Shown: positions 1-64,000 of the stretch, piece after piece | How the letters are laid out: each line of letters begins with the position of its first letter | Numbering within the stretch: position 1 is the stretch's first letter | Assembly: GCF_021531375.1 (NCBI RefSeq) | Contig: NZ_JADYTU010000009.1 | Span: forward strand, 1 to 64,000 | Origin: Pseudoflavonifractor phocaeensis | GTDB lineage: Bacteria; Bacillota; Clostridia; Oscillospirales; Oscillospiraceae | Direction of reading: 5' to 3' | DNA length: 64,000 nt | The notes under the pieces: generated by a model | Told to the model about the DNA's origin: nothing | Databases searched by the model: none | Seen by the model: only the letters and a program-made list of their open reading frames with translations | Program-made: the position numbers and the translations under genes

Positions 1-42
1 ACCCCCTGACGTAGTCTATTTTCCTACATCAGGGGGTCTTTT
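1..42 (+). terminator. Rho-independent terminator at the window edge
   Basis: A 14-base inverted repeat (positions 1-14 and 24-37, one mismatch) is followed by CTTTTG. Read on the plus strand it would end a gene lying left of the window. It could also end the minus-strand LtaS-like gene, but the T-run for that direction lies outside the window. Nothing coding is seen in the roughly 120 bases between it and the LtaS-like stop codon. Confidence 0.65.
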
Positions 43-162
43 GTCACTGTCCGTTTTTACTGGACCTGTTCACAGCCGGAGGGAGGTCTTTTTTGTGGCG
101 GTTTACTTGCTTGCAGCTTCCCCGGTGGGAGGGCGGAAAAAAGCGTCAAGTTTCGGTTTTGT

Positions 163-2040
163 TCAGCCGGGAGTGGGGTCCACCTCGGTCTCCCGGTAAT
201 ACTGGGCGGAGAGGAAGGACTGGAGAAGCTCTGTCTGCTCCTGGGGCAGGGCGTTGACGATCCCACCGTTTTGCAGGAACAGGCCCTGGCTGTGGACCAG
301 GGGGGTGGCCGCCCGGACCTGCCGGGACAGCTCCATAAAGCCGGGGCCCTGCCAGCCGCACTGGTCAAAGACCTCCGTCATCAGGAAGCAGGGAGAGAAG
401 TCCCCTCCCTCCCCCATCAGATCATTGCCCAGAACCCGCTTGGCGGCGGAGTTGCCCCAGATCAGGTAGGGAGTGGAGTAGTAGTCGTAAAAGCCCTCCA
501 GGGTGGAGATGTCGAAGTCGGCCCCCAGATCGGCGTAGGCGGAGTTGCCGTTGCCGCCCCAGGGCTTGTGGTCGCCGAAGAGGACCAGCACCACCGGCTC
601 CTCCAGGGCTTCCAGCCCCCGGGTCAGCTCGGTCATGGCGTCGATGGTGTCGGCCACCCCCTTCAGATAGTTGTTCCAGACGTGGCAGGTCTCCTCCCCA
701 AAGCCGGTGGCGGCGGGGGTCAGGTAGGCCTCCCCGGCGGTGTAGGTCCACTCGTAGGGGCCGTGGTTCTGGTAGGAGACGGAGAAGGAGAAGCAGGGGC
801 CGTCGGCGGACCGCTCCTTCAGCTGGGCCAGCAGCTCCGCCGCCAGGATGTGGTCGGAGTTGTAGATGGCGGAGGTGGGGTCCACCAGATTGCTGTAGTG
901 GTTCTCGGTGAACCAGTACTGGTCAAAGCCCAGGTATTGGTTCACGTTCTGCCGGTTGTAGAACCAGCCGTATCCCGGATGGCTGCCGAAGGTCTGGTAG
1001 CCCTGGTTTTTCAGATACCACACATAGGAGTCGGTGTCCTTCCGGAACTCGTCGTGCCGGGAGTAGCCGGTGAGGAACGCCCACTCGCTGTCCACCGTGC
1101 CTCCGGCAAAGATGTTGGTCAGCAGGTTGCCGGACACGGACTGCTCCTCCAGGGCGTGCCAGGGCGCGTAGACCCGGGCAACCGCCTCCTGTTCCGCCAG
1201 GGCTGGGAAGTCGGTCAGATCGCAGAAGGCCTCCAGCATGATCCCCAGGACGGACACCTGCTTGTCCTCCGGAATGTCGCTGTCCGGGTACTGCTCCAGC
1301 AGGGCGGCGGCCGCCTGCCGGTCATAGCCCTGGGGCGGGGTGGGAAACATGTCCCGGAAGCTGTACAGGAAGGGATAGACGCAGCCCTTGGACACAAAGA
1401 CCTCCACGTCGGACCAGGGGTTGATGAGGTCGTTGTTGGCGGTCTTCTGGTAGATCTGGGGGTTGAGGAACAAAGAGACAAAGGCCACCGCCAGCAGAGC
1501 CAGACAGGACCCGGCGCCGAAGGCCCGGGTCTTCCACCCCCGCAGGCCGTTGGGCAGAAGAAAAACGGAAAAGAGCAGTCCGGCCGCGAAGCAGCCCAAG
1601 GCGAACCACACCAGCCAGGTCAGGTCCAGGGCGTAGTTGCCCACAATGCCTCCCGCCTCGGCGGCCAGCCGCAGATCGGCGGCCAGCAGGGGGTCGGACC
1701 GCAGGCGGATCTTGAAATAGTTCACCACAGCCACCCCCACCGTGGGGAGAAAGCTGCCCAAAAAGCCCACCCAGGCCCGGCGGGAGAGGAAGTAGAACAG
1801 CCAGATCAGCAGCACCGGGGGCAGCAGATTCAAAAACAGGATCAGCGGGCTGTGCAGATAGGAGAGCAGCATGGCCTTGCCGGGCAGCTTGACATAGGCG
1901 GTGGCGGCAAAGAGCAGGGACAGCATCCCCGCGCAGCAGCCCAGACCCGTCAGAGCCGCGGCCAGCCAAATGTGGTGGGCGGTCCGGTATTTGGGGTCCG
2001 CTCCGGCGGGGAAGCGCAGGATCTGAAGAAGTGTTTTCAT
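163..2040 (-). CDS. LtaS-like membrane sulfatase / phosphoglycerol transferase
   Basis: The 625-residue protein has about five hydrophobic segments in residues 25-195, followed by an extracellular alkaline-phosphatase/sulfatase-fold domain. Visible active-site signatures are MLEAF (metal-ligand Glu270), AGGTVDSEW (probable nucleophile Thr315), SYQNHGPY (His425) and FGDHKPW (residues 488-494). This matches the LtaS/OpgB family, which transfers glycerol-phosphate from phosphatidylglycerol to teichoic acids or glycans at the outer membrane face. Which polymer is made cannot be told from sequence. The open frame extends 88 codons upstream, but the start at 2040 has a GAGG about 8 bases before it and gives a proper membrane N-terminus. 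The gene lies downstream of glyS with a terminator between, so it is probably a separate transcript. Confidence 0.85.
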   Translation of the reverse strand: MKTLLQILRFPAGADPKYRTAHHIWLAAALTGLGCCAGMLSLLFAATAYVKLPGKAMLLSYLHSPLILFLNLLPPVLLIWLFYFLSRRAWVGFLGSFLPTVGVAVVNYFKIRLRSDPLLAADLRLAAEAGGIVGNYALDLTWLVWFALGCFAAGLLFSVFLLPNGLRGWKTRAFGAGSCLALLAVAFVSLFLNPQIYQKTANNDLINPWSDVEVFVSKGCVYPFLYSFRDMFPTPPQGYDRQAAAALLEQYPDSDIPEDKQVSVLGIMLEAFCDLTDFPALAEQEAVARVYAPWHALEEQSVSGNLLTNIFAGGTVDSEWAFLTGYSRHDEFRKDTDSYVWYLKNQGYQTFGSHPGYGWFYNRQNVNQYLGFDQYWFTENHYSNLVDPTSAIYNSDHILAAELLAQLKERSADGPCFSFSVSYQNHGPYEWTYTAGEAYLTPAATGFGEETCHVWNNYLKGVADTIDAMTELTRGLEALEEPVVLVLFGDHKPWGGNGNSAYADLGADFDISTLEGFYDYYSTPYLIWGNSAAKRVLGNDLMGEGGDFSPCFLMTEVFDQCGWQGPGFMELSRQVRAATPLVHSQGLFLQNGGIVNALPQEQTELLQSFLSAQYYRETEVDPTPG

Positions 2041-2230
2041 AGAGGAGACCTCGTTTGACGAAAAATGGGGGAATTTTAACAGCAGGAGTATATCACAGTT
2101 CGGGAAAAAAGAAAAGCCGGAGCGCGGGGAAAGACGGGGCAGGCGCCGCGCGGGGCGCCCCTCCCCCGCTGCCGCGCCTATGACCGCCGGGATAGGCATG
2201 GCCCTTGGTCCGGATCTGGGAAAAGGATGA

Positions 2231-2261
2231 AAAAACCGGGACGCGCATACACACGTCCCGG
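2231..2261 (-). terminator. Terminator of glyS
   Basis: On the minus strand an 8-bp stem (CCGGGACG / CGTCCCGG, about 10-base loop) is followed by TTTTTT, 40 bases after the glyS stop. It separates glyS from the LtaS-like gene. Confidence 0.8.
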
Positions 2262-2300
2262 TAAAATGTGGAAAAATGTTTGGAAAATGTGGAAAACCGA

Positions 2301-3722
2301 TCAATAGGCCAGCTTCTCGTCTAGCCAGGCCTTCAGTTCGCTGATGGGCACCCGGACCTGCTCCATGGTATCCCGGTCGCGGATGGTGACGGCGTGGTCG
2401 GCCTCGGTCTTGTCGTCGCCCACGGTGGCAAAGTCCACGGTGATGCAGTAGGGAGTGCCGATCTCGTCCTGGCGGCGGTAGCGCTTGCCGATGGAGCCGG
2501 CGTCATCATAGTCCACCATGAAGTACTTGGACAGCTCGGTCTGGATCTCGCGGGCCTTGTCGCCCAGCTTCTTGGACAGGGGCAGGACGGCGCACTTGAA
2601 GGGAGCCAGAGCGGGGTGCAGGCGCAGGACGGTGCGGACGTCGTTCTTCTCGGCGTCCACCACTTCCTCGTCGTAGGCGTCCACCAGGAAGGCCAGGGTC
2701 ACGCGGTCGGCGCCCAGGGAGGGCTCCACCACAAAGGGGATATAGTGCTCGTTGGCCTCCTGGTCGTAGTAGGTCTGATCCTTGCCGGAGGTGTTCTGGT
2801 GGGCGGTCAGGTCAAAGTTGGTCCGGGAAGCCACGCCCCACAGCTCGCCCCAGCCGAAGGGGAAGACGAACTCAAAGTCGGTGGTGGCGTTGGAGTAGTG
2901 GGACAGCTCCTCCTTCTCGTGGTCGCGCAGACGCAGGTTCTCGTCCTTCATGCCCAGATTCAGCAGCCACTGGTGGCAGAACTGCTTCCAGTAGGCGAAC
3001 CACTCCAGCTCGGTGCCGGGCTTGCAGAAGAACTCCAGCTCCATCTGCTCGAACTCACGGGTGCGGAAGGTGAAGTTGCCCGGGGTGATCTCGTTGCGGA
3101 AGGACTTGCCGATCTGGCACACGCCGAAGGGCAGCTTGCGGCGGGTGGTGCGCTGGACGTTCTGGAAGTTGACGAAGATGCCCTGGGCGGTCTCAGGACG
3201 GAGGTAGACGGTGTTCTTGGCGTCCTCGGTAACGCCCTGGAAGGTCTTGAACATCAGGTTGAACTGACGGATGTCGGTCCAGTTGTGCTTGCCGCAGGTG
3301 GGGCAGCAGATCTCATGCTCCTCGATGAAGGCCTTCATGTCGGCCTGGCTCATGGCGTCCACGCTGTGGCCCAGGTCGAAGTTGTTCTCCTTGCACCAGT
3401 CCTCGATGACCTTGTCGGCGCGGAAGCGCTCCTTGCACTCCTTGCAGTCCATCAGAGGGTCGGAGAAGCCGCCCACGTGGCCGGAGGCCACCCAGACCTG
3501 GGGATTCATCAGAATGGCGGCGTCCAGACCCACGTTGTAGGGGTTCTCCTGGACGAACTTCTTCCACCAGGCCTTCTTCACGTTGTTCTTCAGCTCCACA
3601 CCCAGAGGGCCGTAGTCCCAGGTGTTGGCCAGGCCGCCGTAAATTTCGGAGCCGGAGAAGATGAAGCCCCGGCCCTTGCACAGGGCCACGATCTTTTCCA
3701 TGGTCTTTTCGGTGTTTTTCAT
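2301..3722 (-). CDS. glyS: Glycyl-tRNA synthetase, single-chain class IIa type
   Basis: The 473-residue protein charges tRNA-Gly with glycine. It is the dimeric single-chain type found in many Firmicutes, not the GlyQ/GlyS heterotetramer. Class II features include [12 protein letters not shown] (motif 1/2 region), [16 protein letters not shown] (motif 2 with the ATP-binding Arg) and [14 protein letters not shown] (motif 3). Cysteine pairs CKECKERF and CCPTCGKH form a probable zinc insert, and the C-terminal anticodon-binding domain includes [15 protein letters not shown]. The start at 3722 is chosen over an upstream in-frame Met because AAAGGAG lies about 9 bases before it. A T-box leader 180 bases upstream shows control by uncharged tRNA. 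Confidence 0.96.
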
Positions 3723-3903
3723 GTTTGTCGTCTCCTTTTTGATTGGATTTTGGCTCAGAGACACTCATTCACGCCTCGGCACGCTCGCGGCCGGGTCGAT
3801 AACTTCTCCGCCTCCGGGCAGACCCGGCCAGCCTGTGGCCGTCCTGGGCTCTGCCCTGCGCTCCGACGTTATCTCCCCTGCTCACGGCCTCAGACGCTAT
3901 ACG

Positions 3904-4140
3904 AAAAAACGCCCTGAGCCGGTTAGGGCTCAGGGCGAACATAAACAATGTCCGTGGTTCCACCTGAATTCGCGTCTGGCTGACGCGCACTTCCTTCCCG
4001 GTAACGGCGGGGACCGGCGGGCCATTTCCTGCCCGCAGCTCCAGAGGGCCTTCCCACCATGCCGTCGGAGGATTTTCACCGGCCATCCTCTCTCTGGACC
4101 CAGGACATGGGGTACTGTTCTCTGTCGTCGCTTGTTCCAC
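3904..4140 (-). promoter_or_regulatory. T-box leader controlling glyS, predicted tRNA-Gly responsive
   Basis: Reading the minus strand, the core T-box AGGTGGAACCACG lies at 3965-3953. It is followed by a terminator hairpin GCCCTGAGCC / GGCTCAGGGC with GTTTTTT at about 3937-3904. Upstream are Stem I elements, including CCAGAGAGAGG pairing with CCTCTGG, and GGTGAAAATCCTCC. The triplet GGC at 4050-4048, just after GGGAA and before the 3' Stem I strand, is the likely glycine specifier codon. Antitermination would occur when uncharged tRNA-Gly binds. The core box and terminator are seen directly; the specifier assignment is by pattern and less certain. Confidence 0.9.
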
Positions 4141-4143
4141 ATT

Positions 4144-4329
4144 TTAGTACACAAATGTGGGGCTGTCAAGGAAAATTTCGGGAGTACCCGGATGATCTGA
4201 GATATAATGCTCCACACACTGAACCACCAGCTCTTCGGGTGTGCAGTGCATTTTTTCCGCAATAAATTCCAAGCGGCGAAAAACGGCGTCCTCCAGGTCT
4301 ACTTCAATGTCTGCGTAATCAGAATTCAT
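4144..4329 (-). CDS. Small ribbon-helix-helix-like protein
   Basis: The 61-residue acidic protein has a strand-helix-helix pattern (DIEVDLEDAVFRRLEFIAEK, then CTPEELVVQCVEHYI), suggesting a ribbon-helix-helix DNA-binding fold of the Arc/CopG class. The start at 4329 has AAGGAGG 8 bases upstream, so the extra residues of the longer open frame are rejected. It is divergent from a second RHH-like gene at 4462. The shared 130-bp interval holds promoters and a repeated block, so autoregulation is plausible. No specific function is recognised. Confidence 0.7.
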   Translation of the reverse strand: MNSDYADIEVDLEDAVFRRLEFIAEKMHCTPEELVVQCVEHYISDHPGTPEIFLDSPTFVY

Positions 4330-4345
4330 AATTGCACCTCCTTGC

Positions 4346-4430
4346 ACTATGATACACCATATGAAGTAAAATGCAATCACTTGTTTTTTGCGGCGGCACT
4401 GGATACACTATTCAGTGTAAAATGGTGCAA
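4346..4430. promoter_or_regulatory. Divergent promoters with a duplicated operator-like block
   Basis: The plus-strand promoter is TTGTTT (4381-4386), 17 bases, TACACT (4404-4409). The minus-strand promoter is TTGCAT, 16 bases, TATCAT, ending near 4346. The block GATACACCATATGAAGTAAA (about 4352) reappears imperfectly as GATACACTATTCAGTGTAAA (about 4402); both copies run into AATG and then GCAA. The second copy contains the perfect inverted repeat TACACT-ATTC-AGTGTA. The arrangement suggests operator sites for one or both flanking RHH proteins. Confidence 0.55.
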
Positions 4431-4461
4431 GGTGGTGGAAGCGGTGGCCGAAGCGCTGTTG

Positions 4462-4614
4462 GTGAACCGGACAAGGTTCACTTCTTCCTTAAAAAACGAA
4501 TTGATGAAGGATTTCAACCGGTTGGCGGAAGAGACCAGAATTCCCAAATCCCGGCTGATCGACGAAGCGATCGAAGATCTTTTGAAAAAGTACGAAAAAA
4601 GGATGGCCGAGTGA
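4462..4614 (+). CDS. Small ribbon-helix-helix protein (CopG/Arc class)
   Basis: A 50-residue protein from a GTG start: strand RTRFTSSL, helix KNELMKDFNRLAEET, turn RIPKSR, helix LIDEAIEDLLKKY. This is a clear ribbon-helix-helix layout, typical of small transcription factors or antitoxins. The start is uncertain because no good Shine-Dalgarno site is present. TTG at 4459 or GTG at 4432 or 4435 are alternatives, and the longer frame beginning at 4207 overlaps the opposite gene and is unlikely. The stop codon lies inside the terminator stem. No toxin partner is seen beside it. Confidence 0.65.
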   Translation: MNRTRFTSSLKNELMKDFNRLAEETRIPKSRLIDEAIEDLLKKYEKRMAE

Positions 4615-4629
4615 CCGGCCATCCTTTTT
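4595..4629. terminator. Bidirectional terminator between converging genes
   Basis: GGATGGCCG / CGGCCATCC stem (4601-4609 and 4616-4624) with a T-run on the plus side and an A-run on the other, so it can serve the small RHH gene and the minus-strand MurE-ArgB gene. Confidence 0.85.
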
Positions 4630-4673
4630 ATCATGTTTTTTTGATACGTTTCTTACAAGAAAGGTATCCTCAA

Positions 4674-7049
4674 CTACCCTGTAATGGTGGTCCCCTGAAC
4701 CCGCTGTCCCAGCATCTCCAGCAGCAGGGCGTGCTCCACCCGGCCATCCAGGATGGACACCTCCCCTACCCCGGCCCGGACCGCGTGGACGCAGCCCCGG
4801 ACCTTGGGCACCATGCCTCCGGCGATGAGGCCGGCTTCGATGAGCTCCTCCGCCCGCTTTACGTCCATCCGGGGCACCGCTGTCTTGGTGTTGTGGCTGT
4901 CGATGAGCACCCCGCCGATGTCGGTGAGGAAGATCAGCTTGTGGGCTCCCATGGCCTCGGCCACCGCCCGGGCGGCGTCGTCGGCGTTGCAGTTCAGCCC
5001 CCCGCCGTCCTCCCCCAGGGCGATGGGAGAGACCACGGGCAGGAAGCCCCCGTCCAGCAGGGTGTTCAGCACCTTGGGGTCCACTTTGGTGATGGAGCCC
5101 ACCCGGCCCAGGGCCGGGTCCTTGACGGCCGCGGTGATGAGGCCGCCGTCCTTGCCCGAGATGCCCACGGCGGACACCTCCAGCCGGGCCAGATCCTGGA
5201 CGATGGCCTTGTTCACCTGGGCGGACAGGGCCATCTCGGCGGTGCCCAGGGCCGCCTCGTCGGTGACCCGGTAGCCGTTTTCAAAGCGGGTGGGCACCTG
5301 GAGCTTGTTCAGCAGGGCGGTGATGTGCTTGCCGCCTCCGTGGACCAGCACCACCCGGACCCCCACCATCCGCAGGGCGGCCACGTCCTGGAGGGTGGTG
5401 TCGCCGTCGGCCTCCGCCCCGATGGCGGAGCCGCCGTACTTGACCACCACGGTCTGGCCCTCGGCCCGGTTGAGGATGGGCAGGATGGACAGCAGGCTGC
5501 GTACCTTCTCCATGCCGTCCAGACCGTGCCGTACGTCGTACTCCTGCAAAAAGCTGTGGACGTAATCCACGTCGGAGGGGGTGTCGATATACTGGGTGCC
5601 CCGCTTCTGGCGGGTCTCCGCCCCCTTGCCGGTGATGAGGAGGACGGTGGGCCGTCCGTCGCAGCCCAGGATGGCCTGGCGGATGGCCTCCCCCCGGTTG
5701 GGCTCGATGGAGTATTCGCAGCCCTGAGCGGCCACATGCTGGGCCACCTCACGGCAGATGGCCTCGGTGTCCTCCTCCCCGGAGTCCTCCTCGGTGAGGA
5801 CCACCAGGTCGGAGTATTGGCCCGAAACCTCGCCCAGGTCTTTTCGCCGGTCCAGGGCCTTCTTGCCCGGACAGCCGAAGACGGTGACGATCCGCCGGCC
5901 GGGGTACTCGGCCCGGACGGAGCGGAACAGGGTCTCGAAGGACATGCGGTTGTGGGCGTAGTCCACGATGGCGGTCACCGTCTCGTCGGCGTTGGAGTAG
6001 ACCTCCATCCGGCCGGGGACCCGGGCCTTCATCAGACCCACATAGATGTACCGCTCGGGGATGTTCAGCCCCTCGCAGACGGTGATGGCGGCCAGCGCGT
6101 TCTCCACGTTGAACAGCCCCGGCATGGTCAGCCGGAACTCCCGCAAAAAGCGGCGGGTCTTTACCCGGAACAGGATGTCGTTGCCCCGCTTCCGGACCTG
6201 GGAGGCGTAGACGTCGGCCTCCTCATTCTTCTGGGAGAAGGTGTAGACCGGCTTGCCGCTGGCCCGGGCGGCCGCCAGCACCCGGTCGGCGTGGTCACAG
6301 TCCAGATTGACGCAGCAGATCTTGGCCTGGGCGAAAATGCGGAGCTTGGAGGTGAAGTAGTCCTCAAAGTCCGGGTGCTCGATGGGCGAAATGTGGTCTT
6401 GGCCGATGTTCAAAAAGCAGGCGGCGGCGAAGTCGGTGCACAGGGAGCGGTGGTACTTCAGAGCCTGGCTGGACACCTCCATGGTCAGGTACTCCATCCC
6501 CGTGGAAACTCCGTTGGCGAAGTGGCGCTGGAGGTCCAGCGGCTCGGGGGTGGTGAGGTGGGACTCGAACTGCTCCACCCCGTCGTAGGTGTCGATGGAG
6601 GAGACCACGCCGGAGGCGGGCTTCCCCTCCCCTTCCATATACTCGTCCAGAATATACTTCAGGTAGTAGGTGGTGGAGGACTTGCCCTTGGTGCCGGTGA
6701 TGCCGATGACCTTCAGCTTTCCCGAGGGGTGGTCATAGAACAGGTCGGCCAGGGGGGCGATGGTCAGGCGCATGTCCGACACCAAAATGCAGGGCAGGTC
6801 CACTTCGGGATAGGGGGTCAGGCTGACATAGGCCATGGCGCCTTTGTCCTTGGCCATTTGCAGAAACTCGGCCTTGAAGTGGGCGCCCTTGCAGAGAAAC
6901 AGGGTGCCGGGGACCACCTCCCGGGAGTCGTAGGACACCAGAGCCACCGGGGCCGTCCGGTCCAGTGACCCCGGGATGGGGGCGGCCAGCAGGCCCCGCC
7001 CCTCCAGCAGGTCGATATAGTCGCTGAGGGTGTGAAGGGTGTGTTCCAT
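4674..7049 (-). CDS. Fusion protein: MurE-type muropeptide ligase joined to ArgB-type acetylglutamate kinase
   Basis: Residues 1 to about 500 form a complete Mur ligase: DSREV (41-45), P-loop GTKGKSST (119-126), MEVSSQAL (190-197), NIGQDHISPIEH (214-225), VDYAHNRMSFE and FGCPGKKALDRRKDLGEVSG. Residues about 513-791 form a complete acetylglutamate kinase: VVVKYGGSA, VLVHGGGKHI, NGYRVTD, VNKAIVQDL, VGISGKDGGLI, NCNADDAARAVA, LTDIGGVL, GGMVPKV, ILDGR. The first half should add residue 3 to UDP-MurNAc-L-Ala-D-Glu. It has TEEDSGEED where meso-DAP enzymes carry DNPR, so L-Lys or another diamine is more likely. The second half should phosphorylate N-acetylglutamate in arginine synthesis. No stop and no properly spaced ribosome site separates the halves, though Met513 could mark an ancestral argB start. 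No other arg gene is in the window. Confidence 0.9.
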   Translation of the reverse strand: MEHTLHTLSDYIDLLEGRGLLAAPIPGSLDRTAPVALVSYDSREVVPGTLFLCKGAHFKAEFLQMAKDKGAMAYVSLTPYPEVDLPCILVSDMRLTIAPLADLFYDHPSGKLKVIGITGTKGKSSTTYYLKYILDEYMEGEGKPASGVVSSIDTYDGVEQFESHLTTPEPLDLQRHFANGVSTGMEYLTMEVSSQALKYHRSLCTDFAAACFLNIGQDHISPIEHPDFEDYFTSKLRIFAQAKICCVNLDCDHADRVLAAARASGKPVYTFSQKNEEADVYASQVRKRGNDILFRVKTRRFLREFRLTMPGLFNVENALAAITVCEGLNIPERYIYVGLMKARVPGRMEVYSNADETVTAIVDYAHNRMSFETLFRSVRAEYPGRRIVTVFGCPGKKALDRRKDLGEVSGQYSDLVVLTEEDSGEEDTEAICREVAQHVAAQGCEYSIEPNRGEAIRQAILGCDGRPTVLLITGKGAETRQKRGTQYIDTPSDVDYVHSFLQEYDVRHGLDGMEKVRSLLSILPILNRAEGQTVVVKYGGSAIGAEADGDTTLQDVAALRMVGVRVVLVHGGGKHITALLNKLQVPTRFENGYRVTDEAALGTAEMALSAQVNKAIVQDLARLEVSAVGISGKDGGLITAAVKDPALGRVGSITKVDPKVLNTLLDGGFLPVVSPIALGEDGGGLNCNADDAARAVAEAMGAHKLIFLTDIGGVLIDSHNTKTAVPRMDVKRAEELIEAGLIAGGMVPKVRGCVHAVRAGVGEVSILDGRVEHALLLEMLGQRVQGTTITG

Positions 7050-7121
7050 AATGCACCTCGTTTTTTGAGTTGGGAGTTGATGTGCCGCCCGGGCGGCAGT
7101 GGAAAAGGACGGCCGCCCTAA

Positions 7122-7835
7122 TTATTGAAAGAAATCCCGCAGGGGCTTGTGGCAGGCCTGGATGGCCCGGACGGCCAGAACGGCCATGGCGTCGGTGTAG
7201 AAGGGCGGCAGGCGGGTCTGGGCGGCGAAAACGGACAGCTCGGTACAGGCCAGCACCCCGCAGTCGCAGCCCTGGCCCACCAGGTCCCGGTGGATGGCGG
7301 CAAACTTCTCCGGGTCTCCGTCCCGGCCCGCCTTCACGTCGTCGTAGATCAGGGACATGACCAGGTCCTGGGCCTGGGGAGAGGGGACAACGGCCTGGAT
7401 GCCCAAGGCGGCGAACTCCTTCTGGTACAGGCCGGTCTGGATGGTGCCGTCGGTAGCCAGAATTCCGGGGCGTTTTTTCCCCTGGGCGGCCAGAACCTTG
7501 GCCGTCTCCCGGATCATGTGGAGGATGGGGATGCCGATCTGCTCCTGGACCCGGTCCAGAAAGTAGTGGGAGGTATTGCAGGGGACGGCGATGGCGGTGC
7601 AGCCCGCCTGCTCCAGCAGCCGGGCGTCGGAGAGCAGGCGGCGGTACACCCGCTCCCGGGCCTCGCCGCTGCCCAGAATGGCGGCGGTGCGGTCGGGCAT
7701 GTCGCTGTCCGACAGGATCAGGGCGTTGACGTGGTCCTGGTCCCGCTGGGCGTCGGTCCGGTCGATCACAAATTGATAAAAGGTGTTTGTCGCTTGCGGC
7801 CCCATGCCGCCGAGCACGCCGAGACGATAATTCAC
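7122..7835 (-). CDS. Aspartate/glutamate racemase family protein
   Basis: This 237-residue, PLP-independent amino acid racemase has the paired catalytic cysteines in PCNTSHYF (N-terminal half) and GVLACTELSV (C-terminal half), plus the LGVLGGMGPQAT opening typical of the RacD/YgeA family. It interconverts L- and D-aspartate or glutamate by proton abstraction between the two Cys residues. Its place between a D-aspartate-ligase-like gene and a MurE gene argues for making D-Asp for the cell wall. The start is GTG with a weak upstream site. It lies 72 bases upstream of the MurE-ArgB start, probably in the same operon. Confidence 0.87.
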   Translation of the reverse strand: MNYRLGVLGGMGPQATNTFYQFVIDRTDAQRDQDHVNALILSDSDMPDRTAAILGSGEARERVYRRLLSDARLLEQAGCTAIAVPCNTSHYFLDRVQEQIGIPILHMIRETAKVLAAQGKKRPGILATDGTIQTGLYQKEFAALGIQAVVPSPQAQDLVMSLIYDDVKAGRDGDPEKFAAIHRDLVGQGCDCGVLACTELSVFAAQTRLPPFYTDAMAVLAVRAIQACHKPLRDFFQ

Positions 7836-7916
7836 AAGATCACTACTTTCGAGAAAGGAAAATTACAGTAACGTGGGCCGCAAGCCCCAAGTGGAAGCCC
7901 AGGCGCGGCGGGTGAC

Positions 7917-8420
7917 TCAGTTCTCCGGCCCCACGCCGTCCTTTCTTACCAGTTCAATGGCTTCCTTCCCGGTCATATGCTCCACCGCCAGTTCCAGCAT
8001 GGTCACGGATGCGATCGTCTTTTGGATCTCAGCCTCCCGGCCTTCGGGGTCATCAGGGAAATACTTTCCGGCCAAAAGCCGAAGGGCTTCCCGCTTTTCC
8101 GCCGGGTCCTCCAGCACCCGGATCGTCCCGAAGGCAATGACACTGCGGAAATAGGAGGTATACTCCTCCGGGGCGATCTGATCCTGGTCGATTACACAGA
8201 AGGAAGCCCGGTCACAGTGGGCAATGGCCTCCAGTTTATGCCCCGCCCGGGCGCTGTGAAAATAAACGCGGCCGTCGCGGCAGACATAACTCAAAGGGAC
8301 GGCATAGGGGTATCCGTCCTCCCCCAGCAGAGCCAGCACACCGGAGGTCCCTCGGTCCAGAATGGCGCTGCACGCCGCCTGGGACAGCTGCTGCTTATAC
8401 CGCCTCATAGCATAGGGCAT
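7917..8420 (-). CDS. Pyridoxamine 5'-phosphate oxidase-like flavin-binding protein
   Basis: The 167-residue protein has the split-barrel pattern of the PNPOx/NimA-like family. It opens RRYKQQLSQAACSAILDR, followed by GVLALLGEDGYPYAVPLSY, VYFHSARAGHKLEAI and SVIAFGTIRVLED. Members bind FMN or similar cofactors and act as small-molecule reductases or stress proteins. Substrate is unknown. AAGGAG precedes the start at 8420. It lies 12 bases downstream of the ATP-grasp gene, so co-transcription is likely, but a link to cell-wall synthesis is not evident from the sequence. Confidence 0.82.
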   Translation of the reverse strand: MPYAMRRYKQQLSQAACSAILDRGTSGVLALLGEDGYPYAVPLSYVCRDGRVYFHSARAGHKLEAIAHCDRASFCVIDQDQIAPEEYTSYFRSVIAFGTIRVLEDPAEKREALRLLAGKYFPDDPEGREAEIQKTIASVTMLELAVEHMTGKEAIELVRKDGVGPEN

Positions 8421-8432
8421 GGTTATCGCTCC

Positions 8433-9650
8433 TTATTCCTCGGGTATTTTGTTGTACTGGTCGAAGCGCTTCATGTTGCCCAAGTGGTTTTTCATCACCC
8501 GCAGGCGGCGCTTCAGAGAGGCGTCCTTTTCATAGACCAGGGAGTGGGAATCGGCTCCCGCCCGGATGAGGGCTTTCATCTCCTGGTGGTACTTCTTGGG
8601 GGTGAATTTAAAGGCCACCTTCCGGGGCACCATCCGCCACAGGGAGCGGTTTTTGGTAATTTCCAGCTCCTTGTCCTTCCCCTCGATCCGGTCCTCCACC
8701 ACCAGCTTGGCTATATTATGCCCCGCGCCGGTGACATAGTAGTTGCTCCGGCCCTGGCGGCAGTTGATCTCGAAGGCCTTGTACTTGCCGTCCCGCTGGT
8801 CGTATTTGATGTCGAAGTTGGAAAAGCCGGTAAAGTGGAGGCTCTCCAGCAGGTCCTTGATCTTCTCCTCCAGCGCCTGGTCGTACTCGGTGATGATGAC
8901 GGCGTGGTTGCCGATGCCGTGGGGGGAGTGCTCCTCCAGCAGGACGTGGCCCAGGCACATCATGGTGACCCTGCCGTTGCGGTCGGAGTAGTTGGTCAGC
9001 ACCCGCATGTAGCTGTCGTCGCCGGGGATAAACTCCTGGAGGACCATGTGGTCCTGATACCCGGCGGCGTAGACGTGGTCCAGAGCCTCCAGCAGCTCCT
9101 CCCAGCTCTGGCAGATATACACCTTGGCCAGGGAGTGGTCCCCGCAGGCCCAGTAGGCCACGGAGTCGGCGGGCTTGGCGATGTAGGGCGGGCCCCAGGG
9201 CAGCTGGAAGTCATGGCCCATGGACTTGTCATAGATGAAGGTGGCCGGGTGGTCAATGCCGTGCTCGTCACACAGCTGGTAGAACTTCTCCTTGTTGATA
9301 AGGGTGTTCAGCAGGGATTCCTCAATGTAGGGGGCAATGACGTTGCCGGGCAGGTGGTCCCGGTGGCGGGCGGCCAGCTGGACATAGCTGTCCCCGCAGC
9401 CCAGCAGGAGGACCGTCTTGTCGGAGAACTCCTCCGCCACCGCCCGGGCGTTGCGGAGGAAGGCCTCGTCGCTCTCGTTGTCGGGGCACACCCGGTAGTC
9501 GATGACGGCGCTGCCGTGGCAGGGGAAGGAGGGATACTTGCCGAAAGCGACGGATTTCACGCCGTAGGCCTCGTGGAAGGCCCGGGCCACGCTGTACACG
9601 TTGATGTCGCCGCCGAAGAGCAGCGGCTGGAAGGTGAGAGACTGGTTCAT
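8433..9650 (-). CDS. ATP-grasp carboxylate-amine ligase, D-aspartate ligase-like
   Basis: The 405-residue protein has an N-terminal preATP-grasp region (LFGGDINVYSVARAFHEAYG), the ATP-grasp core (PPYIAKPADSVAY, VLQEFIPGDDSYMRVL, MMCLGHVLLEE) and metal-ligand segment FEINCRQGRSNYYVT. As I remember it, the Enterococcus faecium D-aspartate ligase Asl(fm) has closely similar segments at the N-terminus, FIPGDDSNMRVL and FEINLRQGRSSFFVT. That enzyme attaches the beta-carboxyl of D-Asp to the side-chain amine of L-Lys in peptidoglycan precursors and is encoded beside an aspartate racemase, as here. The function is inferred from family and neighbours, and a different substrate cannot be excluded. No clear Shine-Dalgarno site precedes the ATG. 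Confidence 0.82.
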   Translation of the reverse strand: MNQSLTFQPLLFGGDINVYSVARAFHEAYGVKSVAFGKYPSFPCHGSAVIDYRVCPDNESDEAFLRNARAVAEEFSDKTVLLLGCGDSYVQLAARHRDHLPGNVIAPYIEESLLNTLINKEKFYQLCDEHGIDHPATFIYDKSMGHDFQLPWGPPYIAKPADSVAYWACGDHSLAKVYICQSWEELLEALDHVYAAGYQDHMVLQEFIPGDDSYMRVLTNYSDRNGRVTMMCLGHVLLEEHSPHGIGNHAVIITEYDQALEEKIKDLLESLHFTGFSNFDIKYDQRDGKYKAFEINCRQGRSNYYVTGAGHNIAKLVVEDRIEGKDKELEITKNRSLWRMVPRKVAFKFTPKKYHQEMKALIRAGADSHSLVYEKDASLKRRLRVMKNHLGNMKRFDQYNKIPEE

Positions 9651-9698
9651 AAAACAAATGACTTCCTTTGTGTTTTTTATTTGCGGGATAGGAAAGAT

Positions 9699-10371
9699 AA
9701 ATTTTAGTTTGTTGTTGCGTCATTGAGAGGGATTCCGCTCTGCGGAGCGGGTTTCTTTCTGAGCGATCAGAAAGAAACCAAAGAATCACCGGGGCGGCCA
9801 CGCGCAATTCCATTGCGCTATCCGCGCCGCCCCGGACCCCCATTACGGGAGAGCAGGCGGCCTTGCGTTGTTCGCACTTCGCAAAATATGCCACCCCTCA
9901 CACCGCCTTTTGCTTCGCAAAATGGAGAAGGTTTTACGGGGGATAAGCAATGCAACCCGCCTCGATGGCGTCAAAGCCTGTCAGCAGTTACTTCTTACCC
10001 ACTTGGCCCGCCGGGGCCGCCCGAGGGTGCTTCGTATCGCCAGTAACCTGATGCAGAACGGCGTGCTTTCAGTCCTTGCGGAGGGCACCCCGCGATTGTT
10101 GACGCCGAGGTGCGCTTTGAACAAGGAGAAGCAGAGGCCAATTTCATTGAGCAAAGCGGCAGCGGGCGGAGTTCAGAAAGGTATCCTGTCCTTTGTCCGC
10201 ACCGAACAGTATTCTGCATATTCTTTGATGGCTCCCCACAGGGTCCGGGGCCGAAGCCCCGGGGATCTTTGGGTACTTTCCATCCCTGGAAAGTACCGCG
10301 CCGCAAGCATGACAAGTCATCGCCTTTTGCCAAGCTATCATGTTAAAACATGAGACTATAAACTAAAATTT
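9699..10371. mobile_element. MITE-like element, long copy (673 bp)
   Basis: The ends are AAATTTTAGTTT (9699-9710) and its complement AAACTAAAATTT (10360-10371). The right end shares 14 bases with the two shorter copies at 28.5 and 58.6 kb. The interior differs from them and holds several palindromes: TTTCTTTCTG / CAGAAAGAAA around 9750-9778, a GGGGCGGC / GCCGCCCC arm pair around 9796-9834, GGTACTTTCC / GGAAAGTACC around 10270-10295, and CATGTTAAAACATG near 10345. No convincing protein is encoded. This explains the 719-bp gap between the ATP-grasp gene and the Alr-like gene. The right end overlaps the stop codon of the Alr-like gene. Confidence 0.6.
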
Positions 10372-11437
10372 ACCGGTATTCCGTGGTGAATCCCTTGGCA
10401 AACAGGGGGTCGATCTCAAACACGGCCAGATCGCCGGCGGAGCACTTCATATTGGTCACGTTCAGAACGGTCTCGGTGGCGCCGACGCCGCCCAGAACCC
10501 GTACCCGCTGGTCTCCCACCCGGACGGTGAGCGCCCGGGCCTTCCGCCACCGGCGGACCATGGCCCAGAAGCCGGTCTCCCGGGGCCAGGATACCCCAAA
10601 GCCGTTCTGATAGCCCACGGGGAGGACGGCCACCCGGGTGGGCTTTTTCAGCACCACGGGCTTGTCCGCGCCGATGGTGTGGCCTTTGGGCAGCCAGCGG
10701 ACCTCGGCCACGGGGACCTCACCGTAGCCCACGGTCTTCAGTCCGTCGTCCCGGGTGCGGCGGCACCGGCCCAGAATGGCGGAGCCGGCCCGGACGCCGT
10801 CCAGGCGGGCCTCCTCGTTGTGGAGCAGGGCGAAGGAGCCGGCGGCGTGGACCATGCCGGTCTCAAAGCCGGCGGCGTGGATGGTGTCCAGAACCTGGTG
10901 GAACTGCTCCAACTGCTGTTTGGACTCCGGATCGTTGAGGCGGGCGGCGTGGAGCTGGGTGTAGATGCCCGACAGAGCCACATTGGGCAGGGAGCGGTAG
11001 GCCAGCAGAATCTTTTCCGGCTCGCTGACCAAAAAGCCGCCAAAGCCCATGCCGGTGTCCACCTGGATGTGGGCCTCCACCACGGTGGAGCGGTTCTCCG
11101 CCAGGGCGTTGAGGGCCATCCCCGTGTCCACCGAGGACACGGTGCACACCACGTTCAGATCCACCAGCCGCTCCAGCTCTTCCCGGTCGGTGGTGGAGCG
11201 GAGCATGAGGATCTCCTCGTCCACAAAGCCCGCCTTGCGCAGTTCCTCGGCCTCGGCGATCTCGGACACGGCGAAGCGGCCGATGCCCTCGTCCCGCAGC
11301 AGCTTGGCCAGACGGACGGCGCCGGCCCCGCCGCCGTCTCCCGTCAGCACCCCGTAGACGGCGGCGCCGGCGGCCCGTTCCTTGATGACGGCCAGATTGT
11401 TCTTGACGGCGGACTTTTCGATGACCAGCTTTCGCAT
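10370..11437 (-). CDS. Alanine racemase-like protein lacking catalytic residues
   Basis: The 355-residue protein has the full Alr architecture: a TIM barrel with VDTGMGFGGF, the stretch GMVHAAGSFALLHNEEARLD, GVRAGSAILGR, and a C-terminal beta domain with RVAVLPVGYQNGFGVSWP. The PLP lysine motif of Alr (VxKxxxYGxG) reads VLTGDGGGAG here, with Thr32 where Lys is expected. The catalytic tyrosine region (GYG) reads GADKP (256-260). It is therefore unlikely to racemize alanine, and a binding or regulatory role is possible. The start at 11437 has AGAAGGGAG about 9 bases upstream, and longer frames are rejected. It is divergent from miaB with its own promoter. Its TAA stop overlaps the terminal repeat of a MITE-like element. 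Confidence 0.85.
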   Translation of the reverse strand: MRKLVIEKSAVKNNLAVIKERAAGAAVYGVLTGDGGGAGAVRLAKLLRDEGIGRFAVSEIAEAEELRKAGFVDEEILMLRSTTDREELERLVDLNVVCTVSSVDTGMALNALAENRSTVVEAHIQVDTGMGFGGFLVSEPEKILLAYRSLPNVALSGIYTQLHAARLNDPESKQQLEQFHQVLDTIHAAGFETGMVHAAGSFALLHNEEARLDGVRAGSAILGRCRRTRDDGLKTVGYGEVPVAEVRWLPKGHTIGADKPVVLKKPTRVAVLPVGYQNGFGVSWPRETGFWAMVRRWRKARALTVRVGDQRVRVLGGVGATETVLNVTNMKCSAGDLAVFEIDPLFAKGFTTEYR

Positions 11438-11510
11438 ATGGATGGCTCCCTTCTGTCTGTATGGGACGCCGGCCGGAGCCGACATAACCATTGTAACCAT
11501 GTAATACTTT

Positions 11511-11539
11511 ATTTTACCACTTTCCCGGGAAAAAGGCAA
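11511..11539 (-). promoter_or_regulatory. Promoter of the Alr-like gene
   Basis: On the minus strand, TTGCCT, 17 bases, TAAAAT. This sigma-A type promoter lies about 75 bases upstream of the Alr-like start and back to back with the miaB promoter. Confidence 0.6.
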
Positions 11540-11582
11540 CGCAAAGCTACCCCGCCTTTTAAGGAACCGCGGCCCCTTGCCC

Positions 11583-11611
11583 TTGAGTTTTGGCGAAAAA
11601 AATGGTACAAT
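11583..11611 (+). promoter_or_regulatory. Promoter of miaB
   Basis: TTGAGT, 17 bases, TACAAT, about 60 bases before the miaB start. It matches the sigma-A consensus and is the likely head of the miaB-RAYT-mutS-mutL-miaA-hfq series. Confidence 0.65.
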
Positions 11612-11671
11612 AAAAAATCTGGATACAGGCCCGTTCCGGGGCCCCAAATACCCTGAAACGGGAGGAACAAT

Positions 11672-13084
11672 ATGGAACGCACAACTACCGTCATCCCCCA
11701 GGCCGACGTGGAGCGGCAGCTGGACTGCTGCCGCAAGATCGCCGCCCTCACCGCCCAATGGGACAAGCAGCCCCTGGCCTTTGTGGACACCTACGGCTGC
11801 CAGCAGAACGAGGCCGACTCCGAGCGCATCCGGGGCTATCTGGCCCAGATGGGCTTCGGCTTCACCGACGACGAGGAGCAGGCCCGGATCATCGTCATCA
11901 ACACCTGCGCCATCCGGGAGCACGCCGAGCAGCGGGTGCTGGGCAACGTGGGCGCTCTGGTCCATGTGAAGCGCCGCCATCCCGAGCAGCTTATCTGCCT
12001 GTGCGGCTGCATGATGCAGGAGCAGCACGTGGCCGACAAGATCCGCCAGTCCTACCGCCATGTGGACCTGGTCTTCGGTCCCCATGCCCTGTGGAAATTC
12101 CCCGAGATGATCCACACCCTGCTGACCCAGCGGGGACGCATCTTCTCCAACGCCGACGAGGCGGGCTCCATCGCCGAGGGCATCCCCGTGGTCCGGCAGG
12201 ACAGCGTCAAGGCCTGGGTGTCCATCATGTACGGCTGCAACAACTTCTGCGCCTACTGCATCGTCCCCTACGTCCGGGGCCGGGAGCGCTCCCGGAAGCC
12301 GGAGGACATCCTGGCCGAGGTGCGCGCGCTGGTGGCCGAGGGCTATAAGGACATCACCCTCCTGGGCCAGAACGTCAACTCCTACGGCAAGGACATGGAG
12401 GAGCCCATGGACTTCTCCGACCTGCTGGAGCAGGTCAACGCCATCCCCGGGGACTTTCTCATCCGGTTCATGACCTCCCACCCCAAGGACGCCACCCACA
12501 AGCTCTTTGAGACCATGGCCCGGTGCGAAAAGGTGGCCCCGGTCCTCCACCTGCCCGTCCAGGCGGGCAACGACCGGGTGCTGAAGGTGATGAACCGCCG
12601 CCACACCCGGGAGCAGTACCTGGAAAAGATCCGGGACCTGAAGTCCCTGATCCCCGATATCGTCCTCACCTCCGACATCATCGTGGGCTTCCCCGGGGAG
12701 ACCACGGAGGAATTTGAGGACACCCTGAAGGTGCTGGAGGAGGTGCGCTACGACGCCCTGTTCACCTTCATCTTCTCCCCCCGGGTGGGCACCCCCGCCG
12801 CCAAGATGGACGACCCCATGTCCCACCAGGAGAAGCTGGCCAATTTCAACCGCCTGCTGGCCCTCCAGGACGCCATTTCCGAGGAGAAGCACGCCGCCTA
12901 TATCGGGAAAACGGTGCGCTGCCTGATCGACGGGGAGTCCGACGACGCCCGCTACGACCTCACCGCCCGCACGCCTGGCAACCGCCTGGTCCGGGTGGTG
13001 GGAGACAAGTCCGCCATCGGCCAGTTCCGGGACGTGAAGATCACCGACGCCAACAAGTGGTCCCTGTTCGGGGAACTGGTGTGA
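11672..13084 (+). CDS. miaB: tRNA-2-methylthio-N6-dimethylallyladenosine synthase
   Basis: The 470-residue radical-SAM methylthiotransferase acts on i6A37 of tRNAs reading UNN codons. Domains in order are the N-terminal MTTase domain with three cluster cysteines (DTYGCQQNEADSE, INTCAIREHAEQR, LCGCMMQEQ), the radical SAM core with CX3CX2C (YGCNNFCAYCIVPYVRGRE), and a C-terminal TRAM domain (about 405-470). GGGAGGAAC precedes the start. It shares one base with the downstream transposase start and heads a syntenic miaB-mutS-mutL-miaA-hfq cluster. MiaA, further down, makes the substrate of MiaB. Confidence 0.97.
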   Translation: MERTTTVIPQADVERQLDCCRKIAALTAQWDKQPLAFVDTYGCQQNEADSERIRGYLAQMGFGFTDDEEQARIIVINTCAIREHAEQRVLGNVGALVHVKRRHPEQLICLCGCMMQEQHVADKIRQSYRHVDLVFGPHALWKFPEMIHTLLTQRGRIFSNADEAGSIAEGIPVVRQDSVKAWVSIMYGCNNFCAYCIVPYVRGRERSRKPEDILAEVRALVAEGYKDITLLGQNVNSYGKDMEEPMDFSDLLEQVNAIPGDFLIRFMTSHPKDATHKLFETMARCEKVAPVLHLPVQAGNDRVLKVMNRRHTREQYLEKIRDLKSLIPDIVLTSDIIVGFPGETTEEFEDTLKVLEEVRYDALFTFIFSPRVGTPAAKMDDPMSHQEKLANFNRLLALQDAISEEKHAAYIGKTVRCLIDGESDDARYDLTARTPGNRLVRVVGDKSAIGQFRDVKITDANKWSLFGELV

Positions 13085-13590
13085 TGGCGAGGCTGCCGGA
13101 ACGAAAGCATACCCGCCTGAGAAGCTATGATTACAGCCGGGATGGGGCGTATTTTGTCACGACCAATGTGCGGGATAACCGCTGTCTGCTGTCTGCCGTT
13201 CGGGTAGGGCGGGGGCTTGCCCCCGCCGAACCTGAATTGACCGCCTTGGGAGAAATCGCTCAGACGCAGATTTTGGATCTCTCCCGGCGTTATCCCTATG
13301 TGGCGGTGGATAAATATGTGGTTATGCCAAACCATGTCCATATGATCCTGCTTTTTCAGGACGGGGCGGCGGGGGCCAGCCCCCGCCCTACCCTGATGCA
13401 GGTGATCGGTGCGTTTAAATCCGTGACGGCCCGCCTGTGCAATCAAGCCCAAAATACTCCGGGCGAGAAGTTTTGGCAGGATTCTTTTTATGAAAGCGTC
13501 CTGCGAAGCGACAAAGCTTACCAAAACGCCTGGAATTACATCGACGCCAACCCCGCCAAGTGGGCGGAGGACAAATATTACGTCCCGTGA
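13084..13590 (+). CDS. REP-associated tyrosine transposase (RAYT, Y1/HUH family)
   Basis: The 168-residue protein has the HUH motif MPNHVHMILL (His84, His86). A C-terminal WNYIDANPAKW segment supplies the likely catalytic Tyr152. An N-terminal segment, YDYSRDGAYFVTTNVRDN, is typical of IS200-related TnpA-REP proteins, which cut and move single-stranded REP hairpins. Residues 41-48 (VGRGLAPA) and 95-102 (AAGASPRP) are translations of two REP palindromes in opposite orientation, both in loops. The ATG overlaps the miaB stop (TGATG), so it is translationally coupled. The gene interrupts the usual miaB-mutS adjacency, and it is the only transposase gene in the window. Confidence 0.88.
   Translation: MARLPERKHTRLRSYDYSRDGAYFVTTNVRDNRCLLSAVRVGRGLAPAEPELTALGEIAQTQILDLSRRYPYVAVDKYVVMPNHVHMILLFQDGAAGASPRPTLMQVIGAFKSVTARLCNQAQNTPGEKFWQDSFYESVLRSDKAYQNAWNYIDANPAKWAEDKYYVP
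13204..13228 (+). repeat. REP palindrome inside the RAYT gene (forward)
   Basis: GTA followed by a perfect 9-bp stem GGCGGGGGC-TT-GCCCCCGCC. Translated in frame as VGRGLAPA. Confidence 0.9.
13368..13391 (-). repeat. REP palindrome inside the RAYT gene (reverse)
   Basis: Stem GGCGGGGGC-CA-GCCCCCGCC followed by CTAC, the mirror orientation of the copy at 13204. Together the two make an inverted pair within the transposase coding sequence. Confidence 0.9.
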
Positions 13591-13599
13591 CCGGGCAGG

Positions 13600-13695
13600 G
13601 CGGACGGCGGGGCGTCCGGAGGCCGCCCCCTACAAAAGATGAGAATACGCGCCTGCGCAGGGGCCGGCGTCCCCGACGGCCCGCCGTCGAATTCC
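13600..13695. repeat. GC-rich palindromes between RAYT and mutS
   Basis: Contains GGGGCGTCCGGAGGCCGCCC followed by CCTAC, the reverse of the GTAGGGGGCGGCC...GACGCCCC family seen at 18.5, 28.6 and 58.7 kb, then further GC-rich partial inverted repeats. No gene is seen here. Confidence 0.6.
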
Positions 13696-13750
13696 CCCAT
13701 TCCAGACAAGAACGACCTTTAACCACACAAAACAGAAAGACGGTGAACCC

Positions 13751-16360
13751 ATGGCTGACCTCACCCCCATGATGCAGCAATATCTGGACATGAAGGCCCG
13801 GAACCCGGACTCCATCCTCTTTTTCCGTCTGGGCGATTTTTATGAGATGTTCAACGAGGACGCCAAGCTGGTGTCCAAGGAGCTGGACCTGACTCTGACC
13901 ACCCGGGACCGGAACAAGCCTCCGGAGGAGCGCACTCCCATGTGCGGGGTGCCCTACCACTCCTGCGACAGCTACATCGCCCGGCTCATCGCCAAGGGCT
14001 ACAAGGTGGCCATCTGCGAGCAGACCGAGGACCCGGCCCTGGCAAAGGGTCTGGTGGACCGGGACATCATCCGGGTGGTCACCCCCGGCACCGTCATCGC
14101 CTCCTCCATGCTGGAGGAGGGGAAGAACAACTATATCTGCGGCATCTACGCCGACTCCGCCGTCTGGGGCCTGTGCCTGTGCGACATCTCCACCGGCGAG
14201 GTGTACGCCACCTCCTTCCCCGCCGGGACGGAGGCCCAGGACCATCTGGAAAACGAGCTGGGCCGGTTCCACCCCGCCGAGGCGGTGCTGTCCGACGGGG
14301 CCTACCACGCCGACGGCCTGGTGGACTTTCTGCGGGAGCGGCTGGACTGTTCCTGCGAGAACGGGGGCGAAGGCCGCTTCCGGCTGGGCGCCGCCCGTCC
14401 CCTGGTGGAAAAGCAGTTCAAGACCGGCCTGGACACCCTCCCCGAGGGGGATACCGGGGCGGTCCAGGCGGCAGGGGGCCTGCTGGCCTACCTGTATGAG
14501 ACCCAAAAGACCGATTTGTCCCACATCGCCAACTTTACCTATTACACCTCGGAGCAGTTCATGGAGCTGGACCTCACCGCCCGCCAGACTCTGGAGCTCA
14601 CCGCCACCCTGCGCTCCAAGGACAAGAAGGGCTCCCTGCTGTGGGTGCTGGACAAGACCAAGACCGCCATGGGCGGCCGGCTCATCCGGGGCTGGATGGA
14701 GCGGCCCCTCCTCTCCCCTGTCCAGATCGGTCGGCGGCAGCAGGCGGTGAGCGATCTGGTGGAGGACATCATCACCCGGGAGGAGCTGTCCCTCACCCTG
14801 CGGGAGGTCACCGACCTGGAGCGGCTCATCGGCCGGGTAGTCTACGGCTCCGCGGGGGGGCGGGATCTGGCGGCTTTGGCCAACGGCCTGGGAAAGCTGC
14901 CCCGGCTCCGGGAACTGCTGGAGGGCTGCTCCTCCGCCCTGCTCCGGTCCCTGCGGGAGGAGCTGGACGACCTGCCCCAGCTCCGGGACCTGCTGGGCCG
15001 GGCCCTGGTGGACGAGCCCCCCTTCTCCGTCCGGGAGGGCGGCTTCATCCGCTCTGGCTACGACCAGGAGGTGGACCGGCTCCGGGACCTGCTGGACCAC
15101 TCCGCCGAAAAGCTGGCGGAGCTGGAGGTCCGCACCAAGGAGCAGACGGGCATCAAGAACATGAAGGTCAAGTCCAACAAGGTCTTTGGCTACTACATCG
15201 AGGTGGCCAAGTCCCAGATCGACCTGGTGCCCGCCGACTGGACCCGAAAGCAGACCACGGTGAACGCCGAGCGGTACATCTCCCAGGAGCTGAAGGAGCT
15301 GGAGCACGCCATCCTCTCCGCCGAGGACAAGGTCACCGCCCTGGAGTACCAGCTCTTCTGTGAGCTGAAAGAGCAGGTCTGCGCCCAGGTGGCCAGAATT
15401 CAAAAGTCCGCCGCCGCCGTGGCCCAGGTGGACGTGCTCAACTCCTTTGCCGCGGTGGCCGCCGCCAACAATTACTGTATGCCTCTGGTGGACACCTCCG
15501 ATGTGCTGAACATCCAGGAGGGCCGCCATCCCGTGGTGGAAAAGGTGCTGAAAAACACCCTGTTCGTCCCAAACGACACCCACATGGACTGCGGCGGCGA
15601 CCTGTGCGCCATTATCACCGGCCCCAACATGGCGGGCAAGTCCACCTATATGCGCCAGGTGGCCCTCATCGTCCTCATGGCCCAGATGGGCTCCTTCGTC
15701 CCCGCCAAGTCCGCCCACATCGGCGTGGTGGACCGGGTGTTCACCCGCATCGGGGCCAGCGACGACCTGTCCGCCGGCCAGTCCACCTTTATGGTGGAGA
15801 TGACCGAGGTGGCCGCCCTGCTGAAAAACGCCACAAAGAAGTCCCTGCTCATCCTGGACGAGATCGGCCGGGGTACCTCCACCTACGACGGCATGGCCAT
15901 TGCCCGGGCCGTTCTGGAGTACTGCGCCGACCCCCGGCGGCTGGGGGCCAAGACCCTCTTCGCCACCCACTACCACGAGCTGACCGCCCTGGAGGGCCAG
16001 ATCCCCGGGGTGAAGAACTACAACATCGCCGCCAAGAAGCGGGGCTCCGATGTGATCTTCCTGCGGAAGATCGTCCGGGGCGGCGCGGACCAGAGCTACG
16101 GCGTGGAGGTGGCCAAGCTGGCCGGGGTCCCCGACCGGGTCATACGCCGGGCCCGGGAGATCCTGGAGGAGCTGGAGAGCGGAAACGGGACTGAACCGGT
16201 AGGGCGGGGGCAAGCCCCCGCCGCCGATGACCAGATATCCCTCATGGACCTGGGCAGCCAGACCGTGCTGAAAAAGCTGCGCCTGACCGACGTGAACGTC
16301 CTCTCCCCCATCGAGGCCCTGAACCTGCTGGCCGAGCTGAAGCAGGACATGAACGGGTGA
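13751..16360 (+). CDS. mutS: DNA mismatch repair protein MutS
   Basis: The 869-residue mismatch-recognition ATPase forms a dimeric clamp and recruits MutL. Domain I carries the mismatch-reading motif GDFYEMF (near residue 30). A connector, lever and clamp follow. The ATPase has Walker A GPNMAGKST, Walker B LLILDEIGRGTST and FATHYHEL. Near the C-terminus residues 816-823 (VGRGQAPA) are the in-frame translation of a REP hairpin, in the flexible linker between ATPase and C-terminal tail. The reading frame is intact, so activity is probably kept. The Shine-Dalgarno site is weak. mutL follows after 79 bases. Confidence 0.97.
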   Translation: MADLTPMMQQYLDMKARNPDSILFFRLGDFYEMFNEDAKLVSKELDLTLTTRDRNKPPEERTPMCGVPYHSCDSYIARLIAKGYKVAICEQTEDPALAKGLVDRDIIRVVTPGTVIASSMLEEGKNNYICGIYADSAVWGLCLCDISTGEVYATSFPAGTEAQDHLENELGRFHPAEAVLSDGAYHADGLVDFLRERLDCSCENGGEGRFRLGAARPLVEKQFKTGLDTLPEGDTGAVQAAGGLLAYLYETQKTDLSHIANFTYYTSEQFMELDLTARQTLELTATLRSKDKKGSLLWVLDKTKTAMGGRLIRGWMERPLLSPVQIGRRQQAVSDLVEDIITREELSLTLREVTDLERLIGRVVYGSAGGRDLAALANGLGKLPRLRELLEGCSSALLRSLREELDDLPQLRDLLGRALVDEPPFSVREGGFIRSGYDQEVDRLRDLLDHSAEKLAELEVRTKEQTGIKNMKVKSNKVFGYYIEVAKSQIDLVPADWTRKQTTVNAERYISQELKELEHAILSAEDKVTALEYQLFCELKEQVCAQVARIQKSAAAVAQVDVLNSFAAVAAANNYCMPLVDTSDVLNIQEGRHPVVEKVLKNTLFVPNDTHMDCGGDLCAIITGPNMAGKSTYMRQVALIVLMAQMGSFVPAKSAHIGVVDRVFTRIGASDDLSAGQSTFMVEMTEVAALLKNATKKSLLILDEIGRGTSTYDGMAIARAVLEYCADPRRLGAKTLFATHYHELTALEGQIPGVKNYNIAAKKRGSDVIFLRKIVRGGADQSYGVEVAKLAGVPDRVIRRAREILEELESGNGTEPVGRGQAPAADDQISLMDLGSQTVLKKLRLTDVNVLSPIEALNLLAELKQDMNG
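16199..16222 (+). repeat. REP palindrome inside mutS
   Basis: GTA plus stem GGCGGGGGC-AA-GCCCCCGCC. It is in frame and adds about nine residues to the MutS linker. Confidence 0.9.
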
Positions 16361-16439
16361 GGATGCCTGTGATCCCCTTGTATTTTGATGATATATTGTA
16401 TTCTTTCGACCGTATATAACGCTAAGTAGAGGTGTTGTA

Positions 16440-18470
16440 ATGCCTAAGATCCAAGTATTAGATTCCCATGTGGCCGACCTGATCGCCGCCGGCGAGGTGG
16501 TGGAGCGGCCCGCCTCCGTGGCCAAGGAGCTGATGGAGAACGCCATCGACGCCGGGGCCTCCAAGGTCACCGTGGAGATCGCCCACGGGGGGATGACCTT
16601 CCTCCGGGTCACCGACGACGGCAGGGGCATCCCCGCCGGCGAGGTAAAGACCGCCTTTCTCCGCCACGCCACCAGCAAGCTGCGCACCGAATATGACCTG
16701 GAGGCCATCGGCACTCTGGGCTTCCGGGGGGAGGCCCTGGCCGCCATTTCCGCCGTCTCCCGGGTGGAGGTCATGACCCGGACTCCCGAGGCAGAGCTGG
16801 GGGCCTCCCTGGCGCTGGAGGGGGGCGTCCCCGGGAACGTGGAGGAGACAGGCTGTCCCCTGGGCACCACCATGGTGGTCCGGGACCTGTTTTACAACAC
16901 CCCCGCCCGGCTGAAGTTTATGAAGAAGGACGCCGCCGAGGGGGCCGCCGTCTTCGCCGTGGTCCAGCGGGTGGCCCTGTCCCACCCGGAGGTCTCCGTG
17001 AAGTTTATTCGGGACGGAAAGCAGGAGCTGCTCACCCCCGGAGACGGCCAGCTCCAGTCCGCCGTCTACGCCGTCCTGGGCCGGGAGCTGGCCCTGGGCT
17101 TCCGCCCGGTGAAGGCCACCGGGGAGGACATGACGGTGTCCGGCTTCGTCTCCCTCCCCGCCTGTTGCCGGAGCAGCCGGAACTGGCAGTTTTTCTTCGT
17201 CAACGGCCGCCAGGTCAAGTCCCGGATCATGATGGCCGCCCTGGAGGAGGCCTACCGCAACCAGAAAATGGTAGGGAAATTCCCTGGCTGTGTCCTCCAT
17301 CTGGAGACAAAGCTCAACGCCGTGGACGTGAACGTCCACCCCGCCAAAACCGAGGTGAAGTTCGGCAATGAGCGGCAGGTGTTTTCGGCGGTGTACCACG
17401 CTGTCCTGTCCGCACTGGAGCAGGACCGGAGCCACCCGGCCATAGAACTGCAAAAAGGGGTCCCCGGCGCAGCCCAGCGCAGCGGCAGTGTTGGGGAAAG
17501 GACGAGCAACGCAGCGCAGCGGATGTTGGGCGCTAGCCAAACGGAGCGGAGCGGAGTTTACGAGGACGTTGTCACCCCCAACCAGACCCGGCTGACCATT
17601 CCGGCCCCGCCTGCCAAGCCCCAGGTCCGGGTCCAGGATACCACCTACAAAATGCAAAATGCGGGCCCTGTCCCCACGGAGCCGTCCCCCGTGGCGGCGC
17701 ACAGTGTGCGCCTGCCCGTGAACCCGCCTGAGCCGGAAAAGCCCGTCGATTCTGTCGGGGCCGGTATTACCCGCCGCGGCGGGGGCGAGCCCCCGCCCTA
17801 CCGGGACAGGACGCCTTCCGCAGAAGCGGAGATCATCCGTCCACTGTCGCCGGAACCGGCCCCGGTCCCTGTTAAGGAAGAAGCCTCCCACGCCCTTCTC
17901 CCCGAGGAAGCGCCCTGGCGCATGGCCGGGGAGGTGCTGAACACCTACATCATCGTGGAGCAGGGGGAGACGGTGTACTTCATCGACAAGCACGCCGCCC
18001 ACGAGCGGATGAACTTCGACCGGATGAAGGCGGAGGGCTACCACCCCATGGCCCAGACCCTGCTGGCTCCGGTGACCTGCCGTTTGGCGGCGGAGGAGCA
18101 GGAGGCGCTGCTGGCCCACCTGCCCCTGCTGGAGGAGTTCGGCTTCGACGTGGACGAGCTGGGGGGCGCTCTGGCGGTGCGCCAGGCCCCTGACCATGTG
18201 GCGGTGGAGGATATCCCCTCCACCCTGGAAGAGATCGCCCTGAAACTGCTGACCACCGGCTCCGCCGACCCCGCCGCCGCCCGGGACGAGCTGCTCCACA
18301 CCATGGCCTGCAAGGCGGCCATCAAGGGGGGCTGGAAAACCAGTCCCCAGGAGCTGGAGCGGGTGGCCCAGGCCGTGATGAGCGGCAGCGTGAAATATTG
18401 CCCCCATGGCCGCCCTGTGGCCATTCAGCTGACGAAAAAGGAACTGGAGAAGCAGTTCAAGCGGGCCTGA
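16440..18470 (+). CDS. mutL: DNA mismatch repair protein MutL
   Basis: The 676-residue protein couples MutS to strand incision. Its N-terminal GHKL ATPase shows ELMENAIDAGAS, DDGRGI, RHATSKL and GFRGEALAAISAVSRV, then DLFYNTPARLKF. The C-terminal dimerization/endonuclease domain has the metal motif DKHAAHERMNFD (usual DQHA(X)2E(X)4E; the last Glu is Asp here), ACKAAIKGG and CPHGRP, so it belongs to the nicking class. The linker (about 340-470) is unusually repetitive. It includes two AAQR units around residues 345-365, and residues 446-454 (GGGEPPPY region) come from a reverse REP hairpin. AGAGGTG precedes the ATG. Confidence 0.97.
   Translation: MPKIQVLDSHVADLIAAGEVVERPASVAKELMENAIDAGASKVTVEIAHGGMTFLRVTDDGRGIPAGEVKTAFLRHATSKLRTEYDLEAIGTLGFRGEALAAISAVSRVEVMTRTPEAELGASLALEGGVPGNVEETGCPLGTTMVVRDLFYNTPARLKFMKKDAAEGAAVFAVVQRVALSHPEVSVKFIRDGKQELLTPGDGQLQSAVYAVLGRELALGFRPVKATGEDMTVSGFVSLPACCRSSRNWQFFFVNGRQVKSRIMMAALEEAYRNQKMVGKFPGCVLHLETKLNAVDVNVHPAKTEVKFGNERQVFSAVYHAVLSALEQDRSHPAIELQKGVPGAAQRSGSVGERTSNAAQRMLGASQTERSGVYEDVVTPNQTRLTIPAPPAKPQVRVQDTTYKMQNAGPVPTEPSPVAAHSVRLPVNPPEPEKPVDSVGAGITRRGGGEPPPYRDRTPSAEAEIIRPLSPEPAPVPVKEEASHALLPEEAPWRMAGEVLNTYIIVEQGETVYFIDKHAAHERMNFDRMKAEGYHPMAQTLLAPVTCRLAAEEQEALLAHLPLLEEFGFDVDELGGALAVRQAPDHVAVEDIPSTLEEIALKLLTTGSADPAAARDELLHTMACKAAIKGGWKTSPQELERVAQAVMSGSVKYCPHGRPVAIQLTKKELEKQFKRA
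17778..17801 (-). repeat. REP palindrome inside mutL
   Basis: Stem GGCGGGGGC-GA-GCCCCCGCC followed by CTAC, in reverse orientation and in frame within the interdomain linker. Confidence 0.9.
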
Positions 18471-18496
18471 CGGGCAATATGCCTGACGAAAGGTTT

Positions 18497-18692
18497 TGTG
18501 TAGGGGGCGGCCTCTGGACGCCCCACAGGGAGGGCCGTCGAGGACGCCGGCCCCTACGGCGAAGAGGAAGGCTTATAGGGGCGCATCACGATGCGCCCGT
18601 GGGCGGCCACATGGGGCCGCCCCTACGGATTTTGCCCCACCTGTCCGGTTTCGGTATCTGTCTCCGGTAGGACGGGGGCTTGCCCCCGCCGC
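18497..18692. repeat. Cluster of palindromic repeats between mutL and miaA
   Basis: Four hairpin types sit side by side: GTAGGGGGCGGCC..GACGCCCC (18500-18524), TAGGGGCGCATCACGATGCG (18577-18600), GCGGCCACATGGGGCCGCCC (about 18602-18627), and a slightly imperfect REP GTAGGACGGGGGCTTGCCCC (18667-18690). They fill most of the 255-bp gap, and no gene is seen here. Confidence 0.8.
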
Positions 18693-18725
18693 ACAAACCA
18701 TCTCAACACAAAGGAGGGCGGTACC

Positions 18726-19670
18726 ATGCCCCCGAAAATTTTAGTCATCACCGGCCCCACAGCCTCGGGCAAGACCGCCCTGGCGGTGGAGCTGGCCCTG
18801 CGCCACAACGGCGAGGTGGTGTCCGCCGACTCCATGCAGATCTACCGCCGCATGGACATCGGCACCGCCAAACCCACCCGGGAAGAGATGCGGGGGGTCC
18901 CCCACCACATGCTGGACGTGGCCGACCCGGAGGAGGATTTCTCCGTGGCCCGGTATGTGAACATGGCCTCCCGCTGCGTGGACGACGTCCTGTCCCGGGG
19001 CAAGCTGCCCATCCTGGCCGGAGGGACCGGGCTGTATGTGGACTCGCTGCTGTCCGGCCGCACCTTCGCCGCCTTCTCCCCGGACAGCCCCCTGCGGGGG
19101 GAGCTGGAGGAGCGGATGCGGCGGGAGGGGGGCGAGGCTATGCTGGCCGAGCTGGCAAAGGTGGACCCGCACACCGCCGCCCGCCTCCACCCCAACGACG
19201 CCAAGCGGATCGTCCGGGCGCTGGAGATCTGGCTCACCACCGGCAAGACCATGACCCAGCACAACGCCGAGACCCTGGCCATCCCGCCCCGGTACGACGC
19301 CCTCACGCTGACTCTGGCCTTTGAGCGCCGGGAGGATATGTGGGCCCGGATCGACCGGCGGGTGGACGTGATGATGGACCTGGGCTTGGTGGACGAGGTC
19401 CGGTCTCTGCTGGACTCCGGGGTGCCGGAGCGGTGTACCGCCATGCAGGCCATCGGCTACAAGGAGATGGCCGCCGCCCTCCGGGGAGACGGGGACGTGG
19501 CTGCCGCCGCCCAGGAGATCAAGCTCCGCTCCCGCCAGTACGCCAAGCGGCAGCTCACCTGGTTCCGCCGGAACCAGGCGGCCAAATGGCTGTTCTGGGG
19601 AGAGGACCCGGATTTTGAGAAAGCACGCCGAACTTCGACAGAATATATGGAAGAATTTGGTATAGTATAG
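18726..19670 (+). CDS. miaA: tRNA dimethylallyltransferase
   Basis: The 314-residue enzyme transfers a dimethylallyl group to A37 of tRNAs reading UNN codons, giving i6A37, which MiaB then modifies. Seen are the P-loop GPTASGKT near the N-terminus, SADSMQIYRRMDIGTAKPT, LAGGTGLYV, and the C-terminal signature AMQAIGYKEM followed by RQYAKRQLTWFRRN. AAAGGAGG lies just before the start at 18726, so the longer frame from 18591 across the repeat cluster is rejected. It stands between mutL and hfq, the usual order in Firmicutes. Confidence 0.96.
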   Translation: MPPKILVITGPTASGKTALAVELALRHNGEVVSADSMQIYRRMDIGTAKPTREEMRGVPHHMLDVADPEEDFSVARYVNMASRCVDDVLSRGKLPILAGGTGLYVDSLLSGRTFAAFSPDSPLRGELEERMRREGGEAMLAELAKVDPHTAARLHPNDAKRIVRALEIWLTTGKTMTQHNAETLAIPPRYDALTLTLAFERREDMWARIDRRVDVMMDLGLVDEVRSLLDSGVPERCTAMQAIGYKEMAAALRGDGDVAAAAQEIKLRSRQYAKRQLTWFRRNQAAKWLFWGEDPDFEKARRTSTEYMEEFGIV

Positions 19671-19739
19671 AAGCACTCAAGCCCTGTGGGTCCTGCCGAC
19701 GGCGAGGCTCCGGGCTGTATAGAAAAAGGAGTGCTACTT

Positions 19740-19973
19740 ATGTCGAAAACCAACAATCTTCAGGAAATTTTTCTTACCCAGCTGCGCCGGGAGCGCCGCC
19801 CCGTCACCGTGTTTCTGATGAACGGGTTCCAGATGCGGGGATACGTCACCGGATTTGACGCCTTTTCCGTGGTGCTGACCAGCGACGGAAAGCAGATGTT
19901 CGTCTATAAGCACGCCATCTCCACCATTACCCCGGAGCGGCCCGTGCCCTTTACCGAACCGGCGGAGAACTAG
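19740..19973 (+). CDS. hfq: RNA-binding protein Hfq
   Basis: The 77-residue Sm-fold hexamer subunit pairs small RNAs with mRNAs. The Sm1 region includes [20 protein letters not shown] and [16 protein letters not shown]; the Sm2 motif reads YKHAISTI (usually YKHAIST). AAAAAGGAG lies about 9 bases before the ATG. It closely follows miaA, the usual arrangement. Confidence 0.96.
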
Positions 19974-20004
19974 GCCGGCGGGTCACGGCGCCCCCGGTCC
20001 GCCA

Positions 20005-20039
20005 CCCAAACGGCCCCCGCGGCGCGGCCGCGGTTTGGG
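20005..20039. repeat. Stem-loop with CCCAAAC / GTTTGGG arms
   Basis: A 7-bp inverted repeat encloses a GC-rich loop between hfq and the HlyD-like gene. A similar CCAAACC / GGTTTGG structure lies before divIVA at 22991-23026. It could be a terminator-like or processing structure, but it has no T-run. Confidence 0.45.
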
Positions 20040-20102
20040 GAGTAGGCGCGGCGGGACGGAGCCGAGCGGGTTTTGTGCCGACGAAAGAAAGAGAGAACTG
20101 CC

Positions 20103-21368
20103 ATGAAGCAAGGAAAATCCCTCATCACTTTTGTGATGGTGGCTATCGCCGCCGCGCTGTGCGTCTATTTTGGATTTTATGTCTTCCGCACCTTCGACGA
20201 CCCCTTTTCCACCACCCTGACCTACCAGTACACGGTCAACGACAGCGTGGAGGCAGACGGCATACTGGTCCGGCAGGAGCAGGTGCTCACCGCCGACGGC
20301 GGCATTGTGGAGGTGACCCGGGGCGAGGGCGAAAAGGTGGGAGTGGGCCAGTCCGTGGCGCTGGTCTACCGGGACGCCCAGGCCCAGGCCGACCAGGCGG
20401 AGCTGGACGCCCTGGCCCTGGAGATCGAGCTGCTGGAATACGCCATTGCCGACAGCGGCAGCGTGGAATCCGCCGCCCGGCTGGACGAGGACATCCTCCA
20501 GTCGGTGGTGGACCTGCGTGCCTCCGCGGCTCTGGGGGATTACAACGACCTGGAGGAGCAGGTGCGGACCATCAAAAGCAGCGTGCTCAAGCGGGGGTAT
20601 ACCTACGGCGACGGGGTGACCTCCGCCGACCTGTCCGCCCGGCTCCAGGAGCTGAAAAGCAGCTATGCCGCCCTGAACCAGAAGAATTCCGCCGCAACCA
20701 CCCGGGTGAGGGCCGGCAAGGCCGGGACCTTTTCCAACCTGGTGGACGGCTATGAGGCCAGCCTGACTCCGGAGACCGTCTTTCAGCTGACGCCTGACTC
20801 CCTCCGGCAGCTGATGTCCGGCGCCCCCGCCTCCGGCGGCGGTGTCGGCAAGCTCATCACCTCCGACCGGTGGTACTTTGCCGCCGCCTTCCCCGCCAAC
20901 GCGGCCCAGCGATTGAAGAAGGGGGGCGCCGCCACCCTGCGCTTCACCGGAGACTTCAACCAGGATGTGGACATGCTGGTGGAGCAGGTGGGCGAGGTGG
21001 AGGGCGGGCAGACGGTGGTGGTATTCTCCTCCGACCGCTATCTGGCCCGCACCACCCTGCTGCGCCGTCAGACGGCGGAGCTGATCTTTGACAGCTGGTC
21101 CGGCCTGCGGGTGCCCAAGGGGGCGGTCCGCATGATCAAGTACACCTACGAGGACGAGGAGACCAAGCAGACAGTGGAGGCCAGCCGCCTGGGCGTCTAT
21201 GTGCTCATCGGCGGCAGGGTCGAGTTCAAAACGGTGGAAGTGGTCACCGAGGGCAGCGACTACTATGTGGTCAAGGCCGGCAGCTCCGGCAGCGACGCCC
21301 TCCGGGCAGGGGACGAGGTCATCACCCGGGGCACCGGGTTCTATGACGGACAGTTACTTGAATTCTGA
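20103..21368 (+). CDS. HlyD-like membrane-anchored adaptor protein
   Basis: The 421-residue protein has one N-terminal membrane segment (about residues 8-27) and an extracytoplasmic part. A biotinyl-lipoyl-like half motif (VEADGILVRQEQVL, GEKVGVGQSVALVY) and a coiled-coil hairpin (about 100-215) come first. A beta-barrel-like C-terminal half ends in ALRAGDEVITRG, typical of HlyD/RND adaptor proteins. No transporter gene is adjacent. Its place between hfq and the yggS-sepF-divIVA division genes suggests a role at the envelope or septum in this lineage, but that is inference. The ribosome site is weak (AAAGAGAG). Confidence 0.75.
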   Translation: MKQGKSLITFVMVAIAAALCVYFGFYVFRTFDDPFSTTLTYQYTVNDSVEADGILVRQEQVLTADGGIVEVTRGEGEKVGVGQSVALVYRDAQAQADQAELDALALEIELLEYAIADSGSVESAARLDEDILQSVVDLRASAALGDYNDLEEQVRTIKSSVLKRGYTYGDGVTSADLSARLQELKSSYAALNQKNSAATTRVRAGKAGTFSNLVDGYEASLTPETVFQLTPDSLRQLMSGAPASGGGVGKLITSDRWYFAAAFPANAAQRLKKGGAATLRFTGDFNQDVDMLVEQVGEVEGGQTVVVFSSDRYLARTTLLRRQTAELIFDSWSGLRVPKGAVRMIKYTYEDEETKQTVEASRLGVYVLIGGRVEFKTVEVVTEGSDYYVVKAGSSGSDALRAGDEVITRGTGFYDGQLLEF

Positions 21369-21439
21369 GCCGGTCCGGGAGAACCCGTGCGGCTGAGACG
21401 GAACAAAACCACATTGTCAGACAGAGAGAAGGGTTTATT

Positions 21440-22150
21440 GTGGATTTGATGCAGCATATCCAGACGGTCCGGACCAGGATCGAGACCGCCGCGCTGGCGG
21501 CGGGGCGCGCGCCGGAGGAGATCACCCTCTGCGCCGCCACCAAGGTGCAGACCGACGACACTATCCGGGCGGCCATCGCCGCCGGGATCCGGGTCTGCGG
21601 AGAAAACCGGGTCCAGGAGCTCACCGCCCATCTGGCGGCGGACGCCTATGCCGGGGCCCGGGTCCACTTTATCGGCCACCTCCAGACCAACAAGGTCAAG
21701 CAGGTGGTGGGCAAGGTGGATCTGATCCAGTCGGTGGACTCCCAGCGGCTGCTCCGCGCCATCGACGCCCAGGCGGACAAGCTGGGCGTGCGGCAGGACA
21801 TCCTGCTGGAGGTGAATATTGCCGGCGAGGAGAGCAAGGGGGGCTGCCCGGTGGAGGAGCTGCCCGCGCTGGCGGAGCTGGCCGGAGCGCTGGAGCATGT
21901 GCGCCTCAGGGGCTTGATGGCGATCCCGCCCATCTCCGGCGGGCCGGGGGCCAACCGGCCATATTTTGCCGCCATGCGTCAGCTTTTTGTTGACACGCGG
22001 GGAAAAATGTCGGATAATCAGAATGATATGGATTGCCTGTCCATGGGGATGAGCGGAGACTTTGAGGACGCCATCCGGGAGGGAGCCACCCTGGTCCGGG
22101 TGGGCACCGCCTTGTTCGGTCCCCGGCCTCCCATGGGGGCGGCCCGCTGA
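21440..22150 (+). CDS. PLP homeostasis protein, YggS family
   Basis: The 236-residue single-domain TIM-barrel protein binds pyridoxal phosphate and controls vitamin B6 and amino acid balance. PLP-lysine motif CAATKVQ, then CGENRVQEL, HFIGHLQTNKVK, IQSVDS, and the phosphate-binding end LSMGMSGDFEDAI with VRVGTALFG are all present. The start is GTG with AGAAGGG upstream. As ylmE it usually precedes sepF in the Firmicute division cluster, as here. Confidence 0.95.
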   Translation: MDLMQHIQTVRTRIETAALAAGRAPEEITLCAATKVQTDDTIRAAIAAGIRVCGENRVQELTAHLAADAYAGARVHFIGHLQTNKVKQVVGKVDLIQSVDSQRLLRAIDAQADKLGVRQDILLEVNIAGEESKGGCPVEELPALAELAGALEHVRLRGLMAIPPISGGPGANRPYFAAMRQLFVDTRGKMSDNQNDMDCLSMGMSGDFEDAIREGATLVRVGTALFGPRPPMGAAR

Positions 22151-22202
22151 GCCGGCCAGGGCGCATACATGATATACCTGCGAAAGAAAAGAGGAAGTTG
22201 CC

Positions 22203-22697
22203 ATGGGAATCTTTGATGAATTCAAGAGACTGGCCCACCCTTATGAAGATGAGGAAGAGGACGATTTTGAGGACGATTTCGACGTGTCCCCCCGCCCGGT
22301 GGAGCGCCGGGAGCGGGCTGACCGCGCCGACCGCACCGACCGGATCAGCCGGTCCGAGGGCGGCTATGTCGCCGGAGACGAGGAGCGCCGCAGCAACAAG
22401 GTGGTGAACATCCGGGCGGCCACCCAGCTCCAGGTGGTGCTGGTGAAGCCGGAGAAGTTCGAGGACGCCTCCGCCATCGCCGACCATCTGCGGGAAAAGC
22501 GGACCGTGGTGCTGAATCTGGAGTCCACCAACAAGGAGATCGCCCGCCGTCTGCTGGACTTCCTGTCCGGCGTGGCCTATGCCAACGAGGGCAAGATCAA
22601 GAAGGTGGCCATCTCCACCTACATCATCACGCCTTATAACGTGGATATTCTGGGCGATTTGATCGACGAACTGGAGAACAACGGGCTGTACTTCTGA
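22203..22697 (+). CDS. sepF: Cell division protein SepF
   Basis: The 164-residue FtsZ-associated protein has an N-terminal amphipathic membrane-binding helix (MGIFDEFKRLAHPY), an acidic and Arg-rich linker, and a C-terminal SepF fold (about 75-160: LVKPEKFEDASAIADHLREK, VVLNLESTNKEIARRLLDFL, YANEGKIKKVA). It tethers and bundles FtsZ at the septum. AGAGGAAG precedes the ATG. A near-identical copy of its last 30 codons is present 155 bases downstream. Confidence 0.96.
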   Translation: MGIFDEFKRLAHPYEDEEEDDFEDDFDVSPRPVERRERADRADRTDRISRSEGGYVAGDEERRSNKVVNIRAATQLQVVLVKPEKFEDASAIADHLREKRTVVLNLESTNKEIARRLLDFLSGVAYANEGKIKKVAISTYIITPYNVDILGDLIDELENNGLYF

Positions 22698-22852
22698 GAT
22701 GGCCAACGGGGCCCCATCGCAGATGGGGCGGCGCGGTAAGCGCCGTAAATTCGGAGGGCCGCAGGCCCAGAGAATTTCCGCAGGGCGAATTCATTTCGCC
22801 CGAGGATTTTAAATCAAAGGGGTCCCCGCACGATGCGGAGCATCGGGTGGGG
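22698..22852. other. Non-coding spacer between sepF and its duplicated 3' end
   Basis: This 155-bp stretch holds short palindromes (GGGCGAATTCATTTCGCCC and CGATGCGGAGCATCG) and no credible reading frame. It separates the complete sepF from a second copy of its 3' end. Confidence 0.5.
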
Positions 22853-22944
22853 CGGCCATCTCCACCTACATCATCACGCCCTATAACGTGGATATTCTGG
22901 GCGACCTGATCGACGAACTGGAGAACAACGGGCTGTACTTCTAA
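22853..22944 (+). pseudogene. Duplicated 3' end of sepF (fragment)
   Basis: About 90 bases repeat sepF 22606-22697 almost exactly, encoding AISTYIITPYNVDILGDLID and the rest through NGLYF plus a stop. Differences seen are few: CCT to CCC, GATTTG to GACCTG, TGA to TAA, all silent, and one change at the first codon. There is no start codon or ribosome site, so it is a fragment rather than a gene. Confidence 0.85.
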
Positions 22945-23116
22945 AAAGCCACTGCAATCAGAGAACAGAATAAAGGCGGCCAAAGGCCGCCCAAACCACA
23001 GCCCAGCGTCAGCGGGCGCGGTTTGGAGAGAAAACGCAAGGACGCGGATGCGGAATGGAGAAGCGTCGTTCCAAAAGAAGCGGACTTTGCGGCGACGATG
23101 AATCGGAGGGATTTCT
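22945..23116. other. Non-coding leader before divIVA
   Basis: Contains GGCGGCC-AAA-GGCCGCC and the CCAAACC / GGTTTGG stem-loop (22991-23026). No gene is seen. In many Firmicutes ylmG and ylmH occupy the sepF-divIVA interval; both are absent here. Confidence 0.5.
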
Positions 23117-23869
23117 ATGCTCACTCCTCAGGAAGTTTCCGAGCGCGCCTTTCAGAAGGCGTCCTTCGGCGGCTATAACATGGTTCAGGTGGACGAGTTC
23201 CTGGATGTGCTCACCGGGGACTACTCCACCCTGTACAGCGAGAACGCGGTGCTGAAAAGCAAGATGAAGGTGCTGGTGGACAAGGTGGAGGAGTACCGCT
23301 CCACCGAGGAGGCCATGCGCAAGGCCCTGATGACCGCCCAGCGGATGGCCGACGATCTGGTCAAGGAGGCGGAGCAGAAGAAGGCGGAGATCCTCAGCCA
23401 GGCCGAGGGCGAGGCCCTGCGCCGCAAGGAGGAGCTGGAGCGGGAGCTGGTCTCCGAGGAGTACCGCCTCAGTCAGGCCCAGCAGGCCACCGCCGCCTTT
23501 GTGGAGAAGGTTCGGACCCTCCTAGCGGGCCAGGAGGAGTTCTTGTCCAAGCTGGGGGAGCTGTGCCCCGCTGAGGCTGTCCAGAGCGCCGACCCGGTGG
23601 AGGAAGCCGCCGAGGAGATCGACGACAACGTCCAGCGGCTGCTGGCCCAGGCCATGGCCGACGCCACCGCGGAAAATCTGCGGACCAAGCAGGCGGAGCA
23701 GCCCCAGGAGGATCTGGCGGACACCGCCGAATTCCCCCCTGTCTCCGGCGCGGACTTCCGGGAAGAGGATGACCCGGAGGACGGCGAGGATGAGGAGGAG
23801 CGGCCCGTGCGGAGCAGCCGCATCGACTTCGGCGAACTGCAATTCGGACGGGATTACGAGATCAAATAA
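23117..23869 (+). CDS. divIVA: DivIVA-type cell division / polarity protein
   Basis: The 250-residue protein begins with the DivIVA lipid-binding signature (MLTPQEVSERAFQKASFGGY, then VQVDEFLDVL). A long coiled coil follows (about 35-140) and then a very acidic tail ending SSRIDFGELQFGRDYEIK. DivIVA marks negatively curved membrane at septa and poles and recruits other proteins. GGAGGG lies 7 bases before the ATG. It is last in the hfq to divIVA series and is followed by a strong terminator. Confidence 0.93.
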   Translation: MLTPQEVSERAFQKASFGGYNMVQVDEFLDVLTGDYSTLYSENAVLKSKMKVLVDKVEEYRSTEEAMRKALMTAQRMADDLVKEAEQKKAEILSQAEGEALRRKEELERELVSEEYRLSQAQQATAAFVEKVRTLLAGQEEFLSKLGELCPAEAVQSADPVEEAAEEIDDNVQRLLAQAMADATAENLRTKQAEQPQEDLADTAEFPPVSGADFREEDDPEDGEDEEERPVRSSRIDFGELQFGRDYEIK

Positions 23870-23880
23870 GGATAAGATGA

Positions 23881-23914
23881 AACAAGCGGCCGCCCGGTGG
23901 GCGGCCGCTTTGTT
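23881..23914. terminator. Bidirectional terminator after divIVA
   Basis: A 15-bp stem AACAAGCGGCCGCCC / GGGCGGCCGCTTTGTT with a 3-base loop. It serves divIVA and the converging XRE gene. Confidence 0.85.
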
Positions 23915-23927
23915 ATGTGAGGGTGGA

Positions 23928-24146
23928 TCAGGCTCTGGGATATGGGTCTGAGATATTAGTCAGACCGATGATATAGTCCACACTTGTATGAAAGAAACAT
24001 GCCAAATCTTTGAGGACAGGGATGGGAATGTTCAAATGGCCCAGTTCGTAGTCGGAATAAGTGGTCTGGTGAATGTTCAGGAAATCGGCCATGTCCTTTT
24101 GGGACAGATCGCGGTCTTCCCGTAAAGCGCGAAGATGTTCCAACAT
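23928..24146 (-). CDS. Small XRE-family HTH regulator (first of a pair)
   Basis: The 72-residue protein is essentially one helix-turn-helix domain: LRALREDRDLSQKDMADFLN, IHQTTYSDYELGHLNIPI, then SVDYIIGLTNISDPYP. The ATG at 24146 is preferred to the GTG three codons upstream, because GAGGTG overlaps the latter and is correctly spaced for the former. It closely resembles the next gene and ends with the same DYxxGLT.I..PYPR tail, so the two are tandem paralogues. Confidence 0.85.
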   Translation of the reverse strand: MLEHLRALREDRDLSQKDMADFLNIHQTTYSDYELGHLNIPIPVLKDLACFFHTSVDYIIGLTNISDPYPRA

Positions 24147-24221
24147 AGTGCTCACCTCAAAATCTTATGAGATGTTTTGTCTGGGTATTTTTGGAGCAGG
24201 GATAAATTGTAATGTGCCCGT

Positions 24222-24440
24222 TTATGTCCGGGGATACGGCTCGCGAATATCAGTTAGGCCCAGTAGATAGTCCACACTGGTGCGATGGAACACAGCCAGT
24301 TGAATCAGCACGGCGGAAGGAATATCCCGCTGGCCCAGCTCATAATTGCTGTACGCCTGCTGGGAACAATGGAGATAGGACGCCACCTGAGCTTGGGAGA
24401 GGTCGGAATCCTCACGAAGATCTTTGATGCGCTGATACAT
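24222..24440 (-). CDS. Small XRE-family HTH regulator (second of a pair)
   Basis: The 72-residue HTH protein includes YQRIKDLREDSDLSQAQVAS, CSQQAYSNYELGQRDIP and SVDYLLGLTDIREPYPRT. Start and ribosome site follow the same pattern as its paralogue (GAGGTGATTTCC then ATG). It is divergent from the CopG-like gene at 24532, and the shared interval has a palindromic operator candidate, so it may repress that gene and itself. Confidence 0.85.
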   Translation of the reverse strand: MYQRIKDLREDSDLSQAQVASYLHCSQQAYSNYELGQRDIPSAVLIQLAVFHRTSVDYLLGLTDIREPYPRT

Positions 24441-24478
24441 GGAAATCACCTCGTGAAAAGTATAATTTACCCCAAAAT

Positions 24479-24498
24479 GTTGTATTTACATTTACAAC
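24479..24498. promoter_or_regulatory. Operator candidate between XRE and CopG-like genes
   Basis: Perfect 6-bp arms GTTGTA / TACAAC enclose TTTACATT, set in an AT-rich divergent promoter region and flanked on both sides by AAAATG. A likely binding site for the neighbouring XRE or RHH protein. Confidence 0.5.
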
Positions 24499-24531
24499 AA
24501 AATGCAGTAATATTGCTGTGAGGTGACCCAC

Positions 24532-24684
24532 ATGAACCAGGGATTCAAGAAAAAAGTCAGCGTGTCCATGCCGCCGGAGCTGTATGAACAGCTGAAAATT
24601 TTGGCAAAAGAGAATTGCTATACCCTTCCGGGATATATTCGGCAAATTTTAAAGGTCCATATCCGTGAACAGGCGGACAAATAA
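24532..24684 (+). CDS. Small CopG-like ribbon-helix-helix protein
   Basis: The 50-residue protein has strand KKKVSVSMP, helix PELYEQLKILAKENC, turn YTLPG and helix YIRQILKVHIREQA, the RHH layout. GAGGTG lies about 8 bases before the ATG. It is divergent from an XRE regulator and ends inside a strong bidirectional terminator. It may be an orphan antitoxin-like or transcription factor gene; no toxin is seen next to it. Confidence 0.75.
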   Translation: MNQGFKKKVSVSMPPELYEQLKILAKENCYTLPGYIRQILKVHIREQADK

Positions 24685-24713
24685 AGAAGCGCCCGGACGG
24701 GCGCTTCTTTATT
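24680..24713. terminator. Bidirectional terminator, CopG-like gene / rubrerythrin
   Basis: Near-perfect 15-bp stem AATAAAGAAGCGCCC / GGGCGCTTCTTTATT with a 4-base loop between converging genes. T-runs are present in both directions. Confidence 0.85.
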
Positions 24714-24714
24714 A

Positions 24715-25317
24715 TCACGACCAGGGCGCCAATTCCACCCGGACGAAGTAGCCCTGGGGATGGCGGCAGACGGGGCACTGGGCGGGGGCGGTGGTGGAGG
24801 TGACCACCCAGCCGCAGTGCAGACAGGTCCACTGAACCTCCACCTTCGAGCAGAACAGCTGCTCCTGTTCCAGCAGGTCGGCAAACCGCCCGAACCGGTC
24901 CCCGTGGGTCTGTTCCACCCGGGCGATGTTCTCGAAGAGCTTGCCCACCAGAGGGAAGCCCTCGGACATAGCTACCTGGGAAAAATGCTTGTAATCGTGC
25001 TCCCACTCCTGGTACTCGTTGTGCTGGGCGGCTCTCAAATAGTCCAGCAGGTCCGAGTAAATGTCCACCGGGTAGGTGCCGTCCACCCGGATGGTCTGGC
25101 CACCCAGGTCATGGAGCTGGCGGTAGAACTGCTTGGCGTGGGACTTCTCCTGGTCGGCGGTAAAGAGAAAGATCCCCTGGATGACGGCCAGACCGGCCTT
25201 GTGGGCGATGCCGGCGGCAATGGTGTAGCGGTTCCGGGCCTGGCTCTCCCCGGCGAAGGCCCGCATCAGATTTTCCCTGGTCTGGCTGTGGAGAAAGGCT
25301 TCGGTGTTGTCGGACAT
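24715..25317 (-). CDS. Rubrerythrin
   Basis: This 200-residue non-heme iron protein reduces hydrogen peroxide in anaerobes. A ferritin-like diiron domain has glutamates and a His in AFAGESQARNRY, DQEKSHAKQFYRQL, HNEYQEWEHDYK and ARVEQTHGDRF. The C-terminal rubredoxin knuckle is WTCLHCGW with CPVCRHPQGYF. The ATG at 25317 has CCAAGGAGG upstream, so the longer frame is rejected. Its single-gene unit shares a terminator with the CopG-like gene. Confidence 0.95.
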   Translation of the reverse strand: MSDNTEAFLHSQTRENLMRAFAGESQARNRYTIAAGIAHKAGLAVIQGIFLFTADQEKSHAKQFYRQLHDLGGQTIRVDGTYPVDIYSDLLDYLRAAQHNEYQEWEHDYKHFSQVAMSEGFPLVGKLFENIARVEQTHGDRFGRFADLLEQEQLFCSKVEVQWTCLHCGWVVTSTTAPAQCPVCRHPQGYFVRVELAPWS

Positions 25318-25423
25318 GAAACGACCTCCTTGGTACAGAATATGGATACAAGGCCAGTATGCCCGCCGGAGAAGGGCTTCATCCGGCGCCCGATTTCTTT
25401 TCCCGCTTTTTTTGGCCTTTTCC

Positions 25424-25452
25424 TTGCCTTTTCCCAGTGCAGGCATTATAAT
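25424..25452 (+). promoter_or_regulatory. Promoter of the nicotinate phosphoribosyltransferase gene
   Basis: TTGCCT, 17 bases, TATAAT, ending 57 bases before the start codon. A strong sigma-A type match. Confidence 0.7.
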
Positions 25453-25508
25453 AGGGACAACCTGGGGTGTCTTGTCACCCCCTTTTTTTAAAGGAGGCTT
25501 CCTCTGCC

Positions 25509-26954
25509 ATGAAGGCCAAAACAAACCTGACCATGCTGTGCGACTTTTATGAGCTGACCATGGCCAACGGCTATTTCCAGACCGGCCTGAAGGACCGGAT
25601 CTGCTATTTTGACGTGTTCTACCGCTCGGTGCCCGACAAGGGCGGCTTCGCTCTGGCCGCCGGCCTGGCCCAGGTGGTGGAGTATATCCAGGAGCTCCAC
25701 TTTGACCGGGAGGACCTGGACTATCTGCGCTCCAAGGGCTGCTTCAGCGAGGAATTTTTGAAGTTCCTGGAGGGCTTTAAGTTCACCGGCGACATCTGGG
25801 CCGTCCCCGAGGGCACCCCCGTCTTCCCCGGCGAGCCCCTGCTCACCGTCCGGGCCCCCGCCATCCAGGCCCAGTTCGTGGAGACCTTTATCCTGCTGAC
25901 GCTGAACCACCAGAGCCTGATCGCCACCAAGTCCAACCGCATCGTCCGGGCCGCTGAGGGCCGGCCCGTGGCGGAGTTCGGCTCCCGCCGGGCCCAGGGC
26001 GCCGACGGCGCCCTGCTGGGCGCCCGGGCCAGCTATATCGCCGGCTGCGCCGCCACCGCCTGTACCATGGCCGACCAGCGGTTCGGCTCCCCCGCTACCG
26101 GGACCATGGCCCACTCCTGGGTCCAGATGTTCCCCGACGAGTACACCGCTTTCAAGACCTACTGCGAGCTGTATCCCACCAACGCCACCCTGCTGGTGGA
26201 CACCTACAATGTGCTGAAGTCCGGCGTGCCCAACGCCATCCGGGCGTTTAAGGAAGTGCTCCTGCCCCGGGGCATCACCAAGTGCGGCATCCGGCTGGAC
26301 TCCGGTGATTTGACCTACCTGTCCCAGAAGGCCCGCCAGATGCTGGACGAGGCGGGCCTGACCGAGTGCAAGATCTTCGCCTCCAACGCCCTGGACGAGT
26401 ATATCATACGGGACCTGGTGCGCCAGGGGGCCCGCATCGACTCCTTCGGCGTGGGCGAGCGGCTCATCACCTCCCGGTCCGAGCCCGTGTTCGGCGGCGT
26501 GTACAAGCTGGCCGCCATCGAGGACGACCAGGGCAACATCGTCCCCAAGATCAAGATCAGCGAGAACCCCGCCAAGATCACCACCCCCCACTTCAAGAAG
26601 GTGTACCGCATCTTCTCCAAGGACACAGGCAAGGCTGAGGCTGACCTGATCTGCCTCCACGACGAGGATATCGACTTTACCCAGCCCCTGGAGCTCTTCG
26701 ACCCCGACGCCACCTGGAAGCGGAAGGTGTTCACCGACGTGGAGGCCAAGGAGCTGCTGGTGCCCATCTTCCAGGGCGGCGAGCTGGTGTATGAGGTGCC
26801 CGACCTCCAGACCAGCCGGGCCTACTGCCAGCGGCAGGTGGACGCCCTGTGGGACGAGGTCAAGCGCTTCGAGAATCCCCACAACTACTATGTGGACCTG
26901 TCCCAGAAGCTGTGGGACATCAAGCAGTCCCTGCTGAACAGCCACGAGATGTAA
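25509..26954 (+). CDS. pncB: Nicotinate phosphoribosyltransferase
   Basis: The 481-residue enzyme converts nicotinate and PRPP to nicotinate mononucleotide in NAD salvage. Typical segments are CDFYELTMANGYF, FDVFYRSVPDKGGF, EFGSRRAQGADG, GTMAHSWVQMF (usual GTxAHSWV), LVDTYN, GIRLDSGDL and FGVGERLITSRSEPVFGGVY. The start at 25509 lies after AAAGGAGG with a slightly long gap of about 11 bases. It is transcribed alone from its own promoter and ended by a strong terminator. Confidence 0.96.
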   Translation: MKAKTNLTMLCDFYELTMANGYFQTGLKDRICYFDVFYRSVPDKGGFALAAGLAQVVEYIQELHFDREDLDYLRSKGCFSEEFLKFLEGFKFTGDIWAVPEGTPVFPGEPLLTVRAPAIQAQFVETFILLTLNHQSLIATKSNRIVRAAEGRPVAEFGSRRAQGADGALLGARASYIAGCAATACTMADQRFGSPATGTMAHSWVQMFPDEYTAFKTYCELYPTNATLLVDTYNVLKSGVPNAIRAFKEVLLPRGITKCGIRLDSGDLTYLSQKARQMLDEAGLTECKIFASNALDEYIIRDLVRQGARIDSFGVGERLITSRSEPVFGGVYKLAAIEDDQGNIVPKIKISENPAKITTPHFKKVYRIFSKDTGKAEADLICLHDEDIDFTQPLELFDPDATWKRKVFTDVEAKELLVPIFQGGELVYEVPDLQTSRAYCQRQVDALWDEVKRFENPHNYYVDLSQKLWDIKQSLLNSHEM

Positions 26955-26964
26955 AAAAGAATGT

Positions 26965-26999
26965 ACGCCCCGTCCGGCCTCCGGACGGGGCGTTTTTTG
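26965..26999 (+). terminator. Terminator of pncB
   Basis: CGCCCCGTCC / GGACGGGGCG stem with a 7-base loop and TTTTTT. Confidence 0.9.
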
Positions 27000-27010
27000 C
27001 TTGAGGCAGG

Positions 27011-27100
27011 GCTGCGGGCGGCTACATAGGGCCGCCCCTACATTACCGCAGGCAGACCGTGAGGCGCTTCGGCGGTAGGGCGGGGGCTTGCCCCCGCCGC
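27011..27100. repeat. Two palindromic repeats between pncB and secG
   Basis: A GGGCGGC..GCCGCCC hairpin ending in CTAC (about 27016-27042) and a perfect REP GTAGGGCGGGGGCTTGCCCC (27075-27099), in the spacer between two converging terminators. Confidence 0.8.
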
Positions 27101-27102
27101 CT

Positions 27103-27140
27103 AAAAAAGAAGCCCGCCCTGTCCAAAGGGACAGAGCGGG
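27103..27140 (-). terminator. Terminator of secG
   Basis: On the minus strand CCCGCTCTGTCC / GGACAGGGCGGG, then TTCTTTTTT. Confidence 0.85.
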
Positions 27141-27158
27141 TTTTCAAAGCGGATCAAA

Positions 27159-27398
27159 TCACTGGATGACGCACAGGGCCAGAGTGAGGACCACCCAGAG
27201 GATGGCGACCCACTTGGTCGCCTTGGCCAGCTTGGCGTCCACGGTCTTGGCCTTGTTCTTGGACAGGAAGGTGTCGGCGGCGCCGGAGATGGCGCCGGAC
27301 AGGCCGGCGCTCTTGCCGGACTGAAGCATTACGATCGCCACCAGGGCCAGAGACAGCAGTACCTGGATCACAGTAAGCACCATATTCATATGAGTCAT
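27159..27398 (-). CDS. secG: Preprotein translocase subunit SecG
   Basis: The roughly 79-residue protein has two membrane segments (about 8-26 and 60-78) flanking the conserved loop MLQSGKSAGLSGAISGAADT. It is part of the SecYEG export channel. Start choice is uncertain: ATG at 27398 is close to AAAGGA, and ATG at 27389 or 27383 is possible. The MBL hydrolase gene lies 190 bases upstream on the same strand, separated by a GGGCGAA / TTCGCCC hairpin. Confidence 0.92.
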   Translation of the reverse strand: MTHMNMVLTVIQVLLSLALVAIVMLQSGKSAGLSGAISGAADTFLSKNKAKTVDAKLAKATKWVAILWVVLTLALCVIQ

Positions 27399-27588
27399 CG
27401 TTCCTTTCAAAGCCCTGCGGGCGAAATGTCATATCTTCGCCCGTCAGACCGGACGCACAGTAAAAGATACCATAAAACTTGTCCAAATGCAAGCTTTTTG
27501 CGGAAAATTTCCGACAGATCCGGGAGAAAGACCGGAAAGACACCGGAGATTGTGGCCCCCTCCCCCACCAGACACAAGATGGGCGGGG

Positions 27589-28488
27589 TCAATCCTGCTG
27601 GGGCCGCTGGTAGAAGGTGACGCCCCGGCGGCAGGTCATCTCCAGCCGGCCCGCGTCCACCAGGTACTCGATGAAGAACCGGACGTTCCGCTCAAAGCGG
27701 AGGGCCCGGTGGGGCTTGCGGGTAAAGAGCTGGTACAGTTCGCAGGTGGCCTGGCCGATCTGGCTGGCCGTCATGGGCCGGGTGACCAGGGAGAGGATCT
27801 CCTCCGCCCGCCGGTGGACCAGCTCCCGGTTCTCATCGATCAGCTCCTCGGCCTCCAGAGGGCCGCATACCCCCCGGTGGGCCATGATATAGGCGTGGCA
27901 GCCCAGGTCCCGCAGCTTCTCCCGGCTGGCCTCGGCCATGGCCTGGGACAGGTTGTAGGGCAGCTTGGAGCCCATATACTCCTGGCTGAGCAGGGCGTCG
28001 GCGGCATAGCACACCTTGTCCGGGGTGACGGTGCAGATGTGGCCGGAGGAGTGGCCCGGAGTGTGGATGATCCGGAACTCTGCCCCGGCGAAGGAGAAGG
28101 GGCCGTCCGTGGGGGGGATGATGACGTCGGGGGTGTGGACCATGCAGGAGGACTCCCGCTCCACGATGCCGGGGGGCAGGGTGAGAAAGTAGCACTTCAG
28201 GTTGAGCAGACCGCTGCACATCCCGGCCTCCGGGGCGGTGAGGGCCACGGGGATATGGTACTTTTCCTGAAAATAGCCGTTGTTGGCGCAGTGGTCCACA
28301 TGGGCGTGGGAGCATAAAATGCCCGCCGGGGTGAGGCCGGCGGACAGCAGGGCCTCCTCCAGCTCCTCCCGCTCAGACAGCAGCCCGGAGTCCAGCAGAA
28401 TGCACCGGCGGCTGTCCAGCTTGTAGAAGGGGATCAGCTCCAGCCCTTCGGCCACCCAGGTGTTGTCTTTGACTTGTGTCAGCTTCAT
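27589..28488 (-). CDS. Metallo-beta-lactamase fold hydrolase
   Basis: The 299-residue protein has the two-metal signature SHAHVDHC, HTPGHSSGH with Asp184 in ADALLS, and a later HRG in the position of the last His. This is a hydrolase of unknown substrate. Residues about 205-299 look like a winged-helix tail (MTASQIGQATCELYQL), which is seen in some RNase Z/glyoxalase-like proteins. GGAGG lies 6 bases before the ATG. The start is about 28 bases from a MITE-like element. Confidence 0.85.
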   Translation of the reverse strand: MKLTQVKDNTWVAEGLELIPFYKLDSRRCILLDSGLLSEREELEEALLSAGLTPAGILCSHAHVDHCANNGYFQEKYHIPVALTAPEAGMCSGLLNLKCYFLTLPPGIVERESSCMVHTPDVIIPPTDGPFSFAGAEFRIIHTPGHSSGHICTVTPDKVCYAADALLSQEYMGSKLPYNLSQAMAEASREKLRDLGCHAYIMAHRGVCGPLEAEELIDENRELVHRRAEEILSLVTRPMTASQIGQATCELYQLFTRKPHRALRFERNVRFFIEYLVDAGRLEMTCRRGVTFYQRPQQD

Positions 28489-28515
28489 AGGGCGCCTCCC
28501 AAGTGAGAAAATGAA

Positions 28516-28709
28516 AAATTTTAGTTTATGGATGTATTATGGGGCGTCGGGGACGCCGCCCCCTACGTACGGTTTACAATATGGCTTCGTAGGGGGCGGC
28601 CTCTGGACGCCCCGCCCGTAGGGCGGCCCCTTGGGGCCGCCGCCAAAATGGCAGCCGTCGGACGGCGAGGACAAGCCCCCGCCCTACATGAAACGATAAA
28701 CTAAAATTT
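28516..28709. mobile_element. MITE-like element, 194-bp copy
   Basis: Perfect 14-bp terminal inverted repeats AAATTTTAGTTTAT (28516-28529) and ATAAACTAAAATTT (28696-28709). The interior carries three GC-rich palindromes: GGGGCGTCGG..GCCGCCCC, GTAGGGGGCGGCC..GACGCCCC, and TAGGGCGGCCCC..GGGGCCGCC. A degenerate REP ends in GCCCTAC. The first 145 bases match the copy at 58.6 kb with only two or three differences. There is no reading frame. The right terminal repeat contributes two bases of the mnmG stop codon. Confidence 0.75.
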
Positions 28710-30585
28710 ACCCCTGCTCCTGCTGTTTTAAATAGACCATCAGCACCGCGATGTCCGCCGGGGACACGCCGGACACCCGGCTGGCCTGGCCCAGGTTCCG
28801 GGGCCGGATCTCGTCCAGCTTCTGCCGGGCCTCCAGGCGGATGCCGTGGAGGGACAGGTAGTCCAGACCGGCGGGCAGGGCCCGCTCCTCCAGCCGCTTC
28901 ATCTCCTCCACCTGCCGCAGCTGGCGGCCGATGTAGCCGGCGTATTTCAGGGTGATCTCCGCCTCCCGCACCACCTCCGGGGGCAGGTCGGGACGGCCGG
29001 GGTCGAAGGGGGCCAGCTCGGCGTAAGTCAGCCGGGGCCGGCGGATCAGATCGGCCAGCCGGGCGCCGTCCTTGACCGGGGGCTCCCCCTTCTCCGCCAA
29101 TAGCCTGTCCAGCTCCGGCGTGGGGGCGGTGCCCGCGTGCTCCAGACGCTTCACTTCCCGGTCCACCGCCTGGTACTTTTCCAGCACCCGGTCATATTGT
29201 GCCCGGGAAATAAGACCCAACTCGTAGCCGATGGAGGTCAGACGCTGGTCGGCGTTGTCCTGGCGGTGGAGCAGGCGGTACTCGGTGCGGGAGGTCATCA
29301 TCCGGTAGGGCTCGTTGGTGCCCTTGGTTACCAGATCGTCAATGAGCACCCCGATGTACCCCTGGTCCCGGCGCAGGACCAGAGGGGGCTTCCCCAGAAT
29401 TTTTAAAGCCGCGTTGACCCCGGCCACAAAGCCCTGGACCGCGGCCTCCTCATAGCCCGAGGAGCCGTTGAACTGGCCCGCCCCGTAGAGACCGGAGATC
29501 TTTTTCGTCTCCAAAGTGGCCTCCAGCTCGGTGGGGTCCACACAGTCGTACTCAATGGCGTAGGCGCACCGGGTCATCTCAGCCTGCTCCAGGCCGGGAA
29601 TGGTGTGGAGCATCTCGATCTGCACCTCCTCCGGGAGGGAGGAGGAGAAGCCCTGGATGTACAGCTCTTCGGTGTTCAGCCCCATGGGCTCGATGAACAG
29701 CTGGTGCCGCTCCTTGTCGGGGAAGCGGACGATCTTGGTCTCGATGGAGGGGCAGTACCGGGGCCCCACCCCTTCGATGGTGCCGTCGTACAGGGGGGAG
29801 CGGTCCAGATTGGCCCGGATGATCTCGTGAGTCCGGGCGTTGGTGTAGGTCAGCCAGCATACCGCCCGGTTTTCCGGAGGGACCTGGGTCTGGAAGGAGA
29901 AGCGCAGGCCGTCCTCGTCCCCGGGCTGAAGCTCCATTTTGCTGAAGTCCACGCTCCGGGCGTTGACCCGGGGGGGCGTCCCCGTTTTAAACCGGCGGAT
30001 GGACAGCCCCAGGTCCACCAGACAGCGGGTCAACGGCAGAGCGGCGGCCAGCCCGTCGGGGCCCGAGTCCCGGACCACCTCGCCCACGATGGTGCGCCCC
30101 CCCAGGTAGGTGCCGGTGGCTACCACGGCGGCCTTGACGGCGTAGCGGGCGCCGGTGTGGGTGACCACCCCGGAGACCGCCCCGTTTTCCGTCAAGATTT
30201 CCACCACCTCCGCCTGCTTGACCCACAGGTTTTCCTGCTTTTCCAGGGTGTGCTTCATCACCTGCTGGTAGGCCCGGCGGTCGGCCTGGGCCCGGAGGGA
30301 CCAGACGGCGGGGCCCTTGCCCCGGTTCAGCAGGCGGTACTGGATACAGGCCTTGTCGGCGGCCCTGCCCATCTCGCCCCCCAGAGCGTCCAGCTCCCGG
30401 ACCAGGTGTCCCTTGCCCGTGCCGCCGATGGCGGGATTGCAGGGCATGTTGCCCACCGCGTCCAGATTGACGGTGAAGCACAGGGTTTTAAGCCCCATCC
30501 GGGCGGCGGCCAGAGCGGCCTCAATGCCCGCATGGCCCGCGCCGATGACGGCGATATCGAATTGTCCTGCGTCGTAAGTTCTCAT
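28708..30585 (-). CDS. mnmG: tRNA uridine-5-carboxymethylaminomethyl synthesis protein MnmG
   Basis: The 625-residue FAD protein works with MnmE to modify U34 of tRNAs reading split codon boxes. The FAD-binding motif [19 protein letters not shown] is followed by [42 protein letters not shown] and [22 protein letters not shown]-terminal helical MnmE-binding domain follows. Length is normal for the family. GGAGGACC precedes the ATG. The TAA stop overlaps the end of the MITE-like element. Confidence 0.97.
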
Positions 30586-30847
30586 GGTCCTCCGTCCTCT
30601 GCATCAAAAGACATTTATCGCCCGGTATTTTATCACGATTTCCCACCGGGTACAAGTCCCGGCTCCTCCGGTCCGGTGTGGAAAGAACGCCGCCCCTCCC
30701 CCGGCGAAACCGCTTTGTTGGGTTTTCCGGGACTCCGTTTTTCCATTTGGCGCGGAAACGCGGCTTACCGTGTCCGTCCCCACCCCACGAAAATGGAAGA
30801 ATGCCCGAAAAAACGGGGGAGAAACCCTCCGGGTTGTGGATTTTGTC

Positions 30848-30877
30848 TTGATGGAGCCCTGTCAGTTATGGTATACT
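30848..30877 (+). promoter_or_regulatory. Promoter upstream of recJ; gap 30586-30947 otherwise empty
   Basis: TTGATG, 18 bases, TATACT, preceded by TTATGG as a partial extended -10. It lies about 70 bases before the GTG start of recJ. The remaining roughly 260 bases back to mnmG show no gene, RNA structure or repeat I can support. Confidence 0.6.
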
Positions 30878-30947
30878 AGATAAGTTGATACTGCCCCAGT
30901 ATACCCTTTCAGGGGATGCTGGGCCGACTTGGGGGAGGTGGACGTCC

Positions 30948-33014
30948 GTGAAATACAAACATTGGAAGGTGGCGCCCCCCTGCCCGGAGGCGCGGGCCGC
31001 GCTGGAGGAGGCGGGCGTGCCCCCCCTGCTGGCGGCGGTGCTGTCCGCCCGGGGAGTCCGGACCTGGGACCAGGCCGGGCGGCTGCTGTCCCCGGAAGAG
31101 GAACCTCTGCTGGACCCCATGGGTCTGAAGGACATGGACCGGGCGGCGGCCCGGGTCCGGCTGGCGCTGGAGCGGGAGGAGAAGATCGCCGTCTACGGCG
31201 ACTACGATGTGGACGGCATTACTTCCACCTGCCTGCTGACGGAATGTCTCGGCCGTATGGGGGGCCGTGTGATCCCCTATATCCCCGGCCGGCTGGAGGA
31301 GGGCTACGGCCTGAACCGGGAGGCGGTGGCCGCCCTGGCGGAGCAGGGAGTCACCCTGATCGTCACAGTGGACTGCGGCATCACCGCCGTGGATGAGGTG
31401 CGCTATGCCGCGTCCCTGGGTGTGGATGTGGTGGTCACCGACCACCACGCCTGTAAGGAGGAACTGCCGCCCGCCGCGGCGGTGGTGGACCCCCACCGCC
31501 CTGACTGCCCCTACCCCTTCAAAGGGCTGGCCGGCGTGGGCGTGGCGCTGAAGCTGGCCATGGCGGTGGCGGGACGGGCGCAGGCCCCCGCCGTGCTGCG
31601 GGAATACCGGGATCTGGCCGCCGTTGGCACGGTGGCCGACGTGATGCCCATGACGGGAGAGAACCGGGCCATCGTCAGTGAGGGACTGAGGGATCTGAAC
31701 CCGCCCCGGCGGCTGGGTCTGGCCAAGCTGGTCGCCTGTGCCGGCCTGGGAGACAAGCCGGTGACCTCGGTCTCGGTGGGCTATACCCTGGCCCCCCGGA
31801 TCAACGCCTCGGGCCGTATGGGCCGGGCGGAGGTGGCGGTGGAGCTGCTGCTGACCCGGGACCCGGAGCGGGCGGAGCTGCTGGCCCAGGAGCTGTGCGC
31901 CCTGAACCGGGAGCGGCAGGCGGTGGAGAGCGACATTTTTCATCAGTGTGTCCACCGGCTGACCCTGGCCCCCCAGACCGGGGCCATCGTGCTGGCGGAC
32001 GAGGGGTGGCACCAGGGCGTGGTGGGCATTGTGGCCTCCCGCCTGACGGAAAAATACGGCTGTCCCGCCTTTATGATCTGTCTGGACCACGGGATGGGCA
32101 AGGGCTCCTGCCGGTCCTGGGGCGGCGTGAACCTGTTTGAGCTGCTGCGGGAGTGCGCACCCCTGCTGGAAAACTTCGGGGGCCACGCCATGGCCGCCGG
32201 CTTCACCGTCCGGGAGGAAAATATCCCCGCCCTGGCCCAGGCCCTGCGGCAGGCGGTGGCCCGGCGCAGCCAGGGGGAGGACCTGCCCTCGGTGCTGGAG
32301 GCCGACGCGGTGGTCTCCCCCGCCGAGCTGACGGTGGAGGCGGTGGAGTCCCTGAGCCTGCTGGAGCCCTGCGGCACCGGCAACCCCCGTCCCGTTCTGG
32401 TGGTCCGGGGGGCCCAGGTCCAGTCCATGGCCCAGGTGGGCCGGGGCCGGCACCTGAAGCTGCGGCTGGAGTCCCGGGGCGCGTCCCTGGACGCCATCTA
32501 CTTCTCCGCCGACGGCGGGGAGCTGGGTCTGACCCCCGGCTGCCGGGTGGACGCGGCCTTCTACCCCCAGATCAATGAGTTCCGGGGGCTGCGGACCGTC
32601 CAGATCCAGATCATCGACCTGGCTCCGGCCCCCTCCCGGGCCCAAATGGAGCGGTCCATCTATGAACGGTTCCGCCGGGGCGAGGCCCTGACGGCGGAGG
32701 AGGCCCGGTTCCTCCTGCCCAGCCGGGCGGAGTTCGTGGGCCTGTGGCGGTGGCTGGAGCGGCAGTCCGCCGCCGGCACCGTGGTGGAGGACACCCTGTC
32801 CCGCATCGCCCGGGGCGCGTCCCGCAAGGGCGGCCAGCGGGAGGTGCCCGCCCGGACTCTGCTGTGTCTGGAGGTGCTGGAGGAGCGGGGACTCATCGAC
32901 CTGAACCGCCGCCCCGACCGCATCCAGATCGTGATCCACCGGCTGGAGCATAAGGTGGATCTGGAGGCCTCCGAGCTGCTCAGGCGGCTGCGGGAGAGCC
33001 TGCAGGAAGAATAA
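30948..33014 (+). CDS. recJ: Single-stranded-DNA-specific exonuclease RecJ
   Basis: This 688-residue 5'-3' exonuclease of recombination and mismatch repair has the DHH-family motifs YGDYDVDGITSTCLL (motif I), VTVDCGIT, VTDHHACKEELP (motif III, DHH) and RINASGRMG. A DHHA1 domain (about 340-450, GGHAMAAGF) follows, then an OB-fold. The extra roughly 120 residues at the C-terminus are typical of Firmicute RecJ. The GTG start at 30948 is chosen for the GGGAGG 9 bases upstream and the VKYKHWKV opening. The stop lies in a repeated RRAGATA element. Confidence 0.95.
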   Translation: MKYKHWKVAPPCPEARAALEEAGVPPLLAAVLSARGVRTWDQAGRLLSPEEEPLLDPMGLKDMDRAAARVRLALEREEKIAVYGDYDVDGITSTCLLTECLGRMGGRVIPYIPGRLEEGYGLNREAVAALAEQGVTLIVTVDCGITAVDEVRYAASLGVDVVVTDHHACKEELPPAAAVVDPHRPDCPYPFKGLAGVGVALKLAMAVAGRAQAPAVLREYRDLAAVGTVADVMPMTGENRAIVSEGLRDLNPPRRLGLAKLVACAGLGDKPVTSVSVGYTLAPRINASGRMGRAEVAVELLLTRDPERAELLAQELCALNRERQAVESDIFHQCVHRLTLAPQTGAIVLADEGWHQGVVGIVASRLTEKYGCPAFMICLDHGMGKGSCRSWGGVNLFELLRECAPLLENFGGHAMAAGFTVREENIPALAQALRQAVARRSQGEDLPSVLEADAVVSPAELTVEAVESLSLLEPCGTGNPRPVLVVRGAQVQSMAQVGRGRHLKLRLESRGASLDAIYFSADGGELGLTPGCRVDAAFYPQINEFRGLRTVQIQIIDLAPAPSRAQMERSIYERFRRGEALTAEEARFLLPSRAEFVGLWRWLERQSAAGTVVEDTLSRIARGASRKGGQREVPARTLLCLEVLEERGLIDLNRRPDRIQIVIHRLEHKVDLEASELLRRLRESLQEE

Positions 33015-33093
33015 GAGATAAAAGATAGGAGATAGGCCAGGCCTGTTTCCCCTTCCGCGCCAAGATCTCTTATCTTTTGTCTCCTATCTCTGA
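33011..33093. repeat. RRAGATA heptad inverted-repeat element (copy A)
   Basis: The left arm is ATAAGAGATAAAAGATAGGA and onward (33011-33036). The right arm is its approximate complement at 33063-33093, with a 26-bp GC-rich centre. Arms are made of 7-base units such as AGAGATA, AAAGATA and GGAGATA. It lies between recJ and rel and includes the recJ stop codon. A tighter copy is at 39473-39562. Confidence 0.7.
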
Positions 33094-33113
33094 TCCCAAT
33101 TTGAGGTGATACC

Positions 33114-35354
33114 ATGGACCCTATTTTGGAACGATACCACGCGCTGGAAGAAAAGGTGGGGGTCTATACTCCGAACCTGGACACCAAGCTGCTGTTTGAC
33201 GCCTTCACCTTCGCGGACTCCGCCCACAAGGGCCAGCTGCGCAAGAGCGGCGAGCCCTATATCATCCATCCCCTGGCGGTGGCCGAGATCGTGGCCGACC
33301 TGGAGCTGGACGTGGACTCCGTCATCGCCGCCCTGCTCCACGACTGCATCGAGGACACCCAGGCCACCCACCAGGACATCGCCAAAAAGTTCGGCGAGCC
33401 GGTGGCCGCCCTGGTGGAGGGCGTCACCAAGCTGACGCGGGTGCAGTGGACCTCCAAGGAGGAGGAGCAGTCGGAGAACCTCCGCAAGATGTTCATGGCC
33501 ATGGCCCAGGACATCCGGGTCATCCTCATCAAGGTGTGCGACCGGCTGCACAACATGCGCACCATGGAGTACCAGTCCCCCCGCAAGCAGCGGGAGAAGT
33601 CCCTGGAGACCATGGAGATCTACGCTCCCATCGCCCACCGCTTAGGTATGCAGAAGCTGAAGTGGGAGCTGGAGGACCTGTCTCTGCGGTATCTGGACCC
33701 GGTGGGCTACAAGGAGATCGAGGACCAGCTGGCCGAGCGGTCCTCCGCCCATGAGGAGTTTTTGGCCTCCATTCAGCACCGCATCCAGCAGCGGCTCAGC
33801 CAGGAGGGCATCCACTGCACCGTCTACGGCCGGGTGAAGCATATCTACTCCATCTACCGCAAGATGTACGCCCAGAACAAGACCCTGGACGAGATCTTCG
33901 ACCTGTACGCCTTCCGGGTCATCGTGGATGACATCCCCGAGTGCTACAACGTGCTGGGCTGTATCCACGACATGTTCAAGCCGGTGCTGGGCCGGTTCAA
34001 GGACTATATCGGCACCCCCAAGCCCAACATGTACCAGTCCCTCCACACCACCGTCATCGGCCGGGAGGGCATTCCCTTCGAGGTGCAGATCCGGACCTGG
34101 GAGATGCACCAGACGGCGGAGTACGGCGTTGCCGCCCACTGGAAGTACAAGCAGGGCCTGGCCAACAAGAAGCTGGGCACCGAGGCCGACTTTGAATGGG
34201 TCCGGAAGCTGCTGGAGAACCAGCAGGACACCGACGCCGAGGAGTTTGTCCGCACCCTGAAGGTAGACATGTTCGCCGACGAGGTGTTCGTCTTTACCCC
34301 CAACGGCGACGTGGTCAACCTGCCCGCCGGCGCCACCCCCATCGACTTTGCCTATAACATCCATTCCGCCGTGGGCAACACCATGGTGGGCGCCCGGGTC
34401 AACGGCCGGATGGTCCCCTATGACACCCAGCTGCAAAACGGCGACATCGTGGAGGTCATCACCTCCAAGGCGGCCAAGGGCCCCAGCCGGGACTGGCTGC
34501 AGATCTGCAAGTCCAACGAGGCCCGGAACAAGATCCGCCAGTGGTTCAAGAAGGAGCGCCGGGAGGAGAACATCGTCACCGGCCGGGCCGCCTTCGAGGC
34601 GGAGCTGAAGCATGTGAAGATCCCCCTGTCCGCCGTGACGGCGGAGGAGGTGCTGCCCCACATCCTGCGGAAGGTGCGTCTGGGCACCCTGGACGAGCTG
34701 TACGCCGCCATCGGCTACGGCGGCACCACCGCCGCCAAGGCGGTGGCCCGGGTGAAGGATGAGCTGCTGCGTCTGGGCCGGCTCCAGGCGGAGAAGGCCG
34801 CCGCCGCCGCCAAAACCACGGCGGAGAGCGTCATCGTCCCCGGCATGAGTCCCACCGTGGACCCCGTCCAGCTGAAGGGCTCCAACAAGCACAACGACTC
34901 GGGCATCATTGTGGAGGGTCTGGGCAACTGTCTGGTGAAGTTCGCCAAGTGCTGCACCCCCGTTCCCGGGGACCCGGTCATCGGCTTCATCACCCGGGGC
35001 TACGGCGTCTCTGTCCACCGGGCGGACTGTCCCAATGCCGCCCCCGACAAGCGCAAGCCCGAGGAGGCCGACCGCTGGGTCAAGGTGTCCTGGGTGGACA
35101 GCAGCCTGCCCAACTATAAGACCGCCGTGGAGGTGTCCGCCAAGGACCGGGACGGACTGACGCTGGACATCGCCATGGCCCTGTCCGCCGCCAAGGTGAA
35201 GGTCACCGCCCTGTCCGCCCGCTCTCTGCCCGACGGCCACGCCGCCATCAATATCGTGGCGGAGGTCAAGAACAAGGACGAGCTGAACTTTGTCATCAAC
35301 AAGCTGAACAACATCCAGGGCGTGTACTATGTGGCCCGGGCCAGCGGGAAATAA
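33114..35354 (+). CDS. rel: Bifunctional (p)ppGpp synthetase/hydrolase, Rel
   Basis: The 746-residue protein makes and degrades the alarmone (p)ppGpp in the stringent response. The hydrolase HD domain has LLHDCIEDT (His76, Asp77, Glu80, Asp81 intact). The synthetase domain has DLYAFRVIVDDIPECY and GTPKPNMYQSLHTTV. A TGS domain (EVFVFTPNGDVVNLPAGATP), a zinc-finger/RIS region with KCCTPVPGDPVIGFITRGYG and an ACT domain at the C-terminus complete it. Both activities should be present. GAGGTG lies before the ATG. It is located in a long plus-strand series from recJ. Confidence 0.96.
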   Translation: MDPILERYHALEEKVGVYTPNLDTKLLFDAFTFADSAHKGQLRKSGEPYIIHPLAVAEIVADLELDVDSVIAALLHDCIEDTQATHQDIAKKFGEPVAALVEGVTKLTRVQWTSKEEEQSENLRKMFMAMAQDIRVILIKVCDRLHNMRTMEYQSPRKQREKSLETMEIYAPIAHRLGMQKLKWELEDLSLRYLDPVGYKEIEDQLAERSSAHEEFLASIQHRIQQRLSQEGIHCTVYGRVKHIYSIYRKMYAQNKTLDEIFDLYAFRVIVDDIPECYNVLGCIHDMFKPVLGRFKDYIGTPKPNMYQSLHTTVIGREGIPFEVQIRTWEMHQTAEYGVAAHWKYKQGLANKKLGTEADFEWVRKLLENQQDTDAEEFVRTLKVDMFADEVFVFTPNGDVVNLPAGATPIDFAYNIHSAVGNTMVGARVNGRMVPYDTQLQNGDIVEVITSKAAKGPSRDWLQICKSNEARNKIRQWFKKERREENIVTGRAAFEAELKHVKIPLSAVTAEEVLPHILRKVRLGTLDELYAAIGYGGTTAAKAVARVKDELLRLGRLQAEKAAAAAKTTAESVIVPGMSPTVDPVQLKGSNKHNDSGIIVEGLGNCLVKFAKCCTPVPGDPVIGFITRGYGVSVHRADCPNAAPDKRKPEEADRWVKVSWVDSSLPNYKTAVEVSAKDRDGLTLDIAMALSAAKVKVTALSARSLPDGHAAINIVAEVKNKDELNFVINKLNNIQGVYYVARASGK

Positions 35355-35590
35355 GAAGCGCGGAGGATAGGTGCATAGGGGAGCTTGGAGCGGAGCGAGG
35401 AATACAAACCAGGCACCGCATAGCGGGGCTGTTTGTGTTCCGAGTCGAAGTGAAAGCGACCCGGCCATGCACCCAATCCGCAGCGTGACACCGCGAAGCG
35501 CGGAGGATAGGCGCATCGGGGCGCAAGTGTGCGTCCGAAGAGGCCGTCCGGGTCCTGCTGTAGGGCGGGGGGCTGGCCCCCGCCGGGTTC
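35355..35590. repeat. Repeat-rich spacer between rel and dtd
   Basis: A direct repeat AAGCGCGGAGGATAGG plus GCAT and GGG occurs at 35357-35381 and again at about 35495-35520. Between them is a long imperfect hairpin AAACCAGGCACCGC-ATA-GCGGGGCTGTTT (about 35404-35434). A REP hairpin (35560-35585) follows. No gene is seen in this 300-bp gap. Confidence 0.6.
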
Positions 35591-35656
35591 TCCGCCGCAC
35601 CCGGGCGCATACGATGTGTTCGGGCGCCCATCTTTCTTTTGTGGAGGTAGTTATTT

Positions 35657-36103
35657 ATGCGCGCGGTCGTGACCCGGGTTTCCTCCGCCTCCGTGACCAT
35701 TGACGGACAGGTGGAAGGGGCCATCGACAAGGGATATCTGATCCTGCTGGGGGTGGGCCCCAGCGACAATGAAGCCGTCTGCGACAAACTGGCCGAGAAG
35801 ATCTGCAACCTGCGGGTCTTTGAGGACGAAAACGGCAAAATGAATCTGAATCTGGAGCAGGTGGGGGGCGCCATGCTGGTGGTGTCCCAGTTCACCCTGT
35901 ACGCCGACACCTCTTCCCGCCGCCCCGGCTTCTCCCACGCTGCCAAGCCCGATCTGGCCGTCCCCCTCTATGAGCGCTTTATGGACCAGTGCCGGGCCCG
36001 GGGCTTCCGGGTGGAGCACGGCCGATTCGGCGCAGATATGCAGGTGGCCTCCGTCAACGACGGTCCCGTGACCATTTTATATGACTCTGAAGGAGGCTTG
36101 TAA
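35657..36103 (+). CDS. dtd: D-aminoacyl-tRNA deacylase
   Basis: The 148-residue dimer hydrolyses D-amino acids (and Gly from tRNA-Ala) mischarged on tRNA. The family opening MRAVVTRVSSASVTIDG and the two active-site motifs LVVSQFTLYADT (SQFTL) and NDGPVTILYD (xxGPVT, usual NDGPVT) are complete. GGAGG lies 9 bases before the ATG. It regularly follows rel in Firmicutes, as here. Confidence 0.96.
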   Translation: MRAVVTRVSSASVTIDGQVEGAIDKGYLILLGVGPSDNEAVCDKLAEKICNLRVFEDENGKMNLNLEQVGGAMLVVSQFTLYADTSSRRPGFSHAAKPDLAVPLYERFMDQCRARGFRVEHGRFGADMQVASVNDGPVTILYDSEGGL

Positions 36104-36181
36104 CGGCGGCCTGCAGCCGCCGGCATCCACCTTCCATCCCAGCGGGCGGCCGCCGGCCGCCCCGACGAAAGGAACTATTTT

Positions 36182-36796
36182 ATGAAAGTCAAAGTCCTGT
36201 GCGTGGGCCCCATCGGCACCAACTGTTATATTCTGGAAGACGAGGAGGCCGGACTGGCCGCCGTTATTGATCCCGGGGACGAGGCGGACAAGATCCTGAA
36301 GGCCCTCCGGGAGGATGGCGTGACCGTGGAGTATATCCTGCTGACCCACGGCCACTATGACCACACCACTGCCGTCCCCGACCTGCACAAGGCCCTGCCC
36401 CAGGCCAAGATCTATATCCACCGGGCCGACGCCAACGGGGCGGGCAACCAGCTGTTTCCCCTGGCGGGCCAGGTGGAGGGCCTGCGGTACTATGACGAGG
36501 GGGACGAGCTGAAGCTGGGGACCCTGACCATCCAGGTGCTTCACACCCCCGGTCACTCCAAGGGCTCCGTCACCCTGAAGGTGGCCGACGTGCTCTTCTG
36601 CGGGGATACCCTCTTTGCCGGGTCCTGCGGCCGTACCGATTTTGCGGGGGGCAGCTACGCAGAGATCATGGACTCCCTCAAGCGGCTGGGCGAGCTGGAG
36701 GGGGACTTCTACGTCTGCCCCGGCCATGATATTACCTCCACGTTGGAGCGGGAGCGCCGGAGCAACCCCTTCCTTCGGGAGGCCATGGCCCACTAA
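36182..36796 (+). CDS. Metallo-beta-lactamase fold hydrolase, glyoxalase II-like
   Basis: The 204-residue protein has the full metal motif LTHGHYDHT, HTPGHSKGS, Asp in FCGDTLFAGSCGRTDF and C-terminal CPGHDI. It opens VGPIGTNCYILEDEEAGLAA. This short form (YqgX-like) is common beside rel/dtd/hemZ in Firmicutes and may hydrolyse thioesters of bacillithiol or glutathione type. Substrate is unproven. AAAGGAAC precedes the ATG. Confidence 0.9.
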   Translation: MKVKVLCVGPIGTNCYILEDEEAGLAAVIDPGDEADKILKALREDGVTVEYILLTHGHYDHTTAVPDLHKALPQAKIYIHRADANGAGNQLFPLAGQVEGLRYYDEGDELKLGTLTIQVLHTPGHSKGSVTLKVADVLFCGDTLFAGSCGRTDFAGGSYAEIMDSLKRLGELEGDFYVCPGHDITSTLERERRSNPFLREAMAH

Positions 36797-36859
36797 GGGC
36801 TCGGCGCCCCGTCCCAATGAACTGCCGGCGCGTGCGCGGCTGAAAGAATGGAATCCCGG

Positions 36860-36928
36860 GTAGGGCGGGGACTTGTCCCCGCCGCCGGCCCGGGTTTACT
36901 CTGCGGCGGGGGCAGGCCCCCGCCCTAC
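36860..36928. repeat. Inverted pair of REP palindromes (BIME-like)
   Basis: Forward REP GTAGGGCGGGGACTTGTCCC (36860-36883) and reverse REP GGCGGGGGC-AG-GCCCCCGCC followed by CTAC (36905-36928) lie 21 bases apart, head to head. The second ends just before the hemZ ribosome site. Confidence 0.85.
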
Positions 36929-36944
36929 CAGAAGGTATCTCCTT

Positions 36945-38453
36945 ATGAAGCTCTACTTTACACAACCGAATCACCCCTGGCAGCCGGAGCGGTATCACTA
37001 CGCCGCCGAGCAGATGATGCTCACCCTCTTCCCGGGGGAGAGGCCGGAATACCCCGGGGAGGCCCTCCGTACACTGGATGGAGGGGACAGCGCCGCCGGG
37101 TTCACCCTCAGCCGCCAGGGAGAGGAGGCCGTCCTTACCGCCCGGGTGGTCCGGGAGGGAAAAGGGGCCCAGGCCTCCTTCTCCTTCCCCGCCGGCGAGC
37201 TGGACCGGGCCCCCGAGGCGGTGTACCACACCGTCCAGCATGCGCTGAAAATGGCCTTTTACCAGGCGGGCGTGGAGCTGCTTGGCTATGAGCCTCCCTG
37301 GGGGGCGCTCACCGGCGTGCGGCCCGTCAAGCTGCCCACCCGGGCCATGAAGCGGGGCGCCTCGCCGGAACAGGCCCGGCAGGAGCTGGAGCGGGAGTAC
37401 CGGGTCTCCCCCGTCCGGGCTCAGCTGGCCGCCGACTGCGCCGAAGCCAGTCTGGCGGCGGACCGCTCGTTAAAGGACAACGAGGTGTCGGTGTATGTGG
37501 GCGTCCCCTTCTGCCCCACCCGCTGCGCCTACTGCTCCTTCGTCTCCGCCGACGTGGGCCGCACCCTGAAGCTGGTGGAGCCCTATCTGGATGCAGTCTT
37601 TCAGGAGATCGACGCCACCGCCGCGGCGCTGAAGGCGGCGGGGCTCACCGTCCGCTCCTTCTACATGGGGGGAGGCACCCCCACCACCCTGACGGCGGAC
37701 CAGATGGACCGGCTGCTGGCCCGGTGCGAGGAAGCGCTGCCTCTGGAGGGCTGCACCGAGTACACCGTGGAGGCCGGCCGGCCCGACACCATCACCCGGG
37801 AAAAGCTGGAGGTCCTGGCCCGCCACGGGATCGGACGCATCTCCATCAACCCCCAGACCCTGGAGGACCATGTGCTTGCCGCCATCGGCCGGAAGCACTC
37901 CGCCGGGGATATCCGAAGGGCCTGTGACCTGGCCCGGTCGGTGGGCTTTGACTGCGTCAATATGGACCTGATCGCCGGCCTGCCCCGGGACTCCTTCGAC
38001 GGCTTTTGCCGCTCTCTGGAGGGGGTGCTGGCCATGGACCCGGAAAACGTCACCGTCCACACCCTGGCGCTGAAAAAGGGCTCCACCCTCATGGAGCGGG
38101 GGGACCTGCTCCCCTCCGGGAACGACGTGGCCCGGATGCTGGACATCTCGCTGGACACCCTGCGCAGGGAGGGCTACGCCCCCTACTACCTGTACCGGCA
38201 GAAGTATATGTCCGGCTCGCTGGAGAATGTGGGCTGGGCCAAGCCGGGGAAGGAGAGCCTGTACAACATTATCATGATGGAGGAGCTGCAGACCGTGGTC
38301 TCCATCGGGGGCGGCGGGGTCACCAAGCTGGTGGACCCGGCGGCGGGGAAGATCCTCCGCCTGCCCAACCCCAAATATCCCCACGATTATCTGGCCGTGC
38401 TGGACAAGGTGCTTGCCCAGAAGGGGGAGATTGCGGCGTTTTATCAGAAGTGA
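36945..38453 (+). CDS. hemZ: Oxygen-independent coproporphyrinogen dehydrogenase HemZ-type radical SAM protein
   Basis: The 502-residue protein has a HemZ-specific N-terminal region (about 1-165) and then a radical-SAM domain with CX3CX2C in VPFCPTRCAYCSF. Further segments are YMGGGTPTTL, RISINPQTL, VNMDLIAGLP and HTLALKKGS, plus a C-terminal HemN-like part (YLYRQKYMSG). In B. subtilis it takes part in anaerobic haem synthesis. No other haem gene is in the window, and a haem role in this organism is not proven. Start 36945 is set by AGAAGGT; the upstream frame runs through REPs. Confidence 0.9.
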   Translation: MKLYFTQPNHPWQPERYHYAAEQMMLTLFPGERPEYPGEALRTLDGGDSAAGFTLSRQGEEAVLTARVVREGKGAQASFSFPAGELDRAPEAVYHTVQHALKMAFYQAGVELLGYEPPWGALTGVRPVKLPTRAMKRGASPEQARQELEREYRVSPVRAQLAADCAEASLAADRSLKDNEVSVYVGVPFCPTRCAYCSFVSADVGRTLKLVEPYLDAVFQEIDATAAALKAAGLTVRSFYMGGGTPTTLTADQMDRLLARCEEALPLEGCTEYTVEAGRPDTITREKLEVLARHGIGRISINPQTLEDHVLAAIGRKHSAGDIRRACDLARSVGFDCVNMDLIAGLPRDSFDGFCRSLEGVLAMDPENVTVHTLALKKGSTLMERGDLLPSGNDVARMLDISLDTLRREGYAPYYLYRQKYMSGSLENVGWAKPGKESLYNIIMMEELQTVVSIGGGGVTKLVDPAAGKILRLPNPKYPHDYLAVLDKVLAQKGEIAAFYQK

Positions 38454-38517
38454 CCGGGACAAGGACGGACTGCGGAAAGACCACAGCGCCTTGACCGCCT
38501 CGAGGAAAGGAGATTTT

Positions 38518-39456
38518 ATGGCTTACCAATTACAGGAGATCAACAAGCGCATCCAGAGCGACGTGGGGGAGTTTTTGGCCGAGTGCGACCGGAACTATGC
38601 CGAGCGGGTGTCTCTGGCGGCGGACAAGATCCTGGCCAATCTGGAGCACAGCCCCATCGTGCTGCTGTCCGGCCCCTCCGGCTCAGGCAAGACCACCACG
38701 GCCATGAAGATCGCCGAGGAGCTTCAGCGCCGGGGCGTCAACTCCCATGCCGTGGCCATGGACAACTATTTCAAGACCATGAACCGCCGCACCGCCCCCC
38801 GGACGCCCGAGGGGGACATCGACTATGAGTCACCGCTGTGCATGGACATGGACCTGCTGGATGCCCACTTCTCCGCCCTGTCCCGGGGCGAGGAGATCAT
38901 GATCCCCAGGTTTGAGTTCGCCCGCCAGATGCGCAACGACTCTCTGGGTACCCCCCTGAGACTGGAAAAGAACGAGATCGCCATTTTCGAGGGCATCCAC
39001 GCCCTCAACGATGACATCGCCGGCCGCCACCCCGAGGCCACCAAGCTGTATATCTCCGCCCGGTCCAACGTGAACGAGGGCTCCGTCCTCCGGTTCAAGG
39101 GCACCTGGATGCGGCTGACCCGCCGGGCCGTCCGGGACTATAACTTCCGGGGCACCGGCGTGGACGAGACGCTGGAGATGTGGGCCAACGTCCGCCGGGG
39201 AGAGAAGCTGTATATCTCCCCCTTCAAAAACCGGGCGGATATCATCTTCGACTCCTCCCTGCCCTATGAGGTGTCGGTGATGCGCAACTACGCCGTCCCC
39301 CTCCTCCAGAGCGTCCCCGAGGAAAACGAGCGGCATGATGAGCTGCTGGAGCTGATCCGGGCCTTCGAATGGTTCGAGCCCGTCGATCCCGCCCTGGTGG
39401 CCAAGGACTCCCTCATCCGGGAATTCATCGGCGGGGGAAGCTACAAATATCACTGA
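38518..39456 (+). CDS. Uridine kinase / phosphoribulokinase-family nucleoside kinase
   Basis: The 312-residue protein has Walker A GPSGSGKTTT (about residue 51-60), AVAMDNYFKTM with the substrate-binding region, and EGIHALND corresponding to the uridine kinase EGI(L/H)A motif. The N-terminal extension of about 45 residues and the C-terminal tail are longer than in Udk (about 210 residues). This places it with the larger family seen in Clostridia beside hemZ/rel. It likely phosphorylates uridine or a related sugar. AGGAAAGGAG lies before the ATG. Confidence 0.85.
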   Translation: MAYQLQEINKRIQSDVGEFLAECDRNYAERVSLAADKILANLEHSPIVLLSGPSGSGKTTTAMKIAEELQRRGVNSHAVAMDNYFKTMNRRTAPRTPEGDIDYESPLCMDMDLLDAHFSALSRGEEIMIPRFEFARQMRNDSLGTPLRLEKNEIAIFEGIHALNDDIAGRHPEATKLYISARSNVNEGSVLRFKGTWMRLTRRAVRDYNFRGTGVDETLEMWANVRRGEKLYISPFKNRADIIFDSSLPYEVSVMRNYAVPLLQSVPEENERHDELLELIRAFEWFEPVDPALVAKDSLIREFIGGGSYKYH

Positions 39457-39472
39457 GCCGAAGGCTCGGTGC

Positions 39473-39562
39473 AGATAAGAGATAAAAGATAAGGCGGCCT
39501 TTGGCCACCGCCCATTTCTGGGTTCTCCTGGTCCAATATCTCTTATCTTTTATCTCTTATCT
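39473..39562. repeat. RRAGATA heptad inverted-repeat element (copy B)
   Basis: A perfect 21-bp inverted repeat, AGATAAGAGATAAAAGATAA plus G (39473-39493) and its complement (39542-39562), encloses 48 bp of unrelated sequence. It lies just upstream of the amylase ribosome site. It would fold into a long AU-rich hairpin in the transcript. Copy A is between recJ and rel. Confidence 0.8.
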
Positions 39563-39581
39563 CAGACCTGGAGTGATCCAA

Positions 39582-41432
39582 ATGACCTGTCAACCCATCT
39601 ACGATTCCCGGGACGCCCGCTACAAGACCCCCTATGGGGCAGTGGCCGCGGGGACCGTGGTACAATTCACCCTCCGCCCGCCCCGGGCGGCGGGCTTTTC
39701 CCGGGCCAGCCTGGAGGCCCGCTTTGAGAGCCGGAACGACGAGACGCTTACCCTCTCCATGCCCTGGGCGGGGATGGAATTGGGCCAGGATCTGTTCCAC
39801 GCCCAGCTGGACGTGGGGGACTACATCGGGCTGGTGTGGTACTCCTTCCGGCTGGAGGGCATCGACGGCCGGAGCCAGGAGCTGGGCCCCTACCAGCTCA
39901 CCGTCTACGACGGGCGGGAGGAGGTGCCCTCCTGGTTTGGCGAGGGGATGAGCTATCAGATCTTCCCCGACCGCTTCCGCCGCTCCCGTATCCCCAACCC
40001 GGAGGGAATGGTGGGGGGCCGCTGGGTCCACCAGAGCTGGGAGGAGCCGCCGGAGTACCGTCCCGACCAGCGGGGAGAGATCCGCAACCGGGACTTTTTC
40101 GGCGGCGACTTCCGGGGCGTCATCGAGAAGCTGGATTATCTGAAGGAGCTTGGGGTGGATACCATCTACTTCAACCCCATCTTTGAGGCGGCGGAGAACC
40201 ACCGCTATGGCACCGCCGACTATGACCGCATCGACCCCATGCTGGGGACCAACGAGGACTTCACCCACCTGTGCGGCGAGGCCCACAAGCGGGGGATGCG
40301 GGTGATGCTGGACGGAGTGTTCAACCACACGGGTTATGTCAGCCGTTACTTTAACGGGGACGGGTTTTACCCTGAGGCGGGAGCCAGCCAGAGCTGGGAC
40401 TCCCCCTACCGCACCTGGTTCAGCTTCATCGAGTGGCCCAAAAAGTATGAGAGCTGGTGGGGCATCTATTCCCTCCCCGCCGTGAATGAGAATGACCCCG
40501 GTTACCGGGACTTCATCTTTGCCGGACAGGACAGCGTGGTCCGCCGGTGGCTCCGGGCGGGGGCGGACGGCTGGCGGCTGGATGTGGCCGACGAACTGCC
40601 CGACGACTTTGTCCACGGCATCCACCAGGCCGCCCGGGAGGAGAAGCCCGACGCGGTGGTCATCGGCGAGGTGTGGGAGGACGGGTCCACCAAGGTGGCC
40701 TACGGCGTGCGCCGCAAGCACATTCTGGGGGGCCACTGCGACGGGCTGATGAACTACCCCCTGCGAAACGCCATCCTGACCTTCTTCCAGGGGGGACAGG
40801 GGGAGGACTTTGTCTCCGCCATGGAGACCATCCGGGAGAACTATCCCCCCTTCGCCTTCTACTCGGCCATGAATTCCCTGGGCACCCACGATACCCCCCG
40901 CATCCTGACCCTGCTGGGGGCCGGAGGCGAGTACCGGGACCAGTCCAGGGAGTGGCGGGCCGGTTTCCACCTCTCCCCCAAGCAGCGCCGCCGGGGCAAG
41001 GACCTGCTCCGGGCGGCCTCTCTCCTGCTGTTCTGCTTCCCCGGCTCCCCCACGGTGTACTACGGGGACGAGGCGGGGATGGAGGGGTTTGAGGACCCCT
41101 TCAACCGCCGGACCTACCCCTGGGGCCATGAGGACCGGGAGTTGATAGACTGGTTCCGGGCTCTGGGCGCCCTGCGGCGGGACCATTCCGCCCTGCGCCG
41201 GGGAGATATCCGGTATGTGGCCGGGAAGGGCCCCGTGCTGGCCTTTGTCCGGAGGGACAAGCAGGAGCAGGTGCTGTGCGCCTTTAACAACAGCGAGGAG
41301 CCCCAGCGGCTGGAACTGGGGGACGTGGGCGCCCTGGACCCCCTGCTGGGCCGGGCCCATGTGGACACGGAGGAGGGCTGGACCTCCCTGGTCATCCCGC
41401 CCCAGTCGGGGGCGGCCTTCCAGGTGAAGTAA
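39582..41432 (+). CDS. GH13 alpha-amylase family enzyme, neopullulanase / maltogenic-amylase type
   Basis: The 616-residue cytoplasmic glycosidase (no signal peptide) has an N-terminal immunoglobulin-like starch-binding domain (about 1-110, CBM34-like). The (beta/alpha)8 barrel carries the four GH13 regions: LDGVFNHTG (Asp244, His249), GWRLDVADE (nucleophile Asp334), VIGEVW (acid Glu363) and GTHDTPR. YQIFPDRF is typical of the neopullulanase/cyclomaltodextrinase subfamily, which degrades imported maltodextrins. GGAGTG precedes the ATG at 39582. It is the last gene of the plus-strand series and is followed by a terminator. Confidence 0.93.
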   Translation: MTCQPIYDSRDARYKTPYGAVAAGTVVQFTLRPPRAAGFSRASLEARFESRNDETLTLSMPWAGMELGQDLFHAQLDVGDYIGLVWYSFRLEGIDGRSQELGPYQLTVYDGREEVPSWFGEGMSYQIFPDRFRRSRIPNPEGMVGGRWVHQSWEEPPEYRPDQRGEIRNRDFFGGDFRGVIEKLDYLKELGVDTIYFNPIFEAAENHRYGTADYDRIDPMLGTNEDFTHLCGEAHKRGMRVMLDGVFNHTGYVSRYFNGDGFYPEAGASQSWDSPYRTWFSFIEWPKKYESWWGIYSLPAVNENDPGYRDFIFAGQDSVVRRWLRAGADGWRLDVADELPDDFVHGIHQAAREEKPDAVVIGEVWEDGSTKVAYGVRRKHILGGHCDGLMNYPLRNAILTFFQGGQGEDFVSAMETIRENYPPFAFYSAMNSLGTHDTPRILTLLGAGGEYRDQSREWRAGFHLSPKQRRRGKDLLRAASLLLFCFPGSPTVYYGDEAGMEGFEDPFNRRTYPWGHEDRELIDWFRALGALRRDHSALRRGDIRYVAGKGPVLAFVRRDKQEQVLCAFNNSEEPQRLELGDVGALDPLLGRAHVDTEEGWTSLVIPPQSGAAFQVK

Positions 41433-41485
41433 GGCCGGAAACCGCTGCGGCCCAAGGGGCGCAACCGCAGATTGACAAAACGGAA

Positions 41486-41517
41486 GGGACGGGTGATTGC
41501 CAGACCCGTCCCTTTTT
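41486..41517 (+). terminator. Terminator after the amylase gene
   Basis: GGGACGGGT / ACCCGTCCC stem with CTTTTT following. Confidence 0.9.
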
Positions 41518-41545
41518 GCTATGCTGGAAAGGCAAAGCGGAGGCC

Positions 41546-41574
41546 TGTAGGGGCGCTTTACGAAGCGCCCGGAC
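41546..41574. repeat. Palindromic repeat GTAGGGGCGC..GCGCCC
   Basis: GTAGGGGCGCTTTACGAAGC plus GCCC, the same type as the one at 18577-18600. It sits between the amylase terminator and the XRE gene. Confidence 0.7.
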
Positions 41575-41631
41575 GGACCCATACACATTCAGCGCGGTAG
41601 AAATTCACACGGTCACAAGGAGGCGGAGCGT

Positions 41632-42189
41632 ATGACCCTGGGCCAGCGTATCCAGGAGCTGCGGAAGAAACAGGGCCTGTCCCAGGAGGCCCTGGGGGAA
41701 AAACTGGGAGTGTCCCGCCCGGCCATCTCCCGGTGGGAGATGGACGGCGCGGTCCCGGAGGTGGACAAGCTCATTGCCCTGTCCAAGCTGTTTGGCATAC
41801 CCGTGGGCCAGCTGCTGGGGGTGGAGCGTCCCGGCGATGAAGAACAGGCGGAGGACCGGGAGCTGACCGGCCGGGAGCTGGAGGTGGCCCGGGCGGTGGC
41901 GGACCGCTGCCTGGAGGGGGAGCGGGCCCGGCGGGAGCGGTGGAAGAAAGCCCTCTGGCTGGGGGCGGCCCTGGCCGGGGTGCTGGCTCTGGCCCTGGGG
42001 GTGTGGCTGTTCCAGACCTATGACCGCCTGGAGCAGGAGGGGGACGAGTACGTCCTGGACTGGCTCCTGGAGGACAGCATTGGCCAGACCTACCAGGGGG
42101 AGGTCTTTCGCTTCACTGTGGCCCGGGGAAGGGGTGGCCTGGAGGCCCAGGTGGAGGAAATTAACACCCAAGCGGTGCCCTATTTTTGA
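41632..42189 (+). CDS. XRE-family regulator with a membrane segment
   Basis: The 185-residue protein has an N-terminal HTH (LRKKQGLSQEALGEKLGVSR, AISRWEMDGAVPEVDKLIAL), an acidic linker, one membrane helix (about 105-124) and an extracytoplasmic tail of about 60 residues. It is thus a one-piece membrane-anchored DNA-binding protein that may sense an envelope signal. AAGGAGG lies 8 bases before the ATG. No target operon is evident; the converging sulfite-reductase gene is a neighbour only across a terminator. Confidence 0.85.
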   Translation: MTLGQRIQELRKKQGLSQEALGEKLGVSRPAISRWEMDGAVPEVDKLIALSKLFGIPVGQLLGVERPGDEEQAEDRELTGRELEVARAVADRCLEGERARRERWKKALWLGAALAGVLALALGVWLFQTYDRLEQEGDEYVLDWLLEDSIGQTYQGEVFRFTVARGRGGLEAQVEEINTQAVPYF

Positions 42190-42208
42190 GCCTGGCGCAA
42201 AAAAACAT

Positions 42209-42243
42209 AAAAACGGGACTGTCAGAGATGACAGTCCCGTTTT
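42209..42243. terminator. Bidirectional terminator, XRE gene / sulfite-reductase-like gene
   Basis: AAAACGGGACTGTCA / TGACAGTCCCGTTTT, 15-bp stem with a 5-base loop between converging genes. Confidence 0.9.
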
Positions 42244-42251
42244 CATGTACC

Positions 42252-43610
42252 TCAGCAGCTGGCGCCGCCCACCACGTTCAGACCCAAAATCTCGGCCTTC
42301 CGCTGCAGCAGCTCGTCTCCCAGGAGCAGCTCCTGGGCCTTGTCGAAGCCGATGCGGTCGATGGTGTCGGCAAAGCGCTCGCCGGATTTGCCCTGGTCCC
42401 GGAACAGGAGGATGGCCTTCTCCACCACGGCCATGACCTCGTCCTTGTCGGTGAAGATCTTGTTCAGCATCTGGCCGTGGGCCACCTTCTTGCCCCAGCG
42501 GCCGCCCACAAAGATCTTCCAGCCGTAAGTACCCTGGTCGTTGCAGTGGAAGGGGCACTTGCCCACGCAGCGGCCGCAGTTGTTGCACAGGTTGGGGTCA
42601 ATGACCAGCTTGCCGTCTGCCAGCTTGGCGGCGTGGATGGGGCAGGAGACCTCAATCTGACACTTCTTGCAGCCCTTGCACAGCTCGGGATCGTAACCGG
42701 GCACCCGGGCGCCCACGATGCCCAGGTCGTTCAGGTCGGGCTTGACGCAGTTGTTGGGGCAGCCGCCCACGGCGATCTTGAACTTGTGAGGCAGAGACAC
42801 GTCCCGGTAGCCCTTGTAGAAGCGGTCGTGGATCTCGTTGCTCAGGTCATAGGTGTCGTAGAGGCCGTACTGGCAGGTGGTGCCCTTGCAGGAGACCACG
42901 GGGCGGACCTTGCTGCCGGTGCCGCCGGTCTCCAGGCCCACCTTGCCCACATAGGCCCGGAAAGCGTCAATGTCGTTGTAGTCGATGCCGGACACCTCGA
43001 CGGTCAGGCGGGTGGTGAACATCATGTGGCCGTCGCCGTAGAGCTTGGCGGCCTCGGTGATGGCCTGGCTCTCTTCGGCGGTGATGCGGCCGTTCCGGGT
43101 GATGATGCGGCCGTTAAACTTGTTGGTGCCCTTGTGATGGAGGAAGCCCAGGCCCTTCACCCGCTTGATGTCCTCGGGGCGGAGGGTGCAGCCCTCTGCC
43201 TGGGCGGGCGCGGTCTTGCCCTCCAGCTGGTCGATGAACTTCTCCAGAGCCTGGGCAGTCAGCTCCACGGCGGCCACGCAGCGCTTCTCCGGCGTTTTAT
43301 ACTTGGCGGCCAGGGTGGCACAGTCGATGGCGCCGCAGTCCAGCTCCTTCTCAAAGGCGGCTACGAACTTGCCGCACAGCTCCTTGAAATCCTCGCGCTG
43401 GCCGTACATCTTGCTCAGCACGCCGATGGCTCCGGCCAGACCGCCGCAGGTGCTGCCGCAGCCCATGCCGGTGCGGAAGCCGGCGAACAAGCTGATCTCC
43501 CCCTCGGTCAGACCCAGATCATAGATCTCGTTGGCGGCCAGAAGAATGCCCTCGGCACAGCTCTTGTCCAGCGTGCCGTAGTAATACCCCGCTCTCTCTT
43601 TCAGTGTCAT
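42252..43610 (-). CDS. Fusion of C_GCAxxG_C_C redox domain with siroheme sulfite/nitrite reductase-like ferredoxin protein
   Basis: The 452-residue protein has two parts. Residues 1 to about 125 match the C_GCAxxG_C_C family (SCAEGILLAANE, GMGCGSTCGGLAGAIGVL, DCGAIDCATL). The rest resembles small anaerobic sulfite reductases (AsrC/Fsr type): a ferredoxin-like half (GRIITRNGRITAEE) and siroheme/4Fe-4S ligands in CKGTTCQYG and VGGCPNNC. Two ferredoxin clusters, CKGCKKCQIEVSCP and CNNCGRCVGKCPF, are inserted. It should pass electrons to a siroheme site reducing sulfite or a similar oxyanion. It lies 22 bases downstream of a TauE-type exporter gene in one operon, which supports a sulfur role. Confidence 0.87.
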   Translation of the reverse strand: MTLKERAGYYYGTLDKSCAEGILLAANEIYDLGLTEGEISLFAGFRTGMGCGSTCGGLAGAIGVLSKMYGQREDFKELCGKFVAAFEKELDCGAIDCATLAAKYKTPEKRCVAAVELTAQALEKFIDQLEGKTAPAQAEGCTLRPEDIKRVKGLGFLHHKGTNKFNGRIITRNGRITAEESQAITEAAKLYGDGHMMFTTRLTVEVSGIDYNDIDAFRAYVGKVGLETGGTGSKVRPVVSCKGTTCQYGLYDTYDLSNEIHDRFYKGYRDVSLPHKFKIAVGGCPNNCVKPDLNDLGIVGARVPGYDPELCKGCKKCQIEVSCPIHAAKLADGKLVIDPNLCNNCGRCVGKCPFHCNDQGTYGWKIFVGGRWGKKVAHGQMLNKIFTDKDEVMAVVEKAILLFRDQGKSGERFADTIDRIGFDKAQELLLGDELLQRKAEILGLNVVGGASC

Positions 43611-43632
43611 TTGAGTCCCCTCCTACATAAAC

Positions 43633-44421
43633 TTAATGTAAAAACTTGACGATGTTATAGACGCTGATGCACATGATGAGCACCATGGCCCCCTCCAGGC
43701 AAAGGGTGGCCTGCCGGTTGTCGATCTTCTTGTTGATGCGGCGGCCCACCTCGCTGCCGATGACGGCCAGGACCATCATGCCCAGGAGAATGGACAGGTC
43801 CAGCTGGGGAACGCCGGAGGACAGGATGGTCTTCAGCGTGCTGGTCAGCTGGCTGAGAAGCACGATGAACAGGCTGTTCTGGGCGGCTTTCTTGGTGGGC
43901 ATGGAGAAGAAGTAGCACAGTACGGCCACGTTGAAGGGTCCGCCGCCGATGCCCAGGAAGGAACCCAGCATCCCCAGAAGCAGGCCGATGACCACAGCCA
44001 CCGCAGGAGCGTTCACATGTCTGGAGGTGAGGCGGTCCTTGTTGATGGTATAGATCAGCGTGGCGAAGGTGGCGGCCAGAAGCAGACAGGCCTGGACCCC
44101 GCCCGCCGTGTTCTGATCGGCGAAAAGCGCGGCTACCATCGTGTACAGCTGCTTGCCCACCAGCCCGCCCGCGGCGGCGCCTACGGCCAGATAGGGGGTG
44201 CTGCGCATGTCCAGCACAGACTCCCGTTTCAGCGCGGTTTTGCCTACGTTCCAGCAGGACATGGCGATGACGGTACAGCCGGACAGAAAGGTGATGGTGG
44301 ACACCGCCATCACTCCGGTGGCGTCCAGCACCGGTTTGATGATAATGCCGCCGCCCATGCCGCAGATCGTGCCGATGATGCAGGAAAATAATGTGACAAG
44401 GTAACTGATCAGCTGCGTCAT
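43633..44421 (-). CDS. TauE/SafE-family sulfite/sulfonate exporter
   Basis: The 262-residue membrane protein has about eight helices in two repeats. The family glycine motifs are GTICGMGGGIIIKPVLD (first half) and GSFLGIGGGPFNVAVL (second half). Members export sulfite, sulfoacetate or other organosulfur anions. It is the first gene of a two-gene operon with the sulfite-reductase-like fusion. AAGGGAC lies before the ATG. A good promoter is seen 33 bases upstream. Confidence 0.92.
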   Translation of the reverse strand: MTQLISYLVTLFSCIIGTICGMGGGIIIKPVLDATGVMAVSTITFLSGCTVIAMSCWNVGKTALKRESVLDMRSTPYLAVGAAAGGLVGKQLYTMVAALFADQNTAGGVQACLLLAATFATLIYTINKDRLTSRHVNAPAVAVVIGLLLGMLGSFLGIGGGPFNVAVLCYFFSMPTKKAAQNSLFIVLLSQLTSTLKTILSSGVPQLDLSILLGMMVLAVIGSEVGRRINKKIDNRQATLCLEGAMVLIMCISVYNIVKFLH

Positions 44422-44453
44422 AATGTCCCTTCTTTACTTTTTAAAACAAGCAC

Positions 44454-44482
44454 ATTGTATCACGCGCCTAAGAGAAATGCAA
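44454..44482 (-). promoter_or_regulatory. Promoter of the tauE-reductase operon
   Basis: Minus strand: TTGCAT, 17 bases, TACAAT. It lies 33 bases before the TauE start, in the gap next to the end of the Gx transporter gene. Confidence 0.65.
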
Positions 44483-44524
44483 TTGGAGCCGGGGAAATTC
44501 CACTGGGAAGTGATGGAACGGCGC

Positions 44525-45040
44525 TCACCGCCGGAGCCGGTCCAGACGGCGGATGAGCAGCTGGGCACACAGGCCGGTGAACAGGCCGGTGATGATGCCG
44601 GACAGGAGCAGGTAGGGCAGGTACGCCATGACGGCCCAGGTCTTCAGCACTCCGGCGGCCACCAGCAGCTGGCCCAGGTTGTGGAAGACGGCGGCGGCGG
44701 GACTGCACAGCCAGATCTGGTCCCGGGTGAGCGCCTTTCGCAGCAGGACCATGGACAGCCAGGCCAGCAGGCCGCCGCCCATGGAGTAGAGTAGGGTCAT
44801 CATCTGGCCGGAGAACACCGCCCCCAGAAATACCCGGGCGCAGAGGATCAGCAGGGCGTCCCCGGGGCCCAGGACAAAGACGGCATAGACGGTGATGATG
44901 TTGGCCAGACCCAGCTTGACCCCCTGAATGGGGACCAGGACGGGGAGCTGGGCCTCGATCATAAAGATGGTCAGGGCGATGGCGGTGAGCAGGGCCAGCA
45001 GGGTGATGCGCCTGGTCCCTTTAACCGGCTGCGGCGTCAA
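44525..45040 (-). CDS. Gx transporter family membrane protein (heptaprenyl diphosphate synthase component I-like)
   Basis: The 171-residue protein has about five membrane helices (TLLALLTAIALTIFMIEAQL, VKLGLANIITVYAVFVLG and others). It belongs to the Gx/Hpre_diP_synt_I family, annotated variously as quinone-side-chain synthesis or small-molecule uptake. It overlaps the NusG_II gene by 20 bases and forms a trio with it and apbE. The true substrate is unknown. Confidence 0.85.
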   Translation of the reverse strand: MTPQPVKGTRRITLLALLTAIALTIFMIEAQLPVLVPIQGVKLGLANIITVYAVFVLGPGDALLILCARVFLGAVFSGQMMTLLYSMGGGLLAWLSMVLLRKALTRDQIWLCSPAAAVFHNLGQLLVAAGVLKTWAVMAYLPYLLLSGIITGLFTGLCAQLLIRRLDRLRR

Positions 45041-45398
45041 GGGCCTCCCCTCCTCCTATGATCTGAATGATGAGCTTGTTGGGCAGACATACGATGGGCG
45101 TCGTGCCATCGGAGATAAAGCCCTGATGAACGCAGATCTGGTCCGGGCAGTCGGCCTCGGACACCCGGATGCGGCCCGGCTCCACCAGAATGGTGTTGGT
45201 CAGGCCGGCCGGTCCCTCCACGGTGAAGGAGAAGGGCTCCTCCACCCCGGTCAGGTCGATCTCCCGCACCAGTTCCCCGTCCAGGGTGATCCGGGCCACC
45301 GGGTGTTCCTCCCCCGCCGGGCGGAGCAGAAGCAGGGCGGCGGAGCCGGCGGCCAGAAGGACTAGGGCGGCCAGGATCAGCTTTGCGCTTTTGTTCAT
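45021..45398 (-). CDS. NusG domain II-containing envelope protein
   Basis: The 125-residue protein has an N-terminal membrane anchor (about 7-25) and an extracytoplasmic NusG_II domain (ARITLDGELVREIDLTG, RIRVSEADCPDQICVHQGFI, IVCLPNKLIIQI). The CPDQICVxxGxI pattern with two cysteines is the family signature. Members travel with ApbE and Gx-transporter genes, as here. It overlaps both neighbours, so translation is coupled. Function is unknown. Confidence 0.88.
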   Translation of the reverse strand: MNKSAKLILAALVLLAAGSAALLLLRPAGEEHPVARITLDGELVREIDLTGVEEPFSFTVEGPAGLTNTILVEPGRIRVSEADCPDQICVHQGFISDGTTPIVCLPNKLIIQIIGGGEALDAAAG

Positions 45399-46438
45399 GA
45401 CAGCACCGTCACCTCCCGGTCTTCATAGCCCTGGGCCAGGGAGAAGGACTCCTCCAGGCCGGAGGTGATGAAAACAGAACCGTCGTCGGTGATAAAGATA
45501 ACGTCGAATTCCAGCGACCGGTGGGCGCGCCAGAAGGCGGTCCCCTCCTCCAGCCCCATGACAAACAGGGCGGTGGACAACCCGTCGCAGGTAAGCCCCG
45601 AGGGGCTTACCACCGTGACTGAGGCCAGGCCGGACCGGGCGGGGGCGGCGGTGTCCGGGTCGATGATGTGCCAGTAGCGTACCCCATCCTCCTCAAAGTA
45701 CCGCTGGTAGCCCCCGGAGGTGCCCATGGCCATGTCCTCCAGCTTCAGCACCCCCAGGTACCCCTCTCCCGCCGGGTCCTGGATGCCGATGCGCCAGGGG
45801 GAGCCGTCGGGCTTGGCCCCGATGGCCAGAATGGAACTCTGCCCCAGGTCCAGCAGGGCGGAAGCGACGTCCTGCGCCTTCAATTCCTCGGCCAGCACAT
45901 CCCCGGTGTAGCCCTTGGCCACAGCGCCCAGGTCCACTTCCACTCCCTCGGGAATGAGGACCGAGGAGCCGGGCTCCAAACGGACTGTGGAATAGTCGAT
46001 ATGGCAGGCCAGCGCGTCCAGTTCCGTTTGGCTGGGTACCCGGTAGTCCCCGGTGGTGAAGCCCCAGGCTTTTACGGCGGGGTAAGCGGTAATGTCCAGC
46101 GCGCCGCCGGTGACCCGGCACAACTGCAGCGCCTGGTCCAGCAGGCCGGCGGCGGCTTCCGGCAATTCCACAGCCGTTCCAGCGCTGTGGTTCAGGGTGT
46201 AGATGGGGCTATTCTCATCCGTTGCGGAAAACTGCCGCTCCAAATCGTAAATGGCGGCCACCACCCCGTCCAAGGCCTCCTGTCCGCCCCAGACCGTCAG
46301 GTTCATCACCGTATCCATAGCAAAGATGGTCGTTTCATTCTTCTCGTCTTTTTGTTGGCAGCCTGTCAGCAGGGCGCACAGCATTGCCCCCGCCAGGGCC
46401 AGGGCCAGGGGACGGCGGGCCCTTGTGAGCGCGGGCAT
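45395..46438 (-). CDS. apbE: FAD:protein FMN transferase (lipoprotein)
   Basis: The 347-residue secreted flavinyl transferase has a signal peptide with lipobox LLTGC (Cys27). Signatures are FAMDTVMNLTVWG, GGALDITAYPAVKAWGF, VDLGAVAKGYTGDVLAEEL, SSILAIGAK and HIIDPDTAAPA. It links FMN covalently to Thr of target proteins, such as Rnf/Nqr subunits or extracellular flavoproteins. No rnf genes are in the window, so its target is elsewhere. The ATG lies one base after the rqcP stop region (overlapping GTAAGATG). Confidence 0.95.
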   Translation of the reverse strand: MPALTRARRPLALALAGAMLCALLTGCQQKDEKNETTIFAMDTVMNLTVWGGQEALDGVVAAIYDLERQFSATDENSPIYTLNHSAGTAVELPEAAAGLLDQALQLCRVTGGALDITAYPAVKAWGFTTGDYRVPSQTELDALACHIDYSTVRLEPGSSVLIPEGVEVDLGAVAKGYTGDVLAEELKAQDVASALLDLGQSSILAIGAKPDGSPWRIGIQDPAGEGYLGVLKLEDMAMGTSGGYQRYFEEDGVRYWHIIDPDTAAPARSGLASVTVVSPSGLTCDGLSTALFVMGLEEGTAFWRAHRSLEFDVIFITDDGSVFITSGLEESFSLAQGYEDREVTVLS

Positions 46439-46439
46439 C

Positions 46440-46682
46440 TTACAGCACCTCTTTGTACATGGCGGCGGCGTCGTTTTTGCCCACGTTGTCGGCCACCACC
46501 AGCACCTCCACCTTCAGAATCCGCTCCCCGAATTTCAGCTCCAGCAGGTCCCCCACCTTCACGTCGTAGCTGGCCTTCACCGGCCGGCCGTTGGCGGTGA
46601 CCCGGGCGTTGTCGCAGGCCTCGTTGGCCACCGTTCTCCGCTTGATGAGGCGGGATACCTTCAACCACTTGTCCAGTCGCAT
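46440..46682 (-). CDS. rqcP: S4-domain ribosome-associated protein, RqcP type
   Basis: The 80-residue single S4 domain protein includes MRLDKWLKVSRLIKRRTVAN, VTANGRPVKASYDVKVGD and LELKFGERILKVEVL. RqcP (YabO) helps RqcH add alanine tails to stalled nascent chains on the 50S subunit. The start at 46682 has AAGGAG upstream; the longer frame is rejected. It lies between HU and ApbE, downstream of mazG and the spoVB-like gene, as in B. subtilis yabMNO. Confidence 0.92.
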   Translation of the reverse strand: MRLDKWLKVSRLIKRRTVANEACDNARVTANGRPVKASYDVKVGDLLELKFGERILKVEVLVVADNVGKNDAAAMYKEVL

Positions 46683-46713
46683 GGTAAAAAACTCCTTATT
46701 GTGATACAGGATG

Positions 46714-46743
46714 AAAAAGGGGACGCTGAATGACAGCGTCCCC
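46714..46743 (-). terminator. Terminator of the HU gene
   Basis: GGGGACGCTG / CAGCGTCCCC stem followed on the minus strand by TTTTT, between the HU gene and rqcP. It may attenuate rather than fully stop read-through into rqcP. Confidence 0.8.
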
Positions 46744-46758
46744 GCGTTTATCAATAAA

Positions 46759-47034
46759 TTACTGGGCCACAGCGTCCTTCAGAGCCTTGCCGGCCTTGAA
46801 CACGGGGGTCTTGGAGGCAGGGATCTTGATGGCCTCCGCGGTCTTGGGGTTGCGTCCCACCCGCTCGGCACGGGCCTTGACCTCAAAAGAACCGAAGCCG
46901 ACCAGCTGCACCTTCTCCTGCTGGCTCAGAGCGGCGGTGATGGCGTCGATAGCGGCGGTGACAGCGGCCTCGGCGTCCTTCTTGGACAGGTCCGCCTTCT
47001 CGGCGACGGCGGCAATGAGTTCGGTTTTATTCAT
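46759..47034 (-). CDS. hup: HU-family DNA-binding protein
   Basis: This 91-residue nucleoid protein has a helical N-terminus ([20 protein letters not shown]) and the HU signature [19 protein letters not shown]. Beta arms and [13 protein letters not shown] follow. It bends and compacts DNA non-specifically as a dimer. CAGGAGG lies 8 bases before the ATG at 47034; the upstream frame is rejected. The gene is flanked by mazG and rqcP and has its own terminator, consistent with high expression. Confidence 0.96.
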
Positions 47035-47116
47035 AGTCGATTTCCTCCTGTGTGAATGGGACAGCGCCTTCGCGGCACATGTCAAAAAAATATACTTAAA
47101 TCCCGGATGCGGGACT

Positions 47117-47911
47117 TTAAGTTGCCTGGTGTTCCATAGCCTTGGCCTGACGCCAAAGAGTCTCCAGCGCGGGGACGTCCAGCTGGGTCATAGGCTTGTC
47201 CGCCAGCTCCTCCACCCTCCGGAAACGGCGGATAAATTTCTCGCAGGCGGCGTGGAGGGCCAGTTCGCTGTCCAGCCCCAGAAAACGTCCAGCCTTGACG
47301 GTGACGAAGAGCAGGTCGCCCAGCTCCTCCTCTATGTTGGTGTTGTCCCGGACGGCCTGCCGCAGCTCCGCGGCCTCCTCCGAGATCTTGTCCAGCACCG
47401 GACCCACGGCGTCCCAGTCAAAGCCCGCCTTCCGGGCCTTCTCCTGGATCTTCTCCGCCCGGGTCAGAGCGGGCAGGGAACGGGCCACGGCGTCCAGCGT
47501 GTCGGCGGCGGTCTTTTGTCCCTTTTCCTCCCGCTTTTGGGCTTCCCAGGCGGAAAGCGCCTTGTCGGTATCGGGAGCGTCCACAGCGCCGAAGACGTGG
47601 GGGTGGCGGAAGACCAGCTTTTTGCAGATGCCGTCCACCACGTCGTCAAAGGTGAACTGGCCCGCCTCCTGAGCCATGCGGGCGTGGAACACCACCTGGA
47701 GCAGCACGTCCCCCAGCTCCTCCTTCAGGTGGGCGGGGTCCTCCTGGTCGATGGCCTCGGCGGCCTCATAGGCCTCCTCCAGCATGTTGCGGCGGATGGA
47801 CTTGTGGGTCTGTTCCCGGTCCCAGGGACAGCCCTCGGGGGACCGGAGCAGCTCCATGATGCGGATGAGGTCATCTATGCCGTAGCGGTCCATACGTTGA
47901 AAATTTACCAC
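47117..47911 (-). CDS. mazG: Nucleoside triphosphate pyrophosphohydrolase MazG
   Basis: The 264-residue protein carries two MazG domains. The first has [20 protein letters not shown] and [19 protein letters not shown] with EExxE/ExxD metal motifs. The second has [13 protein letters not shown] and [18 protein letters not shown]. It hydrolyses (d)NTPs, including damaged nucleotides, and can lower (p)ppGpp. The start is GTG with GGAAG upstream; ATG at codon 7 is an alternative. It stands downstream of the SpoVB-like gene, the usual Firmicute order. Confidence 0.95.
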
Positions 47912-48009
47912 AATTTCGCTTCCTTATCAAGATATTTTTTGGGATATTCGGGCGTTTCAGAGCGCCTGGAGCGCGGCAGCGCCAGACTTTTCCAGATAAT
48001 AGGAGAAGC

Positions 48010-49857
48010 TCACAGCCGCAGCAGGCGGGCCAGCTTATCCCCCTTGGGCATCAGCGCCAGATCGTCCCGGGAGATGGCCCGCAGGGCGACGATGAGGACA
48101 AAATAGATGACCATGGCCACCAGGATGGCGGCCATCGTGGCGGCGGCGTTGCCCGTGCGGCTGATGACGCCGGAGTCGTCCAGAAACAGCCGGGACAGCA
48201 GGCCGTACACCGCCCAGGCCGCACCGCCCATGAGGGCGGAGGCGGCCAGGGGCTTCAAGAAGATGGGCAGGTACCGGGGCCGCTGGGGAATGACCCGGGA
48301 AATGATGACCAGATCCAGCGCCAGGCACAGCCCAAAGCACAGGACGTTGCCCATGGGCACCCCGAAGATGCCCACCTTGGGAATGGCCACCACGTTGTAG
48401 TTGGTGACGATCTTTACCGCGCCCCCCAGCACCATGACCGTCACGGGCAGATTGACGAAGCCGTGGGCCTGGAGGATGGAGTTGCACACCAGCATCATGC
48501 ACACGAACACGGTAGCCAGACCCAGGGTGGACAGCAGGGGGCCGGCCAGCTGGGTGGTGAGGCTGGGGAACAGCAGGCGCATGATGGGGGTGCCCAGGAC
48601 GAACAGGCCCACCCCCATGGGGAAGGCCAGCAGAGCGGTGATCCGAAGGGCGGAGCCGGTGATCCGGGAGGCGCCCCGGCGGTCCCGGCGGGCCAAGGCT
48701 CCGGAGACGGCGGGGATGACGGAGGCGGTGATGGCCGCCATGAGGGAGGTGGGCAGGTTATAGATGTTCAAAGCGCCGCCGTAGTTGCCGTAGAGGGTGC
48801 GGCTGATGGATTCCAGGGCGGTGTGCAGGGCCAGGGCGGCCTGGTCCCCGGCGGACAGGACGGCCTGGGAGTCATTCAGCAGCGGCTCCACCTGCTGGGA
48901 CAGGGCGGCCATGGTGGCCGCCGTGCCGGCGGACAGGGTGCCCTCCCAGGCGGCGATGGCCCCCTCCAGGGGCGCGAAGTCCACAAAGTCAGCGTAGAGG
49001 GTCCAGCAGCTGGGGTCCTCCAGCAGCACCCGCTGGAGCTGGCCCTGGACCAGGGAGGAGTCGATGACGGTGACGATGCCCACCATGGAGGAACTGAGGG
49101 TAATGGGGATGGCGATGCGTAAGATGTTCCCCAGAATGGAGCCGGCGCTGTCGGGCACGTCGCCGGCCAGCCGGGGCTCCCGGGAGCGGGAGAGCAGAAA
49201 GCTGAGCACCATGTAGACCAGAGCCACGATAGTGCCCACGGTGACGCCGGTAATAGCGCCGGCGGCGGCTACCTCGGCGGGATGGCCCGCCTTCACCAGC
49301 CACCAGGCCAGTCCCAGACCGATGACCAGCTTGCACAGGGCCTCGATGATCTGGGAGACGGAGGTGGGGGTCATGTTGCTGTGGCCCTGGGTATAGCCCC
49401 GGAAGGCCGCCAGACAGCCCACGCAGACCACGGCGGGGGCCAGCGCCCGGATGCCGGGGGCGGCCTTGGAGTCGTGCATCAGGCCGGCCAGCCAGTCCGC
49501 CCGGAAGAACATCACCAGGAAGGACAGGGCGCCCAGGGCCAGGAACAGCAGCAGGGCCATGCGGAAGATCCGCCGCACCTGGGCGCGGCGGTTCAGGGCG
49601 TTGGCCTCGGACACCAGCTTGGACACCGCCACCGGCAGGCCGGCGGTGGAGATGGTCAGCAGTACCGCGTAGATGTTGTAGGCGTTGTTGAAGTCGGCGG
49701 TCCCCTGCTCTCCGATGATGTTGACCAGGGGGATCTTGTAGAACATCCCGATAAGCTTGACCACCAGGATGCCCGCGGCCAGAATGGCCGCACCGCCGAA
49801 GAAGGTATTCTGTTTTTGACCGTCGACCCGGCGGGGAGCAGCGTCACGTTGGGCCAT
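48010..49857 (-). CDS. SpoVB/MurJ-like polysaccharide or lipid II flippase
   Basis: The 615-residue MATE/MOP-fold membrane protein has about 14 helices. Typical segments are VVKLIGMFYKIPLVNIIG, NIYAVLLTISTAGLPVAVSK, RGYTQGHSNMTPTSVSQI and TAGLP-type motifs. Members move undecaprenyl-linked precursors across the membrane; SpoVB acts in spore cortex synthesis. Residues about 273-355 form an extra soluble segment (Ala/Leu/Gln-rich, 80 residues) between two central helices, making it longer than usual (about 520). GGAGG precedes the ATG. mazG follows, as in yabM-yabN of B. subtilis. Confidence 0.9.
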   Translation of the reverse strand: MAQRDAAPRRVDGQKQNTFFGGAAILAAGILVVKLIGMFYKIPLVNIIGEQGTADFNNAYNIYAVLLTISTAGLPVAVSKLVSEANALNRRAQVRRIFRMALLLFLALGALSFLVMFFRADWLAGLMHDSKAAPGIRALAPAVVCVGCLAAFRGYTQGHSNMTPTSVSQIIEALCKLVIGLGLAWWLVKAGHPAEVAAAGAITGVTVGTIVALVYMVLSFLLSRSREPRLAGDVPDSAGSILGNILRIAIPITLSSSMVGIVTVIDSSLVQGQLQRVLLEDPSCWTLYADFVDFAPLEGAIAAWEGTLSAGTAATMAALSQQVEPLLNDSQAVLSAGDQAALALHTALESISRTLYGNYGGALNIYNLPTSLMAAITASVIPAVSGALARRDRRGASRITGSALRITALLAFPMGVGLFVLGTPIMRLLFPSLTTQLAGPLLSTLGLATVFVCMMLVCNSILQAHGFVNLPVTVMVLGGAVKIVTNYNVVAIPKVGIFGVPMGNVLCFGLCLALDLVIISRVIPQRPRYLPIFLKPLAASALMGGAAWAVYGLLSRLFLDDSGVISRTGNAAATMAAILVAMVIYFVLIVALRAISRDDLALMPKGDKLARLLRL

Positions 49858-49910
49858 AATTACCTCCGGCTTTCGATTTTAAGTTTAAAAAGTTGGATGA
49901 GGGAAGTGGG

Positions 49911-51233
49911 TCAGCGTCCGCCTCCCGCGGCTCCAAACATGTGCGGCAGGGCGTAGCCCTCCACCTCGGAGCGGATCTTCTCCAGGTCCAGGGTGAGGAA
50001 TGTCCCGTTTTCATATATGACGCGGCCCCGGGCCATATTCATGGTCACGTTGCTGCCGTGGGCGGAGAAGACCAGATTCTCCTCCACGTCGTGGCAGGGG
50101 GTCAGATTGGGGGCGGTAAAGTCTACCAGGATCAGGTCGGCCACCTTGCCCGGAGCGATGACGCCGGTGTCCTCCCGGCCCAGAGCCTTGGCCCCGTTGA
50201 CGGTGGCCATTTCCAGCGCCTGGCGGGCGGTGACCGCCATGGGGTCCCGGGAAACGCCGTTGTGGAGGGTGGCGGCCAGCTTCAGATCGGCAAACATATC
50301 GGTGCTGTTGTGGGAGCTGACCCCGTCGGTGCCCAGAGACACGTTGACTCCGGCGGCCAGCATGGCGGGGACAGGGGCGATGCCGGAGCCCAGCTTCAGA
50401 TTGGAGTAGGGGTTGTGGGCGGCGGAGACCCCCTTGGCGGCCATGACGGCCCAGTCCTCGGGAGTGGTGTAGACGCAGTGGGCGGCGATGCCGCCGTTTT
50501 CCCACACGCCGTACTGGTCCAGGATCTGGATGGGGGTCTTTCCGTGGCGGGCGAGGCTGTCGGCGTGTTCGGACTGGGTCTCGGACACATGGACGTGCAT
50601 CCGCTGGCCGTGGGCCTGGGCGTAGTCGGCCATCCACTGCCACAGGGGGGCGCTGGAGGTGTACTCTCCGTGGATGGAGGCGTCCACCTTGATCTGTCCG
50701 CCATGATAGCCGTGCCACTCCTGGGTGAGGGCCTGCTGGTTCCGGCAGTCGCCGCAGCGCTGGGGGTCAAAGTCCTCGGGGGCGCCGAAGTAGACTCCGC
50801 CGCAGGACAGGTTTGCGCTGATCCCGGCGTCCACGATCTGCCGGGCGATGACGCCGGTGTGCATATACATGTCGGCGATGCAGGTGACGCCGGAGGCGAT
50901 CATCTCCGCCAGCCCCAGGCCGGTGCCGGCGGCGATGCAGCGGTCGTCCAGTTTGGCCTCGGCGGGGAAAATATAGTCGTTGAGCCAGCTTTGCAGACTG
51001 TGCCCGCCGCCGTAGCCCCGCAGCAGGGTCATGGGGATGTGGGTGTGGGTGTTGACAAAGCCGGGCATCATCACCTTGCCGGTACAGTCAATGACGCGGT
51101 CAAAGGCGCCCTCGGGGCGCGTCTGGCCCACATAGGAGATATGAGAGTCCCCAGTGGACACAAAGGCGTTTTTCAGCAGAGGCTGGGCCGGGTCCATGGT
51201 GACGGCGGTGACGTTGGTAAAGAGCGTAGACAT
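49911..51233 (-). CDS. mtaD: Amidohydrolase, 5-methylthioadenosine / S-adenosylhomocysteine deaminase type
   Basis: The 440-residue metal-dependent deaminase has MMPGFVNTHTHIPMTLLRGY (HxH metal ligands), HVHVSETQSE, AAHCVYTTPEDW and SLGTDGVSSHNSTDMF. These are the signatures of the MtaD/TrzN/SsnA group. It probably converts methylthioadenosine or SAH to the inosine derivative. A purine nucleoside phosphorylase gene lies directly upstream on the same strand, which fits a purine salvage pair. Exact substrate is not certain. A good Shine-Dalgarno site (AAGGGGG) precedes the ATG. Confidence 0.88.
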   Translation of the reverse strand: MSTLFTNVTAVTMDPAQPLLKNAFVSTGDSHISYVGQTRPEGAFDRVIDCTGKVMMPGFVNTHTHIPMTLLRGYGGGHSLQSWLNDYIFPAEAKLDDRCIAAGTGLGLAEMIASGVTCIADMYMHTGVIARQIVDAGISANLSCGGVYFGAPEDFDPQRCGDCRNQQALTQEWHGYHGGQIKVDASIHGEYTSSAPLWQWMADYAQAHGQRMHVHVSETQSEHADSLARHGKTPIQILDQYGVWENGGIAAHCVYTTPEDWAVMAAKGVSAAHNPYSNLKLGSGIAPVPAMLAAGVNVSLGTDGVSSHNSTDMFADLKLAATLHNGVSRDPMAVTARQALEMATVNGAKALGREDTGVIAPGKVADLILVDFTAPNLTPCHDVEENLVFSAHGSNVTMNMARGRVIYENGTFLTLDLEKIRSEVEGYALPHMFGAAGGGR

Positions 51234-51263
51234 GGGAGACCCCCTTGTGAGTTTGGAATTGTG

Positions 51264-51343
51264 GCAGGGCGGGGGCTTGCCCCCCGCCGTTCAACGGTTC
51301 TCCTATGGAATCCTGGCGGCGGCCCCAAGGGGCCGCCCTACCA
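51264..51343. repeat. REP palindrome and GGCGGCCCC-type palindrome between PNP and mtaD genes
   Basis: GCAGGGCGGGGGCTTGCCCC and following (51264-51289) is a REP with one extra C in the 3' arm. GGCGGCCCC-AA-GGGGCCGCC followed by CTACC (51315-51339) is the second type. Confidence 0.8.
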
Positions 51344-51364
51344 TGATGGGAGAGAAAGGGTCAA

Positions 51365-52189
51365 TTACATCCGTTTCAGGCAGGCCCGGACCAGGGCGGA
51401 GAACTTCTCCCGGGCGGCCTCGGCGGCGTCCAGCACCTCCTGTTCGCTGAGGGGCTGGTCCAGGATGCCGGCGGCCATGTTGCTGAGCAGGGTCAGGCCC
51501 AGCACCTCCATGCCGCAGTGGGCGGCGACGATGACCTCGGGAGCGGTGGACATGCCCACCGCGTCGCCCCCCAAAATGCGGGCGGCACGGATCTCGGCGG
51601 GGGTCTCGTACTGGGGGCCGTAGCAGTAGAAATAGACCCCCTCCCGCAGGGGGATAGACAGCTCCCGGGCGGTCCGGCGGGCCAGATCCCGGAGCCGGGG
51701 GGTGTACAGGTGGGAGGCGTCGGGGAAGCGGGTGCCGAACTCGGGCAGGTTCTCGCCCCGGAGGGGGGACTCGGAGAACATCTTGATCTGGTCGGTGATG
51801 AGCATCAGATCGCCGGCCTCCCAGTCGGTGCGGACGCAGCCGGCGGCGTTGGTGACGATGAGGGTGTCGCAGCCCAGCAGCCGCAGCACCCGGACGGCGT
51901 AGGACACTTCCTCGTAGGAGTAACCCTCGTAGTGGTGCATACGTCCCTGCATAACGGCCACATTCTGCCCCTCCAGGGTGCCGAAGACCAGCCGGCCCTT
52001 GTGGCCGGGGGCGGTGGAGGCCTTGAAGTGGGGGATGTCCCGGTAATCCACGGCGATGGGGTTTTCCACCTCGTCGCCCAAAAAGCCCAGGCCGGAGCCC
52101 AGGATCATGGCCACCTTGGGCACAAACGTACCCAGACGGGCCCGCACCGCCTCGGCGCTGGCCCGGTACTGTTCCATGGTATAGGTCAT
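51365..52189 (-). CDS. Purine nucleoside phosphorylase (trimeric type)
   Basis: This 274-residue enzyme splits purine nucleosides with phosphate to base and ribose-1-phosphate. Signatures are AMILGSGLGFLGDEV (phosphate loop), FGTLEGQNVAVMQGRMHHYEG, LIVTNAAGCVRTDWEAGDLM, YGPQYETPAEIRAARILGGDAVGMST and the trimeric-PNP end LGLTLLSNMAAGI. AAGGAGG precedes the ATG at 52189; upstream codons of the longer frame are rejected. It is grouped with mtaD for purine salvage and follows a zinc-ribbon gene after 10 bases. Confidence 0.95.
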   Translation of the reverse strand: MTYTMEQYRASAEAVRARLGTFVPKVAMILGSGLGFLGDEVENPIAVDYRDIPHFKASTAPGHKGRLVFGTLEGQNVAVMQGRMHHYEGYSYEEVSYAVRVLRLLGCDTLIVTNAAGCVRTDWEAGDLMLITDQIKMFSESPLRGENLPEFGTRFPDASHLYTPRLRDLARRTARELSIPLREGVYFYCYGPQYETPAEIRAARILGGDAVGMSTAPEVIVAAHCGMEVLGLTLLSNMAAGILDQPLSEQEVLDAAEAAREKFSALVRACLKRM

Positions 52190-52199
52190 AGGGGCCTCC

Positions 52200-52592
52200 T
52201 TACAGAGCGCCGCCGCAGCGGCGGCAGAATTTGTCCTCTCTGCCGCAGGGAGCGCCGCAGGCGGGGCAGGTCTGGGACTGGCGCAGGTCGGCGATGCGGT
52301 CCTTGACCTCGGCCACCTTGGCGGCGGTCTCATCGGCCCGGGCCAGCAGCCCGCTCACCGGGTCGCCCTCGGCTTCCTGGCCCAGATGGGTGTTGTACAT
52401 CACCTGGCCCAGCTGGCGCAGGATATCGTTGAATTCCCCGTTCAGGTCAAAGAGCTGGACGTTCAGCTTGGCTACGTCCACCATCTGTCCGGCCTTCCGT
52501 CCCGCCACCCGGGCGGTGTCGGCGCAGGCGTCGGCGGCCACGTCGGCGGCGCCGCGGATCTTTTCCAGCAGGTCCTTTACCTTGTCGTCCAT
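52200..52592 (-). CDS. Zinc-ribbon protein of unknown function
   Basis: The 130-residue protein is mostly a helical coiled-coil-like region (DLLEKIRGAADVAADACADT, VAKLNVQLFDLNGEFNDILR, ARADETAAKVAEVKDRIADL). A C-terminal zinc ribbon CPACGAPCGREDKFCRRCGG follows. Such small proteins are common in Clostridia and have no known role. AAAGGAG lies 9 bases before the ATG. It heads the cluster with PNP and mtaD, perhaps only by position. Confidence 0.8.
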   Translation of the reverse strand: MDDKVKDLLEKIRGAADVAADACADTARVAGRKAGQMVDVAKLNVQLFDLNGEFNDILRQLGQVMYNTHLGQEAEGDPVSGLLARADETAAKVAEVKDRIADLRQSQTCPACGAPCGREDKFCRRCGGAL

Positions 52593-52713
52593 AGGGATGC
52601 GCTCCTTTCCATACCAGTGGTTCACAATTTTTAGTCTTTATATTTTACACCAAAGCCCATGGGATTGCAATAAAAAGGGGGCGAATCGCCCCCGGGGAAG
52701 ACCGGAACCGCTG

Positions 52714-52749
52714 AAAAAAAGCCCTGCCGTCCGGGTGGGACGGCAGGGC
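52714..52749 (-). terminator. Terminator of the M14 peptidase gene
   Basis: Minus strand: 12-bp stem GCCCTGCCGTCC / GGACGGCAGGGC and a run of seven T. Confidence 0.9.
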
Positions 52750-52789
52750 GTGAGATATGTGTGCGATTCAAGAAGAACTGAGCGAGAAA

Positions 52790-54208
52790 TCAGCGGACGT
52801 AGCGGGGCACCTGGGCGCCGTCGCCGTGGGGCTCGCTCTCGATCATGACCAGGATGGACTGCAGAGTGCCTTCGCACATCTGATCCTGATGCTCGGGAGC
52901 ACGATGGACCATCTGGTCCACGCTGCTGGTGCGGAACCACAGGCCTTCGCCTTCCTTCAGGCCAACGCCGTTGGCGTCGGTGATGTGCTCCACGTCCAGA
53001 CCCATGGCCTTCAGTTCCGCATAGGTGTGGAACACGTCCTTGGTCTCGGGGGTGTCCTCCCACTTATCCTCGTCATACACCTCGATGGTGTAGGCGTGGA
53101 TACCCAGACGGCCGTAAGCGTAGTCGATCATCTCGGCGGAGGTGATGTAGTCGTGGTAGGAGTCCATGGTGTAGCAATCGCTGTCCGCACCCTCGGCCCA
53201 AGCGGCGCACATCTTCTCGGCGGTCTCCTTCATGAAGGGGATGTCGGCGTCCTTGGGGTTGTTCTCGTCATAAGCGCGGTAGCACCAGGGATACAGGACG
53301 CACTGGATGCCGGTGTGCAGGGTGGCCATGGCGTGCATGGGGGTGTTGTACAGGAAGCTCTGGATGGCCTTGACCTCGGGCTCGGTAGCGGGGGCTTCGC
53401 CGCCGGAGGACCAAGCGTGCTGGCCGATCTGACCATTCTCATAGCCCTTGGTCTCGATGTCGAAGCGGTTCCACTGATAGTCGAAGGTGCGGTTCATGTC
53501 GATGGTGCTGGAGCGAGGATCGTCGCCCAGGATACCATTCTTGTCCCAGTCAGGGCTTTCCATACCGAACTTAGCCTTGGTATTGATGCTGCCATCGGCG
53601 TTGGCGCGGTACAGGGTGGAGATAAAGGTATCGCCGTCGATATCGGTGTAGGGGTCGCTGAAGGGAACGCCGTTGCCGTTGCGGTCAGTGGGCCGCAGGT
53701 TGGGACGGTTTTTATTCACGAAGGACTGCTCATAGCCGTCGGGGTTCATGACGGGCACGATGTAAATCACATAGTTCTTCAGAATATTCTTGACATAGGG
53801 GGTGTTGGAGTTGAGGAGGAACCACCAGGCGGTGTACATGGCGGAGGCAGCGCTCTCGCGCTCGCCGCCGTGGATGTTGGCGATGACGCCGATGCCGGTC
53901 TTGTTCTCCTTCTTGCCGGTGTTGCCAGTGATCTCCAGGCACCACAGGTCGCGCTCCTGCCAGGAGGTGCCGATGGAATACAGGTCGGTCAGCTTGGGAT
54001 AGGCCTCAGCCATAGCGGCCAGCTGCTCTTCCAGCTCGGCAAAGGTGTAACGGTAGTTCCAGTCGATTTGCAGGGACTCGGGGACATTTTGAGGAGTGCC
54101 GGGGATAGCGGCGTTTCTGGCCTTTGTGGCGGCGCCGGCGACAGGGATCAGCATGACCAGGACCAGGGACAGACTAAGCAGCCGTTTCAGCAAGGTCTTT
54201 TTCATCAT
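52790..54208 (-). CDS. Secreted M14-family zinc carboxypeptidase
   Basis: The 472-residue protein has a clear signal peptide (cleavage near AGA-AT, residue 27). The peptidase M14 domain shows IHGGERESA (zinc ligands His113, Glu116), DMNRTFDYQW (substrate Arg/Asn), TLHTGIQ (third zinc ligand His) and HAYTIEVYDE (catalytic Glu). It should trim C-terminal residues of peptides or peptidoglycan stems outside the cell. A region with DxDxD-like acidic clusters (DPYTDIDGDTF, SPDWDKNGILGDD) between the zinc motifs may bind calcium. It is a single-gene unit with its own promoter and terminator. The start could be either of two adjacent Met codons. Confidence 0.92.
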   Translation of the reverse strand: MMKKTLLKRLLSLSLVLVMLIPVAGAATKARNAAIPGTPQNVPESLQIDWNYRYTFAELEEQLAAMAEAYPKLTDLYSIGTSWQERDLWCLEITGNTGKKENKTGIGVIANIHGGERESAASAMYTAWWFLLNSNTPYVKNILKNYVIYIVPVMNPDGYEQSFVNKNRPNLRPTDRNGNGVPFSDPYTDIDGDTFISTLYRANADGSINTKAKFGMESPDWDKNGILGDDPRSSTIDMNRTFDYQWNRFDIETKGYENGQIGQHAWSSGGEAPATEPEVKAIQSFLYNTPMHAMATLHTGIQCVLYPWCYRAYDENNPKDADIPFMKETAEKMCAAWAEGADSDCYTMDSYHDYITSAEMIDYAYGRLGIHAYTIEVYDEDKWEDTPETKDVFHTYAELKAMGLDVEHITDANGVGLKEGEGLWFRTSSVDQMVHRAPEHQDQMCEGTLQSILVMIESEPHGDGAQVPRYVR

Positions 54209-54343
54209 TCACATTCCTTTCTTATCCGTCGTTCCTAAATCGTTCCGCGGGGGCCCTATCCTCCTTCTCTTTGCATTTTGGCCAGAGCTGCTTTTGCCGG
54301 AAAAAAGAATAAAACTTGCAGCTCTGACGGAGTGCCTACTGAT

Positions 54344-54372
54344 ATAATAAACAATGAGAAAAAGAAAGTCAA
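54344..54372 (-). promoter_or_regulatory. Promoter of the M14 peptidase gene; gap 54209-54510 otherwise empty
   Basis: TTGACT, 17 bases, TATTAT on the minus strand, a near-consensus sigma-A promoter, with an untranslated leader of about 130 bases. The gap is AT-rich compared with its surroundings and holds no credible gene. Confidence 0.75.
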
Positions 54373-54451
54373 GGATAAAAATGTCACTTTGAACGAAGAA
54401 CAAAAGAAAAAATGGACTGCGGAAGGAATAAAAATGAATAGGGGAGGCTGC

Positions 54452-54492
54452 AAAAAACAAAAACCCTTCGCCGGCGTGGACCGGCGAAGGGT
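54452..54492 (-). terminator. Terminator of lepB
   Basis: ACCCTTCGCCGG / CCGGCGAAGGGT stem with TTTTTGTTTTTTG following on the minus strand. Confidence 0.85.
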
Positions 54493-54510
54493 CGGGGCAA
54501 AAAGCAGCCG

Positions 54511-55158
54511 TCAGAGCGGACCGAATTTGGCCGGGGGCCACAGGGCAAAGACCACCTTGCCCAGGATGTAGTCCTCATCAACCGGGCCCAAGCGGTTGTC
54601 CCGGCTGTCGGTGGAGTTGTTCCGGTTGTCCCCCATGACGAAGACGGAGCCCTCGGGAACCTCCCAGTGGGTCTGTTGCATGAAGGGGTTGCCGCTGTAA
54701 TACATGGTCTCTTTGATATAAGGTTCGTCCAGGGGCACGCCGTCCACATAGACGGCGCCTGCCACGTAGTCGATATCCACCGTCTGGCCGCCCACGGCGA
54801 TAACCCGTTTGACGATGGCCCGGTTGCCCAGGAAATGGGCCGTCTTTTTGTTCAGCACCACGATGTCTCCCTGCTCCGGGTGGTAGCCCAGGGACCAGAC
54901 CCACATCAGCTCCCCGTCCTTCAGGGTGTTGTCCATGGAGCTGCCGTCCACCCGGGTGAGCCGGGCGAAGCAGTTGAACAGCACCACCGCCGCCAGCATG
55001 CAGCCCATGATCATCTGGAGCCACTCGAACAGGTCGGCGCCGGGCCGGCGGGGGGCTTCTTCGGTCTGGCCGGCGTCCTGCCGGGAGGGCTTCTCCTGCA
55101 CCGGAGCGTCCGCGGTGGCCTCCTGGTCCGGGGACAGCTTGTCAAATTCTTCCGCCAA
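54511..55158 (-). CDS. lepB: Signal peptidase I
   Basis: This 215-residue enzyme removes signal peptides at the outer membrane face. An acidic cytoplasmic head is followed by one membrane helix (about 46-66, LQMIMGCMLAAVVLFNCFA). The catalytic serine is in VDGSSMDNTL, the lysine in GNRAIVKRVIAVGG, and box E is VMGDNRNNSTDSRDNRLG. The start is set at TTG 55158, since AAGGAGG is 9 bases upstream and the extra 17 codons lack such a site. It is transcribed downstream of no adjacent exported-protein gene; the M14 peptidase follows after a terminator. Confidence 0.94.
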   Translation of the reverse strand: MAEEFDKLSPDQEATADAPVQEKPSRQDAGQTEEAPRRPGADLFEWLQMIMGCMLAAVVLFNCFARLTRVDGSSMDNTLKDGELMWVWSLGYHPEQGDIVVLNKKTAHFLGNRAIVKRVIAVGGQTVDIDYVAGAVYVDGVPLDEPYIKETMYYSGNPFMQQTHWEVPEGSVFVMGDNRNNSTDSRDNRLGPVDEDYILGKVVFALWPPAKFGPL

Positions 55159-55249
55159 GGGTATGTCCTCCTTCCCCCAATGGGGATGGCCGGTTCGGGC
55201 CGGCTTCAATGACAGATAGTATATGCCTTTTTTTCGGGAAATGCAACCG

Positions 55250-57508
55250 TTACAGGGTCAAACGGGTGACGTTTTGGGCCTGCTCCAGGGCCTGCCCCTC
55301 CCGCCGCTGGCAGGTGAAGAGAAGGATCTGCTGCTCCCGGGCCAGCTCCGCCAGCAGCTCCAGCGCCAGAGTCAGCCGCTGGTCGTCGAAGGCGGCCAGG
55401 GCGTCGTCCAGGAGGATGGGAGGCTTGTCGGGCAGGCACAGGCGGCAAACCGCCAGCCGCACCGCCAGATACAGCTGGTCGGCGGTGCCCCGGGACAGGT
55501 ACAGCACGCTGCGGGGCAACACGTCGCCGGGGCGGGCGGCGGCCCCCTCCAGCTCCCGGGTCAGAGTGACGGCGGCGTACCGGTCCCCGGTGAGCCGGGC
55601 CATGTATGCCCCGGCCAGCTTGTTCAGCTCCGGGGAGAACCGCTCCTGGAGCCGGGCGTTGGCCTGCTTCAGGGTGTCCATGGCCAGGACCAGGGCGTCG
55701 TACTCCTGACGGCGGCGGGCCAGCTCCGTCTCCAGAGCCTCCTGGCGGGCGGACAGGGCGGCGGGGTCTCCCATGGCCTTCCGGCGGCCCAGCGCCTGAT
55801 TCAGCGCCTGGACCGTCTGGTCCAGCCGGGCGGAGACGGCGGCCAGGGCTTTTTCCGTCTCCTGGGGAGAGCGCTTCGGGGGATAGAGCATTTCCAGGGT
55901 GTCGTAGTCCCGTCCGCCCTGGGCGGCCAGATCCTCCCGGCGGCGGCGGCGCTCCTCCACCCGGTCCCGGGCCAGGGCCAGATCGTGATCCAGATTCAGC
56001 GCTCTGGACAGGGCGGCGGAGCAGCCGAACAGGTCGGTAGCCTGGGGAGCGAAGGTGTGGACAAAGCGGAGAAGGTCGGCGCGGCTGTTGTCCCGGCGGG
56101 CCTTCCGGTCGTTGAGGGTGCCCCGGACGGCCTTGGACTGCTGGGCCGCCTCTGCCGCCGCGTCACAGCGGGCGCGGTAGTCCCGGACCAGGGCGTCTAA
56201 CTCCTCTTGGCTCTGGACCTGGTAGCGGGCAAAGACGGCCTGTCCCGCCTGTATGGCCTTTTTGCTCCGAACCAGGGAATAGACGGCCAGGAGAAACAGG
56301 GCCACAGCCAGCAGCGGCAGGCCGGGAGAAAACCACCAGGCCGCGGGCCGCCAGCCGCCCCATGCGGCAAAAATATACTGAGTAAACAGAAGAATCGCGG
56401 CGGCAAAGGCCAGGGACAGCCAACCCCGGCGCTTCCAAGTCGCAGCCTGGGTACGGCTCTGTTCGGCGGCCCGCAGCTGGCGGGCGACCTGCTCCGCTGC
56501 TTCCTCCCCGGACAGTCCGGTGAAATGCTGGTCCTGGGCGGCGATCTGGGCCTGGACATAGGCCTCGTCGGCCTCCTTCAGGGCGGCTTCCCCCTGCTTG
56601 ATCTCCTCGTCCAGGACCTTCAGATATTGTAGCTCCCCCTGGGCCTTTTTCAGCAGCTCCCGGTCGGGGATGGCGCCGTACTTGGCCGACTCCCCCTCCA
56701 GGGCGGTGAGCTGGGCCCGGGCGGCGTTCAGCTCCTCTCCCGCCTGGGCGTAGCGGCGGTTCAGTTCCCGCTGGGCCAGACGGCGGTGGATAAACTGCTC
56801 GCTGGCCAACTCGTCCCGCTCCCGTTCCAGAGCGGTCCGTTCCTCCTCCAGCCGGGCGATGCGGTCACTGACCGCATCCTGCCGCTCCAGAGCCTCCCGG
56901 ACCTGGGCCAGCTCCTCCTCCAGCTTGGGGATAAGGCCCACGCTCCGGTTCACCTTCCGGCGGTTGAGCCACTCCTTCAGCCGGGCCTCGGTCTGGGAGA
57001 AGGACACGTCCTCCTCCCCCGAGGAGACCAGAGCGGCGATGCGCTTTTCCAGCTCCGGGGCGGCGGTGACGGTGAGGGAGCCGCCCGAGCCGATGAAGGC
57101 GGAGCGCTCAAAGACCTCCCGGCCCACCCCGGTGAGCAACTGGCCGCAGTTGTCGGCGGTAAGGCCGGGGACGGGCTCCTCCGTGCCGGTGTAGACGGCG
57201 GAGAAGGCGCCGAAGGGGGTGTTTCCCCTGGGACCCCGGCGGATGGTAATGTCCCGGTCCTGGAACTCCAGGGTGACCTCTCCCTCCATGGGGGCGCCCG
57301 ACCAGGGCTGATAGCGGTTCTTGTCGGCCAGATAGCCCTTCCGGTCCCGGTCCCGGGTGTCGATGCCGTAGAGCATCGCCTTCCAGAAGGCGGCCCAGGT
57401 GGACTTGCCCCCCTCGTTGGGGGCCTGGATCAGATTGAGGCCCGCCCCCAGCTCCAGCCGGGCGCGGTCCAGCTTGCCAAAGGTGGCGGTCATGGATTTG
57501 ATTTTCAT
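55250..57508 (-). CDS. SbcC/YhaN-like ATPase with membrane hairpin
   Basis: The 752-residue SMC-type protein has Walker A in APNEGGKST (29-37), signature-like YLSRGTADQLYLAVRLA and Walker B PPILLDDALAAFDD near the end. Long coiled coils (about 190-350 and 415-640) lie in between. At the coil tip two membrane helices (about 364-382 and 394-412) replace a zinc hook, as in B. subtilis YhaN-like proteins. It pairs with the SbcD-like nuclease encoded just upstream (ATGA overlap of 4 bases) for double-strand-break or DNA-end processing, perhaps at the membrane. GGGGAGG lies before the chosen start. Confidence 0.88.
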   Translation of the reverse strand: MKIKSMTATFGKLDRARLELGAGLNLIQAPNEGGKSTWAAFWKAMLYGIDTRDRDRKGYLADKNRYQPWSGAPMEGEVTLEFQDRDITIRRGPRGNTPFGAFSAVYTGTEEPVPGLTADNCGQLLTGVGREVFERSAFIGSGGSLTVTAAPELEKRIAALVSSGEEDVSFSQTEARLKEWLNRRKVNRSVGLIPKLEEELAQVREALERQDAVSDRIARLEEERTALERERDELASEQFIHRRLAQRELNRRYAQAGEELNAARAQLTALEGESAKYGAIPDRELLKKAQGELQYLKVLDEEIKQGEAALKEADEAYVQAQIAAQDQHFTGLSGEEAAEQVARQLRAAEQSRTQAATWKRRGWLSLAFAAAILLFTQYIFAAWGGWRPAAWWFSPGLPLLAVALFLLAVYSLVRSKKAIQAGQAVFARYQVQSQEELDALVRDYRARCDAAAEAAQQSKAVRGTLNDRKARRDNSRADLLRFVHTFAPQATDLFGCSAALSRALNLDHDLALARDRVEERRRRREDLAAQGGRDYDTLEMLYPPKRSPQETEKALAAVSARLDQTVQALNQALGRRKAMGDPAALSARQEALETELARRRQEYDALVLAMDTLKQANARLQERFSPELNKLAGAYMARLTGDRYAAVTLTRELEGAAARPGDVLPRSVLYLSRGTADQLYLAVRLAVCRLCLPDKPPILLDDALAAFDDQRLTLALELLAELAREQQILLFTCQRREGQALEQAQNVTRLTL

Positions 57509-58593
57509 AGGGCCGTGTCCTCCCCATTTTCCAGAGCGGCCAGACCGAACCGGACCGCCAGCTGGCAGACCGGGTCGTCCGGTTCCGCCCGGCACTTGTC
57601 CCACATGGCCTGAAGAAACAGCCCCGTGAGGGTGTCCTCCTCCCGCCGGGCCCACAGGTCCCGGGGCAGGCGGGTCCGGTCCAGCAGGGTCAGGCCGTAG
57701 AACCGGGGGGCCAGGGCCCGTTCCAGAGCGGCCAGGTCGGGGACCTCCCCCTCCCCGGTGAGGATCAGGCGGTAAATGTCGTCTTGGGTGTCCTGGGGCA
57801 GGGCGGCGGCTGCGGCGGCCAGGGCGCTCGCCACCCCGGTGACGTCCACCGTCAAAATTTCATACCGGCGGCGGCACAGGGGGACAAATTGGGCGGTAAC
57901 GTTCCCCGGCTCCGCCTCCACATAGAGGACCCCCTTCTCCCCCAGCTCGTCAAAGCCCCGGCCCTCGGGACAGCCGGGGTAGGCCCAGAAGGTGTCCCCC
58001 GCCCGGTTCAGACCGCTGAACTGGTGGACATGACCCAGGGCCAGGTAATCCAGGCCGCTGGCGGCAATGTCCTCCGGGGTGATGGGGCCGTAATTACTCT
58101 GGGGAGCCGTGTCCCCGTGGAGGCACATGAGCCGGAGGACGCCCTTCTCCCCTTCCGTCCGGAAGCCGGCCAAAGGGCTGTCTTCCTGGTGAGGGGCGGT
58201 GAAGGCCCGGCCGTACACCGTACAGTTCAGCCGGGGCAGGTCCACCCGCTCCATGGCCCCGTCCCGGAAGATATGGACGTTGTCCGGCCACTCCAGGGTG
58301 GCGTACACCGACCGGGGGGAGTAGAAGTCGTGGTTGCCCGGGGCGATGAACACCGGGCAGGGGATGTCGCCAAGGACCCGGGCCAGAGCCTGGGCGGTCT
58401 CCCGGTAACAGCGCTGGGAGTCCAGCAGGTCGCCGGAGAGCAGCACCAGGTCGGCCTCCCGTTCCCGGGCCAGCCGGTCCAGCCGGTCCAGCAGGTCCCG
58501 CTGCTCCTCCCGGCGCCGGGCGGCCTGTTCCGGGGTCAGGCCGGAAAAGGGGCTGTCCAGATGGAGGTCAGCCCCGTGGATCAATTTCAGCAT
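57505..58593 (-). CDS. SbcD/Mre11-like DNA repair nuclease
   Basis: The 362-residue metallophosphoesterase has the five motifs ADLHLDSPF, LSGDLLDSQ, APGNHDFYS, MCLHGD and LGHVHQF. A C-terminal domain (about 245-362) of the YhaO kind contacts the ATPase partner. The two genes overlap by four bases, so equal synthesis is likely. It probably cuts DNA ends in an ATP-regulated complex. The start lies 42 bases from a MITE-like element. Confidence 0.93.
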   Translation of the reverse strand: MLKLIHGADLHLDSPFSGLTPEQAARRREEQRDLLDRLDRLAREREADLVLLSGDLLDSQRCYRETAQALARVLGDIPCPVFIAPGNHDFYSPRSVYATLEWPDNVHIFRDGAMERVDLPRLNCTVYGRAFTAPHQEDSPLAGFRTEGEKGVLRLMCLHGDTAPQSNYGPITPEDIAASGLDYLALGHVHQFSGLNRAGDTFWAYPGCPEGRGFDELGEKGVLYVEAEPGNVTAQFVPLCRRRYEILTVDVTGVASALAAAAAALPQDTQDDIYRLILTGEGEVPDLAALERALAPRFYGLTLLDRTRLPRDLWARREEDTLTGLFLQAMWDKCRAEPDDPVCQLAVRFGLAALENGEDTAL

Positions 58594-58635
58594 AGGGATT
58601 GTTCCTTGCCTTTCTGTGAGGTTGAGATGAGAGAT

Positions 58636-58879
58636 AAATTTTAGTTTATGGATGTATTATGGGGCGTCGGGGACGCCGCCCCCTACGCACGGTTTACAAT
58701 ATGGCTTCGTAGGGGGCGGCCTCTGGACGCCCCGCCCGTAGGGCGGCCCCTTGGGGCCGCCGCCAAAATGGCAGCTGTCGGACGGCGGGGGCCGATTCCC
58801 CCCATCGGGGGGAAATGGCCGAAGGCCAAAAGGGGGAGGGATAAGCCCTCGCCCTACATGAAACGATAAACTAAAATTT
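58636..58879. mobile_element. MITE-like element, 244-bp copy
   Basis: Perfect 14-bp terminal inverted repeats AAATTTTAGTTTAT (58636-58649) and ATAAACTAAAATTT (58866-58879). The first roughly 145 bases are almost identical to the copy at 28516. The rest is longer by about 50 bases through an added CCCCCCATCGGGGGG palindrome and an imperfect GC-rich tail ending GCCCTAC. No reading frame is seen. It lies three bases from the ymdB stop codon. Confidence 0.75.
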
Positions 58880-58882
58880 AAA

Positions 58883-59659
58883 TTATTCCTGGATATCCAC
58901 CCGGCAGACATCCACACAGCGCTTTTTCTCCGTGTCGATGGTAAACAGGCAGGCGTTGAGCTTGCAGTTGCCCTCGGCCTCCTCATACCGCCGGGGCAGC
59001 CCACCCAGGAACAGGTTGATGGAGTGGTCGGGCTTGATGCCCAGCACCGACCGGCTGGGGCCGGTCATGCCCAGATCGGTGACGAACCCCGTGCCCTTGG
59101 GCAGGATCTGGGTGTCGGCGGTGGGCACATGGGTGTGGGTGCCCCACACCGCCTGGACCCGTCCGTCCAGATACCAGGCCATGGCACCCTTCTCGCTGGT
59201 GGCCTCAGCGTGGAAGTCCACCAGAGCCAGGTCATAGCCCCCGTCCCGGAGCAGGGCGTTGGCCGCCTTGAAGGGGCTGTCCAGATTGGGGTTGAGCTCC
59301 ACCCGGCCCATCAGATTGAGCACGGCGATCCGCAGGCCCTTGCAGGCGTAGACTCCCATGCCCCGCCCCGGCACCCGGCCGGCGTAGTTGGCGGGACGAA
59401 GGATGCGCGGCTCCTTGTCGAGAAAGTCCCCGATCTGGATGCGGTTCCAGGTGTGGTTGCCCAGGGTGATAACGTCGGCGCCGGCCTCCAGGATGCCCCG
59501 GGCCTGCCGGGGGGTGATGCCCACGCCCGAGGCGTTCTCTCCGTTGACCACGGTAAAGTGGACGCCCAGCTCCTGCCGCAGCCCGGGCAGCCGGCGGGCC
59601 AGAATGTCCTGGCCCCCCTCTCCTACCACGTCGCCCACAGCTAAAATCTTCAGCAGCAT
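58883..59659 (-). CDS. ymdB: YmdB-family 2',3'-cyclic-nucleotide phosphodiesterase
   Basis: The 258-residue metallophosphoesterase includes LKILAVGDVVGEGGQDIL, VNGENASGVGITPRQA, ITLGNHTWNR, VDFHAEATSEKGAMAWYLDG, GTHTHVPTAD and FVTDLGMTGPSRSVLG. YmdB controls motility, biofilm and sporulation gene expression in B. subtilis. The ATG at 59659 is preferred over upstream Met codons because GAGGAGG is 8-9 bases before it. Confidence 0.95.
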   Translation of the reverse strand: MLLKILAVGDVVGEGGQDILARRLPGLRQELGVHFTVVNGENASGVGITPRQARGILEAGADVITLGNHTWNRIQIGDFLDKEPRILRPANYAGRVPGRGMGVYACKGLRIAVLNLMGRVELNPNLDSPFKAANALLRDGGYDLALVDFHAEATSEKGAMAWYLDGRVQAVWGTHTHVPTADTQILPKGTGFVTDLGMTGPSRSVLGIKPDHSINLFLGGLPRRYEEAEGNCKLNACLFTIDTEKKRCVDVCRVDIQE

Positions 59660-59747
59660 GATCATATCCTCCTCGAGGGATGTCCCCGTGCGGTTTCTTT
59701 TCACATCCCATTATTATAAAGGATTCCCCTAAAATAAGCAACTGAGT

Positions 59748-59780
59748 AAAAAACAGAGGGACGGCGTTTGCCGTCCCTCT
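59748..59780 (-). terminator. Terminator of the acyltransferase gene
   Basis: AGAGGGACGGC / GCCGTCCCTCT, 11-bp stem with a 4-base loop and TTTTTT on the minus strand. Confidence 0.9.
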
Positions 59781-59784
59781 TGCC

Positions 59785-60813
59785 TTATGCAGCGTTGCCC
59801 GCCGCCGAGCGGGCCGTCCGCCGCTGCCGCAGGCCCTCCACCAGGGCGTGGAGCAAGCAGCCCAGGGCGATATTGGCGGCGAACATGACCAGAAAATAGA
59901 GCCGGTTGCTGGGGCCGAAGCAGACCAGCTTTCGCAGCAGCTCCGTCTGGGAAAAGAGGCTGACGTTGAACAGATAGATCTCCAGACTGTTTCGGCCCAC
60001 CAGACTCAAAAAGCGGCGCAGCCAGCCCAGCGGCAGCCGCTCCAGACAGAAGGACAGGACCAGGCACATAGGCACCGTGGTGAACAAAAATAGGTGGCAC
60101 AGGGGAAAGTGGATCGGCCAGTCGATCCAGGGGGCGGTGAGGCTCACCCCTCCGTAGCACAGGCCCGCGGCCAGCACGGCGGCCCAAAACGCCAGAGAGC
60201 GCGGGGTCAGCCTCCGGTCCTCCAGCACATAGAAGCCTATCAGAAGCCCCAGAAAAAAGACGGGGACCCGGTAGAAAAAGTCGGTGGCGTACCAGTAGCC
60301 CTCGTGGGTGAGGACCTGGCATACCGCCAGTCCTCCCAGCACGGCCAGGGCGGTCAGCCCCTCCCGGTGGGCCGACCGGCGCAGCAGGCGGAAGCAGAAG
60401 GGCGTGACGGCGTAGAAGGTCATGGCCCCGGCCACATACCAGTTAAAGGCCCCGGAGGAGCGCATCCAGTAGTAGAGCAGGGTGCTGTTCCACAGCAGGG
60501 CCGACCAGTGCTTGCCCTGGGCCAGGATGAGGAACAGGGTGTAAGGGAGCATGACCAGATAATAGGCGGGCAGGATCCGGGCGGCGCGCCGGGCCATAAA
60601 GGCGGAGTAGTCCTGTTCCCGGCGGGCAAGGGACATGGCCAGTCCCATGGAGGACAGCAGGATAAAGATGTCCACCCCGCCAAAGCCCGCCGCCCGGATG
60701 CTGTTGAGCAGCGGGTGGCCCAGGTCCAGGTCGGAGGCGTGGAACAGCATGACCCACAGCATGGCCGCGCCCATCAGCTCAGAGCGGTATTTGCTCAGCA
60801 TACGGTAGCACAT
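59785..60813 (-). CDS. Membrane acyltransferase family protein
   Basis: The 342-residue protein has about ten membrane helices. The family opening is YRSELMGAAMLWVMLFHASD with the catalytic-type His, followed by FGGVDIFILLSSMGLAMSLA and RRAARILPAYYLVMLPYTL, typical of acyltransferase 3/OafA-like proteins. These O-acetylate peptidoglycan, teichoic acids or surface glycans. No glycan cluster is adjacent, so the acceptor is unknown. GGAGG lies 6 bases before the ATG at 60813. The 37 upstream in-frame codons lack a ribosome site. Confidence 0.88.
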   Translation of the reverse strand: MCYRMLSKYRSELMGAAMLWVMLFHASDLDLGHPLLNSIRAAGFGGVDIFILLSSMGLAMSLARREQDYSAFMARRAARILPAYYLVMLPYTLFLILAQGKHWSALLWNSTLLYYWMRSSGAFNWYVAGAMTFYAVTPFCFRLLRRSAHREGLTALAVLGGLAVCQVLTHEGYWYATDFFYRVPVFFLGLLIGFYVLEDRRLTPRSLAFWAAVLAAGLCYGGVSLTAPWIDWPIHFPLCHLFLFTTVPMCLVLSFCLERLPLGWLRRFLSLVGRNSLEIYLFNVSLFSQTELLRKLVCFGPSNRLYFLVMFAANIALGCLLHALVEGLRQRRTARSAAGNAA

Positions 60814-61030
60814 GGGGACCTCCTCTCCGGGGACGGACGCCGTCCCCGGGCATTTGGGGCCGGAAGATGGGGCCGGCCCGACAGACGTTGTTATCATTAT
60901 AAAATATCCGGGAGAAATTGGCAACCGCCCGGCGGGCGGGCAAAATAACAGGTGTCCAGGGGGAGAAGAAACCGGGAATATGGAAACAAACGGAAGAAAA
61001 CCCGGTGGAAAGGGGGGAAATACCTTGAAT

Positions 61031-61058
61031 TTGACATTGGTTTATGATATGGTAAGGT
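61031..61058 (+). promoter_or_regulatory. Possible promoter of the diguanylate cyclase gene
   Basis: TTGACA, 16 bases, TAAGGT. The -35 is perfect and the -10 weak. It lies about 37 bases before the start codon. Confidence 0.4.
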
Positions 61059-61094
61059 CCATTCCCGCGAATTGAGGGAAACGGAGGAAAAAAC

Positions 61095-61931
61095 GTGACG
61101 AAAACGGAGACGATGGAACTGATCCGTCACCTGCAGGTGGTTTTTGATCTTGTGCGGCTGGTGGACGCGGCGGTGACCACCCAGTATTCCCTCAGCGACC
61201 GGGGGGAACTGGAGGCGGAGCCCTACCGGTGCTATGCCGTGTGGAACAAGACGGACCGGTGTGAGAACTGCATTGCCGCCAAGGCCGTTGCCCAAAAGGG
61301 AAAGCTGACCAAGTTCGAGTTTATCGGCCGGGAGATATACCATGTAATGGCCATGTATCTTGAGATAGAGGGAGACCCCTTCGTGCTGGAGATGGTGTCC
61401 CGCGTCACCGACGACGCCCTCTTCGGGGCTCACGGGCAGAATGAATTTGCCGAGGCCATCAACAGCTACAACCAGCGGCTCTACATAGACCCCCTGACCG
61501 GAGCTTACAACCGCCGGTACTACGAGGACCAGATGGCGGTCCTCGGGAGCAGCCGGGCCGCGGCCATCATGGACGTGGACGACTTCAAGCAGATCAACGA
61601 TACATACGGGCATCCGGTTGGAGACATGGCGCTGAAGGCCATCGTGCAGGCCACCCTGTCCTGCATCCGCAGCACGGATGCCGTGATCCGGTACGGCGGG
61701 GACGAGTTCCTGATCCTTTTCCAGAATATCCCCCGGGACATTTTTGCCGCCCGGCTGGAAACCATCCGCCAGGCCATTCGCGGCATCGTGCTGGAGGAGT
61801 GCCCCGAGCTTCGCCTGTCGGCCAGCATCGGCGGCATCTACCGCGAGGACGGGGAGACGGACCTGATCCGGCGGGCGGACGAGCTGCTCTACCGGGCCAA
61901 GAAGGGAAAAAACGCCGTCCGGTGGGAGTGA
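61095..61931 (+). CDS. Diguanylate cyclase with N-terminal cysteine-containing sensor region
   Basis: The 278-residue cytoplasmic protein makes cyclic di-GMP. The C-terminal GGDEF domain (about 130-278) has DPLTGAYNRRYYED, MDVDDFKQINDTYGHPVGD and intact active site YGGDEFLILF. The N-terminal half (about 1-125) looks like a PAS-type domain with DRCENCIAAKAV, a CxxC pair suited to redox or metal sensing. The inhibitory RxxD site is not obvious (IRSTDAVI sits at that place). The start is GTG after GGAGG. It converges with pnpA across a terminator. Confidence 0.92.
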   Translation: MTKTETMELIRHLQVVFDLVRLVDAAVTTQYSLSDRGELEAEPYRCYAVWNKTDRCENCIAAKAVAQKGKLTKFEFIGREIYHVMAMYLEIEGDPFVLEMVSRVTDDALFGAHGQNEFAEAINSYNQRLYIDPLTGAYNRRYYEDQMAVLGSSRAAAIMDVDDFKQINDTYGHPVGDMALKAIVQATLSCIRSTDAVIRYGGDEFLILFQNIPRDIFAARLETIRQAIRGIVLEECPELRLSASIGGIYREDGETDLIRRADELLYRAKKGKNAVRWE

Positions 61932-62009
61932 GCACCGGAATTGGGCGCTGCGGTGCCGCCTGCGGCGGCGGTTGACCGGGTCGGCGTTTCCGACCACATT
62001 CGACAGAAC

Positions 62010-62043
62010 AAAAAGCTGGACGGCAGACGCCGTCCAGCTTTTT
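62010..62043. terminator. Bidirectional terminator, diguanylate cyclase / pnpA
   Basis: AAAGCTGGACGGC / GCCGTCCAGCTTT, 13-bp stem with a 4-base loop and T-runs both ways. Confidence 0.9.
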
Positions 62044-62057
62044 ATGGTTTAAGGGAA

Positions 62058-64000
62058 TTACTTGATGGACTCGCCGGCCTCTTTCTTGGCCTTGATCTCC
62101 TTCAGAGCATCGCGGTAAGACAGGTTGACACGGCCCTTGTCGTCGATCTCGGTGACCTTGACCCAAATCATGTCGCCGATGTTGACCACGTCCTCCACCT
62201 TGTCCACGCGGTGGTCGGCCAGCTTGGAGATGTGGACCATGCCGTCCTTGCCGGGGGCCAGCTCCACAAAGGCGCCGAACTGGAGGATGCGGACCACCTT
62301 GCCGTAGTACAGCTCGCCCACCTGGGGGACAAAGACGATGGTGTCGATCATCTTCTTGGCCACGTCGCAGCACTCGGCGTTGGGGGAGGCAATGTGGATG
62401 GTGCCGTCGTCCTCGATGTCCACGGTGGCGCCGGACTCGGCGGTGATCTTCTGGATCACGGAGCCGCCCTTGCCGATGACCTCGCGGATCTTGTCGGGGT
62501 CGATCTTCATGGTGATCATCTTGGGGGCGTACTTGCTGACCTCGGCCCGGGGGGCGGAGATGCAGGGCAACATGATCTCGTCCAGGATGGCAAAGCGGGC
62601 GTCACGGGTGATGTCCAGAGCCTCCTTGATGATCTCATGGGACAGGCCGTCGTTCTTCAGGTCCATCTGGATGGCGGTGATACCGGCCTTGGTGCCGGCC
62701 ACCTTGAAGTCCATCTCACCGTGGAAGTCCTCCACGCCCTGGATGTCGATGAAGGTCTGGAAGGAGCCGTCGTCGTCCTGGATCAGACCGCAGGAGATGC
62801 CGGCCACGGGGGCCTTGATGGGCACGCCGGCGTCCATCAGAGCCAGGGTGGAGCCGCAGATGGAGCCCTGGGAGGTGGAGCCGTTGGAGGACAGGACCTC
62901 GCTCACCACGCGGATGGCGTAGGGGAACTCCTCCACGGAGGGCAGCACGGGGATCAGAGCGCGCTCAGCCAGAGCGCCGTGGCCGTACTCACGCCGGTTG
63001 GTGGAGCGGGGAGGCTTGGCCTCGCCCACGGAGTAGGGGGGGAAGTTGTAGTGGTGCATATACCGCTTCTCGGTCTCCTCCCAGATGGTGTCCAGCTTCT
63101 GGTTGGCGGCCAGGGTGTTCAGGGTAGCCACGGACAGAACCTGGGTCTGGCCGCGGGTGAACAGGCCGGAGCCGTGGACGCGGGGCAGGACCCCGACCTC
63201 GGCGGCCAGGGGACGGATCTCGTTCTTGGCGCGGCCGTCCACGCGGTGGCCCTCCAGCAGCCAGGCCTTGACGATCTTCTTCTGGAACTTATAGGTGAAC
63301 TCCTCCAGGTACTGGTCCATGTCGGGGTACTGCTCCAGATACTTCTCGTGCCAGTGGTCGATCATGGCGTTCCAGCGCTCTTCCCGGACGTTCTTGTCGT
63401 CGGTGTCCATGGCGGCCTTGGCCTCGTCCATGAAGTTGGCCACGATGTCGTCGAACAGTTCCTGGTTGAAGGCGGCGTGATCGTACTCCATCTTGGGCTT
63501 GCCCACCTCGGCCACGATGCCGTTGATGAACTCCACCTGCTTCTTGATCTCCTCATGGGCCTTCACGATGCCGGCGTACATGATCTCGTCGGGGATCTCG
63601 TCGGCGCCGGCCTCGATCATGACGACCTTGCCGGCGGTGGCGGCCACGGTCACGTCCATGCGGGAGGTCTTGCGCTGCTCCTGGGTGGGGTTGAGGACGA
63701 TCTGGCCGTCGCAGTAGCCCACCTCCAGAGCGCCGATGGGGCCGGCGAAGGGGGCCTCGGAGCAGCTGACGCAGACGGAGGCGCCAATCATGGCGGCGAT
63801 CTCGGGAGAGCAGTCGTAATCCACGCTCATAACGGTGCACTGGATGCACACGTCATTGCGGAAATCGCTGGGGAACAGGGGGCGCATGGGCCGGTCGATC
63901 AGGCGAGAAGCCAGAACGGCGGGCAGAGAGGGACGGCCCTCCCGGCGCATGAAGGAGCCGGGGATGCGGCCCACGGCGTACAGCTTCTCCTCAAAGTCCA
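62058..64000 (-). CDS. pnpA: Polyribonucleotide nucleotidyltransferase (partial, runs off the window)
   Basis: About 647 C-terminal residues of PNPase are present; the N-terminal roughly 50 lie beyond position 64000. It degrades RNA 3'-5' with phosphate. Seen are the end of the first RNase PH domain (RPSLPAVLASRLIDRPMRPL), the helical linker, the second RNase PH domain with GVEDFHGEMDFKVAGTKAGI (both catalytic Asp residues kept), a KH domain (IREVIGKGGSVIQKI) and an S1 domain (YYGKVVRILQFGAFVELAPG). It is the main 3' exonuclease of the degradosome in Firmicutes. Confidence 0.96.
   Translation of the reverse strand, partial: DFEEKLYAVGRIPGSFMRREGRPSLPAVLASRLIDRPMRPLFPSDFRNDVCIQCTVMSVDYDCSPEIAAMIGASVCVSCSEAPFAGPIGALEVGYCDGQIVLNPTQEQRKTSRMDVTVAATAGKVVMIEAGADEIPDEIMYAGIVKAHEEIKKQVEFINGIVAEVGKPKMEYDHAAFNQELFDDIVANFMDEAKAAMDTDDKNVREERWNAMIDHWHEKYLEQYPDMDQYLEEFTYKFQKKIVKAWLLEGHRVDGRAKNEIRPLAAEVGVLPRVHGSGLFTRGQTQVLSVATLNTLAANQKLDTIWEETEKRYMHHYNFPPYSVGEAKPPRSTNRREYGHGALAERALIPVLPSVEEFPYAIRVVSEVLSSNGSTSQGSICGSTLALMDAGVPIKAPVAGISCGLIQDDDGSFQTFIDIQGVEDFHGEMDFKVAGTKAGITAIQMDLKNDGLSHEIIKEALDITRDARFAILDEIMLPCISAPRAEVSKYAPKMITMKIDPDKIREVIGKGGSVIQKITAESGATVDIEDDGTIHIASPNAECCDVAKKMIDTIVFVPQVGELYYGKVVRILQFGAFVELAPGKDGMVHISKLADHRVDKVEDVVNIGDMIWVKVTEIDDKGRVNLSYRDALKEIKAKKEAGESIK

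Follow-up and report, generated by a model that had tools for sequence, protein, structure and literature searches.

The RAYT gene of Pseudoflavonifractor phocaeensis carries within its own coding sequence a matched pair of REP hairpins, arranged as an inverted repeat with GTAG facing outward, and across related RAYT genes the two members of this pair are kept in step. The gene lies in a 64,000-nt stretch (GCF_021531375.1, contig NZ_JADYTU010000009.1, positions 1 to 64,000), referred to here as the window, in which mutS and mutL each hold one further copy of the same hairpin. The four in-gene hairpins are exact, reading GGCGGGGGC-NN-GCCCCCGCC at 13208-13227, 13368-13387, 16203-16222 and 17778-17797, and with the GTAG foot they span 13204-13227 (+), 13368-13391 (−), 16199-16222 (+) and 17778-17801 (−). 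GTAG REPs are defined in Table 1 of PMC3733652 as imperfect palindromes with a GTAG tetranucleotide at the foot, a stem of 5-13 bp and a loop of 2-20 nt, and all four sites have the GTAG, a 9-bp stem and a 2-nt loop.

An initial annotation of this DNA had described the palindromes as REP-type elements lying in three genes, one of them for a REP-type transposase, and read through in frame as VGRGLAPA, GASPRP, VGRGQAPA and GGGEPPPY. Each of these readings was recovered with no frame broken, and control counts exclude chance. Matches to the in-gene stem with up to 3 mismatches numbered 14 in the window compared to 1.0 expected, with a maximum of 5 across 100 shuffles, and genome-wide there are 28 exact copies of the stem compared to 0 for the reversed pattern. 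GTAG-type hairpins in the whole window numbered 20-21 compared to 1 in the reversed control, and 17 of 21 lie outside genes as placed by a self-trained gene caller, which misses the full-length window RAYT. The family thus occurs in many dispersed, mainly intergenic copies, as REPs do. Intergenic members of the in-gene family include a single REP at 27075-27098 (+) and an inverted pair at 36860-36883 (+) and 36905-36928 (−), which has REPIN geometry and a 21-nt spacer. Other families are also present: GTAGGGGGCGGCCTCCGGACGCCCC lies between the RAYT gene and mutS (13609-13633, −), within a stretch of ~130 nt that is missing in the nearest relative, G020, and GTAGGGGCGGCCCCATGTGGCCGCCC (18601-18626, −) is identical to the internal pair of the genome's second RAYT (G000:C11, locus L136).

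The RAYT (TnpA-REP) gene (13084-13590, +; 168 aa) begins at ATG 13084, where its start overlaps the miaB stop as TGATG. The protein scores above the Pfam Y1_Tnp cut-off and has the HUH and single-tyrosine core and the fold of TnpA-REP, with the motifs MPNHVH (13324-13341, +) and YIDANP and a candidate catalytic Tyr152 (13537-13539, +). Residues M81, P82, H84, H86 and Y152 are invariant in an alignment of 27 sequences, and the predicted model is confident (mean pLDDT 88.9), with 4er8 as the best PDB match (E 3.4e-07). The NCBIfam REP_Tyr_transpos cut-off of 80 was not reached (65.7 bits); judged by these two profiles, the protein is a divergent member of the superfamily. REP 1 (13204-13227, +), with GTAG at the left, encodes VGRGLAPA (aa 41-48), which the model places in a loop between strands 37-40 and 49-52. 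REP 2 (13368-13391, −) is inverted with CTAC at the right, lies between HuH and Y and encodes the AGASPRPT loop (about aa 95-102), which in the model joins strand 84-91 to helix 104-123. The 140-nt spacer between them (13228-13367, +) encodes a helix, strands and the HUH motif. With GTAG outward and matched arms, the pair has the form of a REPIN, in which two inverted REPs form a unit, and it belongs to the dispersed REP family of the genome, which associates this RAYT with a specific family.

The same architecture recurs in two sets of RAYT genes, all of them best-scoring relatives of the window RAYT and mainly from Clostridia. Loci were taken from the top of the score ranking (30 of 66 order genomes, 30 of 33 genus genomes and 20 extra stretches), which leaves distant RAYTs under-sampled. 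In the first set, both internal hairpins were found on either side of the HUH motif in 59 of 67 parsed genes, one occupying the loop that leads into the first long helix, the other the loop that follows the HUH strand, and their orientation is nearly fixed (57 vs 2 for the 5′ hairpin, 59 vs 1 for the 3′ hairpin). The second set, drawn from the 80 top-scoring members among 577 relatives in named genomes, gave both hairpins in 55 of 72 genes, with orientations of 56 vs 3 (5′) and 65 vs 1 (3′). One or both hairpins are missing from 8/67 and 17/72 genes, respectively. Fifteen of the 79 loci behind the first set (L076-L154) yielded no row of their own, comprising 2 duplicates, 5 without an HUH match and 8 Y-motif failures in which the HUH motif is present and the Y motif is truncated or unparsed; 3 genes added from mutS loci brought the total to 67. 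Among the dropped loci, L091, L115 and L129 visibly bear REP-like peptides and L078 is without a second one. Of the 80 loci behind the second set, 9 added nothing to the count, 3 as duplicates and 6 as unparsed, and a single locus contributed two genes.

The two stems of a gene match each other far more closely than they match those of other genes. Stem identity was 0.933 within a gene and 0.543 between genes in the first set (0/20,000 permutations) and 0.903 compared to 0.553 in the second (0/10,000), in tests that overstate independence because the RAYT rows are related. Where stem pairs differ between one gene's two hairpins, 18 of 25 are compensated (57 genes), a figure biased towards compensated changes by a hairpin finder that demands pairing. 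Between close RAYT genes, such as L111/L113 and L121/L122, where one hairpin has changed so has the other. This concerted change of the matched inverted pair among relatives suggests that enzyme and target are passed on together. The two RAYT copies had been suggested to be old or functional, with VGxGLAPA and GASPxPT strings said to occur in other RAYT proteins. Those strings do occur there and the copies are conserved, although they are one matched inverted pair rather than two stray insertions.

A few RAYT pairs are mosaics, with near-identical ends and a strongly different centre that holds both REPs, as in L121/L122 and L139/L143. Among 116 of the 139 RAYT genes, only 2 pairs are two-ended mosaics (both ends at least 0.85, centre at most 0.72), and 42 pairs have at least one end at or above 0.85 with a centre at or below 0.72. 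The internal pair of L143 is itself poorly matched (0.62). The RAYT genes of G000 and G020 have an exact 63-nt 3′ end in common, lying within the gene. For 109 of the 139 genes we compared the centre with the stems: at a flank identity of at least 0.75, centre identity was 0.759 with the same stems (n=29) compared to 0.667 with different stems (n=49), and below 0.75 the difference was small or reversed. A general rule that genes with divergent stems always have divergent centres too is therefore weak.

Dispersed REPs tend to match the internal pair of their own genome's RAYT (four stems, 61 genus genomes). The four stems were present in 4/4, 5/5, 3/3 and 4/4 of the genomes bearing the RAYT compared to 11/57, 24/56, 24/58 and 12/57 of the others, with p values in the same order of 4e-5, 1e-3, 8e-3 and 3e-4 by rank test and 0.003, 0.02, 0.08 and 0.003 by Fisher test, which was not significant for stem GGGCGCACA. 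The match is a tendency only because stem-rich genomes without a parsed cognate RAYT are common: ten genomes have at least 10 copies of GGGCGGAT and no parsed cognate RAYT, and G007 has 136 copies of GGGCGGAT with a single, non-cognate RAYT. Several of the genomes counted are incomplete, and a RAYT that was broken or unparsed (e.g. G351, stem GGCCGATG) was scored as absent.

The mutS gene (13751-16360, +; 869 aa, Pfam MutS I-V) carries its REP at 16199-16222 (+), where it encodes VGRGQAPA (aa 817-824); this part of the protein is a linker between Pfam MutS_V, which ends at 809, and the C-terminal segment. Directly after the REP lies QISL (16232-16243, +), which resembles the beta-clamp-binding consensus QL[SD]LF given in PMC6006769 and may be a candidate clamp-binding motif. 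GTAG-like hairpins occur in 10 of 30 MutS linkers of the genus, 8 with an exact GTAG, with several stems and in both orientations, and in one linker the stem was swapped in place; the MutS of most congeners is without a linker REP. REP-bearing linkers average only about 8 nt longer, a comparison that set aside G005 (two REPs), G010 (another repeat) and G034 and G022 (decayed REPs). It had been expected that relatives would lack exactly an 8-10 residue insert between intact flanks, and in MutS this was not so. We sought such a clean empty site among MutS relatives and found none; compared to G020 (91.7% mutS DNA identity), the linker shows a net difference of 6 nt, with changes around it as well. 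The linker is hypervariable and takes other repeats as well (G010 vs G027). VGRGQAPA is in no other of 31 MutS linkers; its presence in relatives without intergenic REPs would have pointed to ordinary linker sequence, and as far as compared this refuting outcome did not arise.

In mutL (16440-18470, +; 676 aa, identified by Pfam) the REP is inverted (17778-17801, −) and encodes GGGEPPPY (aa 447-454) in the inter-domain linker between DNA_mis_repair, which ends at 326, and MutL_C, which starts at 499. The initial placement of all copies in loops or linkers therefore agrees with the predicted RAYT model and with the Pfam boundaries of MutS and MutL. REPs recur in MutL linkers of the genus too; 3 of 30 MutL loci (the window's own, L067 and L071) were unparsed by the end motif, and the comparison was made without G020, whose contigs end inside mutL. 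The MutS and MutL linker REPs belong to the family of a resident RAYT in 5 of 9 testable genomes of the genus, these being genomes with a parsed RAYT and a mismatch-repair-gene hairpin; genomes without a parsed RAYT (G001, G002, G028, G034 and G035) and weak hairpins (e.g. in MutL of G023) were left aside. In 614 kb of other coding sequence we found one in-gene hairpin, which is chance-like, where the total counts overlapping loci more than once and hairpins were counted as distinct.

We consider it probable that these REPs are of the locus RAYT's family and were spread by it, that the internal pair keeps enzyme and target matched, and that the in-gene survivors sit mainly in MutS and MutL linkers. 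The action of TnpA-REP on REP hairpins is described in PMC8266576, and by analogy with the E. coli and Stenotrophomonas enzymes, for which this has been shown, the RAYT would bind and cut its own REP as a single-stranded hairpin, spreading REPs. Enzyme and target would stay matched through the internal pair, forming a single unit that is inherited together and can be swapped; selection, or repair from cognate copies, would maintain the pair. REPs landing in genes would survive only in frame and in disordered linkers, and MutS and MutL linkers would be the main such sites here. We also advance, more tentatively, a stronger form in which the RAYTs of these gut Clostridia may be self-addressed, modular transposases. 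The HUH centre of such a gene would be the spacer of an internal REPIN built from the enzyme's own target hairpins and would be swapped between genes as a cassette, and REPs would preferentially colonize MutS and MutL tethers, with the REP family of the moment replacing the stems there in situ. A somewhat doubtful alternative to the shared-family account is passive tolerance, in which REPs land anywhere and survive in loops and linkers, and the RAYT pair is functionless and matched by recency or ordinary gene conversion. The placed in-gene sites are indeed all loops or linkers, and the MutS linker accepts other repeats and REPs of either orientation. That same freedom in MutS shows both orientations to be readable, whereas orientation in RAYT genes is nearly fixed (57:2 and 59:1); the pair also occupies two fixed loops in 59/67 genes, its differing stem pairs are mostly compensated, and, apart from the one chance-like match, the sequence examined held no REP in any other gene.

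Genus-wide, REPs recur in MutS and MutL and are scarcely seen in the other sequence sampled. This could be read, along the lines of the initial annotation's suggestion that REP spread might alter mutation and recombination rates, as selection for lowered or tuned mismatch repair, giving mutator-like lineages that favour REP spread, and the mutS REP does adjoin a possible clamp binder in QISL. We find this unlikely, as linker length is barely altered, linkers are the least constrained parts of these proteins and most congeners' MutS carries no REP. Conservation at the protein level, with the palindrome incidental, is very improbable: VGRGLAPA and GASPRP do recur within one RAYT clade, yet between genes the loop peptides differ entirely (VGADIIRP, RGAHCAPA and VGADVLIGP among others) even as the DNA keeps its GTAG hairpin, and the two loops encode different peptides from DNA that is nearly reverse complementary. 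We give almost no credence to chance palindromes or an assembly artefact. The genome is GC-rich and the assemblies are MAG-like, but the control counts given above contradict this reading, as does the presence of the same architecture in many separate assemblies, including the single-contig G007 and G011.

An internal, exchangeable cognate pair bears on the long-term match between a domesticated transposase and the non-autonomous REPs that go with it. If our reading is true, each RAYT gene would hold a readable label of its own target, so that RAYT-REP specificity could be predicted from a single gene and tested by swapping cassettes. If the centre is exchanged as a cassette, target recognition and target sequence would travel together, and a genome's REP family could therefore switch in one step. 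Recurrent REP entry into MutS and MutL ties a mobile element family to two repair proteins genus-wide, and REP-bearing MutS and MutL offer natural variants of tether sequence for assay.

Parts of this picture are published already, namely REPs in repair genes (Di Nocera 2013, PMC3733652), together with the mutator idea, and REPs in RAYT genes (Quentin 2018, PMC6006769); what seems to be new is the inverted pair and the way it changes in concert, along with the exchange of cassettes and the recurrent use of mutS and mutL as hosts. The REPtron (Nunvar 2010, PMC2817692) likewise joins one transposase gene to an inverted pair of its cognate REP. Its RAYTs are described there as always flanked by the pair, whereas here the pair is inside the coding sequence and the RAYTs rarely carry cognate REPs on both gene sides: such REPs were found on both flanks of 0/65 genes in the first set (within 400 bp) and 3/69 in the second, and the flanks of the window RAYT hold no cognate REP over the same distance (best identity 0.58). 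TnpA-REP subclass 2.4 has in-frame REPs inside the transposase gene. According to the text of PMC6006769, they occupy a surface region that varies, generally the one separating HuH from Y, and come "in addition to" REPs on the flanks. Compared to that description, the genes here have a second REP ahead of the HUH motif, which completes a matched inverted pair, they rarely have cognates alongside, and in a few of them the centre is exchanged. Dispersed pairs here share the geometry of REPINs (Bertels and Rainey 2011), with spacers of 15-41 nt in 27 of 30, whereas the spacer of the RAYT pair is coding, with a median of 140 nt. The likeness to Rickettsia palindromic elements, drawn in the initial annotation, is sound in that palindromes enter genes in frame (PMC3733652) and the two work alike, but relatives lacking exactly the insert have no counterpart in MutS; the short Rickettsia elements, likened here by description, are listed in PMC3733652 as CGTC-type and without a dedicated transposase. 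According to the same source, REPs of the GTAG superfamily are mostly intergenic, with inverted dimers predominant, and some lie in frame in genes, repair genes being prominent. The resemblance extends to the GTAG foot, the short stem and loop and the in-frame copies in repair genes, of which uvrA/B, uvrD, recBCD, DNA polymerase I and dnaE2 are among those given there, with mutS and mutL unnamed among these. Two Xanthomonas species were reported in PMC3733652 to carry different REPs at nearly the same position in recB; compared to the cases described there, the same MutS linker is hit here in many congeners, with one stem swapped in place.

Five consecutive genes on the + strand, miaB, RAYT, mutS, mutL and miaA, make up the locus, where miaB and miaA were named by eye from the sequence, the miaB stop overlaps the RAYT start, and the gene caller failed to call the RAYT (13084..13590) as a full gene. 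The initial annotation proposed that REP hairpins are read in frame within three of these genes, and this was confirmed: four exact copies with a 9-bp GC-rich stem and a GTAG foot lie at 13204..13227 (+) and 13368..13391 (-) in the RAYT gene (REP 1 and REP 2), at 16199..16222 (+) in mutS and at 17778..17801 (-) in mutL. With up to 3 mismatches, this stem gave 14 matches in the window against 1.0 expected. Across the genome (2.28 Mb in 66 contigs, the window being contig 66), 28 exact copies were found against 0 with the reversed pattern, and a search allowing up to 3 mismatches returned 61 against 26 in the reversed control, so that the loose matches are partly noise. GTAG hairpins of any stem numbered 21 in the window (20 under slightly stricter settings) against 1 in the reversed sequence, and 82% of the window is called as genes, yet only the two RAYT, one mutS and one mutL hairpins are in genes. 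The REP at 18601-18626 exactly matches the internal pair of a second RAYT in this genome (L136, contig C11), which differs from that of the window RAYT. Two further repeats were observed, namely 158-nt blocks at 28513-28670 and 58633-58790 (97% identical, 30 kb apart, holding several REPs of other families) and a 92-nt direct repeat at 22604-22695 and 22851-22942 (96% identity, 247 nt apart).

We asked how widely the RAYT pair is conserved. Set 1 was drawn from the relatives that score highest against the window RAYT, with distant RAYTs under-sampled: an order-wide search matched 66 of 295 genomes, with loci taken from the best 30, a genus search matched 33 of 61 genomes and gave 30 loci, and 20 extra stretches were added. 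Among 67 parsed, non-redundant RAYT genes, 59 carry a GTAG-like hairpin 5′ of the HUH motif and an inverted one between the HUH and Tyr motifs; of the remainder, 3 carry the first alone, 3 the second alone and 2 neither. Orientation is nearly fixed (57 versus 2 for the first hairpin, 59 versus 1 for the second). The first hairpin exists in 39 distinct versions among the 59 genes, and hairpin identity was 0.933 within a gene (23 exact) versus 0.543 between genes, a match equalled in 0 of 20,000 permutations. In set 2, the best 80 of 577 relatives from a scan of named genomes, both hairpins were found in 55 of 72 RAYT genes, only the first in 4, only the second in 10 and neither in 3, with identities of 0.903 within and 0.553 between genes (0 of 10,000 permutations). 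Across the genes surveyed, both the identity of the hairpins as REPs and the conservation of the pair are firm. The genes with only the second hairpin in set 2 include L221 and L230 from Chloroflexi and L222 from Tissierellales; the second position thus seems to be the older or more widespread one, in line with published subclass 2.4, with the first apparently an addition in Clostridia. PMC6006769 describes in-frame REPs inside TnpA-REP genes, generally between HuH and Y. Searches of the open PMC literature and the passages cited here yielded no earlier description of matched inverted REPs spanning HUH, of concerted change in such a pair, of cassette exchange, or of mutS and mutL as recurrent REP sites.

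Selection on the protein is an unlikely source of the stem match, because the inverted copies encode different peptides. For the window RAYT, a structure model with a mean pLDDT of 88.9, whose top match is the REP-bound E. coli TnpA-REP (4er8), places REP 1 at a turn joining two strands (aa 41-48) and REP 2 in the loop from the HUH strand to the following helix (aa ~95-102). In the predicted RNA a long stem forms between the two REP arms (-124.7 kcal/mol, z -7.0). Among 57 genes, 25 stem pairs differ between a gene's two hairpins, and 18 are compensated, 6 one-sided and 1 unpaired, where 18 of 25 is an upper view because the hairpin finder favours paired states. The conserved internal pair may have a function.

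The centre of the gene appears exchangeable in a few pairs. The RAYT genes L121 and L122 come from two species and are near-identical at both ends: a run of 43 nt is exact at the start, as are runs of 96 and 41 nt at the 3′ end, where similarity extends beyond the stop. Their centres, however, are ~55-60% identical with unrelated stems. L139 and L143 show a similar mosaic pattern, but the internal pair of L143 is poorly matched. The same-stem control pair L118/L122 has even similarity along the gene, and mosaics at both ends by a strict definition were limited to 2 pairs. L078, the RAYT of G060, a relative from the same family, has the same HUH-to-end stretch as Pseudoflavonifractor sp. An44 (L171), which makes Oscillospiraceae the probable family. 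The window genome and its nearest relative, G020, each have a RAYT between miaB and mutS; the two share an exact 63-nt 3′ end, and most of the rest is ~50-70% alike. About 130 nt of the RAYT-mutS gap (window ~13605-13735), holding a REP of another family, are absent from G020, likely an intergenic insertion or deletion.

In the REPtron, RAYTs are reported to be invariably flanked by two inverted REPs (PMC2817692); the pair here is inside the RAYT gene instead of outside. Of 65 set 1 genes, 4 have a cognate REP within 400 bp on the upstream side, 4 on the downstream side and 0 on both; of 69 set 2 genes, the counts are 14, 7 and 3, respectively. Like the RAYT pair, dispersed REPs mostly have GTAG outward (30 of 44 close neighbour pairs in 400 kb of genome G007, 27 of the 30 with spacers of 15-41 nt), but in the RAYT pair the spacer is coding, with a median of 140 nt (109 genes). 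Four stems were counted across 61 genus genomes, and dispersed copies occurred in 4/4, 5/5, 3/3 and 4/4 genomes with a parsed RAYT of the same internal stem versus 11/57, 24/56, 24/58 and 12/57 without one (rank tests 4e-5 to 8e-3; Fisher 0.003, 0.02, 0.08 and 0.003). Genome G011 has a single dispersed copy of the window stem. In many genomes a stem is present although no cognate RAYT was parsed (136 copies in G007), and therefore either REPs outlast the RAYT or the RAYT was missed. The REP family tracks the resident RAYT, imperfectly.

PMC3733652 describes REPs that lie in frame in genes, prominently in those for repair, and speculates on mutators. We found a GTAG-like hairpin in 11 of 30 genus MutS linkers versus 0.6 in codon shuffles (L023 is doubtful; 8 have an exact GTAG foot) and in 8 of 27 for MutL versus 2.6, several weak ones counted. 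MutS linker REPs have several stems in either orientation. The MutS linkers of G007 and G035 have almost identical flanks around inner stems of GGCC/GGCC versus GGAT/ATCC, a compensated difference that looks like replacement in place. The MutS palindrome is absent in G020 with a net linker length difference of 6 nt, and linkers average 90 nt with a REP (n=10) versus 82 nt without (n=17); a REP therefore replaced, or was trimmed into, the linker without clean lengthening. A REP in a mismatch-repair gene was at least 0.9 identical to the internal REP of a resident RAYT in 5 of 9 genomes (permutation p 6e-4), or 4 of 8 without the window genome, which prompted the question. The match is exact for MutL of G007 and of G036, and differs only in the loop for MutS of G011 and G005 and for MutS and MutL of the window genome. 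Such REPs might conceivably affect mismatch repair.

To ask if repair genes are special hosts, we counted hairpins in the fetched genus loci, which are biased to mutS, mutL, RAYT and REP sites and whose coding lengths include overlaps between loci. In-gene hairpins were 28 of 281 distinct ones (mutS 9, mutL 8, RAYT 9, RAYT fragments 2), with 0 in the 321 kb of other coding sequence. An even sample, 400 kb of G007 with 293 kb coding, gave 78 hairpins and 1 in a gene, which by eye looks like chance because it starts GTAGTCC, not GTAGGG; around 20 places in G007, 0 of 23 copies of the stem GGGCGGAT were in a gene. In 400 kb of G011, none of 2 hairpins was in a gene, which says little because the reversed control gave 10. 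With the two window hairpins set aside, mutS and mutL gave 15 hairpins over 169 kb versus none real-looking in 614 kb elsewhere; equal density is unlikely (~1e-10, calculated by hand), but the 12 genes that contribute the 15 are related to one another and linker content is uncontrolled.

MutL linkers of G009, G036 and G030 (L057, L069 and L070) hold one or two inverted REP pairs, REPIN-like and read in frame. In the window MutL linker (~17455-17575, aa ~339-378), a second type of dispersed repeat (AQRSGSVGERTSN...) is seemingly translated; short matches occur elsewhere in G028, G017, G009, G023 and G022, with kindred strings in MutL linkers of other congeners. The MutS linker is wholly different between L019 (G010) and L020 (G027) despite 97% identical mutS, and one holds a GCAGAATGCAGAATGC repeat, another repeat type entering this site. 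Two relatives carry partial copies of the 3′ end of mutL close to where the gene ends, at G020:C26:5936-6079 and 6115-6195 and at G001:C179:1528-1608.
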